The notes under the pieces were generated by a model. The model saw only the letters and a list, made by a program, of their open reading frames with translations. It was not told the DNA's origin and searched no databases. This document shows, one piece after another, positions 1-64,000 of a stretch of DNA of 64,000 bases. Position 1 is the stretch's first letter; each line of letters starts with the position of its first letter. This DNA is from Synechococcus sp. PCC 7336 (GTDB lineage: Bacteria > Cyanobacteriota > Cyanobacteriia > Thermostichales > PCC-7336). The position numbers and the translations under genes are program-made. The stretch covers positions 3,289,737-3,353,736 of the forward strand of contig NZ_CM001776.1 in NCBI RefSeq assembly GCF_000332275.1. Direction: 5' to 3'.

Positions 1-1
1 C

Positions 2-184
2 GATAATATTGTTCTAGAGAAGGCTGACACGCTGTTTGAAGGCAGTCTGTCCCGCACCAAAGTGGCGAAGGTTTGCGTGGATGCGCTGTTTGAAGCGAAG
101 GCCCGCAACCAAATTCTCGAAATTGTGGCTCGACCGGATGCGCCAGAGCAGTCGCTAGGGGAGTTGTTAGAGGCGATCGCCTGA
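2..184 (+). CDS. C-terminal end of an NAD(P)-binding SDR-like protein (partial)
   Basis: An open frame enters from the left edge and stops at 182-184. The visible 60 residues include LFEGSLSRTKVAKVCVDAL and end in a short acidic helix. The pattern 'RTKVA.VCV.AL' followed by a 'FE...ARPDAP' type strand is typical of the C-terminus of atypical short-chain dehydrogenase/NmrA-like proteins, which are common in cyanobacteria. The Rossmann glycine motif lies outside the window, so the family call is tentative and the substrate cannot be told. A gap of about 110 bases separates it from the next gene on the same strand. Confidence 0.5.
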   Translation, partial: DNIVLEKADTLFEGSLSRTKVAKVCVDALFEAKARNQILEIVARPDAPEQSLGELLEAIA

Positions 185-294
185 CAGTTGCAATGTCTCG
201 GTACTCCTATGCCGATGTCCTCCACGAGTAGGAGACGGCTGTGAGTTAGTCTATGAGGGACTAACCATACATCACTTGCAAAGGCTTCCACAGC

Positions 295-1473
295 ATGAAA
301 CGCATCATTTTGATGACCGGCAAAGGTGGCGTTGGGAAAACCTCTATGGCAGCCGCCTCTGGTCTCCGCTGTGCCGAGTTGGGCTACAAAACCCTCGTGC
401 TCAGCACCGATCCCGCCCATTCCCTAGCCGATAGCTTCGAAACCCCGCTGGGCCACGATCCCAAAGAAGTGCGCCCCAACCTGTGGGGAGCCGAACTGGA
501 TGCCCTCGTGGAACTGGAACAAAACTGGGGAGCCGTCAAAACCTACATCACTGAGGTACTGCAAGCACGCGGCCTCGACGGCGTCCAATCCGAGGAATTA
601 GCCGTCCTTCCCGGCATGGACGAAATTTTTTCCCTCGTCAGGGTCAACCGCCACTACGAAGAAGACGACTTCGATGTTCTGATTATCGACTCCGCCCCCA
701 CCGGTACCGCCCTGCGCCTGCTCAGTCTGCCCGATGTTTCCGGCTGGTACATGCGCAAATTCTACAAACCCCTGCAAGGCATGGCCCAAGTTTTGCGCCC
801 CGTCTTCGCCCCCATCGTCAAGCAACTATCGGGCATTCCCCTGCCCACCAACGAGGTGATGGACGCCCCCTACGACTTCTACGAAAAAATCGAGAAACTC
901 GAAACCATCCTCACCGATAACACCATCACCACCGTGCGGCTGGTCACCAACCCCGAAAAGATGGTGCTGAAAGAATCGCTGCGCGCCCACGCCTATCTCA
1001 GCCTTTACAACGTTGCCACCGATCTCGTCATCGCCAACCGCATCATCCCCGACGCAGTCACCGACCCCTATTTCGAGTGCTGGAAAGAGAGCCAACAGTT
1101 TTACCGCAAACAAATCCACGACGACTTCAATCCCTTACCGGTCTTTGAAGTCCCCCTCTATCCAGAAGAACTGGTTGGATTTGAAGCCTTGGAACGCCTG
1201 AAAAACACCCTCTGGAGCGATCGCGATCCCGCCGACGTTCTCTACAAAGAAACCACCCTTGCAGTCAAGAGCGACAACGGCCAATACCGCATAGAACTCT
1301 ACTTACCCGGCATCGAAAAGCAGCAGGTGGAGCTCAGCAAGACGGGAGATGAACTCAACATCCGCATCGGCAACCATCGCCGCAACTTAGTCTTGCCGCA
1401 ATCCCTCGCTGCCCTCAAACCGACTGGAGCCAAAATGGAAAACGATCGCCTCAGTATCGGCTTTGCAGCATAG
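295..1473 (+). CDS. ArsA/Get3-family ATPase with C-terminal HSP20-like domain
   Basis: Soluble P-loop ATPase of the ArsA/Get3 (TRC40) family, 392 residues. The deviant Walker A GKGGVGKT is at residues 9-16, the switch-I-like DPAHS at 39-43, and a Walker-B-type IIDSAPTGT near 130. The last roughly 75 residues ([18 protein letters not shown] onward) look like an alpha-crystallin/HSP20-type beta domain, an arrangement known in plant and cyanobacterial members. In eukaryotes Get3 delivers tail-anchored membrane proteins, and ArsA powers arsenite export. No arsenic genes lie nearby, so a targeting or chaperone role is the better inference. It converges on rpsA with a perfect hairpin between the two genes. 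Confidence 0.85.
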
Positions 1474-1505
1474 GCGCGGCTTGTTTTTCAAAGGACCAAG
1501 TATAA

Positions 1506-1540
1506 AACAGCCTCTCGATCTTGGCGATCGAGAGGCTGTT
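1506..1540 (-). terminator. Hairpin terminator between arsA-like gene and rpsA
   Basis: A perfect 15-bp inverted repeat (1506-1520 with 1526-1540) has a 5-base loop. Read on the minus strand the stem ends in T residues followed by TTATA, while the plus-strand side has no T run. It therefore best serves as the Rho-independent terminator of rpsA, though it could slow transcription from both sides of this convergent pair. Confidence 0.75.
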
Positions 1541-1581
1541 GCTGAAAGATATCAGAGGCGGCGATCGCCACAAGGCTATTT

Positions 1582-2520
1582 CTATACCAGCCCTGCTTCG
1601 CCCACAGCTACTTCTTCCTGCGGCTGCTGAGCGGCGATCATCTGCTCGCGGAACTTCTCCGCCATCTCTTCGGCGGTGGAGTACACCAACTCGGGATCGC
1701 GAGTCATGTCCCCTGGCGTGACCTCCAGTTGCTTGGTCGAGAGAGAAATCCGACCCCGCTCGGCATCCAAGTCAATAATCATCACTTTGACTTCATCGCT
1801 AACATTCAGCACACTATGGGGAGTCTCGATGTGATTGTGGGAAATTTCGGAAATGTGCAGCAAACCGCTGACGCCGCCGATATCGATGAATGCACCGTAG
1901 GGCTTGATGCCGCGAACAGTGCCGACCACCACCTCGCCCATCTCCAGCTTGTTCATCTTGCGTTCCACTAAGGCTCGACGGTGACTGAGCACTAAACGGT
2001 TGCGCTCTTCGTCCACTTCCAGGAACTTCAGCGGTAATTCCTCTGCCACTAGCTCTTCCTTCGGCTTGCGGGTGCTGATGTGGGAGCCGGGAATAAAGCC
2101 GCGCAGACCTTCAATGCGGACCAATGCACCACCCCGGTTCGTGGCAAAGATTTCGGAGCGAACGGTAGCATCTTCAGTTTGGAGCTGGCGCACCCGCTCC
2201 CAAGCCCGCATGTATTCAATGCGACGAATGGATAGGGTGAGCTGGCCCTCTTCATTCTCTTCCGTCAAGATGAAGAACTCGCGCGTCTCGCCAGGGGCCA
2301 AGACTTCCTGGGAATTGTCGATGCGACTGATCGACATCTCCTGAATGGGTAAAAAGGCCGCAGTTTTTGCGCCGATGTCGATCAGGGCTCCCCGAGGTTC
2401 TAGTGAAAAAACAGTTCCGGCAACGACATCGCCTGGATTGAAATGATAGTCGTACCGATCTAATAGAGCGGCAAAATCTTCGTGGGTGAAATCAACAGAC
2501 AGGGTGGCAGTGTTGGGCAT
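1582..2520 (-). CDS. rpsA: 30S ribosomal protein S1
   Basis: RNA-binding ribosomal protein S1, 312 residues, the short cyanobacterial/chloroplast form with three S1 (OB-fold) repeats rather than the six of E. coli. Repeats lie roughly at residues 30-100 (GDVVAGTVFSLEPRGALIDI), 115-180 and 200-270 (GEVVVGTVRGIKPYGAFIDIG, ending RGRISLSTKQLE). It helps load mRNA on the 30S subunit. The start at 2520 gives the usual N-terminus a short distance before the first repeat. It appears monocistronic, with about 280 bases to the upstream gene on the same strand and a strong hairpin downstream. Confidence 0.95.
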   Translation of the reverse strand: MPNTATLSVDFTHEDFAALLDRYDYHFNPGDVVAGTVFSLEPRGALIDIGAKTAAFLPIQEMSISRIDNSQEVLAPGETREFFILTEENEEGQLTLSIRRIEYMRAWERVRQLQTEDATVRSEIFATNRGGALVRIEGLRGFIPGSHISTRKPKEELVAEELPLKFLEVDEERNRLVLSHRRALVERKMNKLEMGEVVVGTVRGIKPYGAFIDIGGVSGLLHISEISHNHIETPHSVLNVSDEVKVMIIDLDAERGRISLSTKQLEVTPGDMTRDPELVYSTAEEMAEKFREQMIAAQQPQEEVAVGEAGLV

Positions 2521-2798
2521 TGTTACTTACTAAAGGTTACGGGGAAGGGGGACATGTGGAAGACAACGGTACCTATGACTCTGGCTCGGCTGCCGATGCG
2601 GCCTTTGCAGATACCCTCGTGCGGGTCGGGGAAGCACCAGATTTGCATTCTAACAAGTCACTGCGACAAAGCTGCCCGCAGAATGACGATTGTAACGTAA
2701 CAGCCGCGAGATTCCGGTATCGGCTGAAGCGAACTGTCTGCCAAACTCGACGCAGTTTGAGACGATCGCTCTCGTGCTGGAGGTTTAGCCCGAAAACG

Positions 2799-4517
2799 CT
2801 AGGGTTTAGAGGGAAATCGGGTGGATAGACCGACACTATTGCTCTTGGAGGGATCGGAGAGGGGAGCCATTGTTTTGAGCAGACCGTACTCCAATCCTTC
2901 TGCCAACGCGAGATAAGATGCCTCGATGATGTTGCCAGATACGCCTACGGTGGTCCAGCGACGTTCGCCAGTGGCGGGCAGCCCTCCACTGCTGTGGCTA
3001 AATTCGATCGAGACGCGGGTGCGGGCGGCTGTACCTGCCTTGCCATCCAAAATGCGCACCTTGTAGTCGGCCAATTGAAAGTCATCGATGTCTGGATAGG
3101 CTTCCACCAGTACTTTGCGCAGAGCCCCGTCGAGGGCGGCAACAGGGCCGTTGCCTTCGGCAGCGGTGATATGTTCGCGATCTCCAACGGCCAGCTTGAC
3201 GGTTGCGACTGAATTAATCGTGGCACTGGGCTCGGTATGGGAGCGCGATAAGTCGATTTGGCAGACAGCGGGGCTGGCCTGAGTGGAGGAGTGGACGTGG
3301 AAATCAATCAGACAGAAAAACTGCGGGCGCTGCCCCAGCCAAGTGCGTACCAGCAGTTCGAAACTGGCCTCTGCTCCCTCAAACTGATAGCCCTCGTGTT
3401 CCAGTTGCTTGAGATGCTTGAGAATGTCGCGAGCCACAGGATCGGATTTGTCCAGTGAAATGCCGAAGCGCTCTACTTTGGCGAGCACATTGCTCAGACC
3501 CGCTTGCTCGGAAATCACAATGCGACGACTGTTCCCCACTGCTTCGGGGGGCACGTGCTCGTAAGTAACGGGATTCTTTTGGACGGCACTGACATGGATG
3601 CCTCCCTTGTGCGCAAAAGCTGACAGCCCTACAAAGGGGGCGCGATCGCTGGGGGCTTGATTGGCAATTTCGCTGACCGCTCGGGAGGTTTCTGTCAATG
3701 CCTTCAAGTTCTCGCTCGGAATGCAGGCATATCCCAGCTTGAGCTGTAGATTGGGAATGAGGCTGCAGAGATTGGCATTGCCACAGCGTTCGCCATAGCC
3801 ATTCACGGTACCTTGAACCATCTCAGCTCCGGCTTGTACGGCGGCGATCGCATTGGCGACAGCGGTATCCGAGTCGTTGTGAGTGTGAATGCCCAATCTT
3901 GCCTGCCCGAGCTGGTGCAGTTCGCGGGCGACGGCTGCGGTGATGCGGTGGATATCGTGAGGGAGGGTACCGCCATTGGTGTCGCACAGAACGAGCCATT
4001 CCGCTCCGCCGTCAGTGGCTGCTTTGAGGGTTTCGAGGGCGTAGTCGGGGTTTTGCCGATAGGCATCGAACCAATGTTCGGCGTCGTAGATCGTCTGGCG
4101 ATGCTGCGATCGCAAGTAGGCCACACTATCCCGAATCATCTCTAGATTTTCGGCGAGGGTGGTGCGCAAGCTAGCGGTGACGTGTAGATCCCAAGATTTG
4201 CCAAACAGCGTTACGTACTGGGTTCCTGCCGCCAAAATGGGCTGAAACATGGGCTCGTCTGCTGCTGGGCGATGGGGGCGTCGAGTGGAGCAAAAGGCCA
4301 CCACCTCAGCTCGCTCTAGCGGTTCTTCCTTCAACTGCCAAAAAAACTGGACATCCTTGGGATTGGCTCCCGGCCATCCCCCTTCAATAAAGGGCACGCC
4401 AAGGCGATCGAGGTGTTTGGCAATGACCAGCTTGTCTCGGACAGAGAGTGAGAGCCCCTCCTGTTGCGCGCCATCGCGCAGGGTCGTGTCGTAGAGAGCA
4501 ATTGTGGGGTTTGCCAT
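2799..4517 (-). CDS. cimA: Citramalate synthase (LeuA-family)
   Basis: Acyl-transferring aldolase of the isopropylmalate/homocitrate synthase family, 572 residues. It condenses pyruvate and acetyl-CoA to citramalate, the threonine-independent route to isoleucine. The DTTLRDG motif is at residues 10-16, the metal-binding HTHND is in 'LGIHTHNDSDTAVANA', and a LeuA-type allosteric domain follows residue 400 (ends with VGVSGNIIEASYLALAEG). The open frame extends 65 codons upstream, but those residues have no family character, so ATG 4517 (MANPTIALYDTTLRDG) is chosen. Close paralogues such as homocitrate synthase cannot be fully excluded without alignment. The LeuA-like C-terminal regulatory domain and length favour CimA. 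Confidence 0.88.
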   Translation of the reverse strand: MANPTIALYDTTLRDGAQQEGLSLSVRDKLVIAKHLDRLGVPFIEGGWPGANPKDVQFFWQLKEEPLERAEVVAFCSTRRPHRPAADEPMFQPILAAGTQYVTLFGKSWDLHVTASLRTTLAENLEMIRDSVAYLRSQHRQTIYDAEHWFDAYRQNPDYALETLKAATDGGAEWLVLCDTNGGTLPHDIHRITAAVARELHQLGQARLGIHTHNDSDTAVANAIAAVQAGAEMVQGTVNGYGERCGNANLCSLIPNLQLKLGYACIPSENLKALTETSRAVSEIANQAPSDRAPFVGLSAFAHKGGIHVSAVQKNPVTYEHVPPEAVGNSRRIVISEQAGLSNVLAKVERFGISLDKSDPVARDILKHLKQLEHEGYQFEGAEASFELLVRTWLGQRPQFFCLIDFHVHSSTQASPAVCQIDLSRSHTEPSATINSVATVKLAVGDREHITAAEGNGPVAALDGALRKVLVEAYPDIDDFQLADYKVRILDGKAGTAARTRVSIEFSHSSGGLPATGERRWTTVGVSGNIIEASYLALAEGLEYGLLKTMAPLSDPSKSNSVGLSTRFPSKP

Positions 4518-4712
4518 TACATGCCAATTCCGTGCAGCCGTCCTGTGGACATCGACGCGATCGTCTCGGGAACTCGACCTGCAAGTATCGATCGCAGCCG
4601 TACCACGATACGCCCTTTCCTTGAGTCCGTGCGGCCTTTCTGGGCGAGCGATCGCACAATGTTGAACTTCCTTACAAAGAGCAATCGGGGTTCCTGCGAG
4701 AAATTCTGTCAA

Positions 4713-4750
4713 ACAACAACCACCTCCGCGAGTGCAAAGGTGGTTGCTTG
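4713..4750 (-). terminator. Probable terminator of psaE
   Basis: A 9-bp inverted repeat (4718-4726 with 4739-4747) has a 12-base loop, 60 bases past the psaE stop. On the minus strand the stem runs into TTGTTTGAC, a T-rich tail. The position between the psaE end and the cimA start supports termination of psaE. Confidence 0.6.
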
Positions 4751-4806
4751 CATAAAGGACTTATGGCTGAAGTCAGCCCCCTAAAAACGGGTAGGGCACC
4801 AACCGC

Positions 4807-4992
4807 TTAAAGCACCTTCAGCTCACTTTCTGCAAAGTTATTCGTATTCAAACCAGAGTAGTTCACCTTTTCAAAACGAACGATCGCGGGGTACTTGATA
4901 CCGGATTGATCGATGGAGGTAACTTTACCGACATCTTGGTACCAATAGGATTCTTGACGCAAAATGCGTACCTTATCGCCCTTCTTAACCAT
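4807..4992 (-). CDS. psaE: Photosystem I reaction centre subunit IV (PsaE)
   Basis: Stromal-side (cytoplasmic) photosystem I subunit, 61 residues with an SH3-like fold. It supports ferredoxin docking and cyclic electron flow around PSI. The N-terminus [20 protein letters not shown] and the '[22 protein letters not shown]' core are diagnostic. At 61 residues it is slightly shorter than the 65-75 residues usual for cyanobacteria, because the C-terminal tail stops right after the last beta strand. It appears monocistronic with a hairpin downstream. Confidence 0.97.
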
Positions 4993-5437
4993 ATGACGCT
5001 TTCCTTATCCAGATGTAATGGGTTGTGATGGGTAGCGCACGAGGTCCAAGTCGGCCCCTCATACTATTGCTCCCAGATTAATCGCAAACCTCCGATCCTG
5101 TCCCTGAAGTTTTGTAAAAAACGCCTGCTTTTCGATCTGGCCCTGTCCCCAGATATCAATGCTCATTCCTGTCCGCGAGAGCGGTCTATTAATGCTACGC
5201 TACTAAATGGCCTGGGTCCGTGCAGCACGAACGCCCAAACCGTGTCAGGGGTGGAAGCCAGCAGCACTACGGGATGCTTCGGGCAGGCGCGATAACCTAG
5301 GCCGCCTGCAATCATCGCCAGCGCGATCGCCCTCCGGCTCTGGCACAACGAGTTTTTAGCCCATTGCAAAGAATATTCGGCCTGCTCGGCAGGCCACTTG
5401 CTAGATTGGAGACATTCCTGCGAGTTCCGGGTGAGTC
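4993..5437. other. Intergenic region with psaE and phasin-gene promoters
   Basis: A 445-base region lies between divergent genes. I see no convincing gene: a 68-codon open frame on the minus strand here lacks family features. On the minus strand, about 120 bases before psaE, lies TTTACAAAAC (5109-5118). It resembles a half of the HLR1 motif bound by RpaB at photosystem I genes, but the second half is not clear. No other element was recognised. Confidence 0.4.
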
Positions 5438-5815
5438 ATGTCGCGTCTTGGAAATTTAGCTCAAAAAGCGTTTTATTTGGGGGTTGGCTTGGCCTCCCTA
5501 GCAGCGGATAAGGCCAGCGAACAACTGGCCGACCTGCAGGAGCAAGCCCAGAGTGTCGCTGACGAACTGGTCGAGCGGGGCGAGATGACCGCTGAAGAAG
5601 GCCGTAAATTTGTCGATAACTTTGTCAAGCGAGAACTCGATCGGGCTGACGGAGCCTCTGGCGAGCGCGCTTCTAACCAGCAGGAAGACTATAGCCCCCG
5701 CATTATCGATATCGATGCAGAGGAAGAGGGCGATCGCGAGCCGCCCAGTGAAGTGGAACGGCTGCGCCAGGAGATTGCCGAACTTCAAGCCAAACTCGAT
5801 CGCCTGCGCGGCTGA
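5438..5815 (+). CDS. Phasin-like coiled-coil protein
   Basis: Small cytoplasmic protein of 125 residues. The N-terminal part (LAQKAFYLGVGLASLAADKA, then a long amphipathic helix with 'ELVERGEMTAEEGRKFVDNFV') matches the pattern of the phasin/PhaF-like family found across cyanobacteria. The middle is acidic and probably disordered, and residues 103-125 form a leucine-heptad coiled coil (VERLRQEIAELQAKLDRLRG). Phasins coat polyhydroxyalkanoate granules, but no PHA genes are nearby, so a generic membrane- or granule-surface role is as likely. It is followed at once by a triple tandem repeat. Confidence 0.6.
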   Translation: MSRLGNLAQKAFYLGVGLASLAADKASEQLADLQEQAQSVADELVERGEMTAEEGRKFVDNFVKRELDRADGASGERASNQQEDYSPRIIDIDAEEEGDREPPSEVERLRQEIAELQAKLDRLRG

Positions 5816-5857
5816 CGACTAAATCATACCGACTAAATCATACCGACCAAATCATAT
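5816..5857. repeat. Three tandem 14-bp repeats after the phasin-like gene
   Basis: The unit CGACTAAATCATAC occurs at 5816-5829 and 5830-5843 exactly, and once more at 5844-5857 with two changes, followed by a partial CGACC. It begins on the base after the stop codon of the upstream gene and ends about 65 bases before trmFO. Confidence 0.9.
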
Positions 5858-5934
5858 CGACCGCAGTGCTGATGCTGGAGTGCTAGGCTAGGCGATCGCA
5901 GGATACAGGCGATCGCGCAGGAGTGAGGCTATTT

Positions 5935-7287
5935 GTGGTGGAACCCATTCACGTCATTGGAGCAGGGCTGGCCGGTACGGAAGCCGCTTGGCAAATTGCC
6001 CTAGCGGGGTTGGACGTGCAGTTGTACGAAATGCGTCCGGTGCGTTCCACCCCCGCCCACCACACCTCCCACTTTGCCGAGTTGGTCTGCAGCAATTCGT
6101 TTGGGGCGATGGCCAGCGATCGGGCTGCAGGTTTATTGAAAGAAGAAGCCCGCCGTCTGGGCTCAGTCGTTATCCAAACGGCTGACGAGCACCAGGTTCC
6201 GGCAGGAGGCGCGCTAGCGGTCGATCGCGCCAGCTTCAGTCGAGCCCTCACCACGCGACTGGAGGGCCATCCCCGCATCGATGTGCGTCGCGAAGAAGTC
6301 ACCGATATCCCCGACGGCATTACTGTCTTCTGCACCGGTCCTCTCACCAGCCCCGCCCTAGCGGAGAAGCTTCACGCCCTACTGGGGATGGACTACCTCA
6401 GCTTTTTCGATGCCGCCAGCCCCATTGTGGAGGGAGAATCTTTAGATCGGGATGTGGTCTTTCTAGCCTCCCGCTACGATCGCGGCGAAGCGGCCTACCT
6501 CAATTGCCCCATGACTGAGGTCGAGTACGATCGCTTTTGGACAGCCCTCGCCACCGCCGAACAGGCCCCTCTGAAAGATTTCGAGCAGGAAGAGCGCAAG
6601 TTTTTTGAAGGCTGTTTGCCGATTGAAGAAATGGCTCGGCGCGGTCGCGATACATTGCGCTACGGACCTCTCAAGCCAGTGGGACTGACCGATCCCCGCA
6701 CCGATCGCTGGCCCTATGCTGCCGTCCAGCTACGGCAAGAAGATAAGGCCGGAAGGCTGTGGAACTTGGTGGGCTTTCAGACCAATTTGAAGTGGGGGGA
6801 GCAAAAACGGGTCTTTCAACTCATTCCCGGACTGGAAAGGGCAGAGTTTGTGCGCATGGGGGTGATGCACCGCAACACCTTTATCAATTCGCCATTTTTG
6901 CTCGATGCGACGCTCCAGTTTCGCCAGCATCCCCACCTGTTTGGGGCCGGTCAATTGGTGGGTACGGAGGGCTATGCCTGTGCGGCAGCAGGGGGCTGGT
7001 TGGCCGGAACCAACGCTGCTCGATACGCTCGCGGGCTCGAACCGATCGCGCTTCCCAGCGTCACGATGATGGGAGCTCTGTTCGAGTTTGTCAGCTCTGC
7101 CGATCCCAAACATTTCCAGCCGATGCCCGCCAATATCGGTATCCTGCCGCCGCTAGAGGGCCAAAAAATTCGCAATAAGCGCGAGCGATATGGCGTGTAT
7201 CGCGATCGCGCCCTGGCGGCCCTAGCCACCTGGCAAAGCCAATTACTTGCCCCTCTCGAACCCGTCGCGATCGCTGGCGATGTCTGA
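5935..7287 (+). CDS. trmFO: tRNA (uracil-54-C5)-methyltransferase, folate/FAD type (TrmFO)
   Basis: Flavoprotein that makes ribothymidine at U54 of tRNA, taking the methyl from methylenetetrahydrofolate with FADH2. It has 450 residues from GTG 5935. The FAD-binding motif [10 protein letters not shown] is at residues 9-18, the GidA/TrmFO-type 'LYEMRP' follows, and '[12 protein letters not shown]' carries a conserved cysteine. The C-terminal '[14 protein letters not shown]' FAD/NAD site is intact. The frame opens at GTG 5923, but GAGG at 5925-5928 sits six bases before GTG 5935, and starting there matches family N-termini. A strong terminator follows. Confidence 0.95.
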
Positions 7288-7297
7288 CATCAACTCA

Positions 7298-7328
7298 AAA
7301 GAGCCAGCCCGTTGGAGGCTGGCTCTTT
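7298..7328 (+). terminator. Rho-independent terminator of trmFO
   Basis: A 12-bp perfect stem (7298-7309 with 7317-7328) with a 7-base loop ends in TTT followed by GTATATTTC, 11 bases after the trmFO stop codon. The A-rich left arm suggests it can also act for the DUF1830 gene coming from the other side. Confidence 0.88.
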
Positions 7329-7375
7329 GTATATTTCTTGCAGTCAGGCTAGCGGCCAAAAAATGATTGGTTAAT

Positions 7376-7717
7376 CTAGGAGGCGATTTTACTCGCTTGG
7401 ACTGCACTGGATGAAGTCTCTAGCGGGGTAACATTGCTGCTTTCAACCACCAAGCTGGAACAAGGAATCGTGTCAGCCAGAATGGCACTCGCCATCATAC
7501 CGGTATGAATTTCCAAACAGCCATGAGGTGGGGCTTCGAACAACAACCGCTGGCCGGGGAAAACAACCCGCTCGAAGTACCAATTGGGAATGTTAGTGAT
7601 GCGTGCAACTTGGATGGAGCTGGTGGCATTAACGTAACAGCACGTTAGCCCTTTAGTTGAATAACCCAGGGGGAGGGAATCCATCGCTTGCATAGTAGTA
7701 GACCGGAAACTATTCAT
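7376..7717 (-). CDS. DUF1830 protein
   Basis: Conserved cyanobacterial protein of unknown function, 113 residues. The core 'CCYVNATSSIQVARITN.PNWYFERVVFPGQ...FEA' followed by 'LEIHTGMMASAILADTIPC' is the hallmark of DUF1830. There is no signal peptide or membrane segment, so it is predicted cytoplasmic. The start could also be ATG 7693 or 7684, and the residues before 'LPLGYS' are not conserved as far as I can judge. The C-terminal 20 residues are Ser/Thr-rich and look disordered. It shares a terminator region with trmFO. Confidence 0.85.
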   Translation of the reverse strand: MNSFRSTTMQAMDSLPLGYSTKGLTCCYVNATSSIQVARITNIPNWYFERVVFPGQRLLFEAPPHGCLEIHTGMMASAILADTIPCSSLVVESSNVTPLETSSSAVQASKIAS

Positions 7718-8178
7718 TTTTGAGTTATTAGTAACTTAACATTGGCTGGGGATCGAAGTGGTAGTGTGCGATACGCACCGACAAAAGTTCAGAATTATTT
7801 TTTCCGTCAGCCGAAACAAAATCCCACAAAACTTCCACCCCAGCAGACTGAAGACTTTATACAGCAAGCGATTTAGAGACTCATCTTTAAACCTGGTAAT
7901 TATGGATACCAAACCTGCTCATACCTAAAAGACTACTCGCCGCTCTCTCGAAATTAACTGATTTCAACCCTAAGTGTAGAAATCAAAAGTTCATGAATTT
8001 GACACAAAGCCAGTGACTTAAAGGTTACCCTCGTCAGACCTCAGCCCAGTATCCCCCAGCTTAAATCGGCAGTATCTTATAGCAGCTTGCCCCATTGAAG
8101 CGATTATTGAGCTGCGGGGATCGCAACAAAGATTACCTTTATACTTTCTTTAGTTTTATGTCCGATCGTGACGACGAC
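7718..8178. other. Intergenic region, one small palindrome
   Basis: This 461-base stretch is without a supportable gene. It must contain the DUF1830 promoter and the 3' flank of holB. A short palindrome GTGCG-ATA-CGCAC lies at 7766-7778, about 50 bases before the DUF1830 start, and might be a regulator site. No terminator for holB was recognised. Confidence 0.35.
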
Positions 8179-9147
8179 CTAACGAGAGATTGCAGATTGT
8201 GTCGGGATCGCGGGGGAGAGGGCGACCTCCCAGGCCAGTTGCGGCTGTACGAATGCGAGGAGGTGTTTGCGGAGCTGCTCTAGTCGTTGCACGATCGCCC
8301 CTCGGGATTGCTGCCAGAAGTGCTGTTGGAGGTATTCCACCAACCACAGTTGGGCGGGGACATCAAGTTGTTTGGCGATCGCTCTGCCCAGTTGCAGAGA
8401 TTGGCGCTGGGTGGCAGGCCACTGTTGCAGCGGCTCCAGGAGTTCGGCGGGGATCGCCTGCCAGTATTCGAGTGCCTGGATGGCTCGACCGGGGCTGCCT
8501 TGCGCTAAGGACAGGATGGCAGCGGGGATATCGGTGTGGCCGTTACGGGCAAGGATGTCGGCGGTTTGGCTGGTGGAGAGACGGCGAAAGGGGATGAGCT
8601 GGCAGCGAGAAACGATCGTGGAGAGGAGGGCAGCGGGATCGGTGGCGAGCAAGATGAGGCGAGCTTGGCGAGGTTCTTCTAGGGTTTTGAGCAGGGCATT
8701 GGCGGCGGCTTCGGCGAGGGTTTCGGCGTTGGTGAGGATGATGGCGGAGCGAACGGCTTCGAGGGGGGTGCGGATGGCGAAGCGGGAGATGGCGCGGATT
8801 TGCTCGAGGCGCGTTTGAGGTGGGGATTTGCGTTTGAGGCCCGCTGCTATGGCTTCGCTGGGGGTAAGGAGGCGGTTTTGATGTTTGTAGGTGGGTTCGA
8901 CCCAGAGGAGGTCGGGGTGGCTGCCCTGTTGCACTCGCTGGCAGGTGGAGCATTGGCCGCAGGGGCGATCGCCTCGGGATCGCGATCGCTCCGGGCAGAG
9001 GAGGGCTTGGGCGAACCAGCGGGCGGTGAGGGCGCGACCGATGCCTGCGGGGCCTGCGAATAGATAGGCGGGAGCGAGGCGCTGACAGGCGAGGCCCGCT
9101 TGCAGGTATTGGAGGGCGAGGTCTTGGCCGATGCAAGGAGGCATCAT
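8179..9147 (-). CDS. holB: DNA polymerase III delta' subunit
   Basis: Clamp-loader subunit, 322 residues, AAA+ fold. The Walker A region reads GPAGIGRAL, so the usual Lys-Thr is replaced, as expected for the non-hydrolysing delta' subunit. A zinc module 'CPERSR...RPCGQCSTCQ' and the sensor-1/SRC segment 'STIVSRCQLIPF' identify the family. The frame extends to 9219, but ATG 9147 overlaps the tmk stop as ATGA, the classic translationally coupled arrangement, and gives MMPPCIGQDLAL. ATG 9144 directly after is an alternative. It is in an operon with tmk. Confidence 0.92.
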   Translation of the reverse strand: MMPPCIGQDLALQYLQAGLACQRLAPAYLFAGPAGIGRALTARWFAQALLCPERSRSRGDRPCGQCSTCQRVQQGSHPDLLWVEPTYKHQNRLLTPSEAIAAGLKRKSPPQTRLEQIRAISRFAIRTPLEAVRSAIILTNAETLAEAAANALLKTLEEPRQARLILLATDPAALLSTIVSRCQLIPFRRLSTSQTADILARNGHTDIPAAILSLAQGSPGRAIQALEYWQAIPAELLEPLQQWPATQRQSLQLGRAIAKQLDVPAQLWLVEYLQQHFWQQSRGAIVQRLEQLRKHLLAFVQPQLAWEVALSPAIPTQSAISR

Positions 9148-9821
9148 GGTTGTGCAGGGGTAGATCGTGATTGTGCAGTTTGGGCAAGTTCGGGCCAGCG
9201 GGTGGTGAGGAGAACCCAAGCGGCGGTGGCGAGGCAGTCGGGCGGTTGGGTGGCGTCGAGGCGGGCGATGCGATCGCCATTTTGTTCTGCTAGTTGGCGA
9301 AAGCCATGGTGGAGGCGGTGGTGGAAGTCGAGGGGGGTTTGTTCGAGGCGATCGAGGCTTTGCCCCATATTTTTAGCGCGATCCCCGGCTCGTTTGAGGC
9401 CAGTTTCGACGGGGAGGTCGAGCCAGAAGGTGAGGTGGGGGGCGAGACCGCAGGTGGCGATCTGGTTGAGTTGCTGAATGAGATCGAGATCCAGTTGGCG
9501 ACCGTAGCCTTGGTAGGCAACGGTGGAATCGGTGTAGCGATCGCAGAGGACGATTTTGCCGCCATTGAGGGCAGGTTGAATCGTTTGGCTGACGTGCTCG
9601 GCGCGATCGGCGGCGTAGAGGAGGAGCTCGGTGGTGGGGGCAAGGCGATCGCTTTCGAGCAAAAGTTGGCGGAGGATGTTGCCGAGGGGAGTGCCGCCAG
9701 GCTCGCGGGTGGTCAGGGTGGGATGGCCGAGGGTTTCGAGTTTGCGGGCGAGGTGGGTTAGCAGAGTGGTTTTGCCAGCTCCTTCGCCTCCTTCTAGAGT
9801 GATGAAGTATCCCGTTGGCAT
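9144..9821 (-). CDS. tmk: Thymidylate kinase
   Basis: Phosphorylates dTMP to dTDP for DNA synthesis; 225 residues from ATG 9821. P-loop 'LEGGEGAGKTTLL' near residues 10-22, the dTMP-binding 'REPGGTPLG', 'DRYTDSTVAYQGYGR' (DRY/DRH motif), and lid 'GLKRAGDRAK'. A GTG at 9836 would add five residues (MSPTQ). The gene end overlaps the holB start by ATGA, so the two are translated together, a pairing common in bacteria. Confidence 0.95.
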   Translation of the reverse strand: MPTGYFITLEGGEGAGKTTLLTHLARKLETLGHPTLTTREPGGTPLGNILRQLLLESDRLAPTTELLLYAADRAEHVSQTIQPALNGGKIVLCDRYTDSTVAYQGYGRQLDLDLIQQLNQIATCGLAPHLTFWLDLPVETGLKRAGDRAKNMGQSLDRLEQTPLDFHHRLHHGFRQLAEQNGDRIARLDATQPPDCLATAAWVLLTTRWPELAQTAQSRSTPAQP

Positions 9822-10222
9822 CTGGGTTGGACTCACGCTCGCGATTTCTGGAGTCTAGCCATGGCTGAGGGCGATCGCAACCAAATCCTTAATGAGGTTA
9901 GTGGGAGTTCAGAGGTTCTCCGGCTAAGCTTAAGGGATGGTTCCCAGGTATTCCAATATCTGAGAATCGAAGGTTCTCGACTGCTTAGAGATTAGCTTTT
10001 AGGCAAGCTTACTCAGAAATCTTATTACTCAGAAATCTTAGTAAGTGGGCGATTGAGCGATGCTTGCTGGGGGCACAGTGGTAGGCGCAGCGAATTCAAA
10101 CGCAACTGCCCTCCGTGCTGCTAGAACTATGGGTGATATCCTGGGAGCAACTGACCCGTGCTGGCTTGTATGGGAAGGGGCAAGCCATAGAGGGCCTGCG
10201 AACGTCACTCGGTACGATCGAT
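9822..10222. other. Intergenic region with a tandem duplication
   Basis: A 401-base gap lies between divergently transcribed tmk and the plus-strand small gene. It holds an exact 16-bp tandem duplication (10009-10040) and a small hairpin GAGAA/TTCTC around 9962-9978. The open frames crossing 10060-10222 have no coding character, and the protein downstream starts at 10223. Confidence 0.4.
10009..10040. repeat. Perfect 16-bp tandem duplication
   Basis: TTACTCAGAAATCTTA is present twice head to tail (10009-10024, 10025-10040) and is followed by GTAAG, which can pair with the CTTA at the unit ends. It lies in the promoter area of the gene at 10223. Confidence 0.9.
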
Positions 10223-10546
10223 ATGAGTCGTTATTCTCACGCCATTACTTTGCCCAATGACCAAGAGATACGCTCCAAGCTTAAAGATCTATTGAGCGAA
10301 CAAGGCTTTAACGTCATTTATGAAAGTGCCGATTACATTGTCGCACGCGAAGAGGCTGGCAAGGTATCTTTCTCCCGGTTAGTGACTGCCGAGCTGTTTT
10401 TGAACCGTTCGACCGCCGATCGCGACTATTGGAGTTGCATTGTCAAGAACGAGGAATTGCCCTTGCAAACCATCAACCACTGTCAGCAGCTTTTTGAGAA
10501 GCTGCGCGTTGCCTTGGAGGCGTTTGCAGGCTCGATGGTTGCTTAG
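10223..10546 (+). CDS. Conserved small cyanobacterial protein, function unknown
   Basis: A 107-residue soluble protein that starts MSRYSHAITLPNDQEI. It has alternating helix/strand character: residues 12-30 are amphipathic, 'GFNVIYESADYIVAREE' looks like two strands, and the C-terminus 'HCQQLFEKLRVALEAF' is a helix. The overall look resembles small regulatory folds seen in cyanobacteria, but I do not recognise a named family. The frame runs upstream to 10115 without coding character, so ATG 10223 is preferred. It lies 50 bases before rpmB and may be co-transcribed with it. Confidence 0.65.
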   Translation: MSRYSHAITLPNDQEIRSKLKDLLSEQGFNVIYESADYIVAREEAGKVSFSRLVTAELFLNRSTADRDYWSCIVKNEELPLQTINHCQQLFEKLRVALEAFAGSMVA

Positions 10547-10596
10547 GTGAGGGGCATCGTTTAGACTAGTTGGGCTGTTGATTGAAGTCTCGAACC

Positions 10597-10833
10597 ATGG
10601 CGCGCCACTGCCAGCTCACCCAGAAAAAAGGCAACAACGCCTACCAGGTCTCCCACTCCCACCGTCGGACCAAAAAAGTTCAAGAGGCCAATCTGCAGTA
10701 CAAACGGGTTTGGTGGGAAGAAGGCAAGCGTTTTGTCCGATTGCGCCTCTCCACCAAAGCGATCAAAACTTTGAGAAAGAAAGGTTTAGCGGCGATGGCT
10801 CGCGAAGCAGGCATTAACTTGAATGCCTATTAA
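10597..10833 (+). CDS. rpmB: 50S ribosomal protein L28
   Basis: Large-subunit ribosomal protein, 78 residues. [22 protein letters not shown] is the L28 signature, followed by '[21 protein letters not shown]' and 'REAGINLN'. The frame begins five codons earlier at 10582, but ATG 10597 gives the standard N-terminus. The cyanobacterial form keeps only one of the cysteines of zinc-binding L28s. It converges on yebC with 18 bases between the stops. Confidence 0.96.
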
Positions 10834-10851
10834 ATAGGTAGTGGCAAGCAC

Positions 10852-11607
10852 TCAGGCGATCGCCGCCAATGCCTCAGCACAACTCTCGGCGGGCATAAAG
10901 TTAGTAAACACCGCCTGAACGTCATCCAGATTCTCCAGTTTCTCAATCAGTGTCGCCACCTTCCAAGCGGTATCGGGATCGTCGATCTCGGCATCTGTGC
11001 TAGCGATCCAACGCAAAGCAGAACTAGCTGTCTCGTACCCGGCCTTGCCTAACTGAGTCGAGACCTGTTCCAGTAAGGCGAACTGGCAAATCACATCGGC
11101 CCCAGACTCGTCGGCGATCGCATCGTCTCCCCCAGCTTCAGCCACGGCTAGCAGGAGTTCATCTTCGTCAATCTGCCCCTGTAGGCGAATGTGACCCTTT
11201 TGCTCGAACAGATAGCTAACACAACCCGTCTCCCCCAAATTGCCGCCAATTTTTTTGAATGCGGCCCTGACATCCGCTGCGGTGCGATTGCGGTTGTCGG
11301 TCAAAATTTCCATTAATATAGCGACGCCACCGGGACCGTAGCCCTCATACCGAATCGATTCCAGTTGTTCTCCGTCGGTGAGTAGGCCACTTCCCCTAGC
11401 GATCGCCCGCTCAATATTGTCATTCGGCAATCCGGCAGCCCGCGCCTTTTGAACTGCGGCTCGCAAGGCAAAATTCGACTCTGGGTCTGCTTCCCCCTGA
11501 CGAGCCGCCACTGTAATTGCCCGCGACAACTTTGTGTAGGTCGCTCCCTTGGAAGCATCGGCCTTCGCTTTATGGAGTCGGATACTGGCCCACTTACTTT
11601 GAGACAT
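10852..11607 (-). CDS. YebC/PmpR-family protein
   Basis: A 251-residue YebC/TACO1-family protein. N-terminal 'SKWASIRLHKAKADASKG' and 'FALRAAVQKARAAGLPNDNIERAIARG', then 'YEGYGPGGVAILMEILTDNRNRTAADVR', are diagnostic. Family members act as DNA-binding regulators or as translation factors that relieve ribosome stalling at proline stretches; the sequence alone does not decide which. The frame opens at TTG 11613, but ATG 11607 (MSQSKW) is the better start. It is 42 bases downstream of era on the same strand, so the two may form an operon. Confidence 0.93.
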   Translation of the reverse strand: MSQSKWASIRLHKAKADASKGATYTKLSRAITVAARQGEADPESNFALRAAVQKARAAGLPNDNIERAIARGSGLLTDGEQLESIRYEGYGPGGVAILMEILTDNRNRTAADVRAAFKKIGGNLGETGCVSYLFEQKGHIRLQGQIDEDELLLAVAEAGGDDAIADESGADVICQFALLEQVSTQLGKAGYETASSALRWIASTDAEIDDPDTAWKVATLIEKLENLDDVQAVFTNFMPAESCAEALAAIA

Positions 11608-11648
11608 CTGCAATACCGATACACACTTGACCTTGCTTCATTATCTCA

Positions 11649-12629
11649 CTACCCCTCTCCCCGATAGCCCAGCTCTGCCAACAACCCCGCCGACTGTCGC
11701 CATCGAGGTCTGACCTTTACAAATAATTCGAGATAGACCTTGCCCACAATCAACTTTTGAATTTGTTGGCGTGCCCCACTGCCGATCGCCTTGAGCATTT
11801 GCCCTTGCTTGCCAATCAAAATCCCCTTTTGCGAGTCTCGCTCCACCACCACAGTGGCCAAGATGCGAGTGATTTTGGGGGCTTCTTCAACCCGATCGAT
11901 CGCGATCGCCACCGAGTGGGGCACTTCGTTGCGGGTATGGAGCAAAACCTGCTCCCGAATCAGCTCTCCCATAATGAACCGCTCGGGCTGATCGGTGACT
12001 AAATCGGGGGGATAGTAATAGGGTCCTTCCGGCAGCAGTTGGGTGATGCGATCGAGTAGTGGCGTTAAGGTCGCCTCGTCCAAGGCCGAGACTGACACTT
12101 GGGGGGCTTGGGGTAAGAGTTCTCGGTAACTCTGCGCGATCGTCTGACGCTGTTGGGAATCGGTAGGGAGCAGATCTTGCTTGTTGCGGCAGAGCATGGC
12201 GGGAACATTCGGAGCGAGCCAATTGACAATGAAGCGATCGCCTTTCCCTGCAGGAACTGACCCATCCACAACGAGTACCGCCACGTCGACGCTGTTGAGA
12301 GCGGCGCGAGCCGTTTGCACTAACGTTTTACCCAAGCGATGGTGGGGCTTGTGAATGCCGGGGGTGTCCACCAAAATCACCTGTGCCTTCGGCAGGGTCA
12401 GGATGCCCTGCAAGCGATTGCGGGTAGTTTGGGCGATCGACGAGGTAATAGCAATCTTTTGACCCACCAAGCCATTGAGCAAAGTCGATTTCCCCACATT
12501 GGGGCGTCCCACCAAAGCGACAAACCCCGAGCGAAATCCTGCTGGTGCTTGGGGGAGTAGACCGGGAATCGAGTCTGACAGATTGGCTTCAGACCCCGAT
12601 CGCAAAGGGGTAGCATTAGGGTTGGTCAT
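11649..12629 (-). CDS. era: GTPase Era
   Basis: Ras-like GTPase with a C-terminal KH domain that acts in 16S rRNA maturation and 30S assembly. It has 326 residues from ATG 12629. G1 is GRPNVGKSTLLN, G3 DTPGIHKPHHRLG, G4 NKQD (the usual NKxD), and the KH motif is 'ILIGKQGQMLKAIG'. An unusual N-terminal extension of about 33 residues (TPLRSGSEANLSDSIPG) precedes the G domain and looks disordered. The Era-specific 'LRIRQ'-type effector region is normal in length. It lies upstream of yebC. Confidence 0.95.
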   Translation of the reverse strand: MTNPNATPLRSGSEANLSDSIPGLLPQAPAGFRSGFVALVGRPNVGKSTLLNGLVGQKIAITSSIAQTTRNRLQGILTLPKAQVILVDTPGIHKPHHRLGKTLVQTARAALNSVDVAVLVVDGSVPAGKGDRFIVNWLAPNVPAMLCRNKQDLLPTDSQQRQTIAQSYRELLPQAPQVSVSALDEATLTPLLDRITQLLPEGPYYYPPDLVTDQPERFIMGELIREQVLLHTRNEVPHSVAIAIDRVEEAPKITRILATVVVERDSQKGILIGKQGQMLKAIGSGARQQIQKLIVGKVYLELFVKVRPRWRQSAGLLAELGYRGEG

Positions 12630-12735
12630 ACATCCATAAGAAAATCGCAAGATTTTCCAATTTGCGTCTCAGTTTGGGTACAAACAGCTTACGAGACTTT
12701 TGTAGCTTGCGAGATTTTTAATAGCGGGGCGAGCC

Positions 12736-13821
12736 ATGGGCGACAAAGGGCGGATCGGAATTTTGACCAGCGGCGGCGATTGTGCGGGGCTGAATGCGGC
12801 AATTCGCGCCGTGGTTCACCGGGCGATTCACGGCTATGGCTGGGAAGTGATGGGGATTCGCAATTCGACCTGCGGTCTGCTCTCCTCTCCCCCCGACACA
12901 ATCCCGCTGACGCTAGAGTCCGTCATTGGCGTGCTGCCCCTCGGCGGGACGATGCTAGGCACGATCAATCGCGGCAGCCCCTTTGCCTTTCCCGATCTCG
13001 ATGGTAGCCTCCACGATCGTTCTGCTGAGGTTGTCGCTGCCTACCACCAGCTCGGCTTGAGCGCACTAGTGGCGATCGGGGGCGACGGCAGCCTCGCTAT
13101 CCTGCGCAAACTGGCTCAAATTGAACCGGGAATGAACCTGGTGGCAATTCCCAAAACCATCGATAACGATCTGTGCGGCACGGAATTGGCCATTGGCTTT
13201 TCTACTGCCATTGACGTCGCCACCGAAGCCCTCGATCGCCTGCGATCGACTGCCGAAAGCCACCGTCGCGTCATGATTTTAGAGGTGATGGGCCGCGATG
13301 CCGGACACATTGCCCTCAGTGCGGGCATTGCCGGGGGAGCCAAGATTATCCTAATTCCCGAAATTCCCTACGACATCGAAAAAGTCTGTGCCAAAATTCG
13401 CGATCGCCAACAGCGCGGCCTCGCCTATACCCTGGCCGTCGTTGCCGAAGGGGTACAAAATCTGCGCGGGGAAACCGTCATGCAGCAGATGAGCCGAGGG
13501 GGTCAGCGATTGGGGGGGATTGGCAGCCTGATCGCCGAACAAATTTCCCAATTGGCCGATGTCGAAACCCGGGTCACCGTGTTGGGGCACATTCAAAGGG
13601 GGGGGACTCCGTCGGCGACCGATCGCTTGATAGCGACTGCTTTTGGCGTGCGTGCAGTCGATCTAATTGCCGAAGAACAATTCGATTGCATGGTGGGATG
13701 GTGCAACCACAAAGTGGAAGTGTTGCCGATCGCCAAGGCGATCGCCGAATATGGCTGTCTCGACTCAACTGATACGCTAATCCAAACCGCTCGCGGCATG
13801 AGCATTTGCCTCGGCGATTGA
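12736..13821 (+). CDS. pfkA: 6-phosphofructokinase
   Basis: Glycolytic kinase making fructose-1,6-bisphosphate, 361 residues. The phosphate-donor motif GGDGS is at 115-119 and the catalytic PKTIDNDL at 139-146. E. coli PfkA has PGTIDND, and the lysine here belongs to the 'long-clade' enzymes that also include PPi-users. The glycine in GGDG, rather than the aspartate of PPi-PFKs (GGDD), points to a nucleotide as donor. Fructose-6-P contacts 'MGRDAGHIAL' and 'GHIQRGGTPSATDR' are intact. It begins 106 bases from divergent era. Confidence 0.93.
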   Translation: MGDKGRIGILTSGGDCAGLNAAIRAVVHRAIHGYGWEVMGIRNSTCGLLSSPPDTIPLTLESVIGVLPLGGTMLGTINRGSPFAFPDLDGSLHDRSAEVVAAYHQLGLSALVAIGGDGSLAILRKLAQIEPGMNLVAIPKTIDNDLCGTELAIGFSTAIDVATEALDRLRSTAESHRRVMILEVMGRDAGHIALSAGIAGGAKIILIPEIPYDIEKVCAKIRDRQQRGLAYTLAVVAEGVQNLRGETVMQQMSRGGQRLGGIGSLIAEQISQLADVETRVTVLGHIQRGGTPSATDRLIATAFGVRAVDLIAEEQFDCMVGWCNHKVEVLPIAKAIAEYGCLDSTDTLIQTARGMSICLGD

Positions 13822-13933
13822 TGGGCAAAGGGCAAGGGGTTAGGGATAGGGCCAGTCAGTTATCGCACTCACGGTTTCTATCGCCGCAACCCTGGGTGTA
13901 ACTCGCCTCCATGCCGCTGACTGCGATCGTTTC

Positions 13934-16027
13934 TTATTGCTGGTCGAACGTCCTTACAAACAACTCCTGTCGCAACAGAACGAATCGCGGGGATAGGGGA
14001 GGAAGGTTGGAAGCGGTATTAAAGTCTTGATCGTAATTCCAGTTTCTGAGGGGGGGACGGTACTGCTGATTAAACCAAACACGATTGGGGTTGGTAAAGC
14101 GAGGTTCGCCCAAACTCACAAAAGAACCACGATAGGTCAGCGTTACGTCGTTCCAATCCTCGTGGAAGCGCGGATAATTTTCTAGCCCACCATTGTAACA
14201 CTCATTGCCGCAATTCTGAGGTGCCCCCTCCACACCACCAGCCGGTCCAGTTGTATCGGTGCCAGCCAGAAATGCCGCATTAATGGTCGTTGCAGATGCG
14301 ACCGGTCCATTGCCACCGCCACCATTAGTGCCATCATCCGTCCACACATCCCAATTATTTGACAGAACGTTGAGTGAGTCTGCTAAAACTGCGGCTGGGA
14401 TTTTATTGTTGGAATTATAGTCGCCTGCAACATAGACTGCCTGGTCGGATACAAGTGTTAAGCCTTGCAGATTGGGAGCAGCTGCATCAGAGGCATCTAA
14501 AGTTTCTCCATTGTAGAGTCGAACGCCGTAGTTTGTGATCTGCCCCGGCATTTTGGTTAAATCGTTACCGTTCGCGACTGTTGTATGGATCACGAGGCCC
14601 CCATCAGTGGCATCGTCTAGGGCTCTGCCACTATCTAGCAAATTTTGAGAGTTGATGCAATTGAGTAAAGCTTCCATGTTGACATCCGCTAACACAATAT
14701 TGCTATTTTCTCGAACGTTAGAAAATTGACCAGTTGGTGTGAAGGGATCGCCATTTTCATCTAAGATATTCATCACCCCTTCACTAGCTCCGCTCAAGTA
14801 AACAGGGGGCGTTAAAATCGGGAGCCCAGTTACAGCGTCCGTAAAGCCTGAGTGATTATCCATACAAGCTGGTGAGTTGAGAAGCGCAGTACGCGCTTGA
14901 TCGACGGTGCCATCACTGTTGCGAATTTCTACTGCAACATTGTTACCTCCTAGTGTAACTGGCGTACCATCAAATTGAGTTAATTGAGAAGTAGGTGGAA
15001 CCGTACTATTGATATTTAGTACTATGCGAAGATCGGCACTAGACCAATATTCGGCTTCCTCTCCTGCGCCAGGATTGGGGTCGAAGATACTGACATCGGG
15101 CAATTCTAATGCATCGAGCTCGACATCGATCAAGCCATTAGCATTGGTTACTGCGGAAGCTGAATTATCGCTAATAGCAACTCGCCCGTTGCATCCTACT
15201 GCGTTGCCACCTCCCCCTTGAGGCGATACTCTAACAGTGCCGCCGCACTCGTCGCGGTCTTTTCTCCCTCGAAAGAGGTCTCCAGCCACCGTGACATTAA
15301 CATCGTTACCTAACGGATTGTCTGACGAGAAAGACTGGATGTCGAGCGCGCCATTCAAATAGAGGTCGCCGTTCGTATGAACTCGTCCGATCAAATTAAA
15401 TTGCGGACCGGGTAAAATCTCTAAGTCTTTATTGTAAAATGCAGCAAATTGGAATAATGGCACCAATCGACTTCTAAATACCATCTGCAAGATAGCCTGA
15501 GGATCGTCTTCGCCCCTTCGGGTGGCTGTAGAAAATGCACTATAAGTATATTCTTGCGCCCTCAGATTCTCAAATAGTTCGCCACGTGGAATCGGGAAGA
15601 CTCTTGGAGCATCTAACGGATCGCCATCTACTCGAATGAGATACGTGCTGACTTGATAATTATTAATTTCAATGGTGTCACAATTAAAATCAACTGTACC
15701 TTCATTGCCATCTATACAAGCAGGGAGATTTTCATTGAGTTCGGTCCCCTGAGGCACATTAAAGCCTTCAAATATCTCTCGGACAACTTCAGCTCTTAAA
15801 TTTAAGCCTGCTTCTGCAGCATCAAACCCGATACTACTTGATACTGACGATAGAGACGCAAATGTTTCTAACTTTGTTAAGGCGAAGTAGGCGGAGAGTA
15901 GTGTCAACAGGACTAAAGTAGCACTCACCGAAATCAGTAAAGCGTACCCACGGTTATGGGTTGATCGTTTGTGCGCGATCTCGAAGATGATACGTGCGTA
16001 GAGATTAGAAGAACGAGAACTATTCAT
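13934..16027 (-). CDS. Large PilX/HpsA-like pseudopilin-associated protein
   Basis: A 697-residue envelope protein and the last gene of the minor-pilin cluster. A short basic cytoplasmic N-terminus is followed by a hydrophobic helix at about 27-49 and then 'FDAAEAGLNLRAE', the PilX/PilC-type N-terminal pattern. The rest is Asn/Asp/Gly-rich with beta-type repeats, including 'FNLIGRVHTNGDLYLNG' and many cysteines. This layout matches the HpsA-type proteins of hormogonium polysaccharide/gliding loci and the large protein of Synechocystis minor-pilin operons, although HpsA is usually longer. A role in type IV pilus tip assembly or polysaccharide-linked motility is inferred. Confidence 0.65.
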   Translation of the reverse strand: MNSSRSSNLYARIIFEIAHKRSTHNRGYALLISVSATLVLLTLLSAYFALTKLETFASLSSVSSSIGFDAAEAGLNLRAEVVREIFEGFNVPQGTELNENLPACIDGNEGTVDFNCDTIEINNYQVSTYLIRVDGDPLDAPRVFPIPRGELFENLRAQEYTYSAFSTATRRGEDDPQAILQMVFRSRLVPLFQFAAFYNKDLEILPGPQFNLIGRVHTNGDLYLNGALDIQSFSSDNPLGNDVNVTVAGDLFRGRKDRDECGGTVRVSPQGGGGNAVGCNGRVAISDNSASAVTNANGLIDVELDALELPDVSIFDPNPGAGEEAEYWSSADLRIVLNINSTVPPTSQLTQFDGTPVTLGGNNVAVEIRNSDGTVDQARTALLNSPACMDNHSGFTDAVTGLPILTPPVYLSGASEGVMNILDENGDPFTPTGQFSNVRENSNIVLADVNMEALLNCINSQNLLDSGRALDDATDGGLVIHTTVANGNDLTKMPGQITNYGVRLYNGETLDASDAAAPNLQGLTLVSDQAVYVAGDYNSNNKIPAAVLADSLNVLSNNWDVWTDDGTNGGGGNGPVASATTINAAFLAGTDTTGPAGGVEGAPQNCGNECYNGGLENYPRFHEDWNDVTLTYRGSFVSLGEPRFTNPNRVWFNQQYRPPLRNWNYDQDFNTASNLPPLSPRFVLLRQELFVRTFDQQ

Positions 16028-16068
16028 GTAGGCTAAACCCCAATAATGAGCGAGACGAGAATACTTCT

Positions 16069-17034
16069 TTAGTCGAACGACAAGACGTTGCGAGGGAAAA
16101 AGCTTGAAGCGATAGTGCGATCGATCTCTAAATCTGAGCTCACATCTCTAGATCCAGTGAATCCAACATCTACCCTGGCAAGCGTACGCCAACCAGCCGA
16201 GCGATTTGCCGATTGAACTGCGGTCAAATTAGCTTGGCAAGCGATATTTCCATCCATATCTTCCAAGCATACTTGAAGAAAAAAATTATCGATTTGGCTG
16301 GAAACTCCAAATCGTCCAGTTGCACAATTGCGGTTCGTTACTAGGGTTAGAAATGCGCCAGGACTAAAGCAGTTGCCTGGATCTGCATCCAGAGAACTCA
16401 AGAAATATCGATTTTCTTGCAGTATATAAATCCGAGGTTGATCTGTAGCAAGATATGAATCAGCCCAAGTTCCTGTACCTCTGGAAAGCATCAAATTGGT
16501 GGAGTCACTGAGGTCTTCGCCATCATAAGGAAAAAACTCTATCCCCTGGCTAGGTTGGTTTATTTTTGTGGTGTCGTATATTGCAGCCGTAATGATTCCT
16601 GAAGCATCTCCATTAGCCATTCGGAATTGTGACCAGTCATTCAGCGTAGTATCCTGTGTATCACATCCACTAATGCCCATATTAGAAAGTGAAATATTAC
16701 TATTTCCACCTGCAGCAATATTGCCACAGACATTTAGAGGATTGCTCAGGCTTCGACGAACAATCAACTGATCGGGAGCCCCTCCTACTCCATTAACTAC
16801 AACAATCGCTGGAAAATCAGATGGTAAACGTTCACCTCCCTGACGAATATCATTGCCAACAATATCGATCGCCGCTCGCAAATCTTGATTGATAGCTGTT
16901 CTTTCGCGATCTCGTATGTACAGATTTCGATTTGCAAACACAAGTGTGAAAGCAACTCCAAAAAGCCCAGAAGCAATCAAGCCACTAACAACCAACTCGG
17001 TTAATGTAAAGCCTAAATTTCGAGGCGATTTCAT
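16069..17034 (-). CDS. PilW/HpsC-like pseudopilin
   Basis: Type IV minor pilin, 321 residues from ATG 17034 (MKSPRNLGFTLTELVV). The class III leader has Gly8 before the cleavage site, Phe9 at +1 and Glu13 at +5, followed by a hydrophobic helix, so it should be processed by PilD. The C-terminal half is PilW-like with 'INQDLRAAIDIVGNDIRQGG' and cysteine pairs. The frame extends further to 17133, and ATG 17076 is possible if the leader is long. It lies between another pseudopilin and the HpsA-like gene (41-base gap), which suggests an operon. Confidence 0.75.
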   Translation of the reverse strand: MKSPRNLGFTLTELVVSGLIASGLFGVAFTLVFANRNLYIRDRERTAINQDLRAAIDIVGNDIRQGGERLPSDFPAIVVVNGVGGAPDQLIVRRSLSNPLNVCGNIAAGGNSNISLSNMGISGCDTQDTTLNDWSQFRMANGDASGIITAAIYDTTKINQPSQGIEFFPYDGEDLSDSTNLMLSRGTGTWADSYLATDQPRIYILQENRYFLSSLDADPGNCFSPGAFLTLVTNRNCATGRFGVSSQIDNFFLQVCLEDMDGNIACQANLTAVQSANRSAGWRTLARVDVGFTGSRDVSSDLEIDRTIASSFFPRNVLSFD

Positions 17035-17190
17035 CTCAGTTTTGAGAAGGTATTTTATCAGACTAAAAAGTTTCATTGTTAGAATCTCAAAAGTAGAATA
17101 TCTAATCCATTTGGTGAATTGCAAGACTACCAAATCAACAGAGTTCAGAAGAGTACGTAATGGCCGATCGCTCGCTAGAGATTGAAATTC

Positions 17191-17673
17191 TCACTCAAGT
17201 GGAACGAAAACTGTTTCAGTAACAAATTGGCTGCGCTGTGGGTTTGGGTCGTTGTTGTTGACGACAGTCACTCGAATGTGGCGTCGATTGGGACTGGTGC
17301 AGTAGTTTGGCTCGGCATCGGGAGGACAATATTCGGTCATAACAGTGAAGTTCTCGCCATTGAATGTCACCACAGGTGTAGTTTCAGTGCCACTTGCCGG
17401 TAGCGCACCGAAGTCTAGCTGTCGAAGCCGATCTAATTCCTGTCTGCCGAGCAACATGGCGTCGTTGCGTCGCTGGGTAGAGCGGTTGGATGATGTCATT
17501 CCCACAAAGCCAGATGAAAAAGCGCCAATTGCGATGAGTACGATGGCGAGCGCTGCCAACGTCTCAACTAAGGTGAAACCGCGATCGCCGTTTCCGATGG
17601 GTTGATAGATTGACAATAGTTGCTCCGAATTGCTACGCACTTGGTGCTTTCGAGAACCTTTAGCGATCGCCAT
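17191..17673 (-). CDS. PilV/HpsB-like pseudopilin
   Basis: Minor pilin of 160 residues with an unusually long 32-residue leader ending in DRG before FTLVETLAALAIVLIAIG (Glu at +5). The start at ATG 17673 is well supported by AAAAGGAG about 8 bases upstream. The globular part has 'LLGRQELDRLRQLDFGALP', a PilV-like feature, and a short cysteine loop. It is predicted to be an inner-membrane pseudopilin cleaved by prepilin peptidase, priming a type IV pilus or polysaccharide secretion machine. Confidence 0.78.
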   Translation of the reverse strand: MAIAKGSRKHQVRSNSEQLLSIYQPIGNGDRGFTLVETLAALAIVLIAIGAFSSGFVGMTSSNRSTQRRNDAMLLGRQELDRLRQLDFGALPASGTETTPVVTFNGENFTVMTEYCPPDAEPNYCTSPNRRHIRVTVVNNNDPNPQRSQFVTETVFVPLE

Positions 17674-17732
17674 TTGTTTTTCTCCTTTTCCTCTGGCAAC
17701 TTTTAGCTTCAGCTGTATTTGAAGATTGGAGC

Positions 17733-18323
17733 TTATTGAGAAATCTGTAAATCAATCGATCCACCCCGTAAAACGTTCAAATTAGCGGTTCTGCCCATTG
17801 CTCCTCCATTCCTCTCACTCAGTTGAATAACGTTGACACCAGGAGCCATCACGGCGATGCCTTGGCTGTTAAAACACACTTCCCAGCCAATCGTCATGGC
17901 TACGCTATCCTCTATTTCGAGGTCATTAATAGCAGAATCGTCTGCAAAGCTTGCTGGATCCGCCCCACAGTTGTTCGCCTGCTGAACTGCAATTTCAGAG
18001 TCATCTACGGTAATGACTCGATAGGCACTTGTTGTCGCCATTGCACGAGTCCGGGCTTGCCTGATATGACTGCTCAGTCGATCTGCTGACAGCCTGAGCG
18101 GGTCGTCTACGTTGAACAGCGAAGGAGCTGCAAGTCCGGCTCCAATCGCAATAATTGCCAAAACCACTAGCAGTTCTGGCAAAGATTGACCCCTTTCGGA
18201 GCTGAATCGCAGCATAGATGCTAATGCCACTCGTTCGTGAAGATGGGATAGCACTAGAAATCTCCTCAATTTGTGCATAGCAACACTAGGGCAACAGAGA
18301 GCGCCATTAGTTGGTTGAAGCAT
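17733..18323 (-). CDS. FimT/GspH-like pseudopilin
   Basis: Minor pilin with 'SERGQSLPELLVVLAIIAIGAG' followed by 'LSSHIRQARTRAMATTSAYRV', the FimT/GspH pattern. The residue after the cleavage glycine is Gln instead of the usual Phe/Met, while Glu at +5 is kept. Start choice is open: ATG 18323 gives 196 residues, 18278 gives 181, and 18215 gives a classic 9-residue leader; none has a clear ribosome site. It is first in the cluster of four minus-strand genes, so its promoter lies in the AT-rich gap upstream. Confidence 0.72.
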   Translation of the reverse strand: MLQPTNGALCCPSVAMHKLRRFLVLSHLHERVALASMLRFSSERGQSLPELLVVLAIIAIGAGLAAPSLFNVDDPLRLSADRLSSHIRQARTRAMATTSAYRVITVDDSEIAVQQANNCGADPASFADDSAINDLEIEDSVAMTIGWEVCFNSQGIAVMAPGVNVIQLSERNGGAMGRTANLNVLRGGSIDLQISQ

Positions 18324-20513
<2,190 letters not shown>

Positions 20514-20608
20514 ACCAACAACTCCTCACAGCAATTGCCGCGAGACTATACTCTTGCAGCAATTGCTCGATAGAGATTGCAGAGAGGTTGGACCGAAGCG
20601 GAGTTCCG

Positions 20609-20881
20609 CTAAGGCATAGCCTCGAAATCTCGACAGGAAATTGCCCCTTCAGTAAAGGCAGTGGCGGGGTGAACTGTGCAAGGCAGCCGCATCTCGCCGG
20701 TAAAGAACGAGCAGCCGGTGCAAGGAATCTGGTGGAGTCGTCGCAGGCGATCGAAACCGCGTTTGAGGGTCAGTAATGTTCTCCAGACCCAGAAGGCGAG
20801 GAGCGAGAGGGTGATGGCACAACCGAGTGCGGGAGGGATGGTCATAATTGCAGGGAAGGAGCGGGAGCGGAGAACGGGCAT
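20609..20881 (-). CDS. Four-cysteine membrane microprotein
   Basis: A 90-residue protein with one transmembrane helix (about residues 14-34) and then a cytoplasmic domain 'IPCTGCSFFTGEMRLPCTVHP' continuing to 'EGAISCRDFE'. Four cysteines (CxxC, C, C) with TVHP are a recurring pattern in a small cyanobacterial/plastid protein family of unknown function, plausibly a metal or redox site at the membrane. ATG 20845 is an alternative start but would cut into the helix boundary. It lies just downstream of the alpha/beta-hydrolase gene on the same strand (15-base gap), which suggests co-transcription. Confidence 0.75.
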   Translation of the reverse strand: MPVLRSRSFPAIMTIPPALGCAITLSLLAFWVWRTLLTLKRGFDRLRRLHQIPCTGCSFFTGEMRLPCTVHPATAFTEGAISCRDFEAMP

Positions 20882-20896
20882 CGGGTGGGCGATCGC

Positions 20897-21715
20897 CTAG
20901 AGAAGAGAGCGGGGCCTAGCAAACGCACTGCGCCTCAGGGGAGTTTGGCGTTCTGCTGCCGACCAAAACTGCAGCAACTCTGTCTCGATCGACTGGGGAT
21001 AAAAGCGGTGAAAGAAATGCCGACCTCGAGGACAGACCCAGAGGCGATCGCCTTCTTTCAACCATTTTGTCCATTCCTTCAAGGCATCGACGGTCACCAC
21101 AGTATCGTCACGACTGCCTGCAACCAAGAGCGGGACGTCGCAGCCCCCGGCAGGAATGGAGTCGATCTTCCATAAAGAGTGAGGGGATAGAGAGTCTTCT
21201 AAATCTTGCTTTAAAAGCGCTTGCAACCACTTTGACACGGCCAATTTCTGAGTGCCAAACAGCTCCCGCACCATTTGGGCTAAGACCAGTGCCTGACTGC
21301 AGGGCAACACCTGTCGGCGAGTATAATAATGCGCCTGCCAATCAGCGGCGGGTTGCACCCCTACCGACAATAACGAGAGCGATTTAACCTGTTCGGGAAA
21401 AAATCGGGCATAGATCAATCCCAAGACACCCGACATGCCGTGCCCTACCAAATGAACCGGCTGCGATAGCGAGCACAAATAGTCATCCAGTAAGACTACT
21501 GCTTCGGCTAGCGATCCCGGCTCGTCCGGCCCCTGGCAGTATTGCCAAGTCGAGATCGTCACTGATTGGCTCAAACCTCGCAATAGAGGGCGATCGAGTT
21601 GATGTAAGTGCGAACTGAGGCTGAGCCACAACACTTGCGTCGCTTTAAATGGAACTTTGACGCAACTGTCCACAGTAACTCTGCTCCTAGTTCGATAAGG
21701 TTGATGGGGAGACAT
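20897..21715 (-). CDS. Alpha/beta-hydrolase-fold protein lacking the nucleophile serine
   Basis: A 272-residue alpha/beta-hydrolase fold. The nucleophile elbow reads 'HLVGHGMSGVLGLIYARF'. In active enzymes this is GHSxG, and here the nucleophile position is glycine (GHGMSG). The acid region 'LLVAGSRDDTVV' and the late histidine 'PRGRHFFHRFYP' are retained. It may be a non-catalytic or scaffold member, or use a different residue. ATG 21715 gives MSPHQPYRT, and the open frame extends to 21736. It is followed by the four-cysteine membrane protein gene. Confidence 0.72.
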   Translation of the reverse strand: MSPHQPYRTRSRVTVDSCVKVPFKATQVLWLSLSSHLHQLDRPLLRGLSQSVTISTWQYCQGPDEPGSLAEAVVLLDDYLCSLSQPVHLVGHGMSGVLGLIYARFFPEQVKSLSLLSVGVQPAADWQAHYYTRRQVLPCSQALVLAQMVRELFGTQKLAVSKWLQALLKQDLEDSLSPHSLWKIDSIPAGGCDVPLLVAGSRDDTVVTVDALKEWTKWLKEGDRLWVCPRGRHFFHRFYPQSIETELLQFWSAAERQTPLRRSAFARPRSLL

Positions 21716-22065
21716 TACTAGCTTGGCAGCCCACACTCAGCAATTTGTCAAAATATCAAGATCATTTCATAAATCGCAATTTATAGTAGCGTTTATAGCT
21801 CAGCAAAACACCAACAGAGCTCCCCTTCAGGTCTCCTATCGATCGCAGCGCAGATCGGCGCAAGGCTATCCAACTCTTGCAAAAAGCTTGAGTCTCGCGC
21901 TCTCGAAATCGAGCTCGAGCTCTGGGGAATAGGCCGAGCCCGAGGCTGAATTGAACCGGCTAGAAAGATTTAGGTTTGTTGATGAAACGTGGAATGTCAG
22001 TAATTTTCAAGCATAATCGGGGTACTGGTAAAAGTAACGAACTGATTTTTTACTGACTTCCACTC
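21716..22065. other. Intergenic region, no gene seen
   Basis: About 350 bases lie between divergent genes. I see no coding signal, repeat or strong hairpin. The part next to 22066 (TTTACTGACTTCC) presumably holds that gene's promoter. Confidence 0.4.
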
Positions 22066-22506
22066 ATGATGAGAATAATCACTACATTGGCCCGAGGCTG
22101 CGCATTAAGCGCGATCGTGGCCGTGGCTCTGCCCCTGGCAGCCGAGGCCCAATACGAGAATTTTTACTTATCCCCTGGCTTTACTCCCGACCCAGCGGTG
22201 GGAACGGGTATGTCTGGCGGTACCGTAAATACGGGAGATTGCGGGTATATCGATACCACTCCCGATCATGTCCTGACGGTTACGAAGCCTTTCCAATACT
22301 TAAAAGCCTATGTTGATGCACCGGGGGACGTAACCCTGCTGGTGACGGGGCCCGATGGGCGCTTCTGTCGGGATGATGAAGTGGGGCTGCTGCCGCAGTT
22401 GTGGGGCACCTGGCCTGCGGGCACCTATCAAATCTGGATTGGTGATTTTGTCGGCAGTGGCTCGGGCACCTATCCCTACTCTTTATATTTAACTGAGATT
22501 GAATAG
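22066..22506 (+). CDS. Secreted cyanobacterial beta-sandwich protein, function unknown
   Basis: A 146-residue exported protein. The Sec signal peptide covers residues 1-28 (basic start, hydrophobic core, AEA cleavage). The mature part begins with a 'FYLSPGFTPDPAVGTGMSGG' segment, then 'CGYIDTTPDHVLTV', 'VTGPDGRFCRDD' and 'GTYQIWIGDF', a layout recurring in periplasmic cyanobacterial proteins and reminiscent of PPC-like beta sandwiches. Two cysteines may form a disulphide. No partner genes are evident; the cobalamin genes follow 96 bases downstream. Confidence 0.7.
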   Translation: MMRIITTLARGCALSAIVAVALPLAAEAQYENFYLSPGFTPDPAVGTGMSGGTVNTGDCGYIDTTPDHVLTVTKPFQYLKAYVDAPGDVTLLVTGPDGRFCRDDEVGLLPQLWGTWPAGTYQIWIGDFVGSGSGTYPYSLYLTEIE

Positions 22507-22601
22507 ACGATCGCCTTCAGGGCTCCACTCGATTGACAGACTGTGGCTGGGGACCGAGAGCCGCTAGGCTAGGATGGCATTCTCCAGATCCCTAACGACC
22601 C

Positions 22602-23192
22602 TTGCACCCGATCGCCGCCGCTAGTTTCGAGATCGTCGATCGCGAGATCGGTTCTCACTCGTTATTGCCCGCCGAATACGCCATTGTGCGGCGGGCTATT
22701 CACGCTACGGCTGATTTTGAACTCAAGCACTTGTTTCGATTTAGTCCGGGGGCGATCGCGGCAGGGGTCGCGGCTATTCGAGCGGGGTTGCCCGCGATCG
22801 TCGATGTTCGCATGGTGGCAGTGGCGGTGGCAGGCGCATTGCAACAGTGCCCGCTCCATTGCGCGATCGAGCATGTTCCAGATGTTGTGCCGCAGGAGCA
22901 AACGCGGACGGAAGCGGGGATGCGAGCGTTAGCGATCGCCTATCCCAGGGCGATCTTTGTCGTGGGCAATGCACCGACGGCGCTGTTGGCATTAGTGGAA
23001 CTCGTACAACAGGAAGTCATTGCCCCCGCCCTGATTGTGGGGGTTCCCGTCGGGTTTGTGGCGGTGGAGCGCTCCAAAGCGGCGCTGGCGCAGTTAGATG
23101 TGCCGCACATTCTCGTCGAGGGACGCAAGGGGGGCTCGCCAGTGGCAGCCGCTACGGTCAATGCATTGGTAAATTTGGCTTATGCCAACTAA
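22602..23192 (+). CDS. cobH: Precorrin-8X methylmutase
   Basis: Cobalamin (B12) ring enzyme that moves the C11 methyl to C12 to make hydrogenobyrinate/cobyrinate. It has 196 residues. The catalytic histidine lies in 'RRAIHATADFE' (His34), and 'VDVRMVAVAVAG', 'TEAGMRALA', 'VVGNAPTAL' and 'GVPVGFV.VERSK' are family blocks. A stop at 22593 leaves TTG 22602 as the only start that keeps the N-terminal 'SFEIVDREIG'. Its end overlaps cobL by 11 bases, which indicates translational coupling. Confidence 0.93.
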   Translation: MHPIAAASFEIVDREIGSHSLLPAEYAIVRRAIHATADFELKHLFRFSPGAIAAGVAAIRAGLPAIVDVRMVAVAVAGALQQCPLHCAIEHVPDVVPQEQTRTEAGMRALAIAYPRAIFVVGNAPTALLALVELVQQEVIAPALIVGVPVGFVAVERSKAALAQLDVPHILVEGRKGGSPVAAATVNALVNLAYAN

Positions 23193-24447
23193 CTTCCGAC
23201 ATCAGCTCTCTGTGGTGGGTATGGGGCTAGATGGGATGGAGGGATTGTCAGACTCGGCGCGATCGCTCCTCCACAGCAGCTCCGTCATCGCCGGACCGCC
23301 TGTCCACCTGCAACAGGTCCGCCACTGCCCCGGACGCAAACTCGAACTCAACCCACCCCTGCGGAGCTGGATTCCATTGCTGCAAGAGGAATTGCAACAG
23401 CAGGATGTGGTGCTGCTGGCGACGGGCGATCCCTTCTTCTTCGGCATTGGTCGCCTGCTGGCCCATCATTTTCCCCCATCGCAACTGACTTTTTATCCCC
23501 AGCTAAACTGCGTCCAACTGGCCTGCAATCGCCTCCACATTCCCTGGCAATCTGTCACGGTCCAAAGCGTTCACGGGCGATCGCTCGAATCTCTCCAAGC
23601 GGCCCTCAAACAAAGCCAATCCCCCATCGCTGTGCTGACCGACCCACAGCATTCGCCAGCGGCAATCGCCCAATTCGTCCTCGATCTGCGCTTGCCCGTC
23701 CGTTACGACCTCTGGGTGTGCAGTCACCTGGGGGGAGACTCGGAACAGATCGAACACTGCCAACTGGAAGGGGCGATCGAGCGCGAGTTTCCCGTTCCCA
23801 ACATCGTCATTCTCCAGCAACCCCCCTCGCCTCCCCTGCAGCTCGATCGCTTGCCTTTAGTGGGAATTGCCGATCGCCACTTTCTCACCTTTCCCGATCG
23901 CCCCGGACTGATCGCCAAACAAGAGGTCCGCAGTCTATCGCTCTCGCTGCTCCAACTGCCCCAGCGGGGAGTGGTTTGGGATGTGGGGGCGGGAACGGGC
24001 TCGGTGTCGGTAGAAATTGCACGGCTGGGCGCAGGGCTGTCTGTGTTTGCAATTGAGCGGGATGCGGCCGGGATCGAGTTAATTCGAGCGAATGCACAGC
24101 GATTTGCACTCGGGACAGTGGCAGCGATCGCGGGCACTGCTCCCGAGGTTCTCCAGCAATTACCCTTGCCCGATCGCGTCTTCGTAGGGGGTGGAGGCAA
24201 GCGCATCGTCGAGATTCTGAGGGTTTGTGTCGAGCGCCTGCGGTCGGGGGGCATGATTGTCGCAAACTTTGCCACGCTGGAGAATTGTTTGGCGGCGCAA
24301 ACCTATTTGCAGTCGATGGGGTGGAGGGTACAGTTACTGCAGGTCAATTTGGCTCGATCGGTGGCGATCGCCAGCGCCACCCGCTTTTCTCCTCTGAACC
24401 CAGTGACACTGTTGCAGGCGCAGCGGCGATCGGAGAGCCAGAATTGA
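23182..24447 (+). CDS. cobL: Precorrin-6Y C5,15-methyltransferase (CobL/CbiET fusion)
   Basis: Bifunctional B12-ring methylase/decarboxylase, 421 residues. The N-terminal CbiE tetrapyrrole-methylase domain (about 1-200) has 'VVGMGLDGMEGLS' and 'LLATGDPFFFGIG'. The C-terminal CbiT domain (about 230-400) has the SAM-binding 'VWDVGAGTGSVSVEIARL'. The two halves are separate genes in some bacteria and fused here, as in other cyanobacteria. It starts inside the end of cobH, so both act in the same pathway. Confidence 0.94.
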   Translation: MPTNFRHQLSVVGMGLDGMEGLSDSARSLLHSSSVIAGPPVHLQQVRHCPGRKLELNPPLRSWIPLLQEELQQQDVVLLATGDPFFFGIGRLLAHHFPPSQLTFYPQLNCVQLACNRLHIPWQSVTVQSVHGRSLESLQAALKQSQSPIAVLTDPQHSPAAIAQFVLDLRLPVRYDLWVCSHLGGDSEQIEHCQLEGAIEREFPVPNIVILQQPPSPPLQLDRLPLVGIADRHFLTFPDRPGLIAKQEVRSLSLSLLQLPQRGVVWDVGAGTGSVSVEIARLGAGLSVFAIERDAAGIELIRANAQRFALGTVAAIAGTAPEVLQQLPLPDRVFVGGGGKRIVEILRVCVERLRSGGMIVANFATLENCLAAQTYLQSMGWRVQLLQVNLARSVAIASATRFSPLNPVTLLQAQRRSESQN

Positions 24448-24472
24448 GGGCGATCGCTGCAGTGTTTGGCGA

Positions 24473-24874
24473 TTAGCTGGCAATCTCTTCTGCGCCGTTA
24501 AAGATGTCAAACAGTTCGCGGCAAACGAGCCTGAACCGATCGCAAAATCCTTTCAGAGGAGGATTGGGGCCGAGAAAGTCCCAGTTGGCGATGGTGGAGA
24601 AGCGCCAGCGCTGATTGTTGAAGAGGCCAAAACAAACGGCATCGATTCCGATCAGGCGATCGCCAGAAAACCTCAATTGCACCAATGTTTTCCCCGGTGG
24701 AAAATTAAAGCCTAAATCGATGGAATCGGGATCGGTTTGGGCGAGAGTTTCGCGATCGTTGGCCCAAGGATGCAAGTTGGCTTTGACGCCAGGAAATTCT
24801 TGCTTAAACAAATTCACGACTGTCGCGATCTTGGCGGTCGCTTCGAGCGATGTGGCTTTTTCGGATGCATTCAT
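24473..24874 (-). CDS. Conserved hypothetical protein
   Basis: A 133-residue soluble protein. The start ATG 24874 has GGAGG about 9 bases upstream on the minus strand, while the frame's extension to 24949 has no coding look. Features are 'IATVVNLFKQEFPG', then 'DSIDLGFNFPP' and 'LVQLRFSGD', an alpha/beta pattern with Trp/Phe-rich strands ('RWRFSTIANWDFLGP'). I do not recognise a characterised family. No signal peptide or membrane helix is seen. Its stop lies 25 bases from that of convergent cobL. Confidence 0.65.
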   Translation of the reverse strand: MNASEKATSLEATAKIATVVNLFKQEFPGVKANLHPWANDRETLAQTDPDSIDLGFNFPPGKTLVQLRFSGDRLIGIDAVCFGLFNNQRWRFSTIANWDFLGPNPPLKGFCDRFRLVCRELFDIFNGAEEIAS

Positions 24875-25028
24875 TGTGCTGACCCCTCCACAAGCAAGAA
24901 TCATTTCGCGACTTGGAGATGATGTAATTGTAGTAATGACTATCCTCAATGCCTAGGCAAGTGGTGTAGTCAGCGATACATTCTGAAATATTTCTTGCCT
25001 GCTTGAGGATTTCCTCAACCAATCGCCG

Positions 25029-25718
25029 CTATCGAGCTGCTGCAGATCGCAGCGCTGCTTTGAGCGGTTCCACCAGTGGAGGCGCTGGGATTGTGGGATT
25101 ATTCAAAATTTGGTCGGGGCTATAGGCTTGGCCGTAGAATTCTTCAATTCTGTTGTGACTGATGGACAGATCTCCTCCCTCAATCGCAACGCCGCCAAAC
25201 AAACCTCCACTGCGGGAATAGGTATAGACGCGATCGTCGCGGAATCCATCCCCAATCGGATCCACCGGTTGCGTCCCCACCGGCCCCGCCACCCCCGACA
25301 CACTGCCGCCAAACTCTACCCCATCAGTCAGGACCCGATCCACTAAAGTGCGGGTGGGAAACACCAAGATGACATCGCTCGACCGACCTCCCACCTGCAA
25401 TCCAATGCTGCCGCCGCCGAGGGACAAAAACACCGGATTACTCCAAGATCCATTGGGGTTGCGGGAGAGCAATACCCCCTTGCCGTGGCGAGCGCCAATG
25501 ATAAATCCCCCTTGGGCGACATTGGGAATAATGGCAATCCCCGCACTCTGGCGCAGCAGCGACGCCGGGATGCGGGTGTCGGGGTCTCGAATCATGGATT
25601 CAAAGTTGTCGGTGGCTTTGCGCACGGTATCTGCGGGGTCAGCGATCGCCGGTTGACTCGCCGCGATCGTCACTGCTGTCGCGATCGGTACGACAACCCA
25701 AGCAGGATTCCATTTCAT
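25029..25718 (-). CDS. SYLF (Ysc84) lipid-binding domain protein, exported
   Basis: A 229-residue protein with a signal peptide (about 1-26, ending SQPAIAD) and then a SYLF/Ysc84 domain: 'IPNVAQGGFIIGARHGKGV', 'VFLSLGGGSIGLQVGGRSSDVI' and 'SRSGGLFGGVAIEGGDLS'. SYLF domains bind membranes and phosphoinositides in eukaryotes; the bacterial role is unclear. ATG 25718 is supported by GGAGG eight bases upstream, while the frame itself runs to 25793. It is transcribed toward the hypothetical gene at 24473 on the same strand. Confidence 0.85.
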   Translation of the reverse strand: MKWNPAWVVVPIATAVTIAASQPAIADPADTVRKATDNFESMIRDPDTRIPASLLRQSAGIAIIPNVAQGGFIIGARHGKGVLLSRNPNGSWSNPVFLSLGGGSIGLQVGGRSSDVILVFPTRTLVDRVLTDGVEFGGSVSGVAGPVGTQPVDPIGDGFRDDRVYTYSRSGGLFGGVAIEGGDLSISHNRIEEFYGQAYSPDQILNNPTIPAPPLVEPLKAALRSAAAR

Positions 25719-25865
25719 TGACTTATCCTCCAACAACTGGCTAGTGTGGAAATCGCTCGAACGTCGCCCGAGAACAATGTTGCTCGCAGACAATAGCGAT
25801 CGCCTCTATTCAATTGAAGCCATTGCTAGCCGCAACGTCGATATACTGCAATTCTGACCCTGACG

Positions 25866-25900
25866 ACTCCCCAAAAAAAGCTCCCCATTACTGGGGAGCG
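25866..25900 (-). terminator. Rho-independent terminator of psaK
   Basis: A GCTCCCC/GGGGAGC stem (25880-25886 with 25893-25899) has a short loop. On the minus strand it is followed directly by seven T residues (A-run 25873-25879). It lies about 45 bases after the psaK stop. Confidence 0.92.
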
Positions 25901-25943
25901 GTTGACTAACCAGAAACCAACAGAGTCACTGCAAACTTGTTCT

Positions 25944-26249
25944 CTAGAGGGCACCCAACTGAGTCAAGCCCAGAATGGTAGCAGCGCCAAACACGTGACC
26001 GAGGCTGGTGGCCCCTAAAAGCTCGGGCAAAGACAGCTCGACTAAACCAAAGTTGAAACTCATGCCTTCGGCACCTTCGGGAACGGCATAGGCAGCGCGT
26101 TCTTCGTAACCCAGATTGTCCAGCCAGGAATTAATCAAGGGAACGACCGACTTCCAGAGAAAAATGGCAAAAACATTGCACAGAATCATCGTTATACCGA
26201 TGCTGAACGACCAACCAGTGGGCGCGGGGGGCACAGCTGCAAACAGCAT
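25944..26249 (-). CDS. psaK: Photosystem I subunit X (PsaK)
   Basis: Peripheral PSI membrane subunit of 101 residues that stabilises the complex and receives energy from antenna. Two transmembrane helices flank a cytoplasmic loop: 'ITMILCNVFAIFLWKSVVP' and the C-terminal 'ATSLGHVFGAATILGLTQLG'. The loop carries 'AAYAVPEGAEGMSFNFGL'. AAAGGAG lies 8 bases upstream (26258-26264), a strong ribosome site. It is monocistronic, with a strong terminator. Confidence 0.95.
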   Translation of the reverse strand: MLFAAVPPAPTGWSFSIGITMILCNVFAIFLWKSVVPLINSWLDNLGYEERAAYAVPEGAEGMSFNFGLVELSLPELLGATSLGHVFGAATILGLTQLGAL

Positions 26250-26257
26250 TCAATTCG

Positions 26258-26264
26258 CTCCTTT
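26258..26264 (-). promoter_or_regulatory. Ribosome-binding site of psaK
   Basis: AAAGGAG on the minus strand is eight bases before ATG 26249. Full Shine-Dalgarno matches are otherwise uncommon in this window, in line with high expression of psaK. Confidence 0.75.
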
Positions 26265-26368
26265 GAAGAGGCCAAGTTTTCTTATGTGACTTAAGATACG
26301 GCACGCTGATGCAAAGCTTCTACCTCTGTTGCAACTCTTAATTGTTTTGTGATTTTCGTAACGAAATA

Positions 26369-27739
26369 CTAATCTGCCGCAGTCAGCTCCCGCTCGGGGT
26401 AGCGCTGGGCCACAAATCGCTGCAGTACGGTTTCTAAGGCAATGGAGCGAGCAGCCTTAAATAAGATGCGATCGCCCCCCTCCACGCGAGCCGCCAGCCA
26501 CTGGGCGAGTTCGTCGCGATCGCCAAATTGATATACGCGATCGCCGGGTAGCGCCTGCACCAGCGACTCCATTTCCGCCTCTGGATCGAACAAACAAATC
26601 CCTGCAAGCTCTAACTGAGCAGCGATCGCGCCAACTGCGGCATAGAGTTCGGGGGCGGCATCCCCCAATTCTCGCATCGGCCCCAGCACTGCCCAATGAC
26701 GGCGATCGCCGCTTTGACACAATACTTGCAGAGCCGCCACCATCGCCTCTGGAGCGGCGTTGTAGGTTTCATCTAAAATCTCGACCCCATCGGGCAGCAT
26801 CAGGACTCGATTGCGTCCGCTCAGTTGGGCGGGCAGAGCAATGCCCTGTTGCAACGGGTCGAGATCGAGACCGAGGCCGTCGATCGCCACCAAAACTGCC
26901 GCATAGTTGAGGGCCTGATGTCTGCCTGCAAGGGGTACGGGAAAGCGGCGATCGCCCCATTGCAGCACGGACGGATGGGGCTGCCAAGTGAGGGGAAAAG
27001 GGTCGCGGTCGAGCCCAAAGCGAAGGGTTTTCCCCGACCAAACCCGTGCAGCGGTCGTTTGGAGCAGCTCGTCTTCGCCATTGAGCAAGGCAACGCCTGC
27101 CTGGGGATCGAGAGATTGCAGCAACTCGCATTTGGCTTTGGCGATCGCCTCTCGCGAGCCCAGACGACCGATGTGAGCGGTCCCCACGTTGGTTATCAGC
27201 CCGTGGGTGGGTAGGGCTGTTCCAGCCAAGCGGGCAATCTCTCCCGGACCGCGCATCGCCATTTCGACGACCGCAAAGTCGTGGCATTGGTCCAGTTGCA
27301 ATAGCGTCAGTGGAACGCCCAGGTCGTTGTTGAAATTAGCTTCGGTTTTGAGGACGGTGCCGTAGGCGGACAGGGCGGCTGCCAAGAGTTCTTTCGTGCT
27401 GGTTTTGCCCGCAGAACCAGTAATGGCCAAGACAGGAATTGCAAACTGCGATCGCCACCAGCGGGCGAGGGTTTGATAGGCAACCAGGGTATCGGGCACG
27501 AGCAGGTAGGGACCGTCGAGCGGACGAGAGGCGATCGCCGCTACTGCCCCCTTCTGGAAGGCTTCGGCGCTATAGTCGTGCCCGTCAAAGCGTTCGCCCG
27601 CGATCGCCACAAACAGATTGCCCGAACGGAGTTGACGAGTATCGGTACTGACACCGCTAAATGTCTCTGCTGCGGGTTGACCCGAGATGGAGGTTGAGAG
27701 GAGTTGCGCCAACGACGCCAGCGAGCCGCTGCAAGTCAT
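26369..27739 (-). CDS. murF: UDP-MurNAc-tripeptide--D-Ala-D-Ala ligase
   Basis: Last cytoplasmic step of the peptidoglycan monomer, adding D-Ala-D-Ala to UDP-MurNAc-tripeptide. It has 456 residues and three domains. The N-terminal substrate domain has 'STDTRQLRSGNLFVAI', the ATP-binding GSAGKTST is at 108-115, and 'ANFNNDLGVPLTLL', 'NVGTAHIGRLGS', 'SGRNRVLMLPDG' (residues about 308) and 'DETYNAAPEAM' follow. All ligase motifs are present. It stands alone here rather than in a dcw cluster, as usual in cyanobacteria. Confidence 0.95.
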   Translation of the reverse strand: MTCSGSLASLAQLLSTSISGQPAAETFSGVSTDTRQLRSGNLFVAIAGERFDGHDYSAEAFQKGAVAAIASRPLDGPYLLVPDTLVAYQTLARWWRSQFAIPVLAITGSAGKTSTKELLAAALSAYGTVLKTEANFNNDLGVPLTLLQLDQCHDFAVVEMAMRGPGEIARLAGTALPTHGLITNVGTAHIGRLGSREAIAKAKCELLQSLDPQAGVALLNGEDELLQTTAARVWSGKTLRFGLDRDPFPLTWQPHPSVLQWGDRRFPVPLAGRHQALNYAAVLVAIDGLGLDLDPLQQGIALPAQLSGRNRVLMLPDGVEILDETYNAAPEAMVAALQVLCQSGDRRHWAVLGPMRELGDAAPELYAAVGAIAAQLELAGICLFDPEAEMESLVQALPGDRVYQFGDRDELAQWLAARVEGGDRILFKAARSIALETVLQRFVAQRYPERELTAAD

Positions 27740-27805
27740 AGATTTCGGCGAGAAAAGCGATCGTTCTCACTATAGGGGCTGTGCGATCGCTAGGGGCAAA
27801 TTCGA

Positions 27806-28399
27806 CTAATCGTCGATCTCAGCCAGTTCGATCGCCTGACCGTCGCGATCGCGAACCAATAACGACATGGGTTTTTCGGAACGCACGGTGTGGGGAATTT
27901 TTTGTTTGGCAATGTATTGCTGCAGAGCTTTAATGCCATCGCGATCGAAGCTGACGTGGCGGCGACGGTTAGCATAGCTGCCCGTAGTGTCGGCAGAACC
28001 GGTAATGATATGCACCTGGGCGTTCTCTGTCAGTTGATACCACAGACCGGGATCGTCGGCCACTGCCCTACTGCCGAGCGGTCGGTTGTAGTTGTAGGCG
28101 CTAGCCATATCCCCTTGGTAATACATGGGGTCGAAACTGCCGACGGTCTGTTCGTAGCCGTAATAATAATGCAGCGGCAGCTCGGCTTCGGGCAGCTTGA
28201 GGTACTGTTCGTAGAACCGTTTCGCGTCATCCAAGTTCGGCACCATGATGGTGTAGACACGAGGGGCACCACTTAAAAAGGTCCACATGGCCCCGCCGTA
28301 GGCGGAGAGCAACATGAACATCAATCCCTTGGTAGAGAGTAAAACCGTCAGGGGGATTAAAGGCAGCAGAACGGCAAACATAGGGAAGGAAGTACCCAT
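27806..28399 (-). CDS. Membrane-anchored VOC/glyoxalase-fold protein
   Basis: A 197-residue protein with two hydrophobic stretches at the N-terminus (about residues 5-40) followed by a single VOC-superfamily module: 'RVYTIMVPNLDDAKRFYEQYLKLPEAE', 'LWYQLTENAQVHIITG', 'RHVSFDRDGIKALQQYI', 'LLVRDRDGQAIEL'. These are the beta-alpha-beta-beta-beta repeats of glyoxalase/dioxygenase folds, and some metal ligands (His, Glu) are kept. It was not matched to an enzyme of known substrate. It diverges from the panE-like gene 85 bases away. Confidence 0.72.
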   Translation of the reverse strand: MGTSFPMFAVLLPLIPLTVLLSTKGLMFMLLSAYGGAMWTFLSGAPRVYTIMVPNLDDAKRFYEQYLKLPEAELPLHYYYGYEQTVGSFDPMYYQGDMASAYNYNRPLGSRAVADDPGLWYQLTENAQVHIITGSADTTGSYANRRRHVSFDRDGIKALQQYIAKQKIPHTVRSEKPMSLLVRDRDGQAIELAEIDD

Positions 28400-28483
28400 C
28401 CAATTGTGCGGTAGTTCTAGTATAGTGGGCTGCCGATGGGGAAACCCGCCACACTAGCAGCAGAGTCGAGCGGAGGAGCAGCC

Positions 28484-29455
28484 ATGACTGCACCCTTGAG
28501 ATATGCCATTGTCGGCACGGGCGCTCTGGGGGGATATTATGGCGCGCGCCTGCAACAGGCGGGTGCGGAAGTTCATTTTCTCTTACATCGAGATTACGAT
28601 CGCGTTCGCCAGCACGGCTTGACGATCGAGTCTGTTGACGGAGACTTCGTGCTGCCGCAAGTGAATGCCTATTGCCGCGCCAGCGATATACCTGTTTGCG
28701 ATGTGGCGCTGGTGTGTCTGAAAACGACCCAAAACCTCTTACTTCCCCATCTGTTACCCCGTTTGGAGGCTGATGGCTCGGTGCTGACACTGCAAAACGG
28801 CATGGGCATCGAAGCCGAGATTGCAGCTATGGTGGGCGATCGTGTCTCAGTTCTGGGGGGTACCGCTCACATTTGCTCGAATAAAATTGGTCCCGGCCAC
28901 ATCCGCCATCTCGATTACGGTCGCATTCACTTAGGAGCCTACGGCAACCACTACGAGCCTCAAGGCATCACCGAACGGATGCAGGCGATCGCGGCAGATT
29001 TCCGTCGGGCTGGGATTGAGACGATCCTTTCGGAGAATTTGCTGTCCGTCCGCTGGCACAAATTGGTGTGGAATATTCCGTTTAACGGTCTATCGGTGGT
29101 GTTGGATGCCAAGACCGATGCCATGATGGCGGACCCAGATACGCGATCGCTGGTGGAGCAACTCATGCACGAGGTGGTGGCAGCAGCAGCGGGACATGGC
29201 GTCGCGATTGCGGCAGACTTCGTGCAACTCATGTTGGATAGCACGATCGCCATGAAGCCGTATTTGACGAGCATGAAGTTGGACTTTGAAGGGAAACGCC
29301 CGCTGGAAATGGAAGCTATCTACGGCAATGCCGTCAAAGCTGCTCGGGAGGCGGGCGTTTCCATGCCAAAAACAGAGCTTTTATACCGCCAACTCAAGTT
29401 TCTCGACACCCGAAATCTCAATCGCCAGCCCAAAAATCTATATATTTCGAGATAA
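28484..29455 (+). CDS. 2-dehydropantoate 2-reductase family (PanE/ApbA)
   Basis: NADP-dependent reductase fold, 323 residues. Rossmann motif 'AIVGTGALGGYYGARL' at the N-terminus, 'LLHRDYDRV', 'LKTTQN', then the C-terminal helical domain with 'SVRWHKLVWNIPFNGLSV' (catalytic Lys and Asn) and 'SMKLDFEGKRPLEMEAIYGNAV'. The 'KxxxN....E.....G' arrangement is that of ketopantoate reductases. Paralogues of this family are common, so assignment to the pantothenate pathway is probable but not certain. GGAGGAGC just upstream fixes the start at ATG 28484; the frame opens earlier, at 28436. Confidence 0.88.
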   Translation: MTAPLRYAIVGTGALGGYYGARLQQAGAEVHFLLHRDYDRVRQHGLTIESVDGDFVLPQVNAYCRASDIPVCDVALVCLKTTQNLLLPHLLPRLEADGSVLTLQNGMGIEAEIAAMVGDRVSVLGGTAHICSNKIGPGHIRHLDYGRIHLGAYGNHYEPQGITERMQAIAADFRRAGIETILSENLLSVRWHKLVWNIPFNGLSVVLDAKTDAMMADPDTRSLVEQLMHEVVAAAAGHGVAIAADFVQLMLDSTIAMKPYLTSMKLDFEGKRPLEMEAIYGNAVKAAREAGVSMPKTELLYRQLKFLDTRNLNRQPKNLYISR

Positions 29456-29556
29456 AATTTCAAACTATTTCGGTAATATTTGAACGTCTCTAGTTGATGG
29501 CTAATTCAATCTAAATGCTCTAAATGTTCGATGCAAAGCTTAAACGTAAGCGATCG

Positions 29557-29775
29557 CAAAAATTAGCGAGTTACCGTCGAACTCCGATAACTCGCTAACT
29601 CAATGCAAAATCAATTTTCAATTGGCTTAACCTCCTTCGCAGAACCCTGCTTGGCGGAACCGCAGCCAGTCTCCCCACGCAGTTGAATCATCCCAGATCC
29701 TGGTTAACTCAGCTCTTCGATCGAGCCTCGTTACTAGCCACTGCGGTGGGGGAAGCTACCTACGCTTCCACCTAT
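29557..29775 (-). ncRNA. Candidate structured small RNA (about 210 nt)
   Basis: The minus strand here has several nested hairpins and no coding frame. They are GGAAGC/GCTTCC near 29751-29769, CCCCA..CGCAG pairing with CTGCGTGGGG over about 29670-29745, GCGG/CCGC near 29654-29663, and GCAG/CTGC near 29639-29650. All are followed by a clear Rho-independent terminator (29558-29598). A TAATATATA stretch at about 29772-29782 could be the -10 box. The long central stem with flanking small hairpins is reminiscent of 6S RNA, but I cannot identify the family. Boundaries are approximate. Confidence 0.42.
29558..29598 (-). terminator. Rho-independent terminator on the minus strand
   Basis: An exact 11-bp inverted repeat TTAGCGAGTTA (29563-29573)/TAACTCGCTAA (29588-29598) has a 14-base loop and, on the minus strand, five T residues (A-run 29558-29562). 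No protein gene on the minus strand ends near it, since the nearest is the broken prs 300 bases away. This suggests an RNA gene. Confidence 0.82.
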
Positions 29776-29907
29776 ATATTAGCGCATTTCTCCTCGCCGA
29801 GCGGCGGCAGATGATATCTGAAACCGGATGTCGAACGAATACTTACAAGCATTATCTTATTCTCGATCTTTCAGAAATCGATTTAAGATTAGCCAATCGA
29901 ATTGTGC

Positions 29908-30328
29908 TCAATTTGCGGTTATAAGAGAAGGGAAAAAGTCAATCAATCGGCGAATGGCTTCGGCCACTAGCGGCGCGATCTCGACAATATCCAACTTGGA
30001 CAGCACCTGCTGCGAGGTCAGCCGAAACGGCGGAATGGTGTCGGCGATCGCGATGCGATCGAGCGCGGGCGTAACCAGAATGCGATCGGCCTTCTCGGCA
30101 AACACGCCGTGAGAAGCAGCCGCAGAGCTTGTCGTTGGCGCTTTGGCGATCGTCGCCGTGCAAAGACTGAATGAGATAGACATCTTTGCCGCGAACGCTG
30201 ACTAGCGATCGGGCCTTGTGTTCGCCATCCTCAAACTCTCGTTCTTCGTGGTGGCTTAACGGCAGTTTCAGCGCTTGGCTAACTTTTTCGCCGAACTCGC
30301 GGCTGACGTTGAGAGCAAATAGTGCAAT
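29908..30328 (-). pseudogene. Ribose-phosphate pyrophosphokinase remnant (internal deletion plus frame shift)
   Basis: Two pieces of a PRPP synthetase are joined out of frame. The first, 30328-30122, reads [20 protein letters not shown], then [19 protein letters not shown] and '[13 protein letters not shown]...SANDKLC', which is the family N-terminus. Directly after, in another frame, comes the C-terminus: [14 protein letters not shown], '[16 protein letters not shown]', '[15 protein letters not shown]', stopping at 29908. The middle (about 160-180 residues with the ATP/ribose-5-P sites) is missing, and no ATG precedes the first piece (TAG in frame at 30353). It is non-functional as read. Confidence 0.85.
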
Positions 30329-30518
30329 CTCGGGCTGGTTCGCGGAATGCGCCTATCTTTAGTGGTGCAGTCCCCTTCGACAAATAGTATGTCTTATTCT
30401 GGGTAAGATCCCGAGTGTCGCTTCGCCCCCCTAATGGGCGATCGCAGTCAGTTCTTTCCCGATCGCTCCACATCCCTTGATATCGCCTTAGTTCCCGCCG
30501 ATCGCCCCTAAATTCACG

Positions 30519-32816
30519 ATGGCTAACTCTGCCCCCAATCCTCTGTCGCCTCGAGCAGCCCTCAAACACTATTTTGGCTACGACCAATTTCGACCGGGGC
30601 AGGCGGAGATTATCGATCGCGCGATCGCTGCACGAGACCTGCTGGTGCTCATGCCCACTGGCGGCGGTAAATCGCTGTGCTATCAGTTGCCCGCACTGCT
30701 CGCCCCTGGCGTCACCATTGTGGTGTCTCCCCTGATTGCCTTAATGCAGGATCAGGTGGCCCATATGGTCGATAGCGGTATTGCAGCCACCTATCTCAAT
30801 AGTTCCCTATCGGCAGCGGAGGCGCGATCGCGAGAAGCGGCTTTACTCGCCGGACAGTACAAATTGCTCTACGTAGCGCCCGAACGGCTTCTACACGAAG
30901 GCTTCGAGCCCACCCTGAGCGAATTGGCTCATGAAGTCGGGATTGCGCGGCTGGCGGTGGATGAAGCCCATTGCGTCTCGGAATGGGGGCATGATTTTCG
31001 GCCCGAGTATCGGCAATTGCGTACGATTCGGCAGCGGTTTAAGTCAGTACCGGTGACGGCTTTGACGGCGACGGCAACGGCGCGGGTGCAGGAGGATATC
31101 ATTCGCCAACTCGCCCTTGAAGAGCCCTACGTGCACGTGGCGAGCTTTCACCGGCAGAACTTGCACTATTCCGTGCGATCGAAGCCAAAACAGTTGCCGC
31201 TGGAGATCGTGCGCCTGATTCGGGAGGAGAATGGGGGATCGGCGATCGTGTATTGCCAGAGTCGGGCCTCGGTGGACAAACTGGCGGCAGCACTGCAACA
31301 GGCGGGGATTGCGGCATTGCCCTATCACGCGGGCATGAGTGGCGAGGCGCGGGCCGCCAATCAAACGGCGTTTGTGCGGGATGACGCGCAGGTGATGGTG
31401 GCGACAATCGCCTTTGGCATGGGCATCGACAAGCCAGATGTGCGACTGGTGATTCATGCAGATTTGCCGCGCAATTTGGAAAGTTATTACCAAGAGTCGG
31501 GGCGAGCTGGGCGAGATGGGTTGCCCGCCCAGTGCATCTTGTTTTTTTCCTATGGCGATCGCAGCAAAATCGAGTTTTTAATCAAGCAAAAATCCGACCC
31601 AGAAGAGCAACGGATCGCCCGACAGCAATTGCGGCAAACAATTGATTATGCTGCGTCTTTGCTCTGTCGTCAGCGGGTATTGGTGGGATACTTTGGCGAG
31701 ACGTTAGAACGAGATTGCGGTACCTGCGATAACTGTTTAAATCCAGTGCCTCTAGAGGATCGCACGATCGAGGCCCAGAAGTTTTTGTCATGCATCTACC
31801 GCTGCGAGCAACGGTTTGGCATGCGTTACATTATCGATGTCTTGCGGGGAAAATCCGACGATCGGATTGTGCGCAACCACCATGACGAGCTATCGACTTT
31901 CGGCATTGGCAAGGACTTAACGATTAAGCAGTGGCAAGCTCTGGGGCAGGCGCTGGTTCACCAGGATTTTACGATTGAAAGTACGGATGGGTACGGGATT
32001 TTGACGATTGGCGATCGCGGCATGGCAGTGTTGCGTCGCGAACTGGAAGTGAAAGTGCCGCAGCTCGCACCCGAGCCGGAGAAAGTCGCGGTGCAACGGC
32101 AAGAGTCGGAGACTCTATCGGAGGCTGACGGAGAGTTATTTCAACACTTACGCAAATTGCGCAAGAAAATTGCAGATTTGCAGGCGGTCCCTCCCTACAT
32201 CATTTTTTCGGATCGTACGTTAAAAGAAATGGCTCGGAAACAGCCGGAAACCCTAGCCGAATTCGGTCAATTGGTGGGTGTGGGGCAGAAAAAGTTGAAT
32301 CAATATGGCGAGATATTTTTAAATGCATTGGACGACTTCTTGCGGCGATCGCGAGTCCGTCAGCCTGCAGATCCGACCCCTGAAGCGATCGCGCCAGAGT
32401 CCGAATTTGCGGAACCCTTCGAAGGAGGCGATTCACGGGAGGCCGCCCCTCATCCTAAAGCGCAACCGATTGTTATGCCCGAACCCCCCGAACCTGTCGC
32501 TCAATTCATTCACGCGAGCGAGACGCAGATGGAAACGTTGGAGCTGCACCGACAAGGCTTGTCAGTCGCTGAGATTGCCAAGGCCCGTCAATTAAAGGAG
32601 CGTACTATCTTCAATCACCTGGCACAGTTGCTGGCAGTAGGCGAAAGGGTGGATATTGATGCAATTGTTTCAGCGGAGCGGCAGCGACAGATTTTTCGAG
32701 CCATTTTTGATGTGGGTAGTTATACCAGCTTGACGCCAATTCGAGAGTTGTTGGGGGAAGAGTTTAGTTTTGAGGAGATCCGTTTAGTTCGGGCTGTACT
32801 GTTCGGCCAGAGTTAG
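30519..32816 (+). CDS. recQ: ATP-dependent DNA helicase RecQ
   Basis: A 3'-5' DNA helicase of recombination and repair, 765 residues. Walker A PTGGGKS is at 46-52, DEAH in 'AVDEAHCVSEWGHDFR', and motifs V-VI in 'TIAFGMGIDKPDVRLVIHAD' and 'YYQESGRAGRDG'. The RQC zinc site is 'CRQRVLVGYF...RDCGTCDNC'. An HRDC domain follows (about 555-620), then a proline/acidic linker and a C-terminal winged/HTH module 'HRQGLSVAEIAKARQLKERT' seen in long RecQs. It is about 190 bases downstream of the prs remnant, on the opposite strand. Confidence 0.95.
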   Translation: MANSAPNPLSPRAALKHYFGYDQFRPGQAEIIDRAIAARDLLVLMPTGGGKSLCYQLPALLAPGVTIVVSPLIALMQDQVAHMVDSGIAATYLNSSLSAAEARSREAALLAGQYKLLYVAPERLLHEGFEPTLSELAHEVGIARLAVDEAHCVSEWGHDFRPEYRQLRTIRQRFKSVPVTALTATATARVQEDIIRQLALEEPYVHVASFHRQNLHYSVRSKPKQLPLEIVRLIREENGGSAIVYCQSRASVDKLAAALQQAGIAALPYHAGMSGEARAANQTAFVRDDAQVMVATIAFGMGIDKPDVRLVIHADLPRNLESYYQESGRAGRDGLPAQCILFFSYGDRSKIEFLIKQKSDPEEQRIARQQLRQTIDYAASLLCRQRVLVGYFGETLERDCGTCDNCLNPVPLEDRTIEAQKFLSCIYRCEQRFGMRYIIDVLRGKSDDRIVRNHHDELSTFGIGKDLTIKQWQALGQALVHQDFTIESTDGYGILTIGDRGMAVLRRELEVKVPQLAPEPEKVAVQRQESETLSEADGELFQHLRKLRKKIADLQAVPPYIIFSDRTLKEMARKQPETLAEFGQLVGVGQKKLNQYGEIFLNALDDFLRRSRVRQPADPTPEAIAPESEFAEPFEGGDSREAAPHPKAQPIVMPEPPEPVAQFIHASETQMETLELHRQGLSVAEIAKARQLKERTIFNHLAQLLAVGERVDIDAIVSAERQRQIFRAIFDVGSYTSLTPIRELLGEEFSFEEIRLVRAVLFGQS

Positions 32817-32968
32817 CATTCATCCTGGAGGGCTCGACGGTAGGACTAGTTGGTATTGCAAAGCAGGGAGAACGATCGCTGTTATTGAAGTTGTATAACG
32901 AAGTCGAGAATTTACCTCCAATCCCCCGCCAATGGGGTCCACTTCAGTTGTTAACCCAAGGCTTTGAT

Positions 32969-34402
32969 TTACAACCACCCCTGTGCGGTTAACTGATGTA
33001 AGACTTGGTAGCGAGTGCGCGCATTGAGTTTCACCAACACCTTATTGATATGAAACTTGACGGTACTTTCGCTAATGTGAAGCTGTCGAGCAATATCGCG
33101 ATCGCGCAGTCCGGCAGCCAGCAAGCCAACAATTTCTCGCTCTCGCGTTGAAATCGATAGAGCTTTGGCCATTGGCGTTTCGAGCCCCCAAGTCTCTCCC
33201 TGCATCACAGTTTCGATCGCCTGTCGCAGTTGCGGCGGCGTCACGGAAAGATCTAGGCAGGCTCTGGCGGCAGCAGGTTTGGGGCCGGGACCGACCTGAA
33301 TCCACAACAGGCGATCGCCCTCTGCTAAGCCTTCAGGACTGTCTGAAAGGATAGGGATTGTTGCAGCGGGACTCGCCGCTACCGTCAACCCAGCTAGATA
33401 AGCCAGTTGGGTAAAGGCCAGTTGTAAAACGGGTTGCTGGCATCGAATACAGATGGCGATATCGCGGCTGGGGCTGAGATTGGGAAGTCGGAGAAACACC
33501 TGCAACACTGCTTGCTCGCGGCTTGTCTGCAATTGCAACACTCCCCCCAAAGTGTGGATGGCGATCGATAGCGCTTCAAACGCAGTCTCGATGTGCGAAG
33601 TTCCCGCTGGCGATCGCTCGAACTGTTCCGCAGGCAGACCGGCGATCGCCTCTAGAGACACAGCATCGCTGTCGTAGGTAAGACGACAGTAATTGCAGTC
33701 AACCCGATTCAGAATTTCTGCTGCCTGTAGAAATAGATAGGTGTGGGAAGGGCCGAGCGATCGCTCGGTGCCCAACATCGTCAAGCGGGTGGTGCCCAAC
33801 AGGCGAGCCAATCGGTCGGACAAAACCTGGCCCTCTTCTCCCTGGGCGATCGCCTGCCATGCTTGTTTATCTTTTTGGTATTGCAAAGCGGTTTGTAAGG
33901 CCACCGTCACCGCGGTACACAATCCCTGCAATACTTCTAGGAATTCTGCTGCCAGAGGCTGATGGCTAAAAATAGCCAATACCCCAATGGCCTCCCCACT
34001 CGCAATCAAGGGGTACCCGGCAAACCCGCGAATTTGATTGGCGATCGCCCAGTCGCGATCCTTCACCCAAGTTTCTTCCGATAGTTGATTGCTGAGGAAT
34101 GAAACGCAGTTTTGGGCAATTTTTCCCACTTTAAAGGCTCCCATAGGAACGCGGGCAAAGCTGCCATTGGTGTGGGTATACAAACCCGAAGAGGCCACCA
34201 ATCGCAATGCCGTGCGATCGCTCTCCACTAGCCAAATCCGAGCCAAAGCACAGTCAAATTGTTCGATCGCCCCATCGGTGACACAACGGGCGATCTCCTC
34301 TGGCTGCAAGCGTCCGGCAAACGACTGTGCAATCTGATGGCTGCGCTGCAACTCAAACAACAGACGTGCTGAGTCGAGCAATCTAGGGATGGAGTCAGAC
34401 AC
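32969..34402 (-). CDS. GAF-domain LuxR-type transcriptional regulator
   Basis: A 477-residue cytoplasmic regulator. The N-terminal GAF-like sensor (about 20-175) has 'FDCALARIWLVESDRTALRLVASSG' and 'IRGFAGYPLIASGEAIGVLAIFS'. A central region follows without an obvious domain but with a CxxC pair ('DCNYCRLTYD'). The C-terminal LuxR HTH is 'LSTREREIVGLLAAGLRDRDIARQL', continuing 'ISESTVKFHINKVLVKLNAR'. There is no receiver domain. The start is GTG 34402. Its target is unknown; the divergent flavoprotein/DODA genes 470 bases away are a possibility by position only. Confidence 0.82.
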   Translation of the reverse strand: MSDSIPRLLDSARLLFELQRSHQIAQSFAGRLQPEEIARCVTDGAIEQFDCALARIWLVESDRTALRLVASSGLYTHTNGSFARVPMGAFKVGKIAQNCVSFLSNQLSEETWVKDRDWAIANQIRGFAGYPLIASGEAIGVLAIFSHQPLAAEFLEVLQGLCTAVTVALQTALQYQKDKQAWQAIAQGEEGQVLSDRLARLLGTTRLTMLGTERSLGPSHTYLFLQAAEILNRVDCNYCRLTYDSDAVSLEAIAGLPAEQFERSPAGTSHIETAFEALSIAIHTLGGVLQLQTSREQAVLQVFLRLPNLSPSRDIAICIRCQQPVLQLAFTQLAYLAGLTVAASPAATIPILSDSPEGLAEGDRLLWIQVGPGPKPAAARACLDLSVTPPQLRQAIETVMQGETWGLETPMAKALSISTREREIVGLLAAGLRDRDIARQLHISESTVKFHINKVLVKLNARTRYQVLHQLTAQGWL

Positions 34403-34870
34403 GGTCTAGTTACTCGGAAGGGGAGATCGGACGGCTGCGGAGGTGCAGGTACCCGTGGGCGGCACGCGCTCCACCTGAAAATCGCTCTAGATTGATTCAG
34501 TCGCAGGCAGGGCGATCGTTTTGTATCGAGGGCAACATACGCTGCGGTTTTCTGTCGCCATATCGGAGCTCGCTCGACAGTTTCGGTTTAGAGGCCACAG
34601 TTGTCGAAATGGTTAGGGGGGGCTACTGCCTTGGCTCGTCAGGCATGATGTTTGAACGGGCGAGATTGTCTTAAAGACTAGAGATCGAGGTTTGGTAAAT
34701 CTGGATACAAGATTCGAGGCATATGAATTTTATGGTGCCTGTGTTGGGAATTGTCAGGCATATCGTCTGTTGAAAACCCTGCCAGAGACTCCATTCGAAC
34801 GCGATCGGTCGAGGGATTACCGCACAAACCTTGCGAACTTGATTTCATTCAAAACCTATGGGTTAAATCT
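34403..34870. other. Divergent promoter region, no gene seen
   Basis: A 468-base gap lies between the GAF-LuxR gene and the flavoprotein gene. An open frame runs from 34751 into the flavoprotein, but its first 40 codons show no family similarity. No repeats or terminators were recognised. Confidence 0.4.
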
Positions 34871-36154
34871 ATGCAAACGCACTATCCCAGCATCATCATT
34901 GGAGGGGGACAAGCAGGTTTATCGATGAGCTATTGCTTGAAGCAACGGGGTATTGAAAGCATTATTTTTGAAAAACACCGCGTTGCGCATACTTGGCGAT
35001 CGCAGCGATGGGATACCTTTTGCTTGGTCACCCCCAACTGGCAATGCCAACTGCCGGGATTTCCCTACACTGGACCCGATCCAAACGGGTTTATGCTCAA
35101 ACATGGTGTTGTTAGCTATATTGAAGACTATGCTAAGTTTTTTGATGCCCCTGTCAAAGAAGGGGTAGAAGTCAAGCAAGTCAAACGTAACGCCGATCTG
35201 CAAACTTATTCAGTCAGCACGTCCATCGGAGACTTCACGGCTGACTCTGCGATCGTTGCGACAGGTAGCTATCACGTCCCCAAAATTCCTCGCATTGCAG
35301 AGCGGCTGCCTACAGACATTACCCAACTGCATTCTTCTACCTACAAAACCCCCGAATCTCTGCCGGAGGGAGCGGTTTTAGTGGTGGGCTCCGGTCAATC
35401 GGGCTGCCAGATTGCTGAAGACTTACACTTAGCAAATCGAGAGGTTTATCTCAGTGTGGGGGGTGCCCCCAGATCTCCCAGAATGTATCGAGGCAAAGAC
35501 GTAGTGGATTGGCTCGATCGAATGGGTTATTACGATACTCCCATCGATGCATATTCCGATCCAGACAAGGTCCGTAAAAAAACAAACCACTATCTGACGG
35601 GGCGAGATGGCGGGCGCGAAATCAATTTGCGGCAATTCGCCCTAGAAGGGATGCAGTTAGCCGGTAGATTGAAGGATATCGATGGGGGCAAGATCGCGTT
35701 TAATGGCGATCTGCAGCAAAACTTAGATAAGGCAGATGCTGTTGCTGACAGTATTAAGGTCACGATTGATACTTACATTGAGGATAAGAATATCGATGCT
35801 CCTCTGGAGCCGCCTAGTGAGGCGATCGCAGGCCCTCGGGATGCAATTCTAGAGCTAGATTGTACTGCAGCCAATATTAAAACCGTCATTTGGTGTACCG
35901 GTTTCGAGTCCAATTTCAGCTGGATTGATGTGCCGGTCTTTAATGGAGAAGGCTATCCCAAGCACGATCGCGGTGTCACCTCGGCAGAAGGCTTGTATTT
36001 TCTCGGTTTGCCTTGGCTGTATACCTGGGGCTCGGGGCGGCTGTCGGGTATTGCTCGGGACGCGCAGTATCTTGCCGATCGCATTGTGGCGCAACAAAAG
36101 ATGGTGCGATCGGAGTTGGAGAGTGCGGCCGATATCGCGGTGTTAGGATCTTAA
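34871..36154 (+). CDS. Flavin-dependent oxidoreductase (FMO/MSMEG_0569-like)
   Basis: A 427-residue two-dinucleotide-binding flavoprotein. The FAD site GGGQAG is at 11-16, and the NADPH site GSGQSG at 173-178 is preceded by 'ATGSYHVPKIPRIAE'. 'HTWRSQRWDTFCLVTPNWQCQLPGFPY' and the C-terminal 'VIWCTGFESNFSWIDVPVF' and 'GLYFLGLPWLYTWGSGRL' are the pattern of the MSMEG_0569 group of flavin monooxygenases. The substrate is unknown. ATG 34871 is preferred over the earlier frame opening. The DOPA-dioxygenase-like gene starts about 100 bases after its stop, so a joint catechol/phenolic pathway is possible. Confidence 0.8.
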   Translation: MQTHYPSIIIGGGQAGLSMSYCLKQRGIESIIFEKHRVAHTWRSQRWDTFCLVTPNWQCQLPGFPYTGPDPNGFMLKHGVVSYIEDYAKFFDAPVKEGVEVKQVKRNADLQTYSVSTSIGDFTADSAIVATGSYHVPKIPRIAERLPTDITQLHSSTYKTPESLPEGAVLVVGSGQSGCQIAEDLHLANREVYLSVGGAPRSPRMYRGKDVVDWLDRMGYYDTPIDAYSDPDKVRKKTNHYLTGRDGGREINLRQFALEGMQLAGRLKDIDGGKIAFNGDLQQNLDKADAVADSIKVTIDTYIEDKNIDAPLEPPSEAIAGPRDAILELDCTAANIKTVIWCTGFESNFSWIDVPVFNGEGYPKHDRGVTSAEGLYFLGLPWLYTWGSGRLSGIARDAQYLADRIVAQQKMVRSELESAADIAVLGS

Positions 36155-36243
36155 GGGTTATCGTCGACGCGATCGCCTCCCGTATCCCGATTCAATACCC
36201 TAGGAAGCTCGGAGAGGCGATCGCCCGTCGTCTTGCTACATTT

Positions 36244-36248
36244 GAAGG
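36244..36248 (+). promoter_or_regulatory. Ribosome-binding site that fixes a GTG start
   Basis: GAAGG is seven bases before GTG 36256. It decides the start of the DODA-like gene, whose frame otherwise runs back into the flavoprotein gene without coding features. Confidence 0.6.
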
Positions 36249-36255
36249 TCTGTTT

Positions 36256-36615
36256 GTGGAACCTCAAACAATCGCTCGTCCGAGCAATAGATATGCGAAT
36301 TACCACGCACACGTTTACTTCGGCCCCGAAACCGTCGATCGCGCTCGTAGCTTATGCGTGTCGGCCGGTGAATTGTTCGATGTCGAGATTGGCCGAGTTC
36401 ACAAGGCATTGGTCGGCCCTCATCCCCACTGGAGCTGTCAAATTGCTTTCGACAGTGCTCAATTCGACGCCCTAATTGAATGGCTGGAGCAAAATCGCAA
36501 TGGCCTGAATATACTCGTTCACGGCCTCACTGGGGATGATTTGGAAGACCATACAACCCATGCAGCTTGGCTTGGCAATCCTTCAACACTCAATCTCGGG
36601 ATATTCGATGCCTAA
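36256..36615 (+). CDS. DOPA 4,5-dioxygenase family protein
   Basis: A 119-residue small ring-cleaving dioxygenase of the fungal/bacterial DODA type. Metal-ligand histidines lie in 'YANYHAHVYFGPETVDRARSL' (HAH) and 'VGPHPHWSCQIAF', followed by 'LVHGLTGDDLEDHTTHAAWLG'. In characterised members this opens the catechol ring of L-DOPA between carbons 4 and 5, the entry to betalamic acid or muscaflavin. The GTG start with GAAGG upstream gives MEPQTIARPS. It sits directly behind a flavin monooxygenase-like gene on the same strand. Confidence 0.85.
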   Translation: MEPQTIARPSNRYANYHAHVYFGPETVDRARSLCVSAGELFDVEIGRVHKALVGPHPHWSCQIAFDSAQFDALIEWLEQNRNGLNILVHGLTGDDLEDHTTHAAWLGNPSTLNLGIFDA

Positions 36616-36699
36616 ACCGCGCCCACGTTGAGAGCTGGAGGTTTAGAAAGATTCCAAAAACTAATGAAGCGATCTTGGGCGATCGCCCTCACGATTTTA

Positions 36700-37278
36700 T
36701 CAAGTATCAATATCAATGTTTTCATAGAGCGAGGCGATTTCGATTTGGGCTTCAAACACACTTAAAGACAATGTGACATCAGGAGAATCATATTCTGATA
36801 GCAGCCATTGATTGGCGGCCGTCTTGACGTAATGTTCTACATGGATACTGTATTGATTGACAATCAGGTATTCGCGGCAACTGTCAATCGTACGATAAGC
36901 AGAAAACTTTTCGCCGCGATCGTAATTCTGCGTTGATTTGGATAGCACTTCGGCGATAAAGCAAGGATTCATAATGGTATCGGCGCGCCCCGTTTGAAGT
37001 TGTAAGGGCTTTTCGATAACCATCAAATCGGGATAGGTATAGAGATTGCGAGCGGGAATCCAAAGCCGTTGATCGGTGTAAAAAGTTCGGTACGGCTTCT
37101 CTTTCAGTCCAAGTTTAAGTAGAATGTAGAGGTTGCCAGCGATGTCGTTATGGTTCGGGGTTCCTCCCGTCATCAGCCTAATTTCTCCGTCTATATATTC
37201 ATGACGTTCCTCTGAGGCAAGCTCAAGTTTTAGGTATTCTGCGCGGCTATAAGTCAGTTTTTCGATTGCCTGTGTCAT
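36700..37278 (-). CDS. Uma2-family (DUF820) restriction-endonuclease-fold protein
   Basis: A 192-residue PD-(D/E)XK-fold protein of the Uma2 family, greatly expanded in cyanobacteria. 'YSRAEYLKLELASEERHEYIDGEIRLM', 'YTYPDLMVIEKP' (acidic active-site Asp) and 'NPCFIAEVLSKSTQNYDRGEKFSAYRTI' (E.LS.ST pattern) give the catalytic core. ATG 37278 is the family-like start; the open frame extends to 37353. The function of Uma2 proteins is unresolved, and many are linked to mobile elements. It is distinct in sequence from the Uma2 cluster at 58-60 kb. Confidence 0.88.
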   Translation of the reverse strand: MTQAIEKLTYSRAEYLKLELASEERHEYIDGEIRLMTGGTPNHNDIAGNLYILLKLGLKEKPYRTFYTDQRLWIPARNLYTYPDLMVIEKPLQLQTGRADTIMNPCFIAEVLSKSTQNYDRGEKFSAYRTIDSCREYLIVNQYSIHVEHYVKTAANQWLLSEYDSPDVTLSLSVFEAQIEIASLYENIDIDT

Positions 37279-37460
37279 GGTGCGATCTAAACTCCTGATG
37301 CTCCAAGTTTTTGGGCACTCGTTCCTTCGGATGCGATCGATGACTCCAAACACTTGCGATAGAAGGATCGCAGTTTTTTTGGGGGTGAATCGCTGCCATC
37401 GACCTCAAGGCATTTCACGATTTGCCCCGATCGCGCTGACCCAGATGTCCGAACTGCCCG

Positions 37461-38090
37461 TCAGCCGTGAATGATGGCACTCCAATCGTCGTTCTCGACC
37501 GCTTCCTCCAATTTGCGCATCCGCTCGGCACCCTCCTCGCTGACATCGGCTTCGTCCATCAATTGCCTGTCAGCCATTGCTTTGCGCAACTTTAACTTCT
37601 TGTCCTCGTGGACCTGACGTTCGGCTACCGACATGGCCGCTCGGGCCGCCTCGCCCACCGTAGCCGCCCAAGTCTCCGTCCCTGCATTCCCCGAGGGCAC
37701 AGAACCATTGGCTGCAATCCAAGCCTCGCGCACCCGCTCCATCTCTGCCCGTTTGGGAAATTTGAAGCTTTGCACGCGCACGTAAGCACAGGTGTCGGGA
37801 CCGTGCTGTTCGAGATGGCTCTGTAAAGACAGACGCACATTGCGAGAGAGATTGACGTATTGCACCTGTCGATCGCCATCCAGAACGGCGTAGACGCCTG
37901 CAACTTTGGCATGACTCGCCCGATCGCACCAATCCTGCAATCCGACGATGCTCCCCTGCAACTCCAGCTCGGCGGCAGAGTCCGCCGTGGCTGCGTGGAC
38001 ATCTTCCCCGTCGTAGAGAAAGTCATGCAGTCCTCGATGAGCTGCCGGTACCTGCTGATGTTCGATCGATTGGCTCGGGCGATCGCTCAC
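37461..38090 (-). CDS. GIY-YIG-like domain protein
   Basis: A 209-residue soluble protein conserved in cyanobacteria and plastids. The central 'AGVYAVLDGDRQVQYVNLSRNVRLSLQSHL' resembles a GIY-YIG nuclease core in which GIY is GVY and YIG is YVN, so catalysis is doubtful. The C-terminal 70 residues are highly charged and helical. GTG 38090 is chosen because GGAGG sits 8 bases upstream, while the frame extends to TTG 38114. It is transcribed away from the CIA30 gene's downstream end, 110 bases apart, on the same strand. Confidence 0.65.
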   Translation of the reverse strand: MSDRPSQSIEHQQVPAAHRGLHDFLYDGEDVHAATADSAAELELQGSIVGLQDWCDRASHAKVAGVYAVLDGDRQVQYVNLSRNVRLSLQSHLEQHGPDTCAYVRVQSFKFPKRAEMERVREAWIAANGSVPSGNAGTETWAATVGEAARAAMSVAERQVHEDKKLKLRKAMADRQLMDEADVSEEGAERMRKLEEAVENDDWSAIIHG

Positions 38091-38199
38091 GACTGGGGCC
38101 TCCAACAATGACAAACAGGCCCTACGTTCACCTAGGCCCTCCCCCTATTGTGAGCCACAACGCGGGAAACCGAGCTCCATCTCCCAATTCCCTCAATCC

Positions 38200-39306
38200 T
38201 TACTGCTGGGGAACTGCCGCAACGGGACGACCGATCGCCTCCAAACACTGCTCGATCGAGCCCTCCCCCGTTACGCTGGCATACACCAATCCCTGCATCT
38301 CTAGCTGTTTGGAAAACTCGGCTACAGCGGCATCGAGCAAGATCGCTTGCGGGGCGGGAGGACCGTAAGCGGCGATCGCTTCAATCTCCAACTGAAATTC
38401 CCCCGGTCTAAAACTCGGATTCAGCGCACCGTCATACTCGAACTTGCTCAACATCACCTGCAGCGCGGTAATCGACTGCGTCGTTACCTCAACCCCCGAC
38501 ACCGTTTTCGCCCGCATCACCGGCACGAGTTGCTGGAAGGGAATGCGCACGTCAATCCAGGTGTTGGCGATCGTGTCGAACGAAAAGCTATAGGCAATGC
38601 CATCCCAGCGCTGCTCGTCCCGCAGAAAAAACTTGTAACGCTGGCCGTCCCCCCGCAGCCGCAGCCGAATGCCATCAAACCCCGACAGATCGAGTACGGG
38701 CTCTAAATTGCGGGTACGGACAGATGCAAACCCACCCGAGTTATCGGTGGAGACAATCCCAGAAAAAATAGCTGCCCGATCGCCCATGCGAATACCACTG
38801 GAACTCACCCCCCCCATAACCACATCGTCCACCGGCCCCCACACCTGCAACAGGTCGGGGGTGGGGCTGCGGAAGTCGAACAGGAGACGCTCGCTGGGTT
38901 GAGTGGAGGGCACGAGCTGGGGAATCAGACGACTGAGAAAAGCAGTTTCTGCGGAGCCTGCGCTACAGACGATCGTCGTCGAAACATCGGCAACGACAGG
39001 GGCGATCGCCAAGGTCTCTGGCGCACCGGCAATGACCTCCACAGAGGGGGGCAAGGCTAAGGGAGTCGCGGCAAAATTGACTAAACGAACGCGATCTCCC
39101 CGTTCGGCCAACCGACTGGCAATCTCCCGAGACACCGAGTCTGTCCCCACCACTAAAACAACAGCAGCAGGCGACTCGGGTTGCGCGTAAGCGACATCCC
39201 CCTTCTGCCCAGTCAGTTGTACGAACCAATCCGCTTGACTCACCATTGGCACCGCCCCAAAAAAGACCAGTGTTTTGAAAAACCGTCCTATATCCCATCC
39301 CATTGC
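38200..39306 (-). CDS. CIA30-domain protein with short Rossmann-like N-terminus
   Basis: A 368-residue protein. The C-terminal part (about 145-320) is a CIA30 (complex I intermediate-associated) beta-sandwich: 'VWGPVDDVVMGGVSSSGIR', 'IFSGIVSTDNSGGFASVRT' and 'FDGIRLRLRGDGQRYKFFLRD'. The N-terminal part has a hydrophobic start and 'VVLVVGTDSVSREIASRLAERGDRVRLV', a Rossmann-type strand-turn-helix cut short compared with the SDR-CIA30 proteins of cyanobacteria and plants. The role is not established; assembly or redox tuning of thylakoid complexes is inferred. ATG 39306 is preferred. Confidence 0.78.
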   Translation of the reverse strand, partial: AMGWDIGRFFKTLVFFGAVPMVSQADWFVQLTGQKGDVAYAQPESPAAVVLVVGTDSVSREIASRLAERGDRVRLVNFAATPLALPPSVEVIAGAPETLAIAPVVADVSTTIVCSAGSAETAFLSRLIPQLVPSTQPSERLLFDFRSPTPDLLQVWGPVDDVVMGGVSSSGIRMGDRAAIFSGIVSTDNSGGFASVRTRNLEPVLDLSGFDGIRLRLRGDGQRYKFFLRDEQRWDGIAYSFSFDTIANTWIDVRIPFQQLVPVMRAKTVSGVEVTTQSITALQVMLSKFEYDGALNPSFRPGEFQLEIEAIAAYGPPAPQAILLDAAVAEFSKQLEMQGLVYASVTGEGSIEQCLEAIGRPVAAVPQQ

Positions 39307-39432
39307 GGCAGGCTCCGTTGCAAAAATCATCTACGTTCATTTTCATCTGCATTTATTTTCACTTTTTCTATAGATTTTCAACAAAATCGATTAAAGTGAA
39401 GGCGGTATAACAGTGCGCTAGAGAAACAAGCT

Positions 39433-40131
39433 ATGGCAAAGCAAACCGTCGTTGCCCCCTCCATCCTGTCCGCAGATTTCAGTCGCCTAGGCGAAGAAAT
39501 CCAAGCCGTCGATCGAGCCGGTGCCGACTGGATCCACGTTGACGTGATGGACGGTCGCTTTGTCCCCAATATTACGATTGGTCCCCTGATTGTCGAGGCT
39601 ATTCGCCCCCTGACCCAAAAGCCCCTCGACGTTCACCTGATGATCGTCGAACCCGAAAAATATGTTGAAGGCTTTGCCAAAGCCGGTGCTGACATCATCT
39701 CCGTCCACGCCGAGCACAATGCTAGCCCCCACCTACACCGCACCCTCGGCCAAATCCGCGAATTGGGCAAGCAAGCGGGCGTGGTGCTCAACCCCGGCAG
39801 CCCCCTCGAACTGATCGAGTACGTCCTGCCCCTCTGCGACCTCGTCCTGATCATGAGCGTCAACCCCGGCTTTGGCGGCCAGAGCTTTATTCCTGGAGTC
39901 ATACCCAAAATCCAGAAGCTGCGCGCCATGTGTGACGAGCGCGGCCTCGATCCCTGGATTGAAGTGGATGGCGGCCTCAAAGGTCACAACACCTGGCAGG
40001 TGTTAGAAGCCGGTGCGAATGCGATCGTCGCGGGTTCCGCTGTATTCAAGGCTGATGACTATGCCGAGGCGATCGAAGGTGTGCGCAACAGCAAGCGCCC
40101 TGCCTCCGAGAAGACGCTGGTGACGGCTTAA
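39433..40131 (+). CDS. rpe: Ribulose-phosphate 3-epimerase
   Basis: Calvin-Benson/pentose phosphate enzyme interconverting ribulose-5-P and xylulose-5-P, 232 residues, TIM barrel. '[15 protein letters not shown]', '[19 protein letters not shown]', 'DVHLMI', '[12 protein letters not shown]' and 'EVDGGL' carry the metal-binding His/Asp set. Its stop codon region overlaps the last four bases of ribD, a tail-to-tail arrangement. The upstream 125 bases separate it from the divergent CIA30 gene. Confidence 0.97.
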
Positions 40132-41276
40132 GCCTTGCCGGGTTGAGACTCGACTGAGAGCGGCTGCGTGACGTAGCCCTCGATTAAGCGATCGCCTCCC
40201 ACTGGGCGATCGCTGATGTTTTCGAGCCTTAGGGCAGACCCCATCACGGACACGCCCGTCCCTGCAATCGGTCCGGGGGCGATTTTCCCGCCAATAAACT
40301 TGGGGGCCACAAACGCCATTACCTTTTGAATGGCACCAGCTTGGAGGGCAGCGGCAGCTAGGGTGGCCCCACATTCCCATAAGAGATTGATGCAGCCGCG
40401 CTGGTGCAGCACTGTAGCCGCCGTCATGGGGGTTAACTTCGGCACGACGATGACTTCCACCTGCCGACGCTCGAAAAACGCTAACAGGTGCGATCGCTCC
40501 TCCTGTTGCCGACCGCTGGCAGGCTCTGTCAGTACCAGCGTGGGAGCCTGACGGGTATCCCACAATTGCGCCGTTGTGGACAAATCTAACTGCCGACTCA
40601 GCACCACCCGCAAGGGATTGCGACCCTCCGCCAGCCGACAGGTGAGCTGCGGATCGTCTCGGCGAACGGTATTGCTCCCCACCACCACCGCATCGCTAAC
40701 GGCCCGCTGAGCGTGAACCACTTGACGGGATTCGATGCCGCTAATCCATTGGCTGTGACCCGTAGTGGTGGCAATCTTGCCGTCTAGGGTCATGGCATAT
40801 TTAAGAATGCCGAAGGGCAACTGGTGCCGGATGCTGTGGACAAATGCCTCGTTGAGGTGCCGGCAGGCGGACTCTTCGACACCAACCGCAACCTCCACGT
40901 CCGCTTGACGGAGACAGGCAATTCCTTTGCCTGCGACGAGGGGGTTGGGGTCTACCATGCCTGCGACGACGCGGGCAATGTCGGCCTTGAGAAGGGCATC
41001 AGTGCAGGGGGGCGTGCGTCCGGTGTGGTTGCAGGGTTCGAGATTCACATACAGGGTCGCACCAGCAGCCAGATCCCCCGCCTCTCGCAGGGCAAAGATC
41101 TCAGCATGGGGTTCTCCCGGTTTGGGATGAAAGCCCTTGCCCACACAACGACCCTCGCGCACCACCACTGCCCCCACCATCGGATTGGGGGAGGTATAAC
41201 CGGCAGCCTGTTTTGCCAGTCTCAAGCAATATTGCATCCAGTACCGGTCGAGATTTGCGGCTTGCATTGCATCCAT
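40128..41276 (-). CDS. ribD: Bifunctional riboflavin deaminase/reductase RibD
   Basis: A 382-residue enzyme performing the deamination and reduction of the pyrimidine intermediate in riboflavin synthesis. The N-terminal zinc deaminase has '[12 protein letters not shown]', '[12 protein letters not shown]' and '[16 protein letters not shown]' with Cys/His ligands. The C-terminal reductase has '[21 protein letters not shown]', '[17 protein letters not shown]' and '[12 protein letters not shown]' ('ECG' replaces the more usual 'EGG'). It overlaps rpe by four bases at the 3' ends. No FMN riboswitch is seen upstream. Confidence 0.95.
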
Positions 41277-41384
41277 GAGTCACCTCGATCCGGGCTTCCG
41301 GTGGCTCAGTATAGCGTCGGCTCGGGGCGATCGCTTGTTTCACTCTCGCATAAGATACTGCCGTGCCAAGTTCGGGCTGCTCGC

Positions 41385-41648
41385 CTAGCCATCTTTGCTC
41401 AGTAAATAATCGACAGCCCGCTGAAGCTGCTCGGTCCGCTCGCGAAGTTGCTCGGTGCGTTGATTCATGGCCTGGATTTGCTGCCCCGATGCCTCGACAA
41501 AGCGATCGATGCGAAGATTGGTTGCCTCGCTAATTTCTGCAAAGCGTTCCACAGTGCGATCGACGCGAAGATTGGTTGCCTCTCTAATCTCTATCAGGCG
41601 TTCCACAGTTTGTTCGATGCGGTCCAATCGAGATTGCCGTCCCCACAT
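41385..41648 (-). CDS. Coiled-coil microprotein, copy 1 (long)
   Basis: An 87-residue protein made almost entirely of heptads. MWGRQSRLDRIEQTVERLI is followed by two 18-residue 'EATNL R.DR.VE..AEIS' blocks, then 'MNQRTEQLRERTEQLQRAVDYLLSKDG'. The extra 18-residue block compared with the next copies fits slippage or unequal recombination within the gene. It is predicted to form a parallel helical bundle. No function is known to me; similar tiny coiled-coil proteins occur in cyanobacteria in variable copy number. Confidence 0.7.
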   Translation of the reverse strand: MWGRQSRLDRIEQTVERLIEIREATNLRVDRTVERFAEISEATNLRIDRFVEASGQQIQAMNQRTEQLRERTEQLQRAVDYLLSKDG

Positions 41649-41797
41649 GAGCGTACATCCTGAAATTAGCTTTCTCTAATCCAGTATATCGAGCGAGTTG
41701 TTTTTCCCTCAGCGATGGGGGGCTTGCACTCGTTGGGCAATCTTCTGCTTCCATCTCGAACAGTGCGAGACCATCGCGCCCAGTTCGGATTGCTCGC

Positions 41798-42007
41798 CTA
41801 GCCATCTTTGCTCAGTAAATAATCGACAGCCCGCTGAAGCTGCTCGGTCCGCTCGCGAAGTTGCTCGGTGCGTTGATTCATGGCCTGGATTTGCTGCCCC
41901 GATGCCTCGACAAAGCGATCGATGCGAAGATTGGTTGCCTCGCTAATTTCTGCAAGGCGTTCTACGGTTTGTTCGATGCGATCCAATCGAGATGGCCGTC
42001 CCCACAT
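41798..42007 (-). CDS. Coiled-coil microprotein, copy 2
   Basis: A 69-residue paralogue of copy 1 lacking one 18-residue block: MWGRPSRLDRIEQTVERLA, then 'EISEATNLRIDRFVEASGQQ' and the same 'RTEQLRERTEQLQRAVDYLLS' end. It is nearly identical to copy 1 over the shared part, so the duplication is recent. It is on the same strand with its own copied upstream region. Confidence 0.7.
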   Translation of the reverse strand: MWGRPSRLDRIEQTVERLAEISEATNLRIDRFVEASGQQIQAMNQRTEQLRERTEQLQRAVDYLLSKDG

Positions 42008-42156
42008 GAGCGCCTGTCCTGAAATTTGGTTGCTTCAGTCCAGTATATCGAGCGAGGTTTGCTTCCCTCAGCGATGGAGGGCTTTCGCCCGTTGAGCGAT
42101 CCTCTGCTTCCATCTCGAACAGTGCGAGACTATCGCGCCCAGTTCGGATTGCTCGC

Positions 42157-42345
42157 CTAGCCATCTTTGCTCATCAAATACTCTACAGCCCGCTGAAGCT
42201 GCTCGGTCCGTTGATGTAGGATCTGAATCTGCTGCTCCGAGGCATCCACAAAGCGATCGATGCGGAGATTGGTTGCCTCGCTAATTTCTGCAAGGCGTTC
42301 CACGGTTTGTTCGATGCGGTCCAATCGAGATGGCCGTCCCCACAT
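42157..42345 (-). CDS. Coiled-coil microprotein, copy 3 (divergent)
   Basis: A 62-residue paralogue and the most diverged of the three. The first 36 residues match copy 2, the middle is changed to 'VDASEQQIQILHQ', one 7-residue heptad (RTEQLRE) is missing, and it ends 'AVEYLMSKDG'. It is furthest upstream in the array. Its promoter must lie in the 230 bases before the divergent TPR gene. Confidence 0.68.
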   Translation of the reverse strand: MWGRPSRLDRIEQTVERLAEISEATNLRIDRFVDASEQQIQILHQRTEQLQRAVEYLMSKDG

Positions 42346-42578
42346 GAGCGCCTGTCCTAAGATTTGGTTGCTTCAGTCCAGTATATCGAGCGGGTTGTTC
42401 TCCCTCAGCTCTCGGGGTCGATCGCCCGTTTGCCGATCGCGTACAAACTCCCAGGAACTTTTTAGCTGCGCTTCTTAGAATGGGACGTATTCTGAGGACA
42501 TCGCGTCCGTCAGAAGCGCAACAGATTATCCCGAGTGGATGTTGTGGGATTGGGACGCAGGCATGGGAGGAGGCAATC

Positions 42579-44222
42579 GTGTTGGCCAAATTTGTCGGGA
42601 TCTCCATGGCTCTGACCGCTGGCTGCTTAGGGGCGATCGCCAGCTCCGCCCGCGCCTTCGAACTCACTGAAGTTCCTGTTGGCGTCGTCCCCGACCCCGC
42701 CAATCCCCAACAGGTGCTGATTCAGCAGGGGCGCGATCGCGGTATTCGCATTGGCGATCGCGGCGCGATCGCCATTCAGGGCTACACCGTGGTGGATGGC
42801 ATCAGCGGGGCTGACTTTGGCGTGACACAACTTCCCTTCTCGGTGGTGGCGGTGAGCGAACGCAGCGCGATCGCCCGCCTGTCTTACCCCGTCTTCCCCT
42901 ATCGACCCCTTGCCGCCCGCGTTTCGGTCTTAACCGTCCGCCCCACAGATTTAAAACAGATTCCCCTCGCAGAGCAGCGAGATACCTCAAACGCTGTTCC
43001 TCCCCCTGCAAGCACCACTCCCGAAGCCGATACTGCTGTGGAGTCGCCCTTTCCTGTGCTCGCCACCAGCCATGCCACTTGGGCCAACCCCATAGGCACT
43101 CAACTCTGCGGTCGCGAGGTGGGAGGGGCTTACGCTGCCATTGTGTCCGAGACCCAGTGCGCCCAAGTCACCCGAGAAGACATCCTCGTGCAGGCGATCG
43201 TCTCCGGTCAAAACCCAGCAGATGTCGCCCCCGCCGATGCCATCGGGGCCGATGCCCTTTACGACACCGATCGCCGCCTGCAAGATGTCGTTCGGTTTTA
43301 CTTTCTCAGGCCCGATACCGCGCGCGCGCGGGTGGCGATCGGTCAGGAATATCTGCGCTTTCACCACTACGAGCAGGCGCAACAGTGGCTAGCCGCCACA
43401 GAGGTTCCCGCCAGCCAACCCAATCTGCTCGAAGACTTACTCCACAGCCGCACCTACGCTACCTATCAAGTGGGGAACTACGAGGGGGCGATCGCCCTCG
43501 GGACTCAATTAGAAAACCCCAGTTCCGACCAACTGAACCTGATTGCTGCCGCCCACATTCAAAGCCAGCAATACGGCCGCGCTGCCACCCTCCTGAACGA
43601 GCTACCCCCGCTGGACGAAATTCGCAACAACTTAGCGATCGCCTTTTACCAGCTCGATCTCGCCGAGATCGAAGCCTGCGCCGAGGCCCCTGAAGAAGTC
43701 TGTTTGCCCGCCTCTGAAGAAGAACCCCTGCGCCAACAGCGAGCCCGTCCCCTACTCGAAAATGCAGCTGAACAGTCTCCTGCCATTGCCTACAACCTCG
43801 CGATCCTCGACATTCGCCAGGGCAGCTTGTCGCAAGCCATGACCGATCTCTTGACCCTTCATGCCAGTATTGCCAGCCACAGCGAACTCGATCCCCTCAC
43901 CGCTCGCATCAAAGATGAGATGCGCCTCTACATTGACAACCACAATGCCAGCATGGATTTCTTGCAGGAGTTTGCCGTAGGCGGTGGAGGTCTTCCTGGC
44001 GGCGTTGGAGATGCAGTCGGGTTGGCAGGACAGGTGGCGGGCATTGGCGGATTTTTGCCACTGGCCTTGTTCAACGTTGTCTCGTTTGCGGTAGCCCAAG
44101 AGCAAAAGCAAGCTTTAATCGATCGCATTCACCTGCAGTTGACAGTGCTCTATGCAGAGGAACTGGAGTTGATTCCGATGGTGCGATCGCCCGATCCGAT
44201 TAGTGCCAATCCTTTTTCGTAA
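42579..44222 (+). CDS. Exported TPR-like protein, function unknown
   Basis: A 547-residue protein. The start is GTG 42579 with GGGAGGAGG five bases upstream (42565-42573), giving signal peptide 'MALTAGCLGAIASSARAFEL'. The earlier ATG 42480 would hide the signal. Residues about 30-120 look beta-rich, and from about 230 to 440 there are helical pairs with TPR character ('ARARVAIGQEYLRFHHYEQAQ', 'LIAAAHIQSQQYGRAATLL', 'AIAYNLAILDIRQGSLSQA'). A glycine-rich hydrophobic segment (about 470-505) may insert in membrane. It is predicted periplasmic or thylakoid-lumenal. Confidence 0.65.
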   Translation: MLAKFVGISMALTAGCLGAIASSARAFELTEVPVGVVPDPANPQQVLIQQGRDRGIRIGDRGAIAIQGYTVVDGISGADFGVTQLPFSVVAVSERSAIARLSYPVFPYRPLAARVSVLTVRPTDLKQIPLAEQRDTSNAVPPPASTTPEADTAVESPFPVLATSHATWANPIGTQLCGREVGGAYAAIVSETQCAQVTREDILVQAIVSGQNPADVAPADAIGADALYDTDRRLQDVVRFYFLRPDTARARVAIGQEYLRFHHYEQAQQWLAATEVPASQPNLLEDLLHSRTYATYQVGNYEGAIALGTQLENPSSDQLNLIAAAHIQSQQYGRAATLLNELPPLDEIRNNLAIAFYQLDLAEIEACAEAPEEVCLPASEEEPLRQQRARPLLENAAEQSPAIAYNLAILDIRQGSLSQAMTDLLTLHASIASHSELDPLTARIKDEMRLYIDNHNASMDFLQEFAVGGGGLPGGVGDAVGLAGQVAGIGGFLPLALFNVVSFAVAQEQKQALIDRIHLQLTVLYAEELELIPMVRSPDPISANPFS

Positions 44223-44400
44223 GCGTTAGGGTCGAGCCTAGCAAAGGAACGCCGCTCGAAACGCGAGTTAAGGATGGCAAACATTGGTCGCGATCGCTAC
44301 GATTTGTCAGTAGAATTAACCCGACTTTCAAGAGTGACATCGCTGGCAAGTTCTATCTCCGGCTGCTCCTGAAATTTAGCGTTTTGCCTCTTTACCCACC

Positions 44401-44805
44401 ATGTTTGATACGATTCTCTTTCCGGTCGATCGCTCCCGCGAAACCAGTCACGCTATTGAATTAGTGGCAGATTTAGCAAAGAAATACAACGGTACGGTTA
44501 TTTTGTTATCAGTATTGGACAGCGATCGCATTGAAGCGCAGGATGTGGCAGCGGCTCGCCAACAGGGAAAAGAGTTTTTGGAGCGGGGGATGGCTGCGTT
44601 GAAGCAGGCGGGAGTGGCCGAGGTGCGATCGCAGTTTACGGAAGGCAAGGTTGCATTTGTCATTTGCGATGTGGCAGACGAGCGGGATGCCAGTTTGATT
44701 GTGATGGGCTCTCGCGGGGTCGGGTTGGCGGATGAAGAGCCCCACGATAGTGTGAGTGCTCGCGTGATTCAGCTGTCTCCCTGTCCGGTGTTGGTGGTGC
44801 CTTAA
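44401..44805 (+). CDS. Universal stress protein (UspA family)
   Basis: A single-domain Usp of 134 residues. 'MFDTILFPVDRSRETSHAIELVADLAKKY' is the typical N-terminal strand-helix, and 'ASLIVMGSRGVG' plus 'SVSARVIQLSPCPVLVV' is the ATP-loop pattern G-x2-G-x9-G/S-S, slightly altered by an acidic insertion 'ADEEPHD'. It is probably a nucleotide-binding stress protein. It is monocistronic and lies just before the tRNA-Cys gene. Confidence 0.9.
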   Translation: MFDTILFPVDRSRETSHAIELVADLAKKYNGTVILLSVLDSDRIEAQDVAAARQQGKEFLERGMAALKQAGVAEVRSQFTEGKVAFVICDVADERDASLIVMGSRGVGLADEEPHDSVSARVIQLSPCPVLVVP

Positions 44806-44935
44806 GCAAATGAGATGAGGTTTGGCCTCGTTGTGGCAGTCTCTGCAAGCTCTAGCCCTTGCTGCTGGGGGTCGTAGGGAAAGTCAAACAAACTCTTGCC
44901 AGGTGGAGATGGCGCGTTAAACTATTATTCGCTGC

Positions 44936-45007
44936 GGTGGCGTAGCCAAGTGGTAAGGCAGGGGCCTGCAAAGCCCCCATTCGCCAGTTCGAATCTGGCC
45001 GCCACCT
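44936..45007 (+). tRNA. tRNA-Cys (GCA)
   Basis: Cloverleaf: 7-bp acceptor GGTGGCG/CGCCACC (44936-44942, 45000-45006), D arm, anticodon stem GGGGC/GCCCC with loop CTGCAAA giving anticodon GCA, variable loop, and T arm GCCAG-TTCGAAT-CTGGC. The discriminator base is T at 45007, the U73 identity base of tRNA-Cys. CCA is not encoded. Confidence 0.95.
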
Positions 45008-45281
45008 TTCTTCCTCCCACTAGATTTGGGCCTAAGTCCCTTACAGAGACTGGATTATAGCTGTTTCTGCTAGGGAGGTGTCGATGAATTGCTGGCTGTA
45101 GAAGTATTGCAAGGCTTGTTCGACCTCAGGTTAACCAAGGCAATCACACCAGCCATGACCATGGGCTTCCTTGGCAGGCCGCTCACGCTCGCGGAAATGC
45201 TCTCCTGTCGGGGCTTTCATGGCTCGTGCTAACCTCTGTCCAGTGCCCAGTCGAATAGAGTCGAGCTCGTCCAGTGGGAGA

Positions 45282-45683
45282 TTAACCCATCAAAATGACG
45301 CGATCGATGACATGAATGGTGCCGTTGTCAGCGGCAATATCGGTGGCGATCGCCGTTGCGTTTTTAACCTCCAAGCCATCCCCCTCCCGAACGGGGATGG
45401 GAGAGCCCTCAGCAGAATTCAGCGTTTTCATCTCCAGCAACTCTGCCCGAGACAGGCTCCCCGGCACGACGTGGTAGAGCAGAATGCGCCCCAGTTGGGG
45501 GGTATTTTGCAGCAAAGTGTTCACAGTCGCAGGGGAGAGCTGGGCGAATGCCTCGTCGGTGGGGGCGAACACGGTAAATGGCCCCTCTTCTGCCAGCGTT
45601 TGGGTCAAGCCCGCAGCCTCGACCACCGCCAGTAGCGTCTCAAAATTTCCCGCAGCCGCAGCAACTTCAACAATGTTGGCCAT
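45282..45683 (-). CDS. cupS: Fasciclin-domain protein CupS
   Basis: A 133-residue single FAS1 domain without signal peptide. 'FETLLAVVEAAGLTQTLAEEGPFTVFAPTDEAFAQLS' (H1-type motif) and 'RILLYHVVPG....SRAELLEMKTL' to 'DNGTIHVIDRVIL' (H2-type motif). Its place directly behind cupA on the same strand (45 bases) matches CupS, the small subunit of the NDH-1MS CO2-hydration complex in cyanobacteria. FAS1 proteins are widespread, so context carries much of this call. It would act on the cytoplasmic face of the thylakoid. Confidence 0.82.
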   Translation of the reverse strand: MANIVEVAAAAGNFETLLAVVEAAGLTQTLAEEGPFTVFAPTDEAFAQLSPATVNTLLQNTPQLGRILLYHVVPGSLSRAELLEMKTLNSAEGSPIPVREGDGLEVKNATAIATDIAADNGTIHVIDRVILMG

Positions 45684-45728
45684 CAGAGTTTTCTCAGATC
45701 GTGATTTTCTATAGGAGGCGGCGATCGC

Positions 45729-47039
45729 CTAGCGATAGTCTTGCACTTGGACATTGCGGAGGCGGGCTTCGGGACGGATGAAGCGATCGAGTTGGGCTTC
45801 GAAAAATTCCCGGTTGGCCTGTAAGTGTCTGGGATTGGGATCGTCTAGGGGATAGAGCAATGCAGCACGCAAAGCTTGAATGACAGCGGAGGTGACGTTG
45901 TACATCGATCGCTGAAATGTCACCCCAATTTGGCTGAGGATATCGTCTTCCCCCCGGCAATGTTTTCGATAGTCGTCTAGCAAATATTGCGGCAAGAAGT
46001 GCATCATGTCTTGCATCAGCAATGTGGGGGGAATGCCAGCGGTCCCGATGGGGAAGACATCGGCGTAGAGAATGCCGTAATGAAAGTCCTTTTGCTCGGC
46101 AGGCACTTGATTCGCCTGAGCGTTGTAGGACTTTGTGCCCCGGAAGGGGGAGGTGCGATAGAAGATCGCCTCGACGTAAGGGAGCGCCGCCTCGTAGAGC
46201 CACATAAAGCCCTTCGATTTGGGGATAATCTCGTAGCGATCGCCGCGAATGTAGACGTGGTGGTAAATGGGGCGAGCGGCAACGGCAAAGATGCCATCCA
46301 CTAAAAACTGCATCGCCTCCGGCACGCTGGCGAGCTTGCCCTCGTCGTAGAGATCCGACATCTCGAAAAAGACCGGTGCCATCACTTCCCAAAACAACCC
46401 CAAATTGGAGTAATAGGAGAGCTGTCTCACCTGCTCCAAAAACATATCGGGGAAGAGCTTGTACAGCCCCAACATTAAAGGATTGCCTTGGAAATAGGCG
46501 CGGATGGCCAGATCGGCGTTAGCTCGGTATTCCTCGCTATCGAGATAGCGATCGAACTTGTTGGCGGGCTCGTACATGTGCCGGTGCCACAACATCGCTC
46601 GCATACAAGACTCGGCAAATTCCATGTTGATGCGATCGTGCCAGAGATGGTGCAAGAGCTTGGGGACTTTACGCTGGAGTTCGCCTTGACGAACGAACTC
46701 CAAGAGTTCTGGGTGGGCGGACGCATCGCCGCGCCATACCCTCAGATCCGCATCGTCCCCCGCATAGTGGTTGTGCAACTCTAAATAGTCTTTCGGGAGG
46801 AAATATTTGAAGGCAGGCAGTGGGTTGAGAAACACTCGCTCGGCGATGTAAAGCAAATTGCGCCAGTAGAAGTCCATCGGCACGGCATAGGCTTTGTAGA
46901 TGCCGATAATTTGCTTCAGGTTCTCGGGGTTGTCCGGCAGCATCGAGCCCCCCGCTTCGAGGCGGTGAACGATGTCGCGAAACTCGTGGGTGGAGGGGGG
47001 CAAGGCGATCGCGCGATCGCGGGTCGTGTCTGTCACCAT
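45729..47039 (-). CDS. cupA: CO2 hydration protein CupA (ChpY)
   Basis: A 436-residue cyanobacterial protein that, bound to the NDH-1MS complex, drives hydration of CO2 to bicarbonate as a carbonic-anhydrase-like subunit. 'THEFRDIVHRLEAGGSMLPDN', 'IYKAYAVPMDFYWRNLLYIAE', 'DRINMEFAESCMRAMLWHRHMY' and 'YVEAIFYRTSPFRGTKSYNAQ' are Cup/Chp family blocks with many conserved His/Arg/Glu. ATG 47039 is used; the frame opens at TTG 47087. Gene order ndhF-ndhD-cup-cupS favours CupA over the constitutive CupB. Confidence 0.9.
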   Translation of the reverse strand: MVTDTTRDRAIALPPSTHEFRDIVHRLEAGGSMLPDNPENLKQIIGIYKAYAVPMDFYWRNLLYIAERVFLNPLPAFKYFLPKDYLELHNHYAGDDADLRVWRGDASAHPELLEFVRQGELQRKVPKLLHHLWHDRINMEFAESCMRAMLWHRHMYEPANKFDRYLDSEEYRANADLAIRAYFQGNPLMLGLYKLFPDMFLEQVRQLSYYSNLGLFWEVMAPVFFEMSDLYDEGKLASVPEAMQFLVDGIFAVAARPIYHHVYIRGDRYEIIPKSKGFMWLYEAALPYVEAIFYRTSPFRGTKSYNAQANQVPAEQKDFHYGILYADVFPIGTAGIPPTLLMQDMMHFLPQYLLDDYRKHCRGEDDILSQIGVTFQRSMYNVTSAVIQALRAALLYPLDDPNPRHLQANREFFEAQLDRFIRPEARLRNVQVQDYR

Positions 47040-47111
47040 GGCATGTTCCAATAATTCGCTATGAGTCAGAGTTTTGTGGGGAGACAAGAGTCGATCGCAA
47101 TCAGAGTTCCC

Positions 47112-48677
47112 TTAGAGGCGGGTAGATTGGGTTGCCAAGTCGGAGGGGCGATCGCCATCAGCCCAATTGAGGCTCAACTGTGGAAAGACACCTTCCTGCA
47201 CAAATGCATTGACAGGCTCTGAGGGAACTGCCGCTACCATCGCCGCAGTTGTGGACTCACTCCAGCGCACTAACCAAGTGGGCTGGATGCCCAAAAAGAG
47301 AATAACGATCGCCAACGTCAGGGCCGGCACCCGCTCCCGCCATTCCACCTTGGGGAAATAGGCGATCGCGTTATCCAACTTGCCGAAGCAGGTACGGTTG
47401 AGCAAAATCGCGAAGTACACCGTCGTCAAACCGCTGCCCAGGACGCACAACAGCGTTTGCACCGGAAAGACACGGTAGCTCCCCTGAAACACCAGAAATT
47501 CTGAAATAAAGCCCACCAAACCGGGAATGCCAGCACTGGCCATACCGCTCAGCACCAAGAGAGCCGCCACCATCGGCAAGCCTCGAACCGGATTCATCAG
47601 ACCATTCAATACATCCAGCTCGCGGGTGCCCACCTTGGCCTCAATCACCCCCACCAGATGGAACAGAATCGCCAAAATCAAACCGTGGGCCACCATTTGA
47701 GCCACCGCCCCCACCAAACTGAGGGCCGTTAGCGCCGCACCTCCGAGCAGGATGTAACCCATATGTCCGATGGAACTGTAGGCCACCATCCGCTTGATGT
47801 CCTTCTGGGCGATCGCCACGAAAGCCCCGTACAGTACACTCACCGTCGCCCAAGTTGCCAAATAGGGAGCCACCGCCGCCCAAGCTGCGGGGAACAGTCC
47901 CAAGCCAAAGCGCAGCACTCCGTAAGCACCGAGCTTGGCCAACACCCCCCCCAACAGGATCGCGACAGGAGTAGAGGCCGCAACGTAGGTGTCTGGCAAC
48001 CAAGTATGTAGGGGCACGAGGGGAATTTTGATGCCAAACCCCACCATCAGCAAACCCAACAACACGAACTGCAATCCCAACGGCAAGCTTTGGCTCAGCA
48101 GCGCATCGTACGAAAAGCTAGACGCCCCCCCAAACCAGACGATCCCGAGAAACGCCGCCAGAATCAGCACCCCCGAGAAAGCGGTGTAGAGCAGAAACTT
48201 GGTCGCGGCATAATTGCTCCGTTCCCGTTCCCCCCAAACGGCAATTAACAGGAACAGGGGAATCAACTCCACTTCGTAGAAGAGGAAAAACAGCAATAAG
48301 TTTTGGGTGGTGAAGGCACCTGCTACCACCCCACTGACCAAAAGGATGAGCGAGTAATAGAGGCGAGGCCGCTCGATCGCTTCTACAGTGCTGTAAATGG
48401 CGATCCAAGTCAGAAGACCATTTAACACCAGCAGCAATAGCGACAGCCCATCGACCCCCAGCTCGTAGTTCAAGCCCAAGATCTCGATCCAAGGAACGAA
48501 CTCGACAAACTGCACGAGGGGGTTGGTGAAGTCAAACTGACTGACCAGCCAGAGGGACCACAGCGCCATTGCGCCACTGACGCTCAGGGCTATAAGCTTC
48601 AATCTCGCGATCGGAAAAGGCAGATAGCCGATCGCAATCCCACCGAGAATTGGCAGCCAGATGAGAGCGCTGAGCAT
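47112..48677 (-). CDS. ndhD3: NDH-1MS subunit NdhD3
   Basis: Membrane antiporter-like subunit of the CO2-uptake NDH-1 complex, 521 residues with about 14 transmembrane helices. Core elements of the proton-translocating family are present: 'NYELGVDGLSLLLLVLNG', 'FFLFYEVELIPLFLLIAVWG', 'GFGIKIPLVPLHTWLPDTYVAA' and 'KRMVAYSSIGHMGYILLG'. ATG 48677 (MLSALIWLPILGG) is the family-like start; residues coded upstream to 48767 are unlikely. The D3 rather than D1/D4 assignment follows from the neighbouring cupA-cupS genes. Confidence 0.9.
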   Translation of the reverse strand: MLSALIWLPILGGIAIGYLPFPIARLKLIALSVSGAMALWSLWLVSQFDFTNPLVQFVEFVPWIEILGLNYELGVDGLSLLLLVLNGLLTWIAIYSTVEAIERPRLYYSLILLVSGVVAGAFTTQNLLLFFLFYEVELIPLFLLIAVWGERERSNYAATKFLLYTAFSGVLILAAFLGIVWFGGASSFSYDALLSQSLPLGLQFVLLGLLMVGFGIKIPLVPLHTWLPDTYVAASTPVAILLGGVLAKLGAYGVLRFGLGLFPAAWAAVAPYLATWATVSVLYGAFVAIAQKDIKRMVAYSSIGHMGYILLGGAALTALSLVGAVAQMVAHGLILAILFHLVGVIEAKVGTRELDVLNGLMNPVRGLPMVAALLVLSGMASAGIPGLVGFISEFLVFQGSYRVFPVQTLLCVLGSGLTTVYFAILLNRTCFGKLDNAIAYFPKVEWRERVPALTLAIVILFLGIQPTWLVRWSESTTAAMVAAVPSEPVNAFVQEGVFPQLSLNWADGDRPSDLATQSTRL

Positions 48678-48733
48678 AAAAACACACTTAATATAGGTGA
48701 ATAAAGGTAAATTTATTACTAATTGCACAAAAC

Positions 48734-50587
48734 TTAAGGCGAGAATAGCCGCAAGATGACCGGCCATTCGAGCGCAATCAAAATGCCGGCGCCGCCGAGG
48801 GCAATCGTCAAGATGTAGGCTTGTCCCTGACCGCTGTTCCCGTATTTCAGGGTTTCGCCGCTAAACAGGGAGCCCAGGCCCACTAAATTAACAATGCCGT
48901 CGACGATGAAGCGATCGAACCAATCCATGAATCGGGAAGCGATATCGACCCCCAACACAACCGTGGCGCGATACAGGTTCGGGGTATAGAGGTCGTAGGA
49001 GAAAAAGTTTTGCAAACCGCGCCACGGTAATTGGACCGGCTTGGGGATAGCCGAACCGACGTACACCCAAGCTCCAGTCCCAATCCCGATCGCGCTGGAC
49101 AAGCTCAACGCGGCGATCGCCGTCAAGTTCAAACTCCCCCAACCGGACAACAGCGACACGCTATTCAGAATCAAGGGCAAATGCAGCGTCAGTCCCATCA
49201 GCACCGTCATGGGCAACGTCACCAACCAAATATTCTCGGGAGAACGCTCCGACATGGGCTTGACCGGTCCGGCAAAAATCAACCCGAATTCCCGCATCAT
49301 GCTGAAGGCGGTCAGCCCTACGACGCCTAACACGATCGCCGCCAAGAGGGGATAGCTTTCCCAAAGGCCATCTATCAGAGTTCCTAACGCCCAGAATCCC
49401 CCTAACGGCGGCAGACCCACCAACCCGGCCACCCCCACCAAAAAGCACAGACCCGAGACCGGTCGGCGACTCCACAACCCACCCAACTGTCTGAGGTCTT
49501 GGGTAATGTTGTTGAGAATAATCGAGCCCGAAGTGGCAACCAAGAGAGCCTGGGCCAGTGCATGGCTCAGAATCAACAGCAATGCGGCCTCAGGCTGGTG
49601 GGTTCCTACGGCAATGAACACCAACCCCATATAGGTACTGACGGTGTAGGAGAGGGAGCGCTTGACGTCAACTTGAGCAATGGAAATCAACGTAGCGGCG
49701 ATCGCGGTAGTCGCTCCAATCGCAGTCAGAACAGTCGGAACCACTGGAGATAGAGACAAGACGGGCTCTAACTTGATGAGAACCCAAGCGCCAGTAGCCA
49801 CCACAACTGAGTTGCGCAAGATCGTACTGGGCAGCGGCCCTTCCATCGCTTCGTCTAACCACAAATGCAGTGGCAGTTGGGCACACTTACCCATCGGTCC
49901 GGCAATCAAGGCCAAGCCCAACAACGTCGCAGTGGCAGGTTGTAGGTCAGCGGTCTGAGCCCATTGCGCCAACGCTTGAAAATTCCAAGTGCCCGCTAGA
50001 GGATAGAGGGCCAATACCCCCATCAACAGAAATAAATCCCCAACCCGCTTAGTGAGAAACGCATCTCTAGCCCCCGTCACCACCAACGATTGATTCAACC
50101 AGAAGCCCACAAGTAGATAGGTTCCTAAGGTGAGAATCTCTAGCAGAATGTAACTAAATAAGAGAGAATCGCACAGAACTAATCCACACATGCCCGCTTC
50201 GAACAGGGAGAGAAACCCGAAAAATCTGGCCCAGCCCCAATCCATTTCTAAATAGCCGATCGCGTAGAACTGGCTGAGAAAATTGAGACCGGCGATGAGT
50301 GTAGTGGCTGCCACTATCAGGGCTGAAACTTCCAATGGAATGCTGAGTGTCAGGTCGGCAACCTGCAACCAGACCAGCTCGAAATGGAGAGGCGGATGCT
50401 GCCAAACGGCAGGAAAAGCAAGGGTGCCGTGTAACAGCGCCAGGAACGTCGTGAAGAGGTTGACGTAGCCTGCTGGTCGGGGGCCCGTCCGCCGCATAAT
50501 GCCGGGGGACCAGAACAAAGACAGCAGCATTCCCATGAAGGGATAGCAGGGCACTAACCAAAATGAATCCGCAAAGAACTCGGACAT
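48734..50587 (-). CDS. ndhF3: NDH-1MS subunit NdhF3
   Basis: A 617-residue antiporter-like membrane subunit (NuoL/NdhF family) and first gene of the operon. 'LSQFYAIGYLEMDWGWARFFGFL', 'FSYILLEILTLGTYLLVGFW', 'LIAGPMGKCAQLPLHLWLDEAMEGPLP' and 'VKRSLSYTVSTYMGLVF' carry the channel residues. Compared with respiratory NdhF1 the key loop reads 'MEGPLPSTILRNS', as in the F3/F4 CO2-uptake forms. The last about 100 residues form the lateral helix region. It should be induced at low CO2 through NdhR/CcmR, but I found no clear operator. Confidence 0.9.
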   Translation of the reverse strand: MSEFFADSFWLVPCYPFMGMLLSLFWSPGIMRRTGPRPAGYVNLFTTFLALLHGTLAFPAVWQHPPLHFELVWLQVADLTLSIPLEVSALIVAATTLIAGLNFLSQFYAIGYLEMDWGWARFFGFLSLFEAGMCGLVLCDSLLFSYILLEILTLGTYLLVGFWLNQSLVVTGARDAFLTKRVGDLFLLMGVLALYPLAGTWNFQALAQWAQTADLQPATATLLGLALIAGPMGKCAQLPLHLWLDEAMEGPLPSTILRNSVVVATGAWVLIKLEPVLSLSPVVPTVLTAIGATTAIAATLISIAQVDVKRSLSYTVSTYMGLVFIAVGTHQPEAALLLILSHALAQALLVATSGSIILNNITQDLRQLGGLWSRRPVSGLCFLVGVAGLVGLPPLGGFWALGTLIDGLWESYPLLAAIVLGVVGLTAFSMMREFGLIFAGPVKPMSERSPENIWLVTLPMTVLMGLTLHLPLILNSVSLLSGWGSLNLTAIAALSLSSAIGIGTGAWVYVGSAIPKPVQLPWRGLQNFFSYDLYTPNLYRATVVLGVDIASRFMDWFDRFIVDGIVNLVGLGSLFSGETLKYGNSGQGQAYILTIALGGAGILIALEWPVILRLFSP

Positions 50588-50926
50588 GTAAAGTCGTAAC
50601 CTCTAGTGACCGGCGACTCAAAAACTGTCAGTTTAATCTTCGAAGCATTATCCCTTAGCACGAGCGTAGGCTCGTGATAGACAATCGTTAAGATTTATTT
50701 CTATGAAAGAATTATAGGCTTACTTTTGGGAGGTGCCAATTTGAAAAATCATTTAAAAAGCTAATCTAAACGATTATCCTGCGGTCGTTCGAGAGGTAGA
50801 ACGGCAACGAGTTGACTCCGACAGAGGCTAGACGGTAGCCTGAAAGGCAAATCGGGCATGGCTTTCAGCGATTGATAGAACTAGATGGCGACAGGCATTC
50901 AGATTGCCCCGATCGCCCCTAACGGT
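50588..50926. other. Upstream region of ndhF3 operon
   Basis: A 339-base gap separates ndhF3 from the 3' end of fcl, both minus-strand genes, so the operon promoter lies here. A hairpin CACGAGC-GTAG-GCTCGTG (50659-50676) lies about 70-90 bases before ndhF3. I searched by eye for the TCAATG-N10-ATCAAT type NdhR site and did not find a match. No gene is seen. Confidence 0.45.
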
Positions 50927-51895
50927 TTAATCTGCAGTTGAACCAGACCCCAAAAAGTCAGCATAAGCCAGCGCAATGCCTTGTTTGAGCTGAGTTTTGG
51001 CCTTCCAGCCCAATTGGTGCAAGCGCGACACGTCCATCAGCTTGCGGGGGGTGCCATCGGGCTTGTCAGTATTGAACGTTAGCTCGCCCGCAAACCCCAC
51101 CACCTCGGCGATCGCCTCCGCCAGCTCGCGAATGCTCAGATCTTCCCCCACCCCAATATTGACAAACTCGCCGATCTCTCGGGCAGAACAATTCTCCATC
51201 AAATAAACACAAGCATCGGCCAAATCGTCGCTGTAGAGAAACTCCCGCAGCGGTTTGCCCGTTCCCCAAATTTCTACAGTGGACTGCCCTGCTTGCTTTG
51301 CCTCGTGCATTTTGCGGATTAAGGCAGGCAGAACGTGGGAGTTTTGCAAATCGTAGTTATCCCCCCGACCGTAAAGGTTGGTGGGCATGACGCTAATATA
51401 CTGGGTGCCGTACTGGCGGTTGTAGGCACCGCACATCTTAATGCCTGCGATTTTGGCGATCGCATAGGGCTCGTTCGTTGGTTCCAGGCTCCCAGTCAGT
51501 AGATATTCCTCCTTCAAAGGCTGCGGCGCGAGTTTGGGATAGATGCAGCTCGATCCGAGGAACAACAACTTCTTCACCCCCGCCAGAAAGGCAGAGTGAA
51601 TGGTATTCATTTCGATCGCTAAATTTTGATAGAGAAACTCGGCAGGATAGGTGTGATTGGCGTAAATGCCCCCCACCTTCGCCGCCGCCAACATGACGCA
51701 ATCGGGCTTCACCTGTTCAAAAAACGCCCGCACGGCAGCTTGGTCGATTAAATCCAGTTGCGATCGCGTTCGGGTCGCAATCGAGCTATAGCCGCCCGCC
51801 TGCAACCGCCGCACCAAAGCCGAACCCACCAAGCCGCGATGACCGGCCACAAACACGGTATCGGACGGGGTCATGCCGCTATTCGTGATAGTCAT
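50927..51895 (-). CDS. fcl: GDP-L-fucose synthase
   Basis: SDR-family epimerase/reductase, 322 residues, last step from GDP-4-keto-6-deoxymannose to GDP-L-fucose. The NADP site is '[18 protein letters not shown]', with catalytic Ser in 'FLGSSCIYP', YxxxK in '[13 protein letters not shown]', and the family block '[23 protein letters not shown]'. The start at 51895 overlaps the upstream gmd by 17 bases; ATG 51874 is an alternative that would leave no overlap. It feeds fucose to envelope polysaccharide. Confidence 0.95.
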
Positions 51896-52967
51896 ATGCT
51901 GAGTATCCGTGATCTTTCACTAAGCGATCGCGTTTGGCCGACTTCAGATCTTCGCGCACCATTTCCGCCACCAACTCTTCAAACTTGACGGTCGGGGTCC
52001 AGCCCAACTGCTCGCGAGCCTTGGTCGGATCGCCTAACAGCGTTTCCACTTCTGTCGGGCGATAGTAACGGGGATCGACCGCCACAATACAATTGCCATA
52101 CTCGTCATAACCTTTTTCCGCCGTACCGCTGCCATCCCACTTGATGCTAATGTCCACCTCATTCAAGGCCGCTTCCACAAACTCCCGCACACTATATTGC
52201 TGGCCGGTTGCAATCACGTAATCGTCGGGCTCCTGCTGCTGCAACATGCGCCACTGCATTTCCACATAATCGCGGGCGTGGCCCCAATCCCGTTTGGCAT
52301 CCATATTGCCCAAATACAAACAGTCTTGCAGGCACAATTTGATGCGAGCGACGGCACGGGTGATTTTGCGGGTGACAAAGGTTTCGCCGCGCACGGGAGA
52401 CTCGTGGTTGAACAAGATGCCATTACAGGCATACATGCCGTAGGCTTCGCGATAGTTGACCGTAATCCAGTAGGCATAGAGCTTGGCCACGGCGTAAGGC
52501 GATCGCGGATAAAACGGCGTGGTTTCGGTTTGGGGAATTTCTTGCACCAAGCCGTACAGCTCTGAGGTGGAGGCTTGATAAAAGCGGGTTTTGTCTTCTA
52601 ATCCGAGAATGCGAATCGCTTCCAAAATACGCAATGTGCCGATGCCGTCGGCGTTGGCGGTGTATTCGGGGGTTTCGAAGGAGACGGCGACGTGGCTTTG
52701 GGCGGCCAAATTGTAAATTTCGTCCGGCTGCACCATTTGGACAATGCGAATCAGGTTGGTGGAATCGGTCAGATCGCCATAGTGCAGGAAAAAATTGCGC
52801 TCGGGTTCGTGGGGATCTTGGTAGAGGCGATCGATCCGATCGGTGTTGAACAGAGAAGCTCGTCGCTTGATGCCGTGAACCTCGTACCCTTTCTGCAAGA
52901 GCAATTCAGCCAGATAGGCACCGTCTTGCCCGGTAATGCCTGAAATGAGTGCAACTTTTTTGGTCAT
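51879..52967 (-). CDS. gmd: GDP-mannose 4,6-dehydratase
   Basis: Extended SDR enzyme, 362 residues, converting GDP-mannose to GDP-4-keto-6-deoxymannose. '[25 protein letters not shown]', '[15 protein letters not shown]', '[16 protein letters not shown]', catalytic '[15 protein letters not shown]' and '[17 protein letters not shown]' are all typical of Gmd. ATG 52967 is chosen; the frame opens earlier, at 53069, without family similarity. It forms a two-gene operon with fcl. Confidence 0.97.
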
Positions 52968-53211
52968 TGGCTTGCGTTGAACGGGAAAAAGGGTGAATGG
53001 ACTGAATCCCAAAGAGAGCAGTGGCTGGTTCGAAAGCTTGTTTAGCAATATCACGTTTCCGACCGGCAAGCTATCTTCGAGATTGCATCGCGCAATGATT
53101 GCATTGTCCGATCGCCAAGAAAGCGCTAGTCCAATCCCTAAAGTACCCAGTCTCCACTGATGGACGCCTGTCTGCTAGCAGGTTCTTAAGTCACGAAAAG
53201 CTGCTTCAGTT

Positions 53212-55632
53212 CTAATCTTGAATGACGGGGGTCGAAGTCCGAGGTAACAGACGTCCGCCGCTCTCGCCACTCGATACAGATTGATTGAGTGAGTCCGTCG
53301 GGTCAGCAGGGGGGATTGCCACCGCCGCTGCAGGAGTGCTGGGGGCGACTGCGATCGCCACCGCTTTGACCCATGAATTGCCCGCACTATCCGTCGCCTG
53401 CAAGGTCACCGTCAGGGAACTGTCCCCCACTTGCAACTGTTCTTCCCCCTGCAACGGCACATTACCGGGCACCGGCAGCAACTGCACGACGGTTCCTGCC
53501 CCACCAGCAACTTTCCAGACTAGCGGTAGGGTCTGACCGGCGATCGCATCGATCTGAGGGGCTGTTTGACCGTCAACGGTAAATACATCAATGCTGAGTG
53601 CCGGTTCGATCGCGATCGGCCCAATTTGATGGGGAGCCGCCTGCGAGGTGGGTGTCCCGCTGGGGCTCAAGGAGAGTTGAAATGAATATTGGCCGACAGC
53701 GCTCGGTAATGTGGGCACTCCCTGACAGATCAACATGCCATTGAGCGTACACACATCCTGTAATTCAGCGGGTAACCCTCCAACCAAGGAAAAGGTCTGC
53801 CCCAGATTGGCGAGCGCCTTTCCCGCCGCATCCAGCGGGACGATTGAAACCTGCTGTAACTGCGCGGCATTGTCGATTGTCCAATCCAGAGCGATCGGTC
53901 CCGGTTCGCTCGCCTCTGCGGGTGCGGGAACCGCTGTGCCAGCTATAGCAGCCTCAGGCTCTGTTGCCTCAACCGCCACCGTGTAGCTGGGTTGAGTGGC
54001 CGCAAAGGCGATCGCGGTGGGGGGAGGAAGTACGCTGACTAACTCGGTTTGCAACTTGGGCAGGGGTTGTTCGCGACTGCGTTGGGGAATCAGGGAAAGC
54101 TCGAATTGGTAGTTAGCCGCCAGACGGGCATCGGTCGGCACGTTGCGACAGTCTAAGAACTGACGGGTGCCGCTACAGAGGTTCTCCAGCCCGACAGGAA
54201 TACCGTTCTCAATCGCATAGGTACGCGGATTGCTGAGCACCTCCCCTTGAGGCGATCGCCCCACCACCACCAGCGATTTGAGCAAATGGGGGCGGCGGAT
54301 GCGCCAATTGAGATGAACGGCATCGCCGCTAGTCACGGCATATTGCGTATCGGTAGCCGCAAAAGTCGCGATCGCCGGGACTGCTCGCGATCGCACCAGC
54401 AGCCAAATCGCAACGGCAATCAAAAGCAAGATCGCCACCGCCACTTGACCCACCACTAGCCCGAACTGCCACCAGGGACGGGGCAACCACAACAGATTGC
54501 CGGGAAACACTTGTATCGGTAGGGGACGATTGTCCGCATCCTCCAGTTCGATCGAGAAATTGATGCTGCGACCGCCCCGCCAGGGCTGCTTTTTAGGGGG
54601 GTGGGGGATGGCTTCCAGGATGGCAGTGCCCCGTTGCTGGGGGGGGAGGAGGAGGCGATCGCGATCCCAAAAAAATTTGCACGCGGCGTCCTCTTCTAGA
54701 GAGACGGCCCGCAAGATAATCTCGCGATCGCTATTTCCCTCATTCGAACACTGCACCTGGTAGCGGGCGGGGCCAGTGCGCACCATCGTCTGCAACGGTC
54801 GAAAATTGACTTGTACGTCATAGATGGGCAGGACGGTTAGGTACACCAACTCCAATAACGACAGATCGGGATTGTTCTCGGAGATGAGCTGGAGAGTGGG
54901 AACATAGCCCCCTGCCCGCGCGATTTCTTGCTTGTCCTTGTTGTTGGGGGGCTTGAGAGTGACTGAGATGAGTCCCCTCTCGCCGGGATTGAGGGGCAAA
55001 TTGCTGGCAGGCACGAGTGTACCCAAACCGGCGGGTTCTTCGGGGTAGTCAATCTCCACCCAAGCAGCGGGCCAATCTTTACAGATCAGGCGCAGGCGAT
55101 CGACCCGTGGGGAGCGGTTCTGCACCGTTACCTGCAAAAAAAGCAGTTCCCCCGGCAACAGTTCGGCGGGGTTGTCTGCCCGCGTGACGGGTTGGACGCG
55201 AAAGGTGGGCCGAGCCAACTGTTCCGCAGCCCGGACGGGTTCGGCGACCTGTAGGGTCAGCTCTTTTCGGAAGGGGGTGCTGCGGGCATCCGGCTGGCTC
55301 TTTTCGATGTAGACCGAATAGTCATACTGGCTTGCCATCGCATTGACGGGGATGGCGAATTCGAAGACCACCTCGCCACTTCGATCTCCTGCCAGCGATA
55401 GATGTTGAATGGGCTCTCGACACCACTCTTGCAGTGGGGGCGTCAAGGCATCGATCCACAAGTCGAGGGAAACCCCCTCTTCTAATTGGTTGGCGACCGT
55501 CACCCGCAACTGAAAAAATCGACCGGCCTCAATCCGATCGCGCCCCGACGAGCTCAAAAAGACTCCTAATGGTTCCCGTTGCGGCAGCAGGGATTCTGGA
55601 GTCTCAAATGGGTTGATGGAACCGTTGGACAT
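53212..55632 (-). CDS. Large single-pass membrane protein with Ig-like modules
   Basis: An 806-residue cyanobacterial protein of unknown role. There is no signal peptide. Residues about 20-385 form beta-rich modules on the N-terminal side ('FFQLRVTVANQLEEGVSLDLW', 'LFLQVTVQNRSPRVDRLRLI', 'RYQVQCSNEGNSDREIILRA'), like CARDB/alpha-Ig repeats. They are followed by one transmembrane helix ('VAILLLIAVAIWLLV', around 400) and three further beta modules each preceded by a Cys-containing turn, with a proline/alanine-rich tail. ATG 55632 is used; TTG 55635 is upstream. It is probably an envelope scaffold. Confidence 0.65.
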   Translation of the reverse strand: MSNGSINPFETPESLLPQREPLGVFLSSSGRDRIEAGRFFQLRVTVANQLEEGVSLDLWIDALTPPLQEWCREPIQHLSLAGDRSGEVVFEFAIPVNAMASQYDYSVYIEKSQPDARSTPFRKELTLQVAEPVRAAEQLARPTFRVQPVTRADNPAELLPGELLFLQVTVQNRSPRVDRLRLICKDWPAAWVEIDYPEEPAGLGTLVPASNLPLNPGERGLISVTLKPPNNKDKQEIARAGGYVPTLQLISENNPDLSLLELVYLTVLPIYDVQVNFRPLQTMVRTGPARYQVQCSNEGNSDREIILRAVSLEEDAACKFFWDRDRLLLPPQQRGTAILEAIPHPPKKQPWRGGRSINFSIELEDADNRPLPIQVFPGNLLWLPRPWWQFGLVVGQVAVAILLLIAVAIWLLVRSRAVPAIATFAATDTQYAVTSGDAVHLNWRIRRPHLLKSLVVVGRSPQGEVLSNPRTYAIENGIPVGLENLCSGTRQFLDCRNVPTDARLAANYQFELSLIPQRSREQPLPKLQTELVSVLPPPTAIAFAATQPSYTVAVEATEPEAAIAGTAVPAPAEASEPGPIALDWTIDNAAQLQQVSIVPLDAAGKALANLGQTFSLVGGLPAELQDVCTLNGMLICQGVPTLPSAVGQYSFQLSLSPSGTPTSQAAPHQIGPIAIEPALSIDVFTVDGQTAPQIDAIAGQTLPLVWKVAGGAGTVVQLLPVPGNVPLQGEEQLQVGDSSLTVTLQATDSAGNSWVKAVAIAVAPSTPAAAVAIPPADPTDSLNQSVSSGESGGRLLPRTSTPVIQD

Positions 55633-55799
55633 CAAAATTTAGACCGTCGATACATCCGTCACTCAATTCATCTGCCAGCGATGCACTTACGATATCCGAG
55701 ATCGCTCCCTGCCAGATCGCTCCCCACAAGATCGAAGCGACTCTCCGTTCTCGTATGACCGAATGCTACTGTCGATAAGGATTGTATTCGACTTCTTTT

Positions 55800-56894
55800 A
55801 TGCTTCGAGCTGGAATTGTCGGACTGCCAAATGTTGGCAAGTCCACCCTCTTCAACGCCCTGTGCGAAAACGCGAAAGCAGAAGCCGCCAACTTCCCCTT
55901 CTGCACCATCGAGCCTAATGTCGGTCTCGTCTCTGTCCCCGATCCGCGCCTGCAGGTGCTCTCGGAGATCGGTCAGTCGAAACAGGTGGTGCCCAGCCGG
56001 ATCGAATTTGTCGATATTGCCGGACTGGTGGAAGGGGCCAGCCAGGGACAGGGATTGGGCAATCAGTTTCTCTCCCACATTCGTCAGGTGGATGCGATCG
56101 TGCAGGTCATCCGCTGTTTTGACGATCCAGATATTGTCCACGTTTCGGGCTCCGTCGATCCCGAACGGGATATATCGGTGATTAATTTGGAATTGGCGCT
56201 AGCGGATTTAGCCCAAATCGAGCGACGCATCGAGCGGGTGCGCAAGCAGGCCAAGAGCGGGGCCAAAGAGGCCAAGCTGGAAATGGGGGCGCTGGAGAAG
56301 TTGCAGGCAGCCTTGGATGAGGGCAAACCCGCCCGCATGGTGGAGTTGAGTGACGAGGAAGCAGCAGCGATCGCCTCGATGGGAATGTTAACCCGCAAGC
56401 GCGTCATTTATGCGGCGAATGTGGCGGAAGGAGATTTGGCCGCAGGCAACGAGTATGTCGAGCGAGTGCGCGCGATCGCCGCTGCAGAAGGGGCAGGGGC
56501 TGTTGTCATTTCCGCGCAGGTGGAGGCCGAGCTGATCGAGCTGGATGAGGGCGATCGCCAAGATTATCTGGAATCGCTCGGCGTCGAGGAAGGGGGGTTG
56601 AAATCGTTGGTGAAAGCGACTTACGAATTGTTAGGCTTGCAGACTTACTTTACGACTGGCGAAAAAGAGACGCGTGCTTGGACAATCCCGATTGGCGCTA
56701 CGGCCCCTCAGGCGGCTGGAGTGATTCATTCAGATTTCGAGCGGGGCTTTATTCGGGCGGAAACGGTCAGTTATGAAGATCTCGTGGCAACCGGTTCGAT
56801 GTCAGGAGCGCGAGAGAAGGGCTTGCTGCGCAGCGAGGGTAAAGATTACATCGTCAAGGAAGGGGATGTGATGCTGTTTCGGTTTAATGTCTGA
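55800..56894 (+). CDS. ychF: Redox-regulated ATPase YchF (Obg family)
   Basis: P-loop protein of 364 residues, associated with ribosomes and stress response. G1 is GLPNVGKS at residues 8-15, G3 'DIAGLVEGAS', and in place of NKxD it has NVAE ('YAANVAEGDL'), the change that makes YchF prefer ATP. A coiled-coil middle (about 130-165) and the C-terminal TGS-like 'VGLQTYFTTG...TRAWTI' type domain with 'DFERGFIRAETVSYEDL' follow. ATG 55800 fits the family; the frame opens six codons earlier. Confidence 0.95.
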   Translation: MLRAGIVGLPNVGKSTLFNALCENAKAEAANFPFCTIEPNVGLVSVPDPRLQVLSEIGQSKQVVPSRIEFVDIAGLVEGASQGQGLGNQFLSHIRQVDAIVQVIRCFDDPDIVHVSGSVDPERDISVINLELALADLAQIERRIERVRKQAKSGAKEAKLEMGALEKLQAALDEGKPARMVELSDEEAAAIASMGMLTRKRVIYAANVAEGDLAAGNEYVERVRAIAAAEGAGAVVISAQVEAELIELDEGDRQDYLESLGVEEGGLKSLVKATYELLGLQTYFTTGEKETRAWTIPIGATAPQAAGVIHSDFERGFIRAETVSYEDLVATGSMSGAREKGLLRSEGKDYIVKEGDVMLFRFNV

Positions 56895-56994
56895 CGCCCT
56901 CCCAGACTTCTTTGAGAATCTTGTGGGTTTGGGGATCTTGTGGGTCTGCCTGCCCAGCTCGCTACAGTAGGGGTGTCGTGTTTGAGGAGGCAAG

Positions 56995-57987
56995 ATGATG
57001 AGAGCCTTCGCGATCGAACAGTTTGGCGATCCCGGCGTGTTTCGGGAAATGGAATTGCCGCTCCCAAAAGTTCTTCCCGGTCACGTTCTGATTCGAGTCG
57101 CTGCAACCAGTGTCAACCCGGTCGATCGCAAGATTCGCCAAGGGCTTTCAGCCAGTCTGGCCCCCAGTTTTCCCGCTGTTTTGCATGGGGATGTGGCGGG
57201 CACGATTGTGGAGGTCGGCGCGGGGGTCGATCGGTTTCAGGTCGGCGATGCAGTGTATGGCTGTGCGGGAGGCATTAAAGGACTGGGGGGCGCATTGGCA
57301 GAATACATGCTGGCGGATGCTCGTTCGATCGCCCTCAAGCCGCCCTCCCTTACGATGGCAGAAGCAGCAGCTCTTCCTCTGGTTTCCATTACCGCTTGGG
57401 AAGCGCTGATAGATCGAGCTAAGGTTCAGCCCGGGCAAACGGTCTTGGTGTATGGAGCTACTGGGGGAGTGGGACATATTGGGGTGCAACTGGCAAAGTG
57501 GGCGGGGGCAACTGTCTGCGGGACAGTTTCGAGTGATGAAAAAGCGACGATCGCCCATCGTCTGGGGGCAGACGCGACCGTCAATTATCGCCAACAGTCC
57601 TTAGAAGCGTTCGTTGCCGAATACACGCACGATCGCGGCTTCGACATTGTCTTCGATACGGTGGGCAACGATAACCTTCAGAATGCGTTCAAAGCGGCAA
57701 AACTGAATGGAACGGTGGTGTCCATTGTTGCTCGATCGCAACAGGATTTGAGCTTAATGCATAGCAAGGGGCTCACACTGCATTTGGTTTTCATGCTGAT
57801 TCCAATGTTGTATGACATTGGCAAAGAACATCACGGCGAAATTCTGGCCAATGTGTCGAAACTTGTGGAGGAAAAGCAGCTACATCCGCTGCTGGATGCA
57901 GAGCAATTTAGCTTTGCGGAAGTTGCCCGGGCCCACCGACATGCCGAATCGGGAAATGCGATCGGTAAGGTCACCCTGACGGTGTGA
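56995..57987 (+). CDS. MDR-family (zinc-independent) NADPH quinone/alcohol oxidoreductase
   Basis: A 330-residue medium-chain reductase. N-terminal GroES-like half, 'VLIRVAATSVNPVDRKIRQG' and 'LHGDVAGTIVEVGAGVDRFQVGD'; Rossmann half, 'VLVYGATGGVGHIGVQLAKWAGA' and 'DIVFDTVGND'. Cysteine zinc ligands are missing, so it resembles the quinone-oxidoreductase/zeta-crystallin group. GAGGAGG stands 5-10 bases before ATG 56995. No operon partner is obvious, since the next gene has its own upstream gap of 100 bases. Confidence 0.88.
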   Translation: MMRAFAIEQFGDPGVFREMELPLPKVLPGHVLIRVAATSVNPVDRKIRQGLSASLAPSFPAVLHGDVAGTIVEVGAGVDRFQVGDAVYGCAGGIKGLGGALAEYMLADARSIALKPPSLTMAEAAALPLVSITAWEALIDRAKVQPGQTVLVYGATGGVGHIGVQLAKWAGATVCGTVSSDEKATIAHRLGADATVNYRQQSLEAFVAEYTHDRGFDIVFDTVGNDNLQNAFKAAKLNGTVVSIVARSQQDLSLMHSKGLTLHLVFMLIPMLYDIGKEHHGEILANVSKLVEEKQLHPLLDAEQFSFAEVARAHRHAESGNAIGKVTLTV

Positions 57988-58088
57988 CATCAATCGGGGT
58001 CTGTTTTGCGCCATTCAGATTCAGCAAGTCCTTCGAGCTTCGCAAATGGAGCCCAACCTATACTGGTGGCAGCAGTCTCTTTCCTGTC

Positions 58089-58670
58089 ATGACTAGCCTC
58101 ACCCTCGCCCCCGCGATCGCCCTGTCGGATCGGCAGTTCGAGCAACTGTGCCGTCAAAATCCAGACATGAATGTCGAGATGAGTGCTAGGGGAGTGCTGA
58201 CGATGACCCCACCGGTCGGCTTCGAAGGGGGCAATCGCGAAAGCCAATTGAATGCACAGGTCGCCCTCTGGGCAATGGAAGAGGGCAGCGGACTCACCTT
58301 CAGCTCGCAAACCCTGTTCCACCTGCCCAATGGGGCGAAATATATGCCCGATGTTGCTTGGGTGAGGCGCGATCGCCTCCAGTCCCTCACCCCCGAACAA
58401 AAACGCGGCTTTGCCCCCATCGCCCCCGATTTCGCGATCGAATTGCGTTCCCCCTCCGATCTGCTGTCGGATCTGCAAGACAAAATGCTGGATTACATTG
58501 ACGGAGGCGTCCGTCTGGCCTGGTTAATCGACCCCCTGCGACGGGTGGTGGAGATCTATTCGTTAGATGGCGATCGCCAGGTTTTAGACAACCCTACCAG
58601 CGTCAGCGGCGACCCCATCCTCCCGGGCTTTAGCTTGCAACTGGAACCCCTGTTTGCAGAGCTTCGATAG
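58089..58670 (+). CDS. Uma2-family protein, twin A
   Basis: A 193-residue Uma2/DUF820 endonuclease-fold protein. 'LSDRQFEQLCRQNPDMNVEMSARG' replaces the usual N-terminal helix, then 'YMPDVAWVRRDRL' (active-site Asp), 'FAPIAPDFAIELRSPSD' (E.RSPSD motif) and 'KMLDYIDGGVRLAWLIDPLRRVVEIY' complete the core. The residues before ATG 58089 are not family-like. The gene and its upstream 50 bases are duplicated as twin B 651 bases later. Confidence 0.88.
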   Translation: MTSLTLAPAIALSDRQFEQLCRQNPDMNVEMSARGVLTMTPPVGFEGGNRESQLNAQVALWAMEEGSGLTFSSQTLFHLPNGAKYMPDVAWVRRDRLQSLTPEQKRGFAPIAPDFAIELRSPSDLLSDLQDKMLDYIDGGVRLAWLIDPLRRVVEIYSLDGDRQVLDNPTSVSGDPILPGFSLQLEPLFAELR

Positions 58671-58739
58671 CAGAGATGCCCTCGTTTAGTGGGCAATAAG
58701 GAGCCAGCCTATACTGGTGGAAACAGTCCTTTTCCTGTC

Positions 58740-59318
58740 ATGACTAGCCTTACACTCGCTCCCGCCATTACCCTGTCGGATCGGCAATTCGAGCAACTGT
58801 GCCGTCAAAATCCAGACATGAACGTCGAGATGAGTGTTAGGGGAGTGCTGACGATGACCCCACCGGTCGGCTTCGAAGGGGGCAATCGCGAATTCAATCT
58901 CGCGAGTCAATTCGGTCGCTGGGTAGAGCGAGACAATACTGGCGTCGCCTTCAGCTCGCAAACCCTGTTCCACCTGCCCAATGGGGCGAAATATATGCCC
59001 GATGTTGCTTGGGTGAGACGCGATCGCCTCCAGTCCCTCACCCCCGAACAAAAACGCGGCTTTGCCCCCATCGCCCCCGATTTCGCGATCGAATTGCGTT
59101 CCCCCTCCGATCCGCTGTCGGATCTGCAAGACAAAATGCTGGATTACATTGACGGAGGCGTCCGTCTGGCCTGGTTAATCGACCCCCTGCGACGGGTGGT
59201 GGAGATCTATTCGTTAGATGGCGATCGCCAGGTTTTAGACAACCCTACCAGCGTCAGCGGCGACCCCATCCTCCCGGGCTTTAGCTTGCAACTGGAACCT
59301 CTGTTTGCAGAGTTATAG
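58740..59318 (+). CDS. Uma2-family protein, twin B
   Basis: A 192-residue near-copy of twin A. Outside residues about 52-72 the two proteins are almost identical, and from 58952 on the nucleotide sequence is nearly identical to twin A. Within that patch (REFNLASQFGRWVERDNTGV here, RESQLNAQVALWAMEEGSGL in twin A) they differ in almost every codon but keep the same length. The active-site residues are intact. The gene stands directly before the third, shortened Uma2 gene. Confidence 0.88.
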   Translation: MTSLTLAPAITLSDRQFEQLCRQNPDMNVEMSVRGVLTMTPPVGFEGGNREFNLASQFGRWVERDNTGVAFSSQTLFHLPNGAKYMPDVAWVRRDRLQSLTPEQKRGFAPIAPDFAIELRSPSDPLSDLQDKMLDYIDGGVRLAWLIDPLRRVVEIYSLDGDRQVLDNPTSVSGDPILPGFSLQLEPLFAEL

Positions 59319-59421
59319 GGAAGAAATCTTTTCCTCGGATAGTGCGATCGCCTTCCACATCGCAACGGTTGTCGAGCTAGACGCGATTTATCATGAAAGA
59401 GTCTGGGATATAGGGAATATC

Positions 59422-59739
59422 ATGGCAATCGCCACAAAACCCATGACCTTTGAGGAATATCTCAACTTCGACATGCCGCCGCCAGCACTGGTTGTTGAAG
59501 TGGTCAGTCCTCAACAGGAGAGCCGCGATTATCGCCACAAGCGCACCGAATATGCCGGACGACATATTTTGGAGTATTGGATTGTTGACCCGATCGCCCA
59601 AAAGATCACCCTATTGCAATGGGTAGATGGGCTTTACGAAGAACAGATCTATCGGGGAACGCAAACGATTGTCTCTCCATTATTCCCCGACTTGAGTTTG
59701 ACTGCTGCACAGGTTTTAGCAGGGTGCCGAGAACGGTGA
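59422..59739 (+). pseudogene. Shortened Uma2-family remnant
   Basis: A 105-residue frame. MAIATKPMTFEEYLNFDM (the family N-terminus) is joined in frame to 'PPPALVVEVVSPQQESRDYRHKRTEYAG' and 'EYWIVDPIAQKITLLQW'. The usual 85-95 residues between, containing the substrate strands and the first catalytic Asp, are missing. It is from a different Uma2 subgroup than the twins next to it. It could still be translated, but enzymatic function is unlikely. Confidence 0.72.
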
Positions 59740-59911
59740 TGGCGGGGTTTGCTCTCGTGAAGTGAGCGGTGCGATCGCGAGCAGCCACAAGATTCTAGGT
59801 TATTTTATACTACTCGTCTTTGCCGTTATATGGCGTGAAGAATCGGTTTGGGCATAATGGAAGAGTGTCTGTCTGAGTTCAGTATTCAATTGACAGTATA
59901 TCTAGATAAAT

Positions 59912-60661
59912 ATGCAGCAATCAGAATTAAAAATTGCGCTGCTAATTGATGCAGATAATGCACCTGCATCAAAGATTGATGCAATCCTGGCTGAGATTGC
60001 AAAGTATGGAGTTGCCAATATTCGCAGGGCTTACGGAAACTGGAAAAGCCCTACCTTGAAGGGATGGGAGAACTGTTTGCACGAATACGCGATTTATCCA
60101 GTACAGCAGTTTGATTACACAAAAGGGAAAAATGCAACGGATGCAGCCTTAATTATTGATGCGATGGATTTACTGTATACGCAGAAGCTGGATGCATTTG
60201 CGATTGTATCGAGTGACTGCGACTTTACACCATTGGTAATGCGAATTTTGAGCAATGGCTTAAAAGTGTATGGATTTGGAGAGAAGAAAACACCTTTACC
60301 TTTTGTCTATGCCTGTTCAATATTTCTGTACTTAGAGACAATCGATCGAACTATTGACTCTGAAACCTCAAAAGTTACTGCCAGTGACAAGAAAACTGGC
60401 AAGGAATTGAAGCAAGACTCAAAACTGATGAGTCTATTGAGAGGTGCAGTTTCTAGCACTCAAGATGACGATGGCTGGTCGAGCCTATCTGAAGTTGGTG
60501 CCCATATTGCAAATCAGGCATCGTTCGATTCACGTAATTACGGCTATGCCAAGCTGAGTGGATTATTTGAAGTGATTGACTCATTTGAGGTTAACCGAAA
60601 AAATAAGGCAGTCTATGTACGAAGCAAGCACAAGAACAAAAGTAATCAAAAGACAGCGTAG
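59912..60661 (+). CDS. NYN-domain/LOTUS-domain putative RNase
   Basis: A 249-residue protein. The N-terminal NYN (PIN-like) ribonuclease domain has acidic residues in 'IALLIDADNAPASKID' and 'NATDAALIIDAMDLLY' and in 'FAIVSSDCDFTPLV', which together form a metal-binding site. Then come a basic linker (about 150-170) and a C-terminal OST-HTH/LOTUS-like RNA-binding module ('SLSEVGAHIANQASFDSRNYG', 'KLSGLFEVIDSF'). It is AT-richer and lacks HIP1 sites compared with neighbours, so recent acquisition is plausible. The NYN-LOTUS pairing is known in bacteria and in eukaryotic MARF1-like proteins. Confidence 0.85.
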   Translation: MQQSELKIALLIDADNAPASKIDAILAEIAKYGVANIRRAYGNWKSPTLKGWENCLHEYAIYPVQQFDYTKGKNATDAALIIDAMDLLYTQKLDAFAIVSSDCDFTPLVMRILSNGLKVYGFGEKKTPLPFVYACSIFLYLETIDRTIDSETSKVTASDKKTGKELKQDSKLMSLLRGAVSSTQDDDGWSSLSEVGAHIANQASFDSRNYGYAKLSGLFEVIDSFEVNRKNKAVYVRSKHKNKSNQKTA

Positions 60662-60718
60662 GCGATCGCCCAATAACGCGATCGCCAAAGCATCTCGAAA
60701 GCTGAAAAGATGCAGTCC

Positions 60719-60898
60719 CTAACGGCGGCGGGCGCGACGGCGGGCGTCTTTCTGCTTGCGGCGGCGCTTCTCGGAGGAGGATTCAAAATGGCGGCGGCGG
60801 CGGATGTCGGCGAAGATTCCAGCCTTCTGCAATTTCTTCTTGAAGCGCCGCAGGGCGGATTCAATATACTCGTCTTCACCTACGTTGATTTGAGTCAT
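60719..60898 (-). CDS. rpsU: 30S ribosomal protein S21
   Basis: A 59-residue basic ribosomal protein. [19 protein letters not shown], then '[16 protein letters not shown]' and the Arg-rich C-terminus '[15 protein letters not shown]', are diagnostic of S21. A TTG at 60925 would add nine residues, but ATG 60898 is the standard start. It converges on the NYN gene. Confidence 0.95.
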
Positions 60899-60998
60899 AT
60901 GGAACTGATTAATCTGGACAGACAAGGTTTACCGGTCTACTAGGCTAGCATGTTACCGCCTGCAGGGGACGGTAATTGTTACGCAAGATCGCAGCAGT

Positions 60999-62156
60999 CT
61001 AACCTTCTTGCACGATTTCCCCAGCCAGCCCCATTTGCGACAACTTTTGCAGCGCGAGTTCGGCGCTGGGTCGCTCGAAATAGCTGCCCACCTGCACCAC
61101 CGATCGCCCTTGCCACTGCCGCACAAAGGCATCTGCCGCGATCTCTCGTACTCGCACGAGCGTGTCGCCAGACGAAGCAGTGGGAACGTACACCCAATAG
61201 ATGGATTCCGAGTCGGTTTGGGCGGGAGCTTCGGAGGTGCTAGGGGTCGTAGAGAGCTCATTGGCAGGGGCGATCGCGGTCTGGGCAGAACTCGCAGGCA
61301 CAGTTGCCGGAAAAATTCCCGCTTCGTAGCCCTGCGAGGCTAAAAACTGCACTTGGGCGCTCGCCTGCTCTCGGCTGGTATGGACTCCGGCACGCACCAC
61401 CTGCTGTTGGTTGTAAAGTGTGGCTTGCGCAGCTGGAATGAGGCTGCGGATGGGCCGAAAGTTTGCCCCGACGGGATCGGCCACTAAGACCCAATGGGCT
61501 GGTGCGTCAGGTGCGGCCGCAGCGGGATTGAGGTCATCGCGGTTGAGGGTTGCGAGCGGAACGGCGATCGCGTCAAACTCCTGCTCCTTCAGCCAATCGG
61601 TCTGCAGTTTTGCCTGAGACACTTGCGAAAATGTGCCGGTTCGAATTGCCGATTGTCCGTTGTAAGTGAGCAGCTCGGACTGGGGAAAAAACTGGCGCAC
61701 CCTCTCCAAAGTGGTAGCTGGAACGGCTTCCGCAGGAACTCGAACGAGAGCGGCATAGGTGCGCGCGGAGGAAGCAGGATTCGCGGCGGCGGTCGGCTGG
61801 GAAGCAGGGGCATTAGGGGAAGTTTCGAGTTCAAACGGCACGACTGTAGCCGGTGCTGCCCCTACGGCCCGCAATTGTGTCGCCTGCTGGCGGGCATTGG
61901 TTTCAGCGGTGAAGGTGCCGGCGGCGATCGCCCGCGACCCATCGGCCTTGGTCAGGATATAGGCGTCGGGCACTTGGGTTTGCACGAGGGCGAGAATGTC
62001 GGGGGCAGCGCTCTGCACTTCGACCCGATAGATCGACTCAGCTCGGGCGACGGTTTGGATGGCGGCGTTGCCAAAGCTACTCAGGGCGATCGCCAGACTT
62101 GTCAGAGAAACCCAAGCCATCGATCGCCGTCCGTGTCGGCCATATTCGAACTTCAT
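60999..62156 (-). CDS. Exported SPOR-like repeat protein, function unknown
   Basis: A 385-residue protein with GGAGG upstream of ATG 62156. The signal peptide is about 1-40 (basic, long, ending TVARAES). It has four imperfect SPOR-like repeats of about 75 residues, each with 'Y.V.V......L..V....P.A......G...V..G.F......A......L...G..A' (for example 'SIYRVEVQSAAPDILALVQTQ' and 'SIYWVYVPTASSGDTLVRVR'), separated by Ala/Pro/Thr-rich linkers. SPOR repeats bind denuded septal glycan in division proteins, but this fold is only inferred. It diverges from ftsH. Confidence 0.65.
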   Translation of the reverse strand: MKFEYGRHGRRSMAWVSLTSLAIALSSFGNAAIQTVARAESIYRVEVQSAAPDILALVQTQVPDAYILTKADGSRAIAAGTFTAETNARQQATQLRAVGAAPATVVPFELETSPNAPASQPTAAANPASSARTYAALVRVPAEAVPATTLERVRQFFPQSELLTYNGQSAIRTGTFSQVSQAKLQTDWLKEQEFDAIAVPLATLNRDDLNPAAAAPDAPAHWVLVADPVGANFRPIRSLIPAAQATLYNQQQVVRAGVHTSREQASAQVQFLASQGYEAGIFPATVPASSAQTAIAPANELSTTPSTSEAPAQTDSESIYWVYVPTASSGDTLVRVREIAADAFVRQWQGRSVVQVGSYFERPSAELALQKLSQMGLAGEIVQEG

Positions 62157-62438
62157 CGCATTCTCCTCCCAAGCGTCCACTTGCTTTGAGGTTACCTCAA
62201 CATCTAGTGAAAGGCTTGCTCTCAAATGCATTTAGACTACTACTGGTAGTGCATAGAGGGCACGATCCCCAAACGACGAGCAGCGAGTGTCCAGAGGTCT
62301 GCAGCAGTTTGGCCTCCGAAACTGTGTCAGGCTAGATAAAAAGGGAAGGCGGCTAATTTTCCTATTCGCCTCTCCGAACTTCTACAGATCGCCCTCAATC
62401 GCTTTGCTGAGAGGTTTTCGCGTAAGGAATGAATTGTT

Positions 62439-64000
62439 ATGGGGATTAATGACAAACCTCGGATGTCGCGCAATCGCATCATTGGCAACGTGCTATTTGC
62501 GATCGCGGCTGCCATCTTACTGTTCAATTTCATCGGGCCGTTAGTCTTTGGCCCGAACATCCCACAAGTGCCCTACAGCTTCTTTATCGACAAAGTCGAA
62601 GATGGGGCTGTGAGTCGAGTGCAGGTGGGTCAAGAAAAAATTCTCTTTCAGGTGCAGGAGCAAAGGGATGGCAATGCAGCCTCAGTCTACTCCACCACTC
62701 CTATTTTCGATCTAGAACTGCCCAAGCGCTTAGAAGAGAAGGGCATTGAATTTGCGGCAGCTCCCCCAGCCAAAAACGGCTGGTTTTCCAATATTCTCAG
62801 TTGGGTCATTCCTCCCCTCATCTTTGTGGGGGTATGGCAATTTTTCTTGGGACGCGGCATGGGGGGTGGCGGTCCTCAGGGGGCGCTCTCGATTAGCAAG
62901 AGCAAAGCCAAGGTGTATGTGGAAGGGGAAGCTGCCCGCGTGACGTTTGCCGATGTGGCGGGGGTGGAGGAGGCCAAAACCGAGTTGATGGAAATTGTGG
63001 AATTTCTCAAGAGTCCGCAACGGTATCTCGACATCGGCGCTCGCATTCCCAAAGGCGTCTTGCTGGTTGGCCCTCCCGGTACGGGCAAAACCCTCTTAGC
63101 CAAGGCAGTGGCGGGGGAAGCGAAAGTGACTTTCTTCAGCATCTCCGGCTCGGAGTTTGTCGAATTATTTGTCGGTGCCGGTGCGGCGCGGGTGCGCGAC
63201 CTGTTCGAACAAGCGAAAAAGCAGGCCCCTTGCATTGTCTTCATTGATGAACTGGATGCGATTGGCAAGTCGCGAGCGTCGGGAAATTTTGTCGGGGGCA
63301 ACGACGAGCGCGAACAAACCCTGAACCAGCTATTGACTGAAATGGATGGATTTTCAGCAGATGGTGCCACTGTTATCGTGCTAGCTGCCACCAACCGTCC
63401 CGAAACCCTCGATCCCGCGCTACTGCGCCCCGGTCGGTTCGATCGCCAAGTGCTGGTCGATCGCCCCGATCTCTCCGGTCGGCTTAAAATCCTGCAAATC
63501 TACGCTCGCAAGGTCAAACTCGGCGAGGATGTGGAACTCAAGGCGATCGCCACTCGCACCCCCGGTTTTGCTGGGGCAGATTTAGCCAATTTGGTCAACG
63601 AAGCTGCCCTCTTGGCAGCCCGCGAAGGACGTACCCAAGTAGCACAGGAGGACTTTGCCGAGGCGATCGAGCGCGTGGTGGCGGGCTTGGAGAAGAAGAG
63701 CCGCGTGTTGAACGATCGCGAGAAAGAGATTGTGGCCTATCACGAGGTGGGTCACGCGCTGGTGGGGGCATCCGTTCCCGGCGGCAGCGAGGTGGCCAAG
63801 ATCTCGATTGTGCCGAGGGGGATGGCGGCGTTGGGATACACGTTACAGTTGCCGACTGAGGATCGCTTCTTGAATGACGAAAAAGAGTTGCGCGGTCAGA
63901 TTGCGACGCTGTTGGGGGGTCGGTCTGCTGAAGAGATTGTGTTTGGCAGCGTGACGACGGGGGCTTCAAACGACCTGCAACGGGCCACGGATATGGCAGA
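62439..64000 (+). CDS. ftsH: ATP-dependent zinc metalloprotease FtsH (3' end outside window)
   Basis: Membrane AAA+ protease that degrades damaged membrane proteins such as photosystem II D1. 520 codons are visible. Transmembrane helices lie near 14-35 and 117-135, the Walker A is GPPGTGKT, Walker B '[15 protein letters not shown]', SRH '[20 protein letters not shown]', and the zinc site HEVGH ('[15 protein letters not shown]'; the family has HExGH). AAGGA is ten bases before ATG 62439. The frame is open to the window edge, ending in the '[13 protein letters not shown]' helix. It is one of several FtsH paralogues expected in cyanobacteria. Confidence 0.97.

Follow-up and report, generated by a model that had tools for sequence, protein, structure and literature searches.

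Tandem Uma2 twins in Synechococcus sp. PCC 7336 and other cyanobacteria: one helix spared from homogenisation, with a possible role in self-recognition

The window of this study, a stretch of 64,000 nucleotides from the genome of Synechococcus sp. PCC 7336 (NZ_CM001776.1, positions 3,289,737 to 3,353,736), contains two adjacent genes of the Uma2 family whose sequences are nearly the same except for one internal block. The locus raises the question of how such a block came about and why it is kept. Proteins of this family (Uma2, DUF820, COG4636) are putative PD-(D/E)XK nucleases that are expanded and tandemly duplicated in cyanobacteria (Feder and Bujnicki, 2005; PMC551604). Similar to the Uma2 proteins described in that work, the window twins, termed twin A and twin B, have the family signature, the fold of 1WDJ and the PD-EXX-K active site. 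Two explanations had been offered for the block in the initial annotation of this locus, which were gene conversion from a third Uma2 copy and selection for variation at a recognition surface.

The window twins are arranged head to tail in one reading frame and were aligned base by base without gaps at an offset of 651 bases (Table 1). Their homology begins at about 58053/58704, 36 bases 5' of the ATGs at 58089 and 58740, and ends at 58661/59312. The segment at 58053-58186 contains 14 differences, which are mostly silent and are densest in the first 80 bases. The initial annotation's picture of near-identical twins with a single bounded internal block was confirmed by this alignment, as was the match in the promoter-proximal sequence and in the 3' half, and gradual divergence over the whole gene was not seen. 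The block that had been placed at 58250-58306 is real, but its edges had been set about 8-10 bases too far to the right, as positions 58297-58306 are identical between the twins and positions 58242-58249 are part of the block. In twin A, the patch encoded by this block comprises residues 52-70 of the 193-residue protein.

Table 1. Positions of the Uma2 twins and of their shared and divergent parts in the window.
Feature	Position	Strand	Evidence
Uma2 twin A, 193 aa	58089-58670	+	PF05685 E 2.9e-35; AF2 pLDDT 90.6; 1wdj TM 0.89; D88, E118, K132 present
Uma2 twin B, 192 aa	58740-59318	+	PF05685 E 1.4e-37; D88, E118, K132 present
Divergent patch of twin A, residues 52-70 (SQLNAQVALWAMEEGSGLT)	58242-58296	+	31 of 55 bases unlike twin B; unmatched elsewhere in the genome
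Divergent patch of twin B (FNLASQFGRWVERDNTGVA)	58893-58947	+	Base alignment with twin A; DNA search of the genome
Patch-bearing helix of twin A, residues 45-65	58221-58283	+	AF2 model, DSSP H45-65, block pLDDT about 95
Patch-bearing helix of twin B	58872-58934	+	Homology to twin A; DSSP H262-282 in the read-through model
Homogenised 3' flank of twin A	58297-58661	+	3 differences in 365 bases from twin B
Homogenised 3' flank of twin B	58948-59312	+	Base alignment with twin A
Homogenised stretch immediately 5' of the patch, twin A	58187-58241	+	0 differences in 55 bases
Promoter-proximal sequence in common with 58704-58739	58053-58088	+	Ungapped alignment

Both window twins scored far above the curated cut-off of 27 bits for PF05685 (121.7 and 129.3 bits). 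The AlphaFold2 model of twin A, with a pTM of 0.87, matched the 1WDJ fold (Foldseek E 6.6e-21, TM 0.89/0.92), and the solved relatives list two or more chains. Directly downstream of the twins, a third Uma2 stretch of 105 residues was found at 59422-59739 on the forward strand. It matches only profile positions 90-171 and lacks the helix and the PD region, apparently through an internal deletion. It is followed at 59912-60661, also on the forward strand, by a gene encoding an NYN nuclease domain fused to an OST-HTH/LOTUS domain.

The genome of Synechococcus sp. PCC 7336 (5.07 Mb, one contig) yielded 24 Uma2 hits, and two more tandem pairs among them, at 4997481-4998656 and 3170301-3171515, showed their greatest divergence at the same place. 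Tandem neighbours from other cyanobacterial genomes were picked by coordinates alone and not by patch. All but one of the 27 adjacent Uma2 pairs were non-identical. The 20-codon divergence peak was centred in residues 47-71 in 22 of these 26 pairs (11 families, 13 cyanobacterial genera), which are not all independent because several come from one genus, and in the four pairs that peaked elsewhere the patch was strongly diverged too. At residues unchanged between twins, silent differences amounted to 143/350 (41%) in the patch vs. 456/3024 (15%) in the flanks, so that the patch escaped homogenisation and its history reaches back further than that of the remaining gene.

Several loci deserve separate mention. 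The only tandem pair that was identical throughout, including the patch, is L059 (G045:C315), which lies on a contig of 3860 bases and may reflect a recent duplication or an assembly effect. In genome G132, two genes on different contigs (L186 and L188) were 92% identical in their flanks and 50% in the patch, so that the pattern may extend beyond tandem neighbours. Genes of two species of one genus (L039 of G032 and L164 of G059) were 92% identical in the flanks and 55% in the patch, possibly through differential loss of one twin. In the triplet L072 (G041), the first and third genes have the same patch type and the middle gene has a different one. Finally, the twins of L060, L062, L068 and L070 share a reading frame, as do those of the window, and in each case one stop codon separates the two open frames.

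The direction of the process was examined in 18 genes that each have a patch of either type A (QNLSLSAQLWQWN) or type B (RNADLLGQLWQWN) and that were drawn from 12 genomes of three families. In the tree of flank DNA, the genes clustered largely by genome, eight changes of patch type were needed, and a single type A clade was rejected (p-AU 5e-56). Flank distances and the tree also showed that paralogs within a genome were closer in their flanks than orthologs between genomes. The tree of patch DNA, in comparison, needed one type change with a support of 100/100, and the sister status of twins was rejected on patch DNA for 5/5 twin pairs. Given this grouping by type in the patch and by genome in the flanks, it is strongly supported that the twins are old, that their flanks have been repeatedly homogenised within genomes, presumably by gene conversion, and that the helix patch has been spared and conserved. 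Judging from these sequences, the difference between types A and B is either older than the three families or came to be shared through transfer between them.

The patches of this set were also compared between species. Patches of the same type diverged about as much as the flanks, and the type A patch was less diverged than the flanks in 10/10 comparisons among five tandem pairs. For instance, the protein sequences of the type A patch were identical in G001 and G005, whose flanks were 16% different. A fast-evolving patch was thus rejected, as patches of the same type are about as conserved as the flanks or more so.

Some loci of this set adjoin genes that match a known defence system. In PADLOC searches, the A/B Uma2 loci L209 (G102), L208 (G004), L210 (G023) and L211 (G067) were found beside or between families matching HmaB and HmaC, which are the DNA-adenine methylase and the AAA+ ATPase, respectively, of the Hma anti-phage system, and a further, distant Uma2 (PDC-S17) sometimes occurs at an A/B locus. 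The Uma2 locus adjoining a 1,263-residue HmaB-matching gene contained type A in G003, type B in G004 and G147, and both types in G102, G023 and G067.

In the AlphaFold2 model, the patch lies on one continuous helix, residues 45-65, and extends into the next turn and the start of the following strand. The positions that most commonly differ between twins are 56, 55, 52, 65, 60, 59 and 53. Among them, 52, 55, 56 and 59 form one stripe whose residues are nearly always small or hydrophobic, with K, R or H at 1% or less; N51, L54, L58, W61 and N62 form the conserved face of the helix. Because the closest pairs are otherwise near-identical, residues that compensate for the patch differences would have to lie within the patch or on a second molecule.

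Couplings between positions were strong within the patch. When 110 non-redundant genes were analysed, 56-59 ranked first, 53-63 third and 52-70 fourth of 11,026 position pairs; a second, independent set (100 genes, 56 of them non-redundant) placed the same pairs fifth, eighth and first, respectively. The pairs 56-59 and 52-55 are also ordinary neighbours on one helix and hence do not discriminate. Charges at 49/53/57 were opposite to those at 63/66/69, with opposite to like charges counted at 49:0 for 57-63, 57:1 for 53-63, 27:1 for 53-69, 21:0 for 49-69 and 20:2 for 57-69, and positions 53 and 57 were like-charged at 36:1. On a straight helix, 6 to 20 residues separate the members of these charge pairs, which is too distant or on the wrong face for contact within one chain, and the sums of their positions are mostly 116-122. 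Such spacing and sums are the pattern expected when two copies lie antiparallel against each other, centred on residue ~59. On the flank tree, the sign at position 63 switches 25 times; the well supported branches contain only 3-5 independent charge pairs, all in the expected direction, so that shared ancestry may partly account for these self-complementary couplings in antiparallel register. Being uncharged in its variable stripe and self-complementary, the patch surface points to self-pairing and not to facing a substrate or reading DNA.

The compatibility of twin patches with themselves and with each other was scored with couplings learned from other sequences, and patches more than 60% identical to the pair were excluded. 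On long-range couplings alone, which were chosen after the couplings had been seen in the same data, self was favoured over cross in 18 of 21 informative twin pairs (p 4e-4); on short-range couplings, self was favoured in 20/25 pairs. The window pair itself was neutral on the long-range score (0.02) and favoured self on the short-range score (2.74). When the window twins, separated by one TAG, were folded as a single read-through chain with 9 sequences, the two halves were placed with some confidence (pTM 0.72), which is in keeping with a defined arrangement.

Model and sequences together suggest that the patch is probably a self-recognition zipper of the homodimer, which would keep co-expressed twins from mixing. 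Tandem Uma2 twins undergo concerted evolution, in which the flanks are homogenised, presumably by gene conversion, and one contiguous segment of ~22 residues is spared. This segment, residues 49-70, includes most of the long helix, the turn and the start of the strand, and through it each Uma2 protein would recognise its own kind in a symmetric homodimer. The two chains would lie antiparallel, centred on residue ~59, so that 49/53/57 of one meet 69/66/63 of the other and the uncharged stripe 52/55/56/59 occupies the middle of the interface. As the segment would supply both sides of this contact, a twin in which it differs would pair with its own copies and only poorly with the neighbouring twin. 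Conversion events that replace the segment would be lost to selection, which may act against mixed dimers between co-expressed twins or in favour of two separate dimers with different jobs.

It is also conceivable, but unlikely, that the helix recognises an outside partner, such as an inhibitor, a phage protein or DNA, and that the twins cover two targets. Uma2 proteins match the PADLOC phage-defence candidate models PDC-S03 and PDC-S17, and one A/B locus has genes resembling hmaB and hmaC of the Hma defence system on its two sides, as would suit such a role. However, the stripe 52/55/56/59 is almost devoid of K and R, unlike a DNA-reading helix; the patch types are stable between genera and are not racing; and the segment couples with itself in antiparallel register, which an outside target does not require. 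The earlier proposal of selection at a recognition surface is retained in so far as the patch is self-complementary; a rapidly diversifying patch is not supported, as the patch is old, conserved and type-specific in the A/B set.

The patch could instead be a passive remnant, in which heterology halts conversion tracts at its edges and the difference has no function. Sharp edges and homogenised flanks are expected in that case, and the silent sites of the patch have diverged too. Yet this explanation is quite improbable: the patch types are conserved between genera about as well as the flanks or better, as in G001 and G005, unrelated pairs spare this very structural element, and many of the strongest couplings of the whole protein fall inside the patch.

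An obligate heterodimer of A and B would fit the recurrence of both types as neighbours in three families. It was nevertheless rejected as very improbable, since A and B do not always occur together: only type A was found in G003, G062 and G087 and only type B in G002, G004 and G006, some of these single-type genomes having it at the same genomic place. Residue compatibilities, moreover, favour self over cross.

That a third, diverged Uma2 donated the patch to one of the twins by conversion was one of the explanations put forward in the initial annotation, and a bounded, frame-preserving block is indeed the expected trace of a short conversion tract. A DNA search of the genome, however, returned no donor for either window patch and only the twins as significant matches; a protein search found no donor among the 24 Uma2 hits of the genome. 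A contig scan found only distant relatives, at most 52% identical. The proposed search of relatives for another carrier of either patch gave the same result, as the closest patches in about 220 sampled genes had protein identities of 41% (twin A) and 64% (twin B). None of 23,871 gene pairs combined a near-identical patch (>85%) with a distant backbone (flank <70%), and the reverse pattern, a distant patch on a near-identical backbone, was found in 38 gene pairs, some of which are repeat listings of one pair. As the same block also recurs in other genera and the patches of the A/B set are older than the identity of their flanks, import from a third copy is highly improbable. Gene conversion thus appears to be involved as had been suggested, but on the flanks, sparing the patch, and not by pasting into it.

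Least credible of all is a toxin-antitoxin-like pair of one active and one inhibitory copy: paralogous COG4636-COG4636 gene pairs are recurrent cassettes in a toxin-antitoxin survey of 2009 (PMC2701414), but single genes exist and D88, E118 and K132 are retained by both members in 24/26 tandem pairs, so that a dead partner does not seem to be the rule and an active/dead pair is disfavoured.

In the earlier family study (PMC551604), dimers and gene conversion are unmentioned (word search), and its consulted passages describe no spared helix. Likewise, the consulted passages of the toxin-antitoxin survey do not state how the paralogs differ (PMC2701414); here they differ in one helix, with both active sites intact. 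A close comparison is with the Rpn nucleases, which are also PD-(D/E)XK proteins in multicopy sets; which partners they pair with is influenced by a variable dimerisation helix (PMC10327210). In Rpn, four-residue repeats vary in a C-terminal domain that is also made as a separate inhibitor (PMC10327210), whereas in Uma2 a core helix has diverged as a block between full-length twins. A literature search, with most subscription journals outside its scope, returned no prior report of conversion-spared helices or of dimer specificity in Uma2. Tandem genes that are homogenised by conversion and kept different at specificity residues are well known, for example the red and green opsins of primates. 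The evolutionary logic of the Uma2 twins is the same; different from the opsins, however, the spared unit would be a self-complementary protein interface, and its types persist across bacterial families.

For the family as a whole, we lean towards the view that Uma2 proteins have a compact, swappable self-recognition code in one helix and that their tandem arrays in cyanobacteria encode mutually insulated homodimers, kept apart for a very long time by selection against conversion. As Uma2 is highly expanded in cyanobacteria, this finding gives a testable handle on the residues that would decide partners, and on the reason why a genome has so many Uma2 copies, some of them as twins. It also provides a clean natural case of gene conversion against selection within one small gene. 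Moreover, the patch types outlast the divergence of bacterial families and offer a natural data set for rules of dimer specificity.
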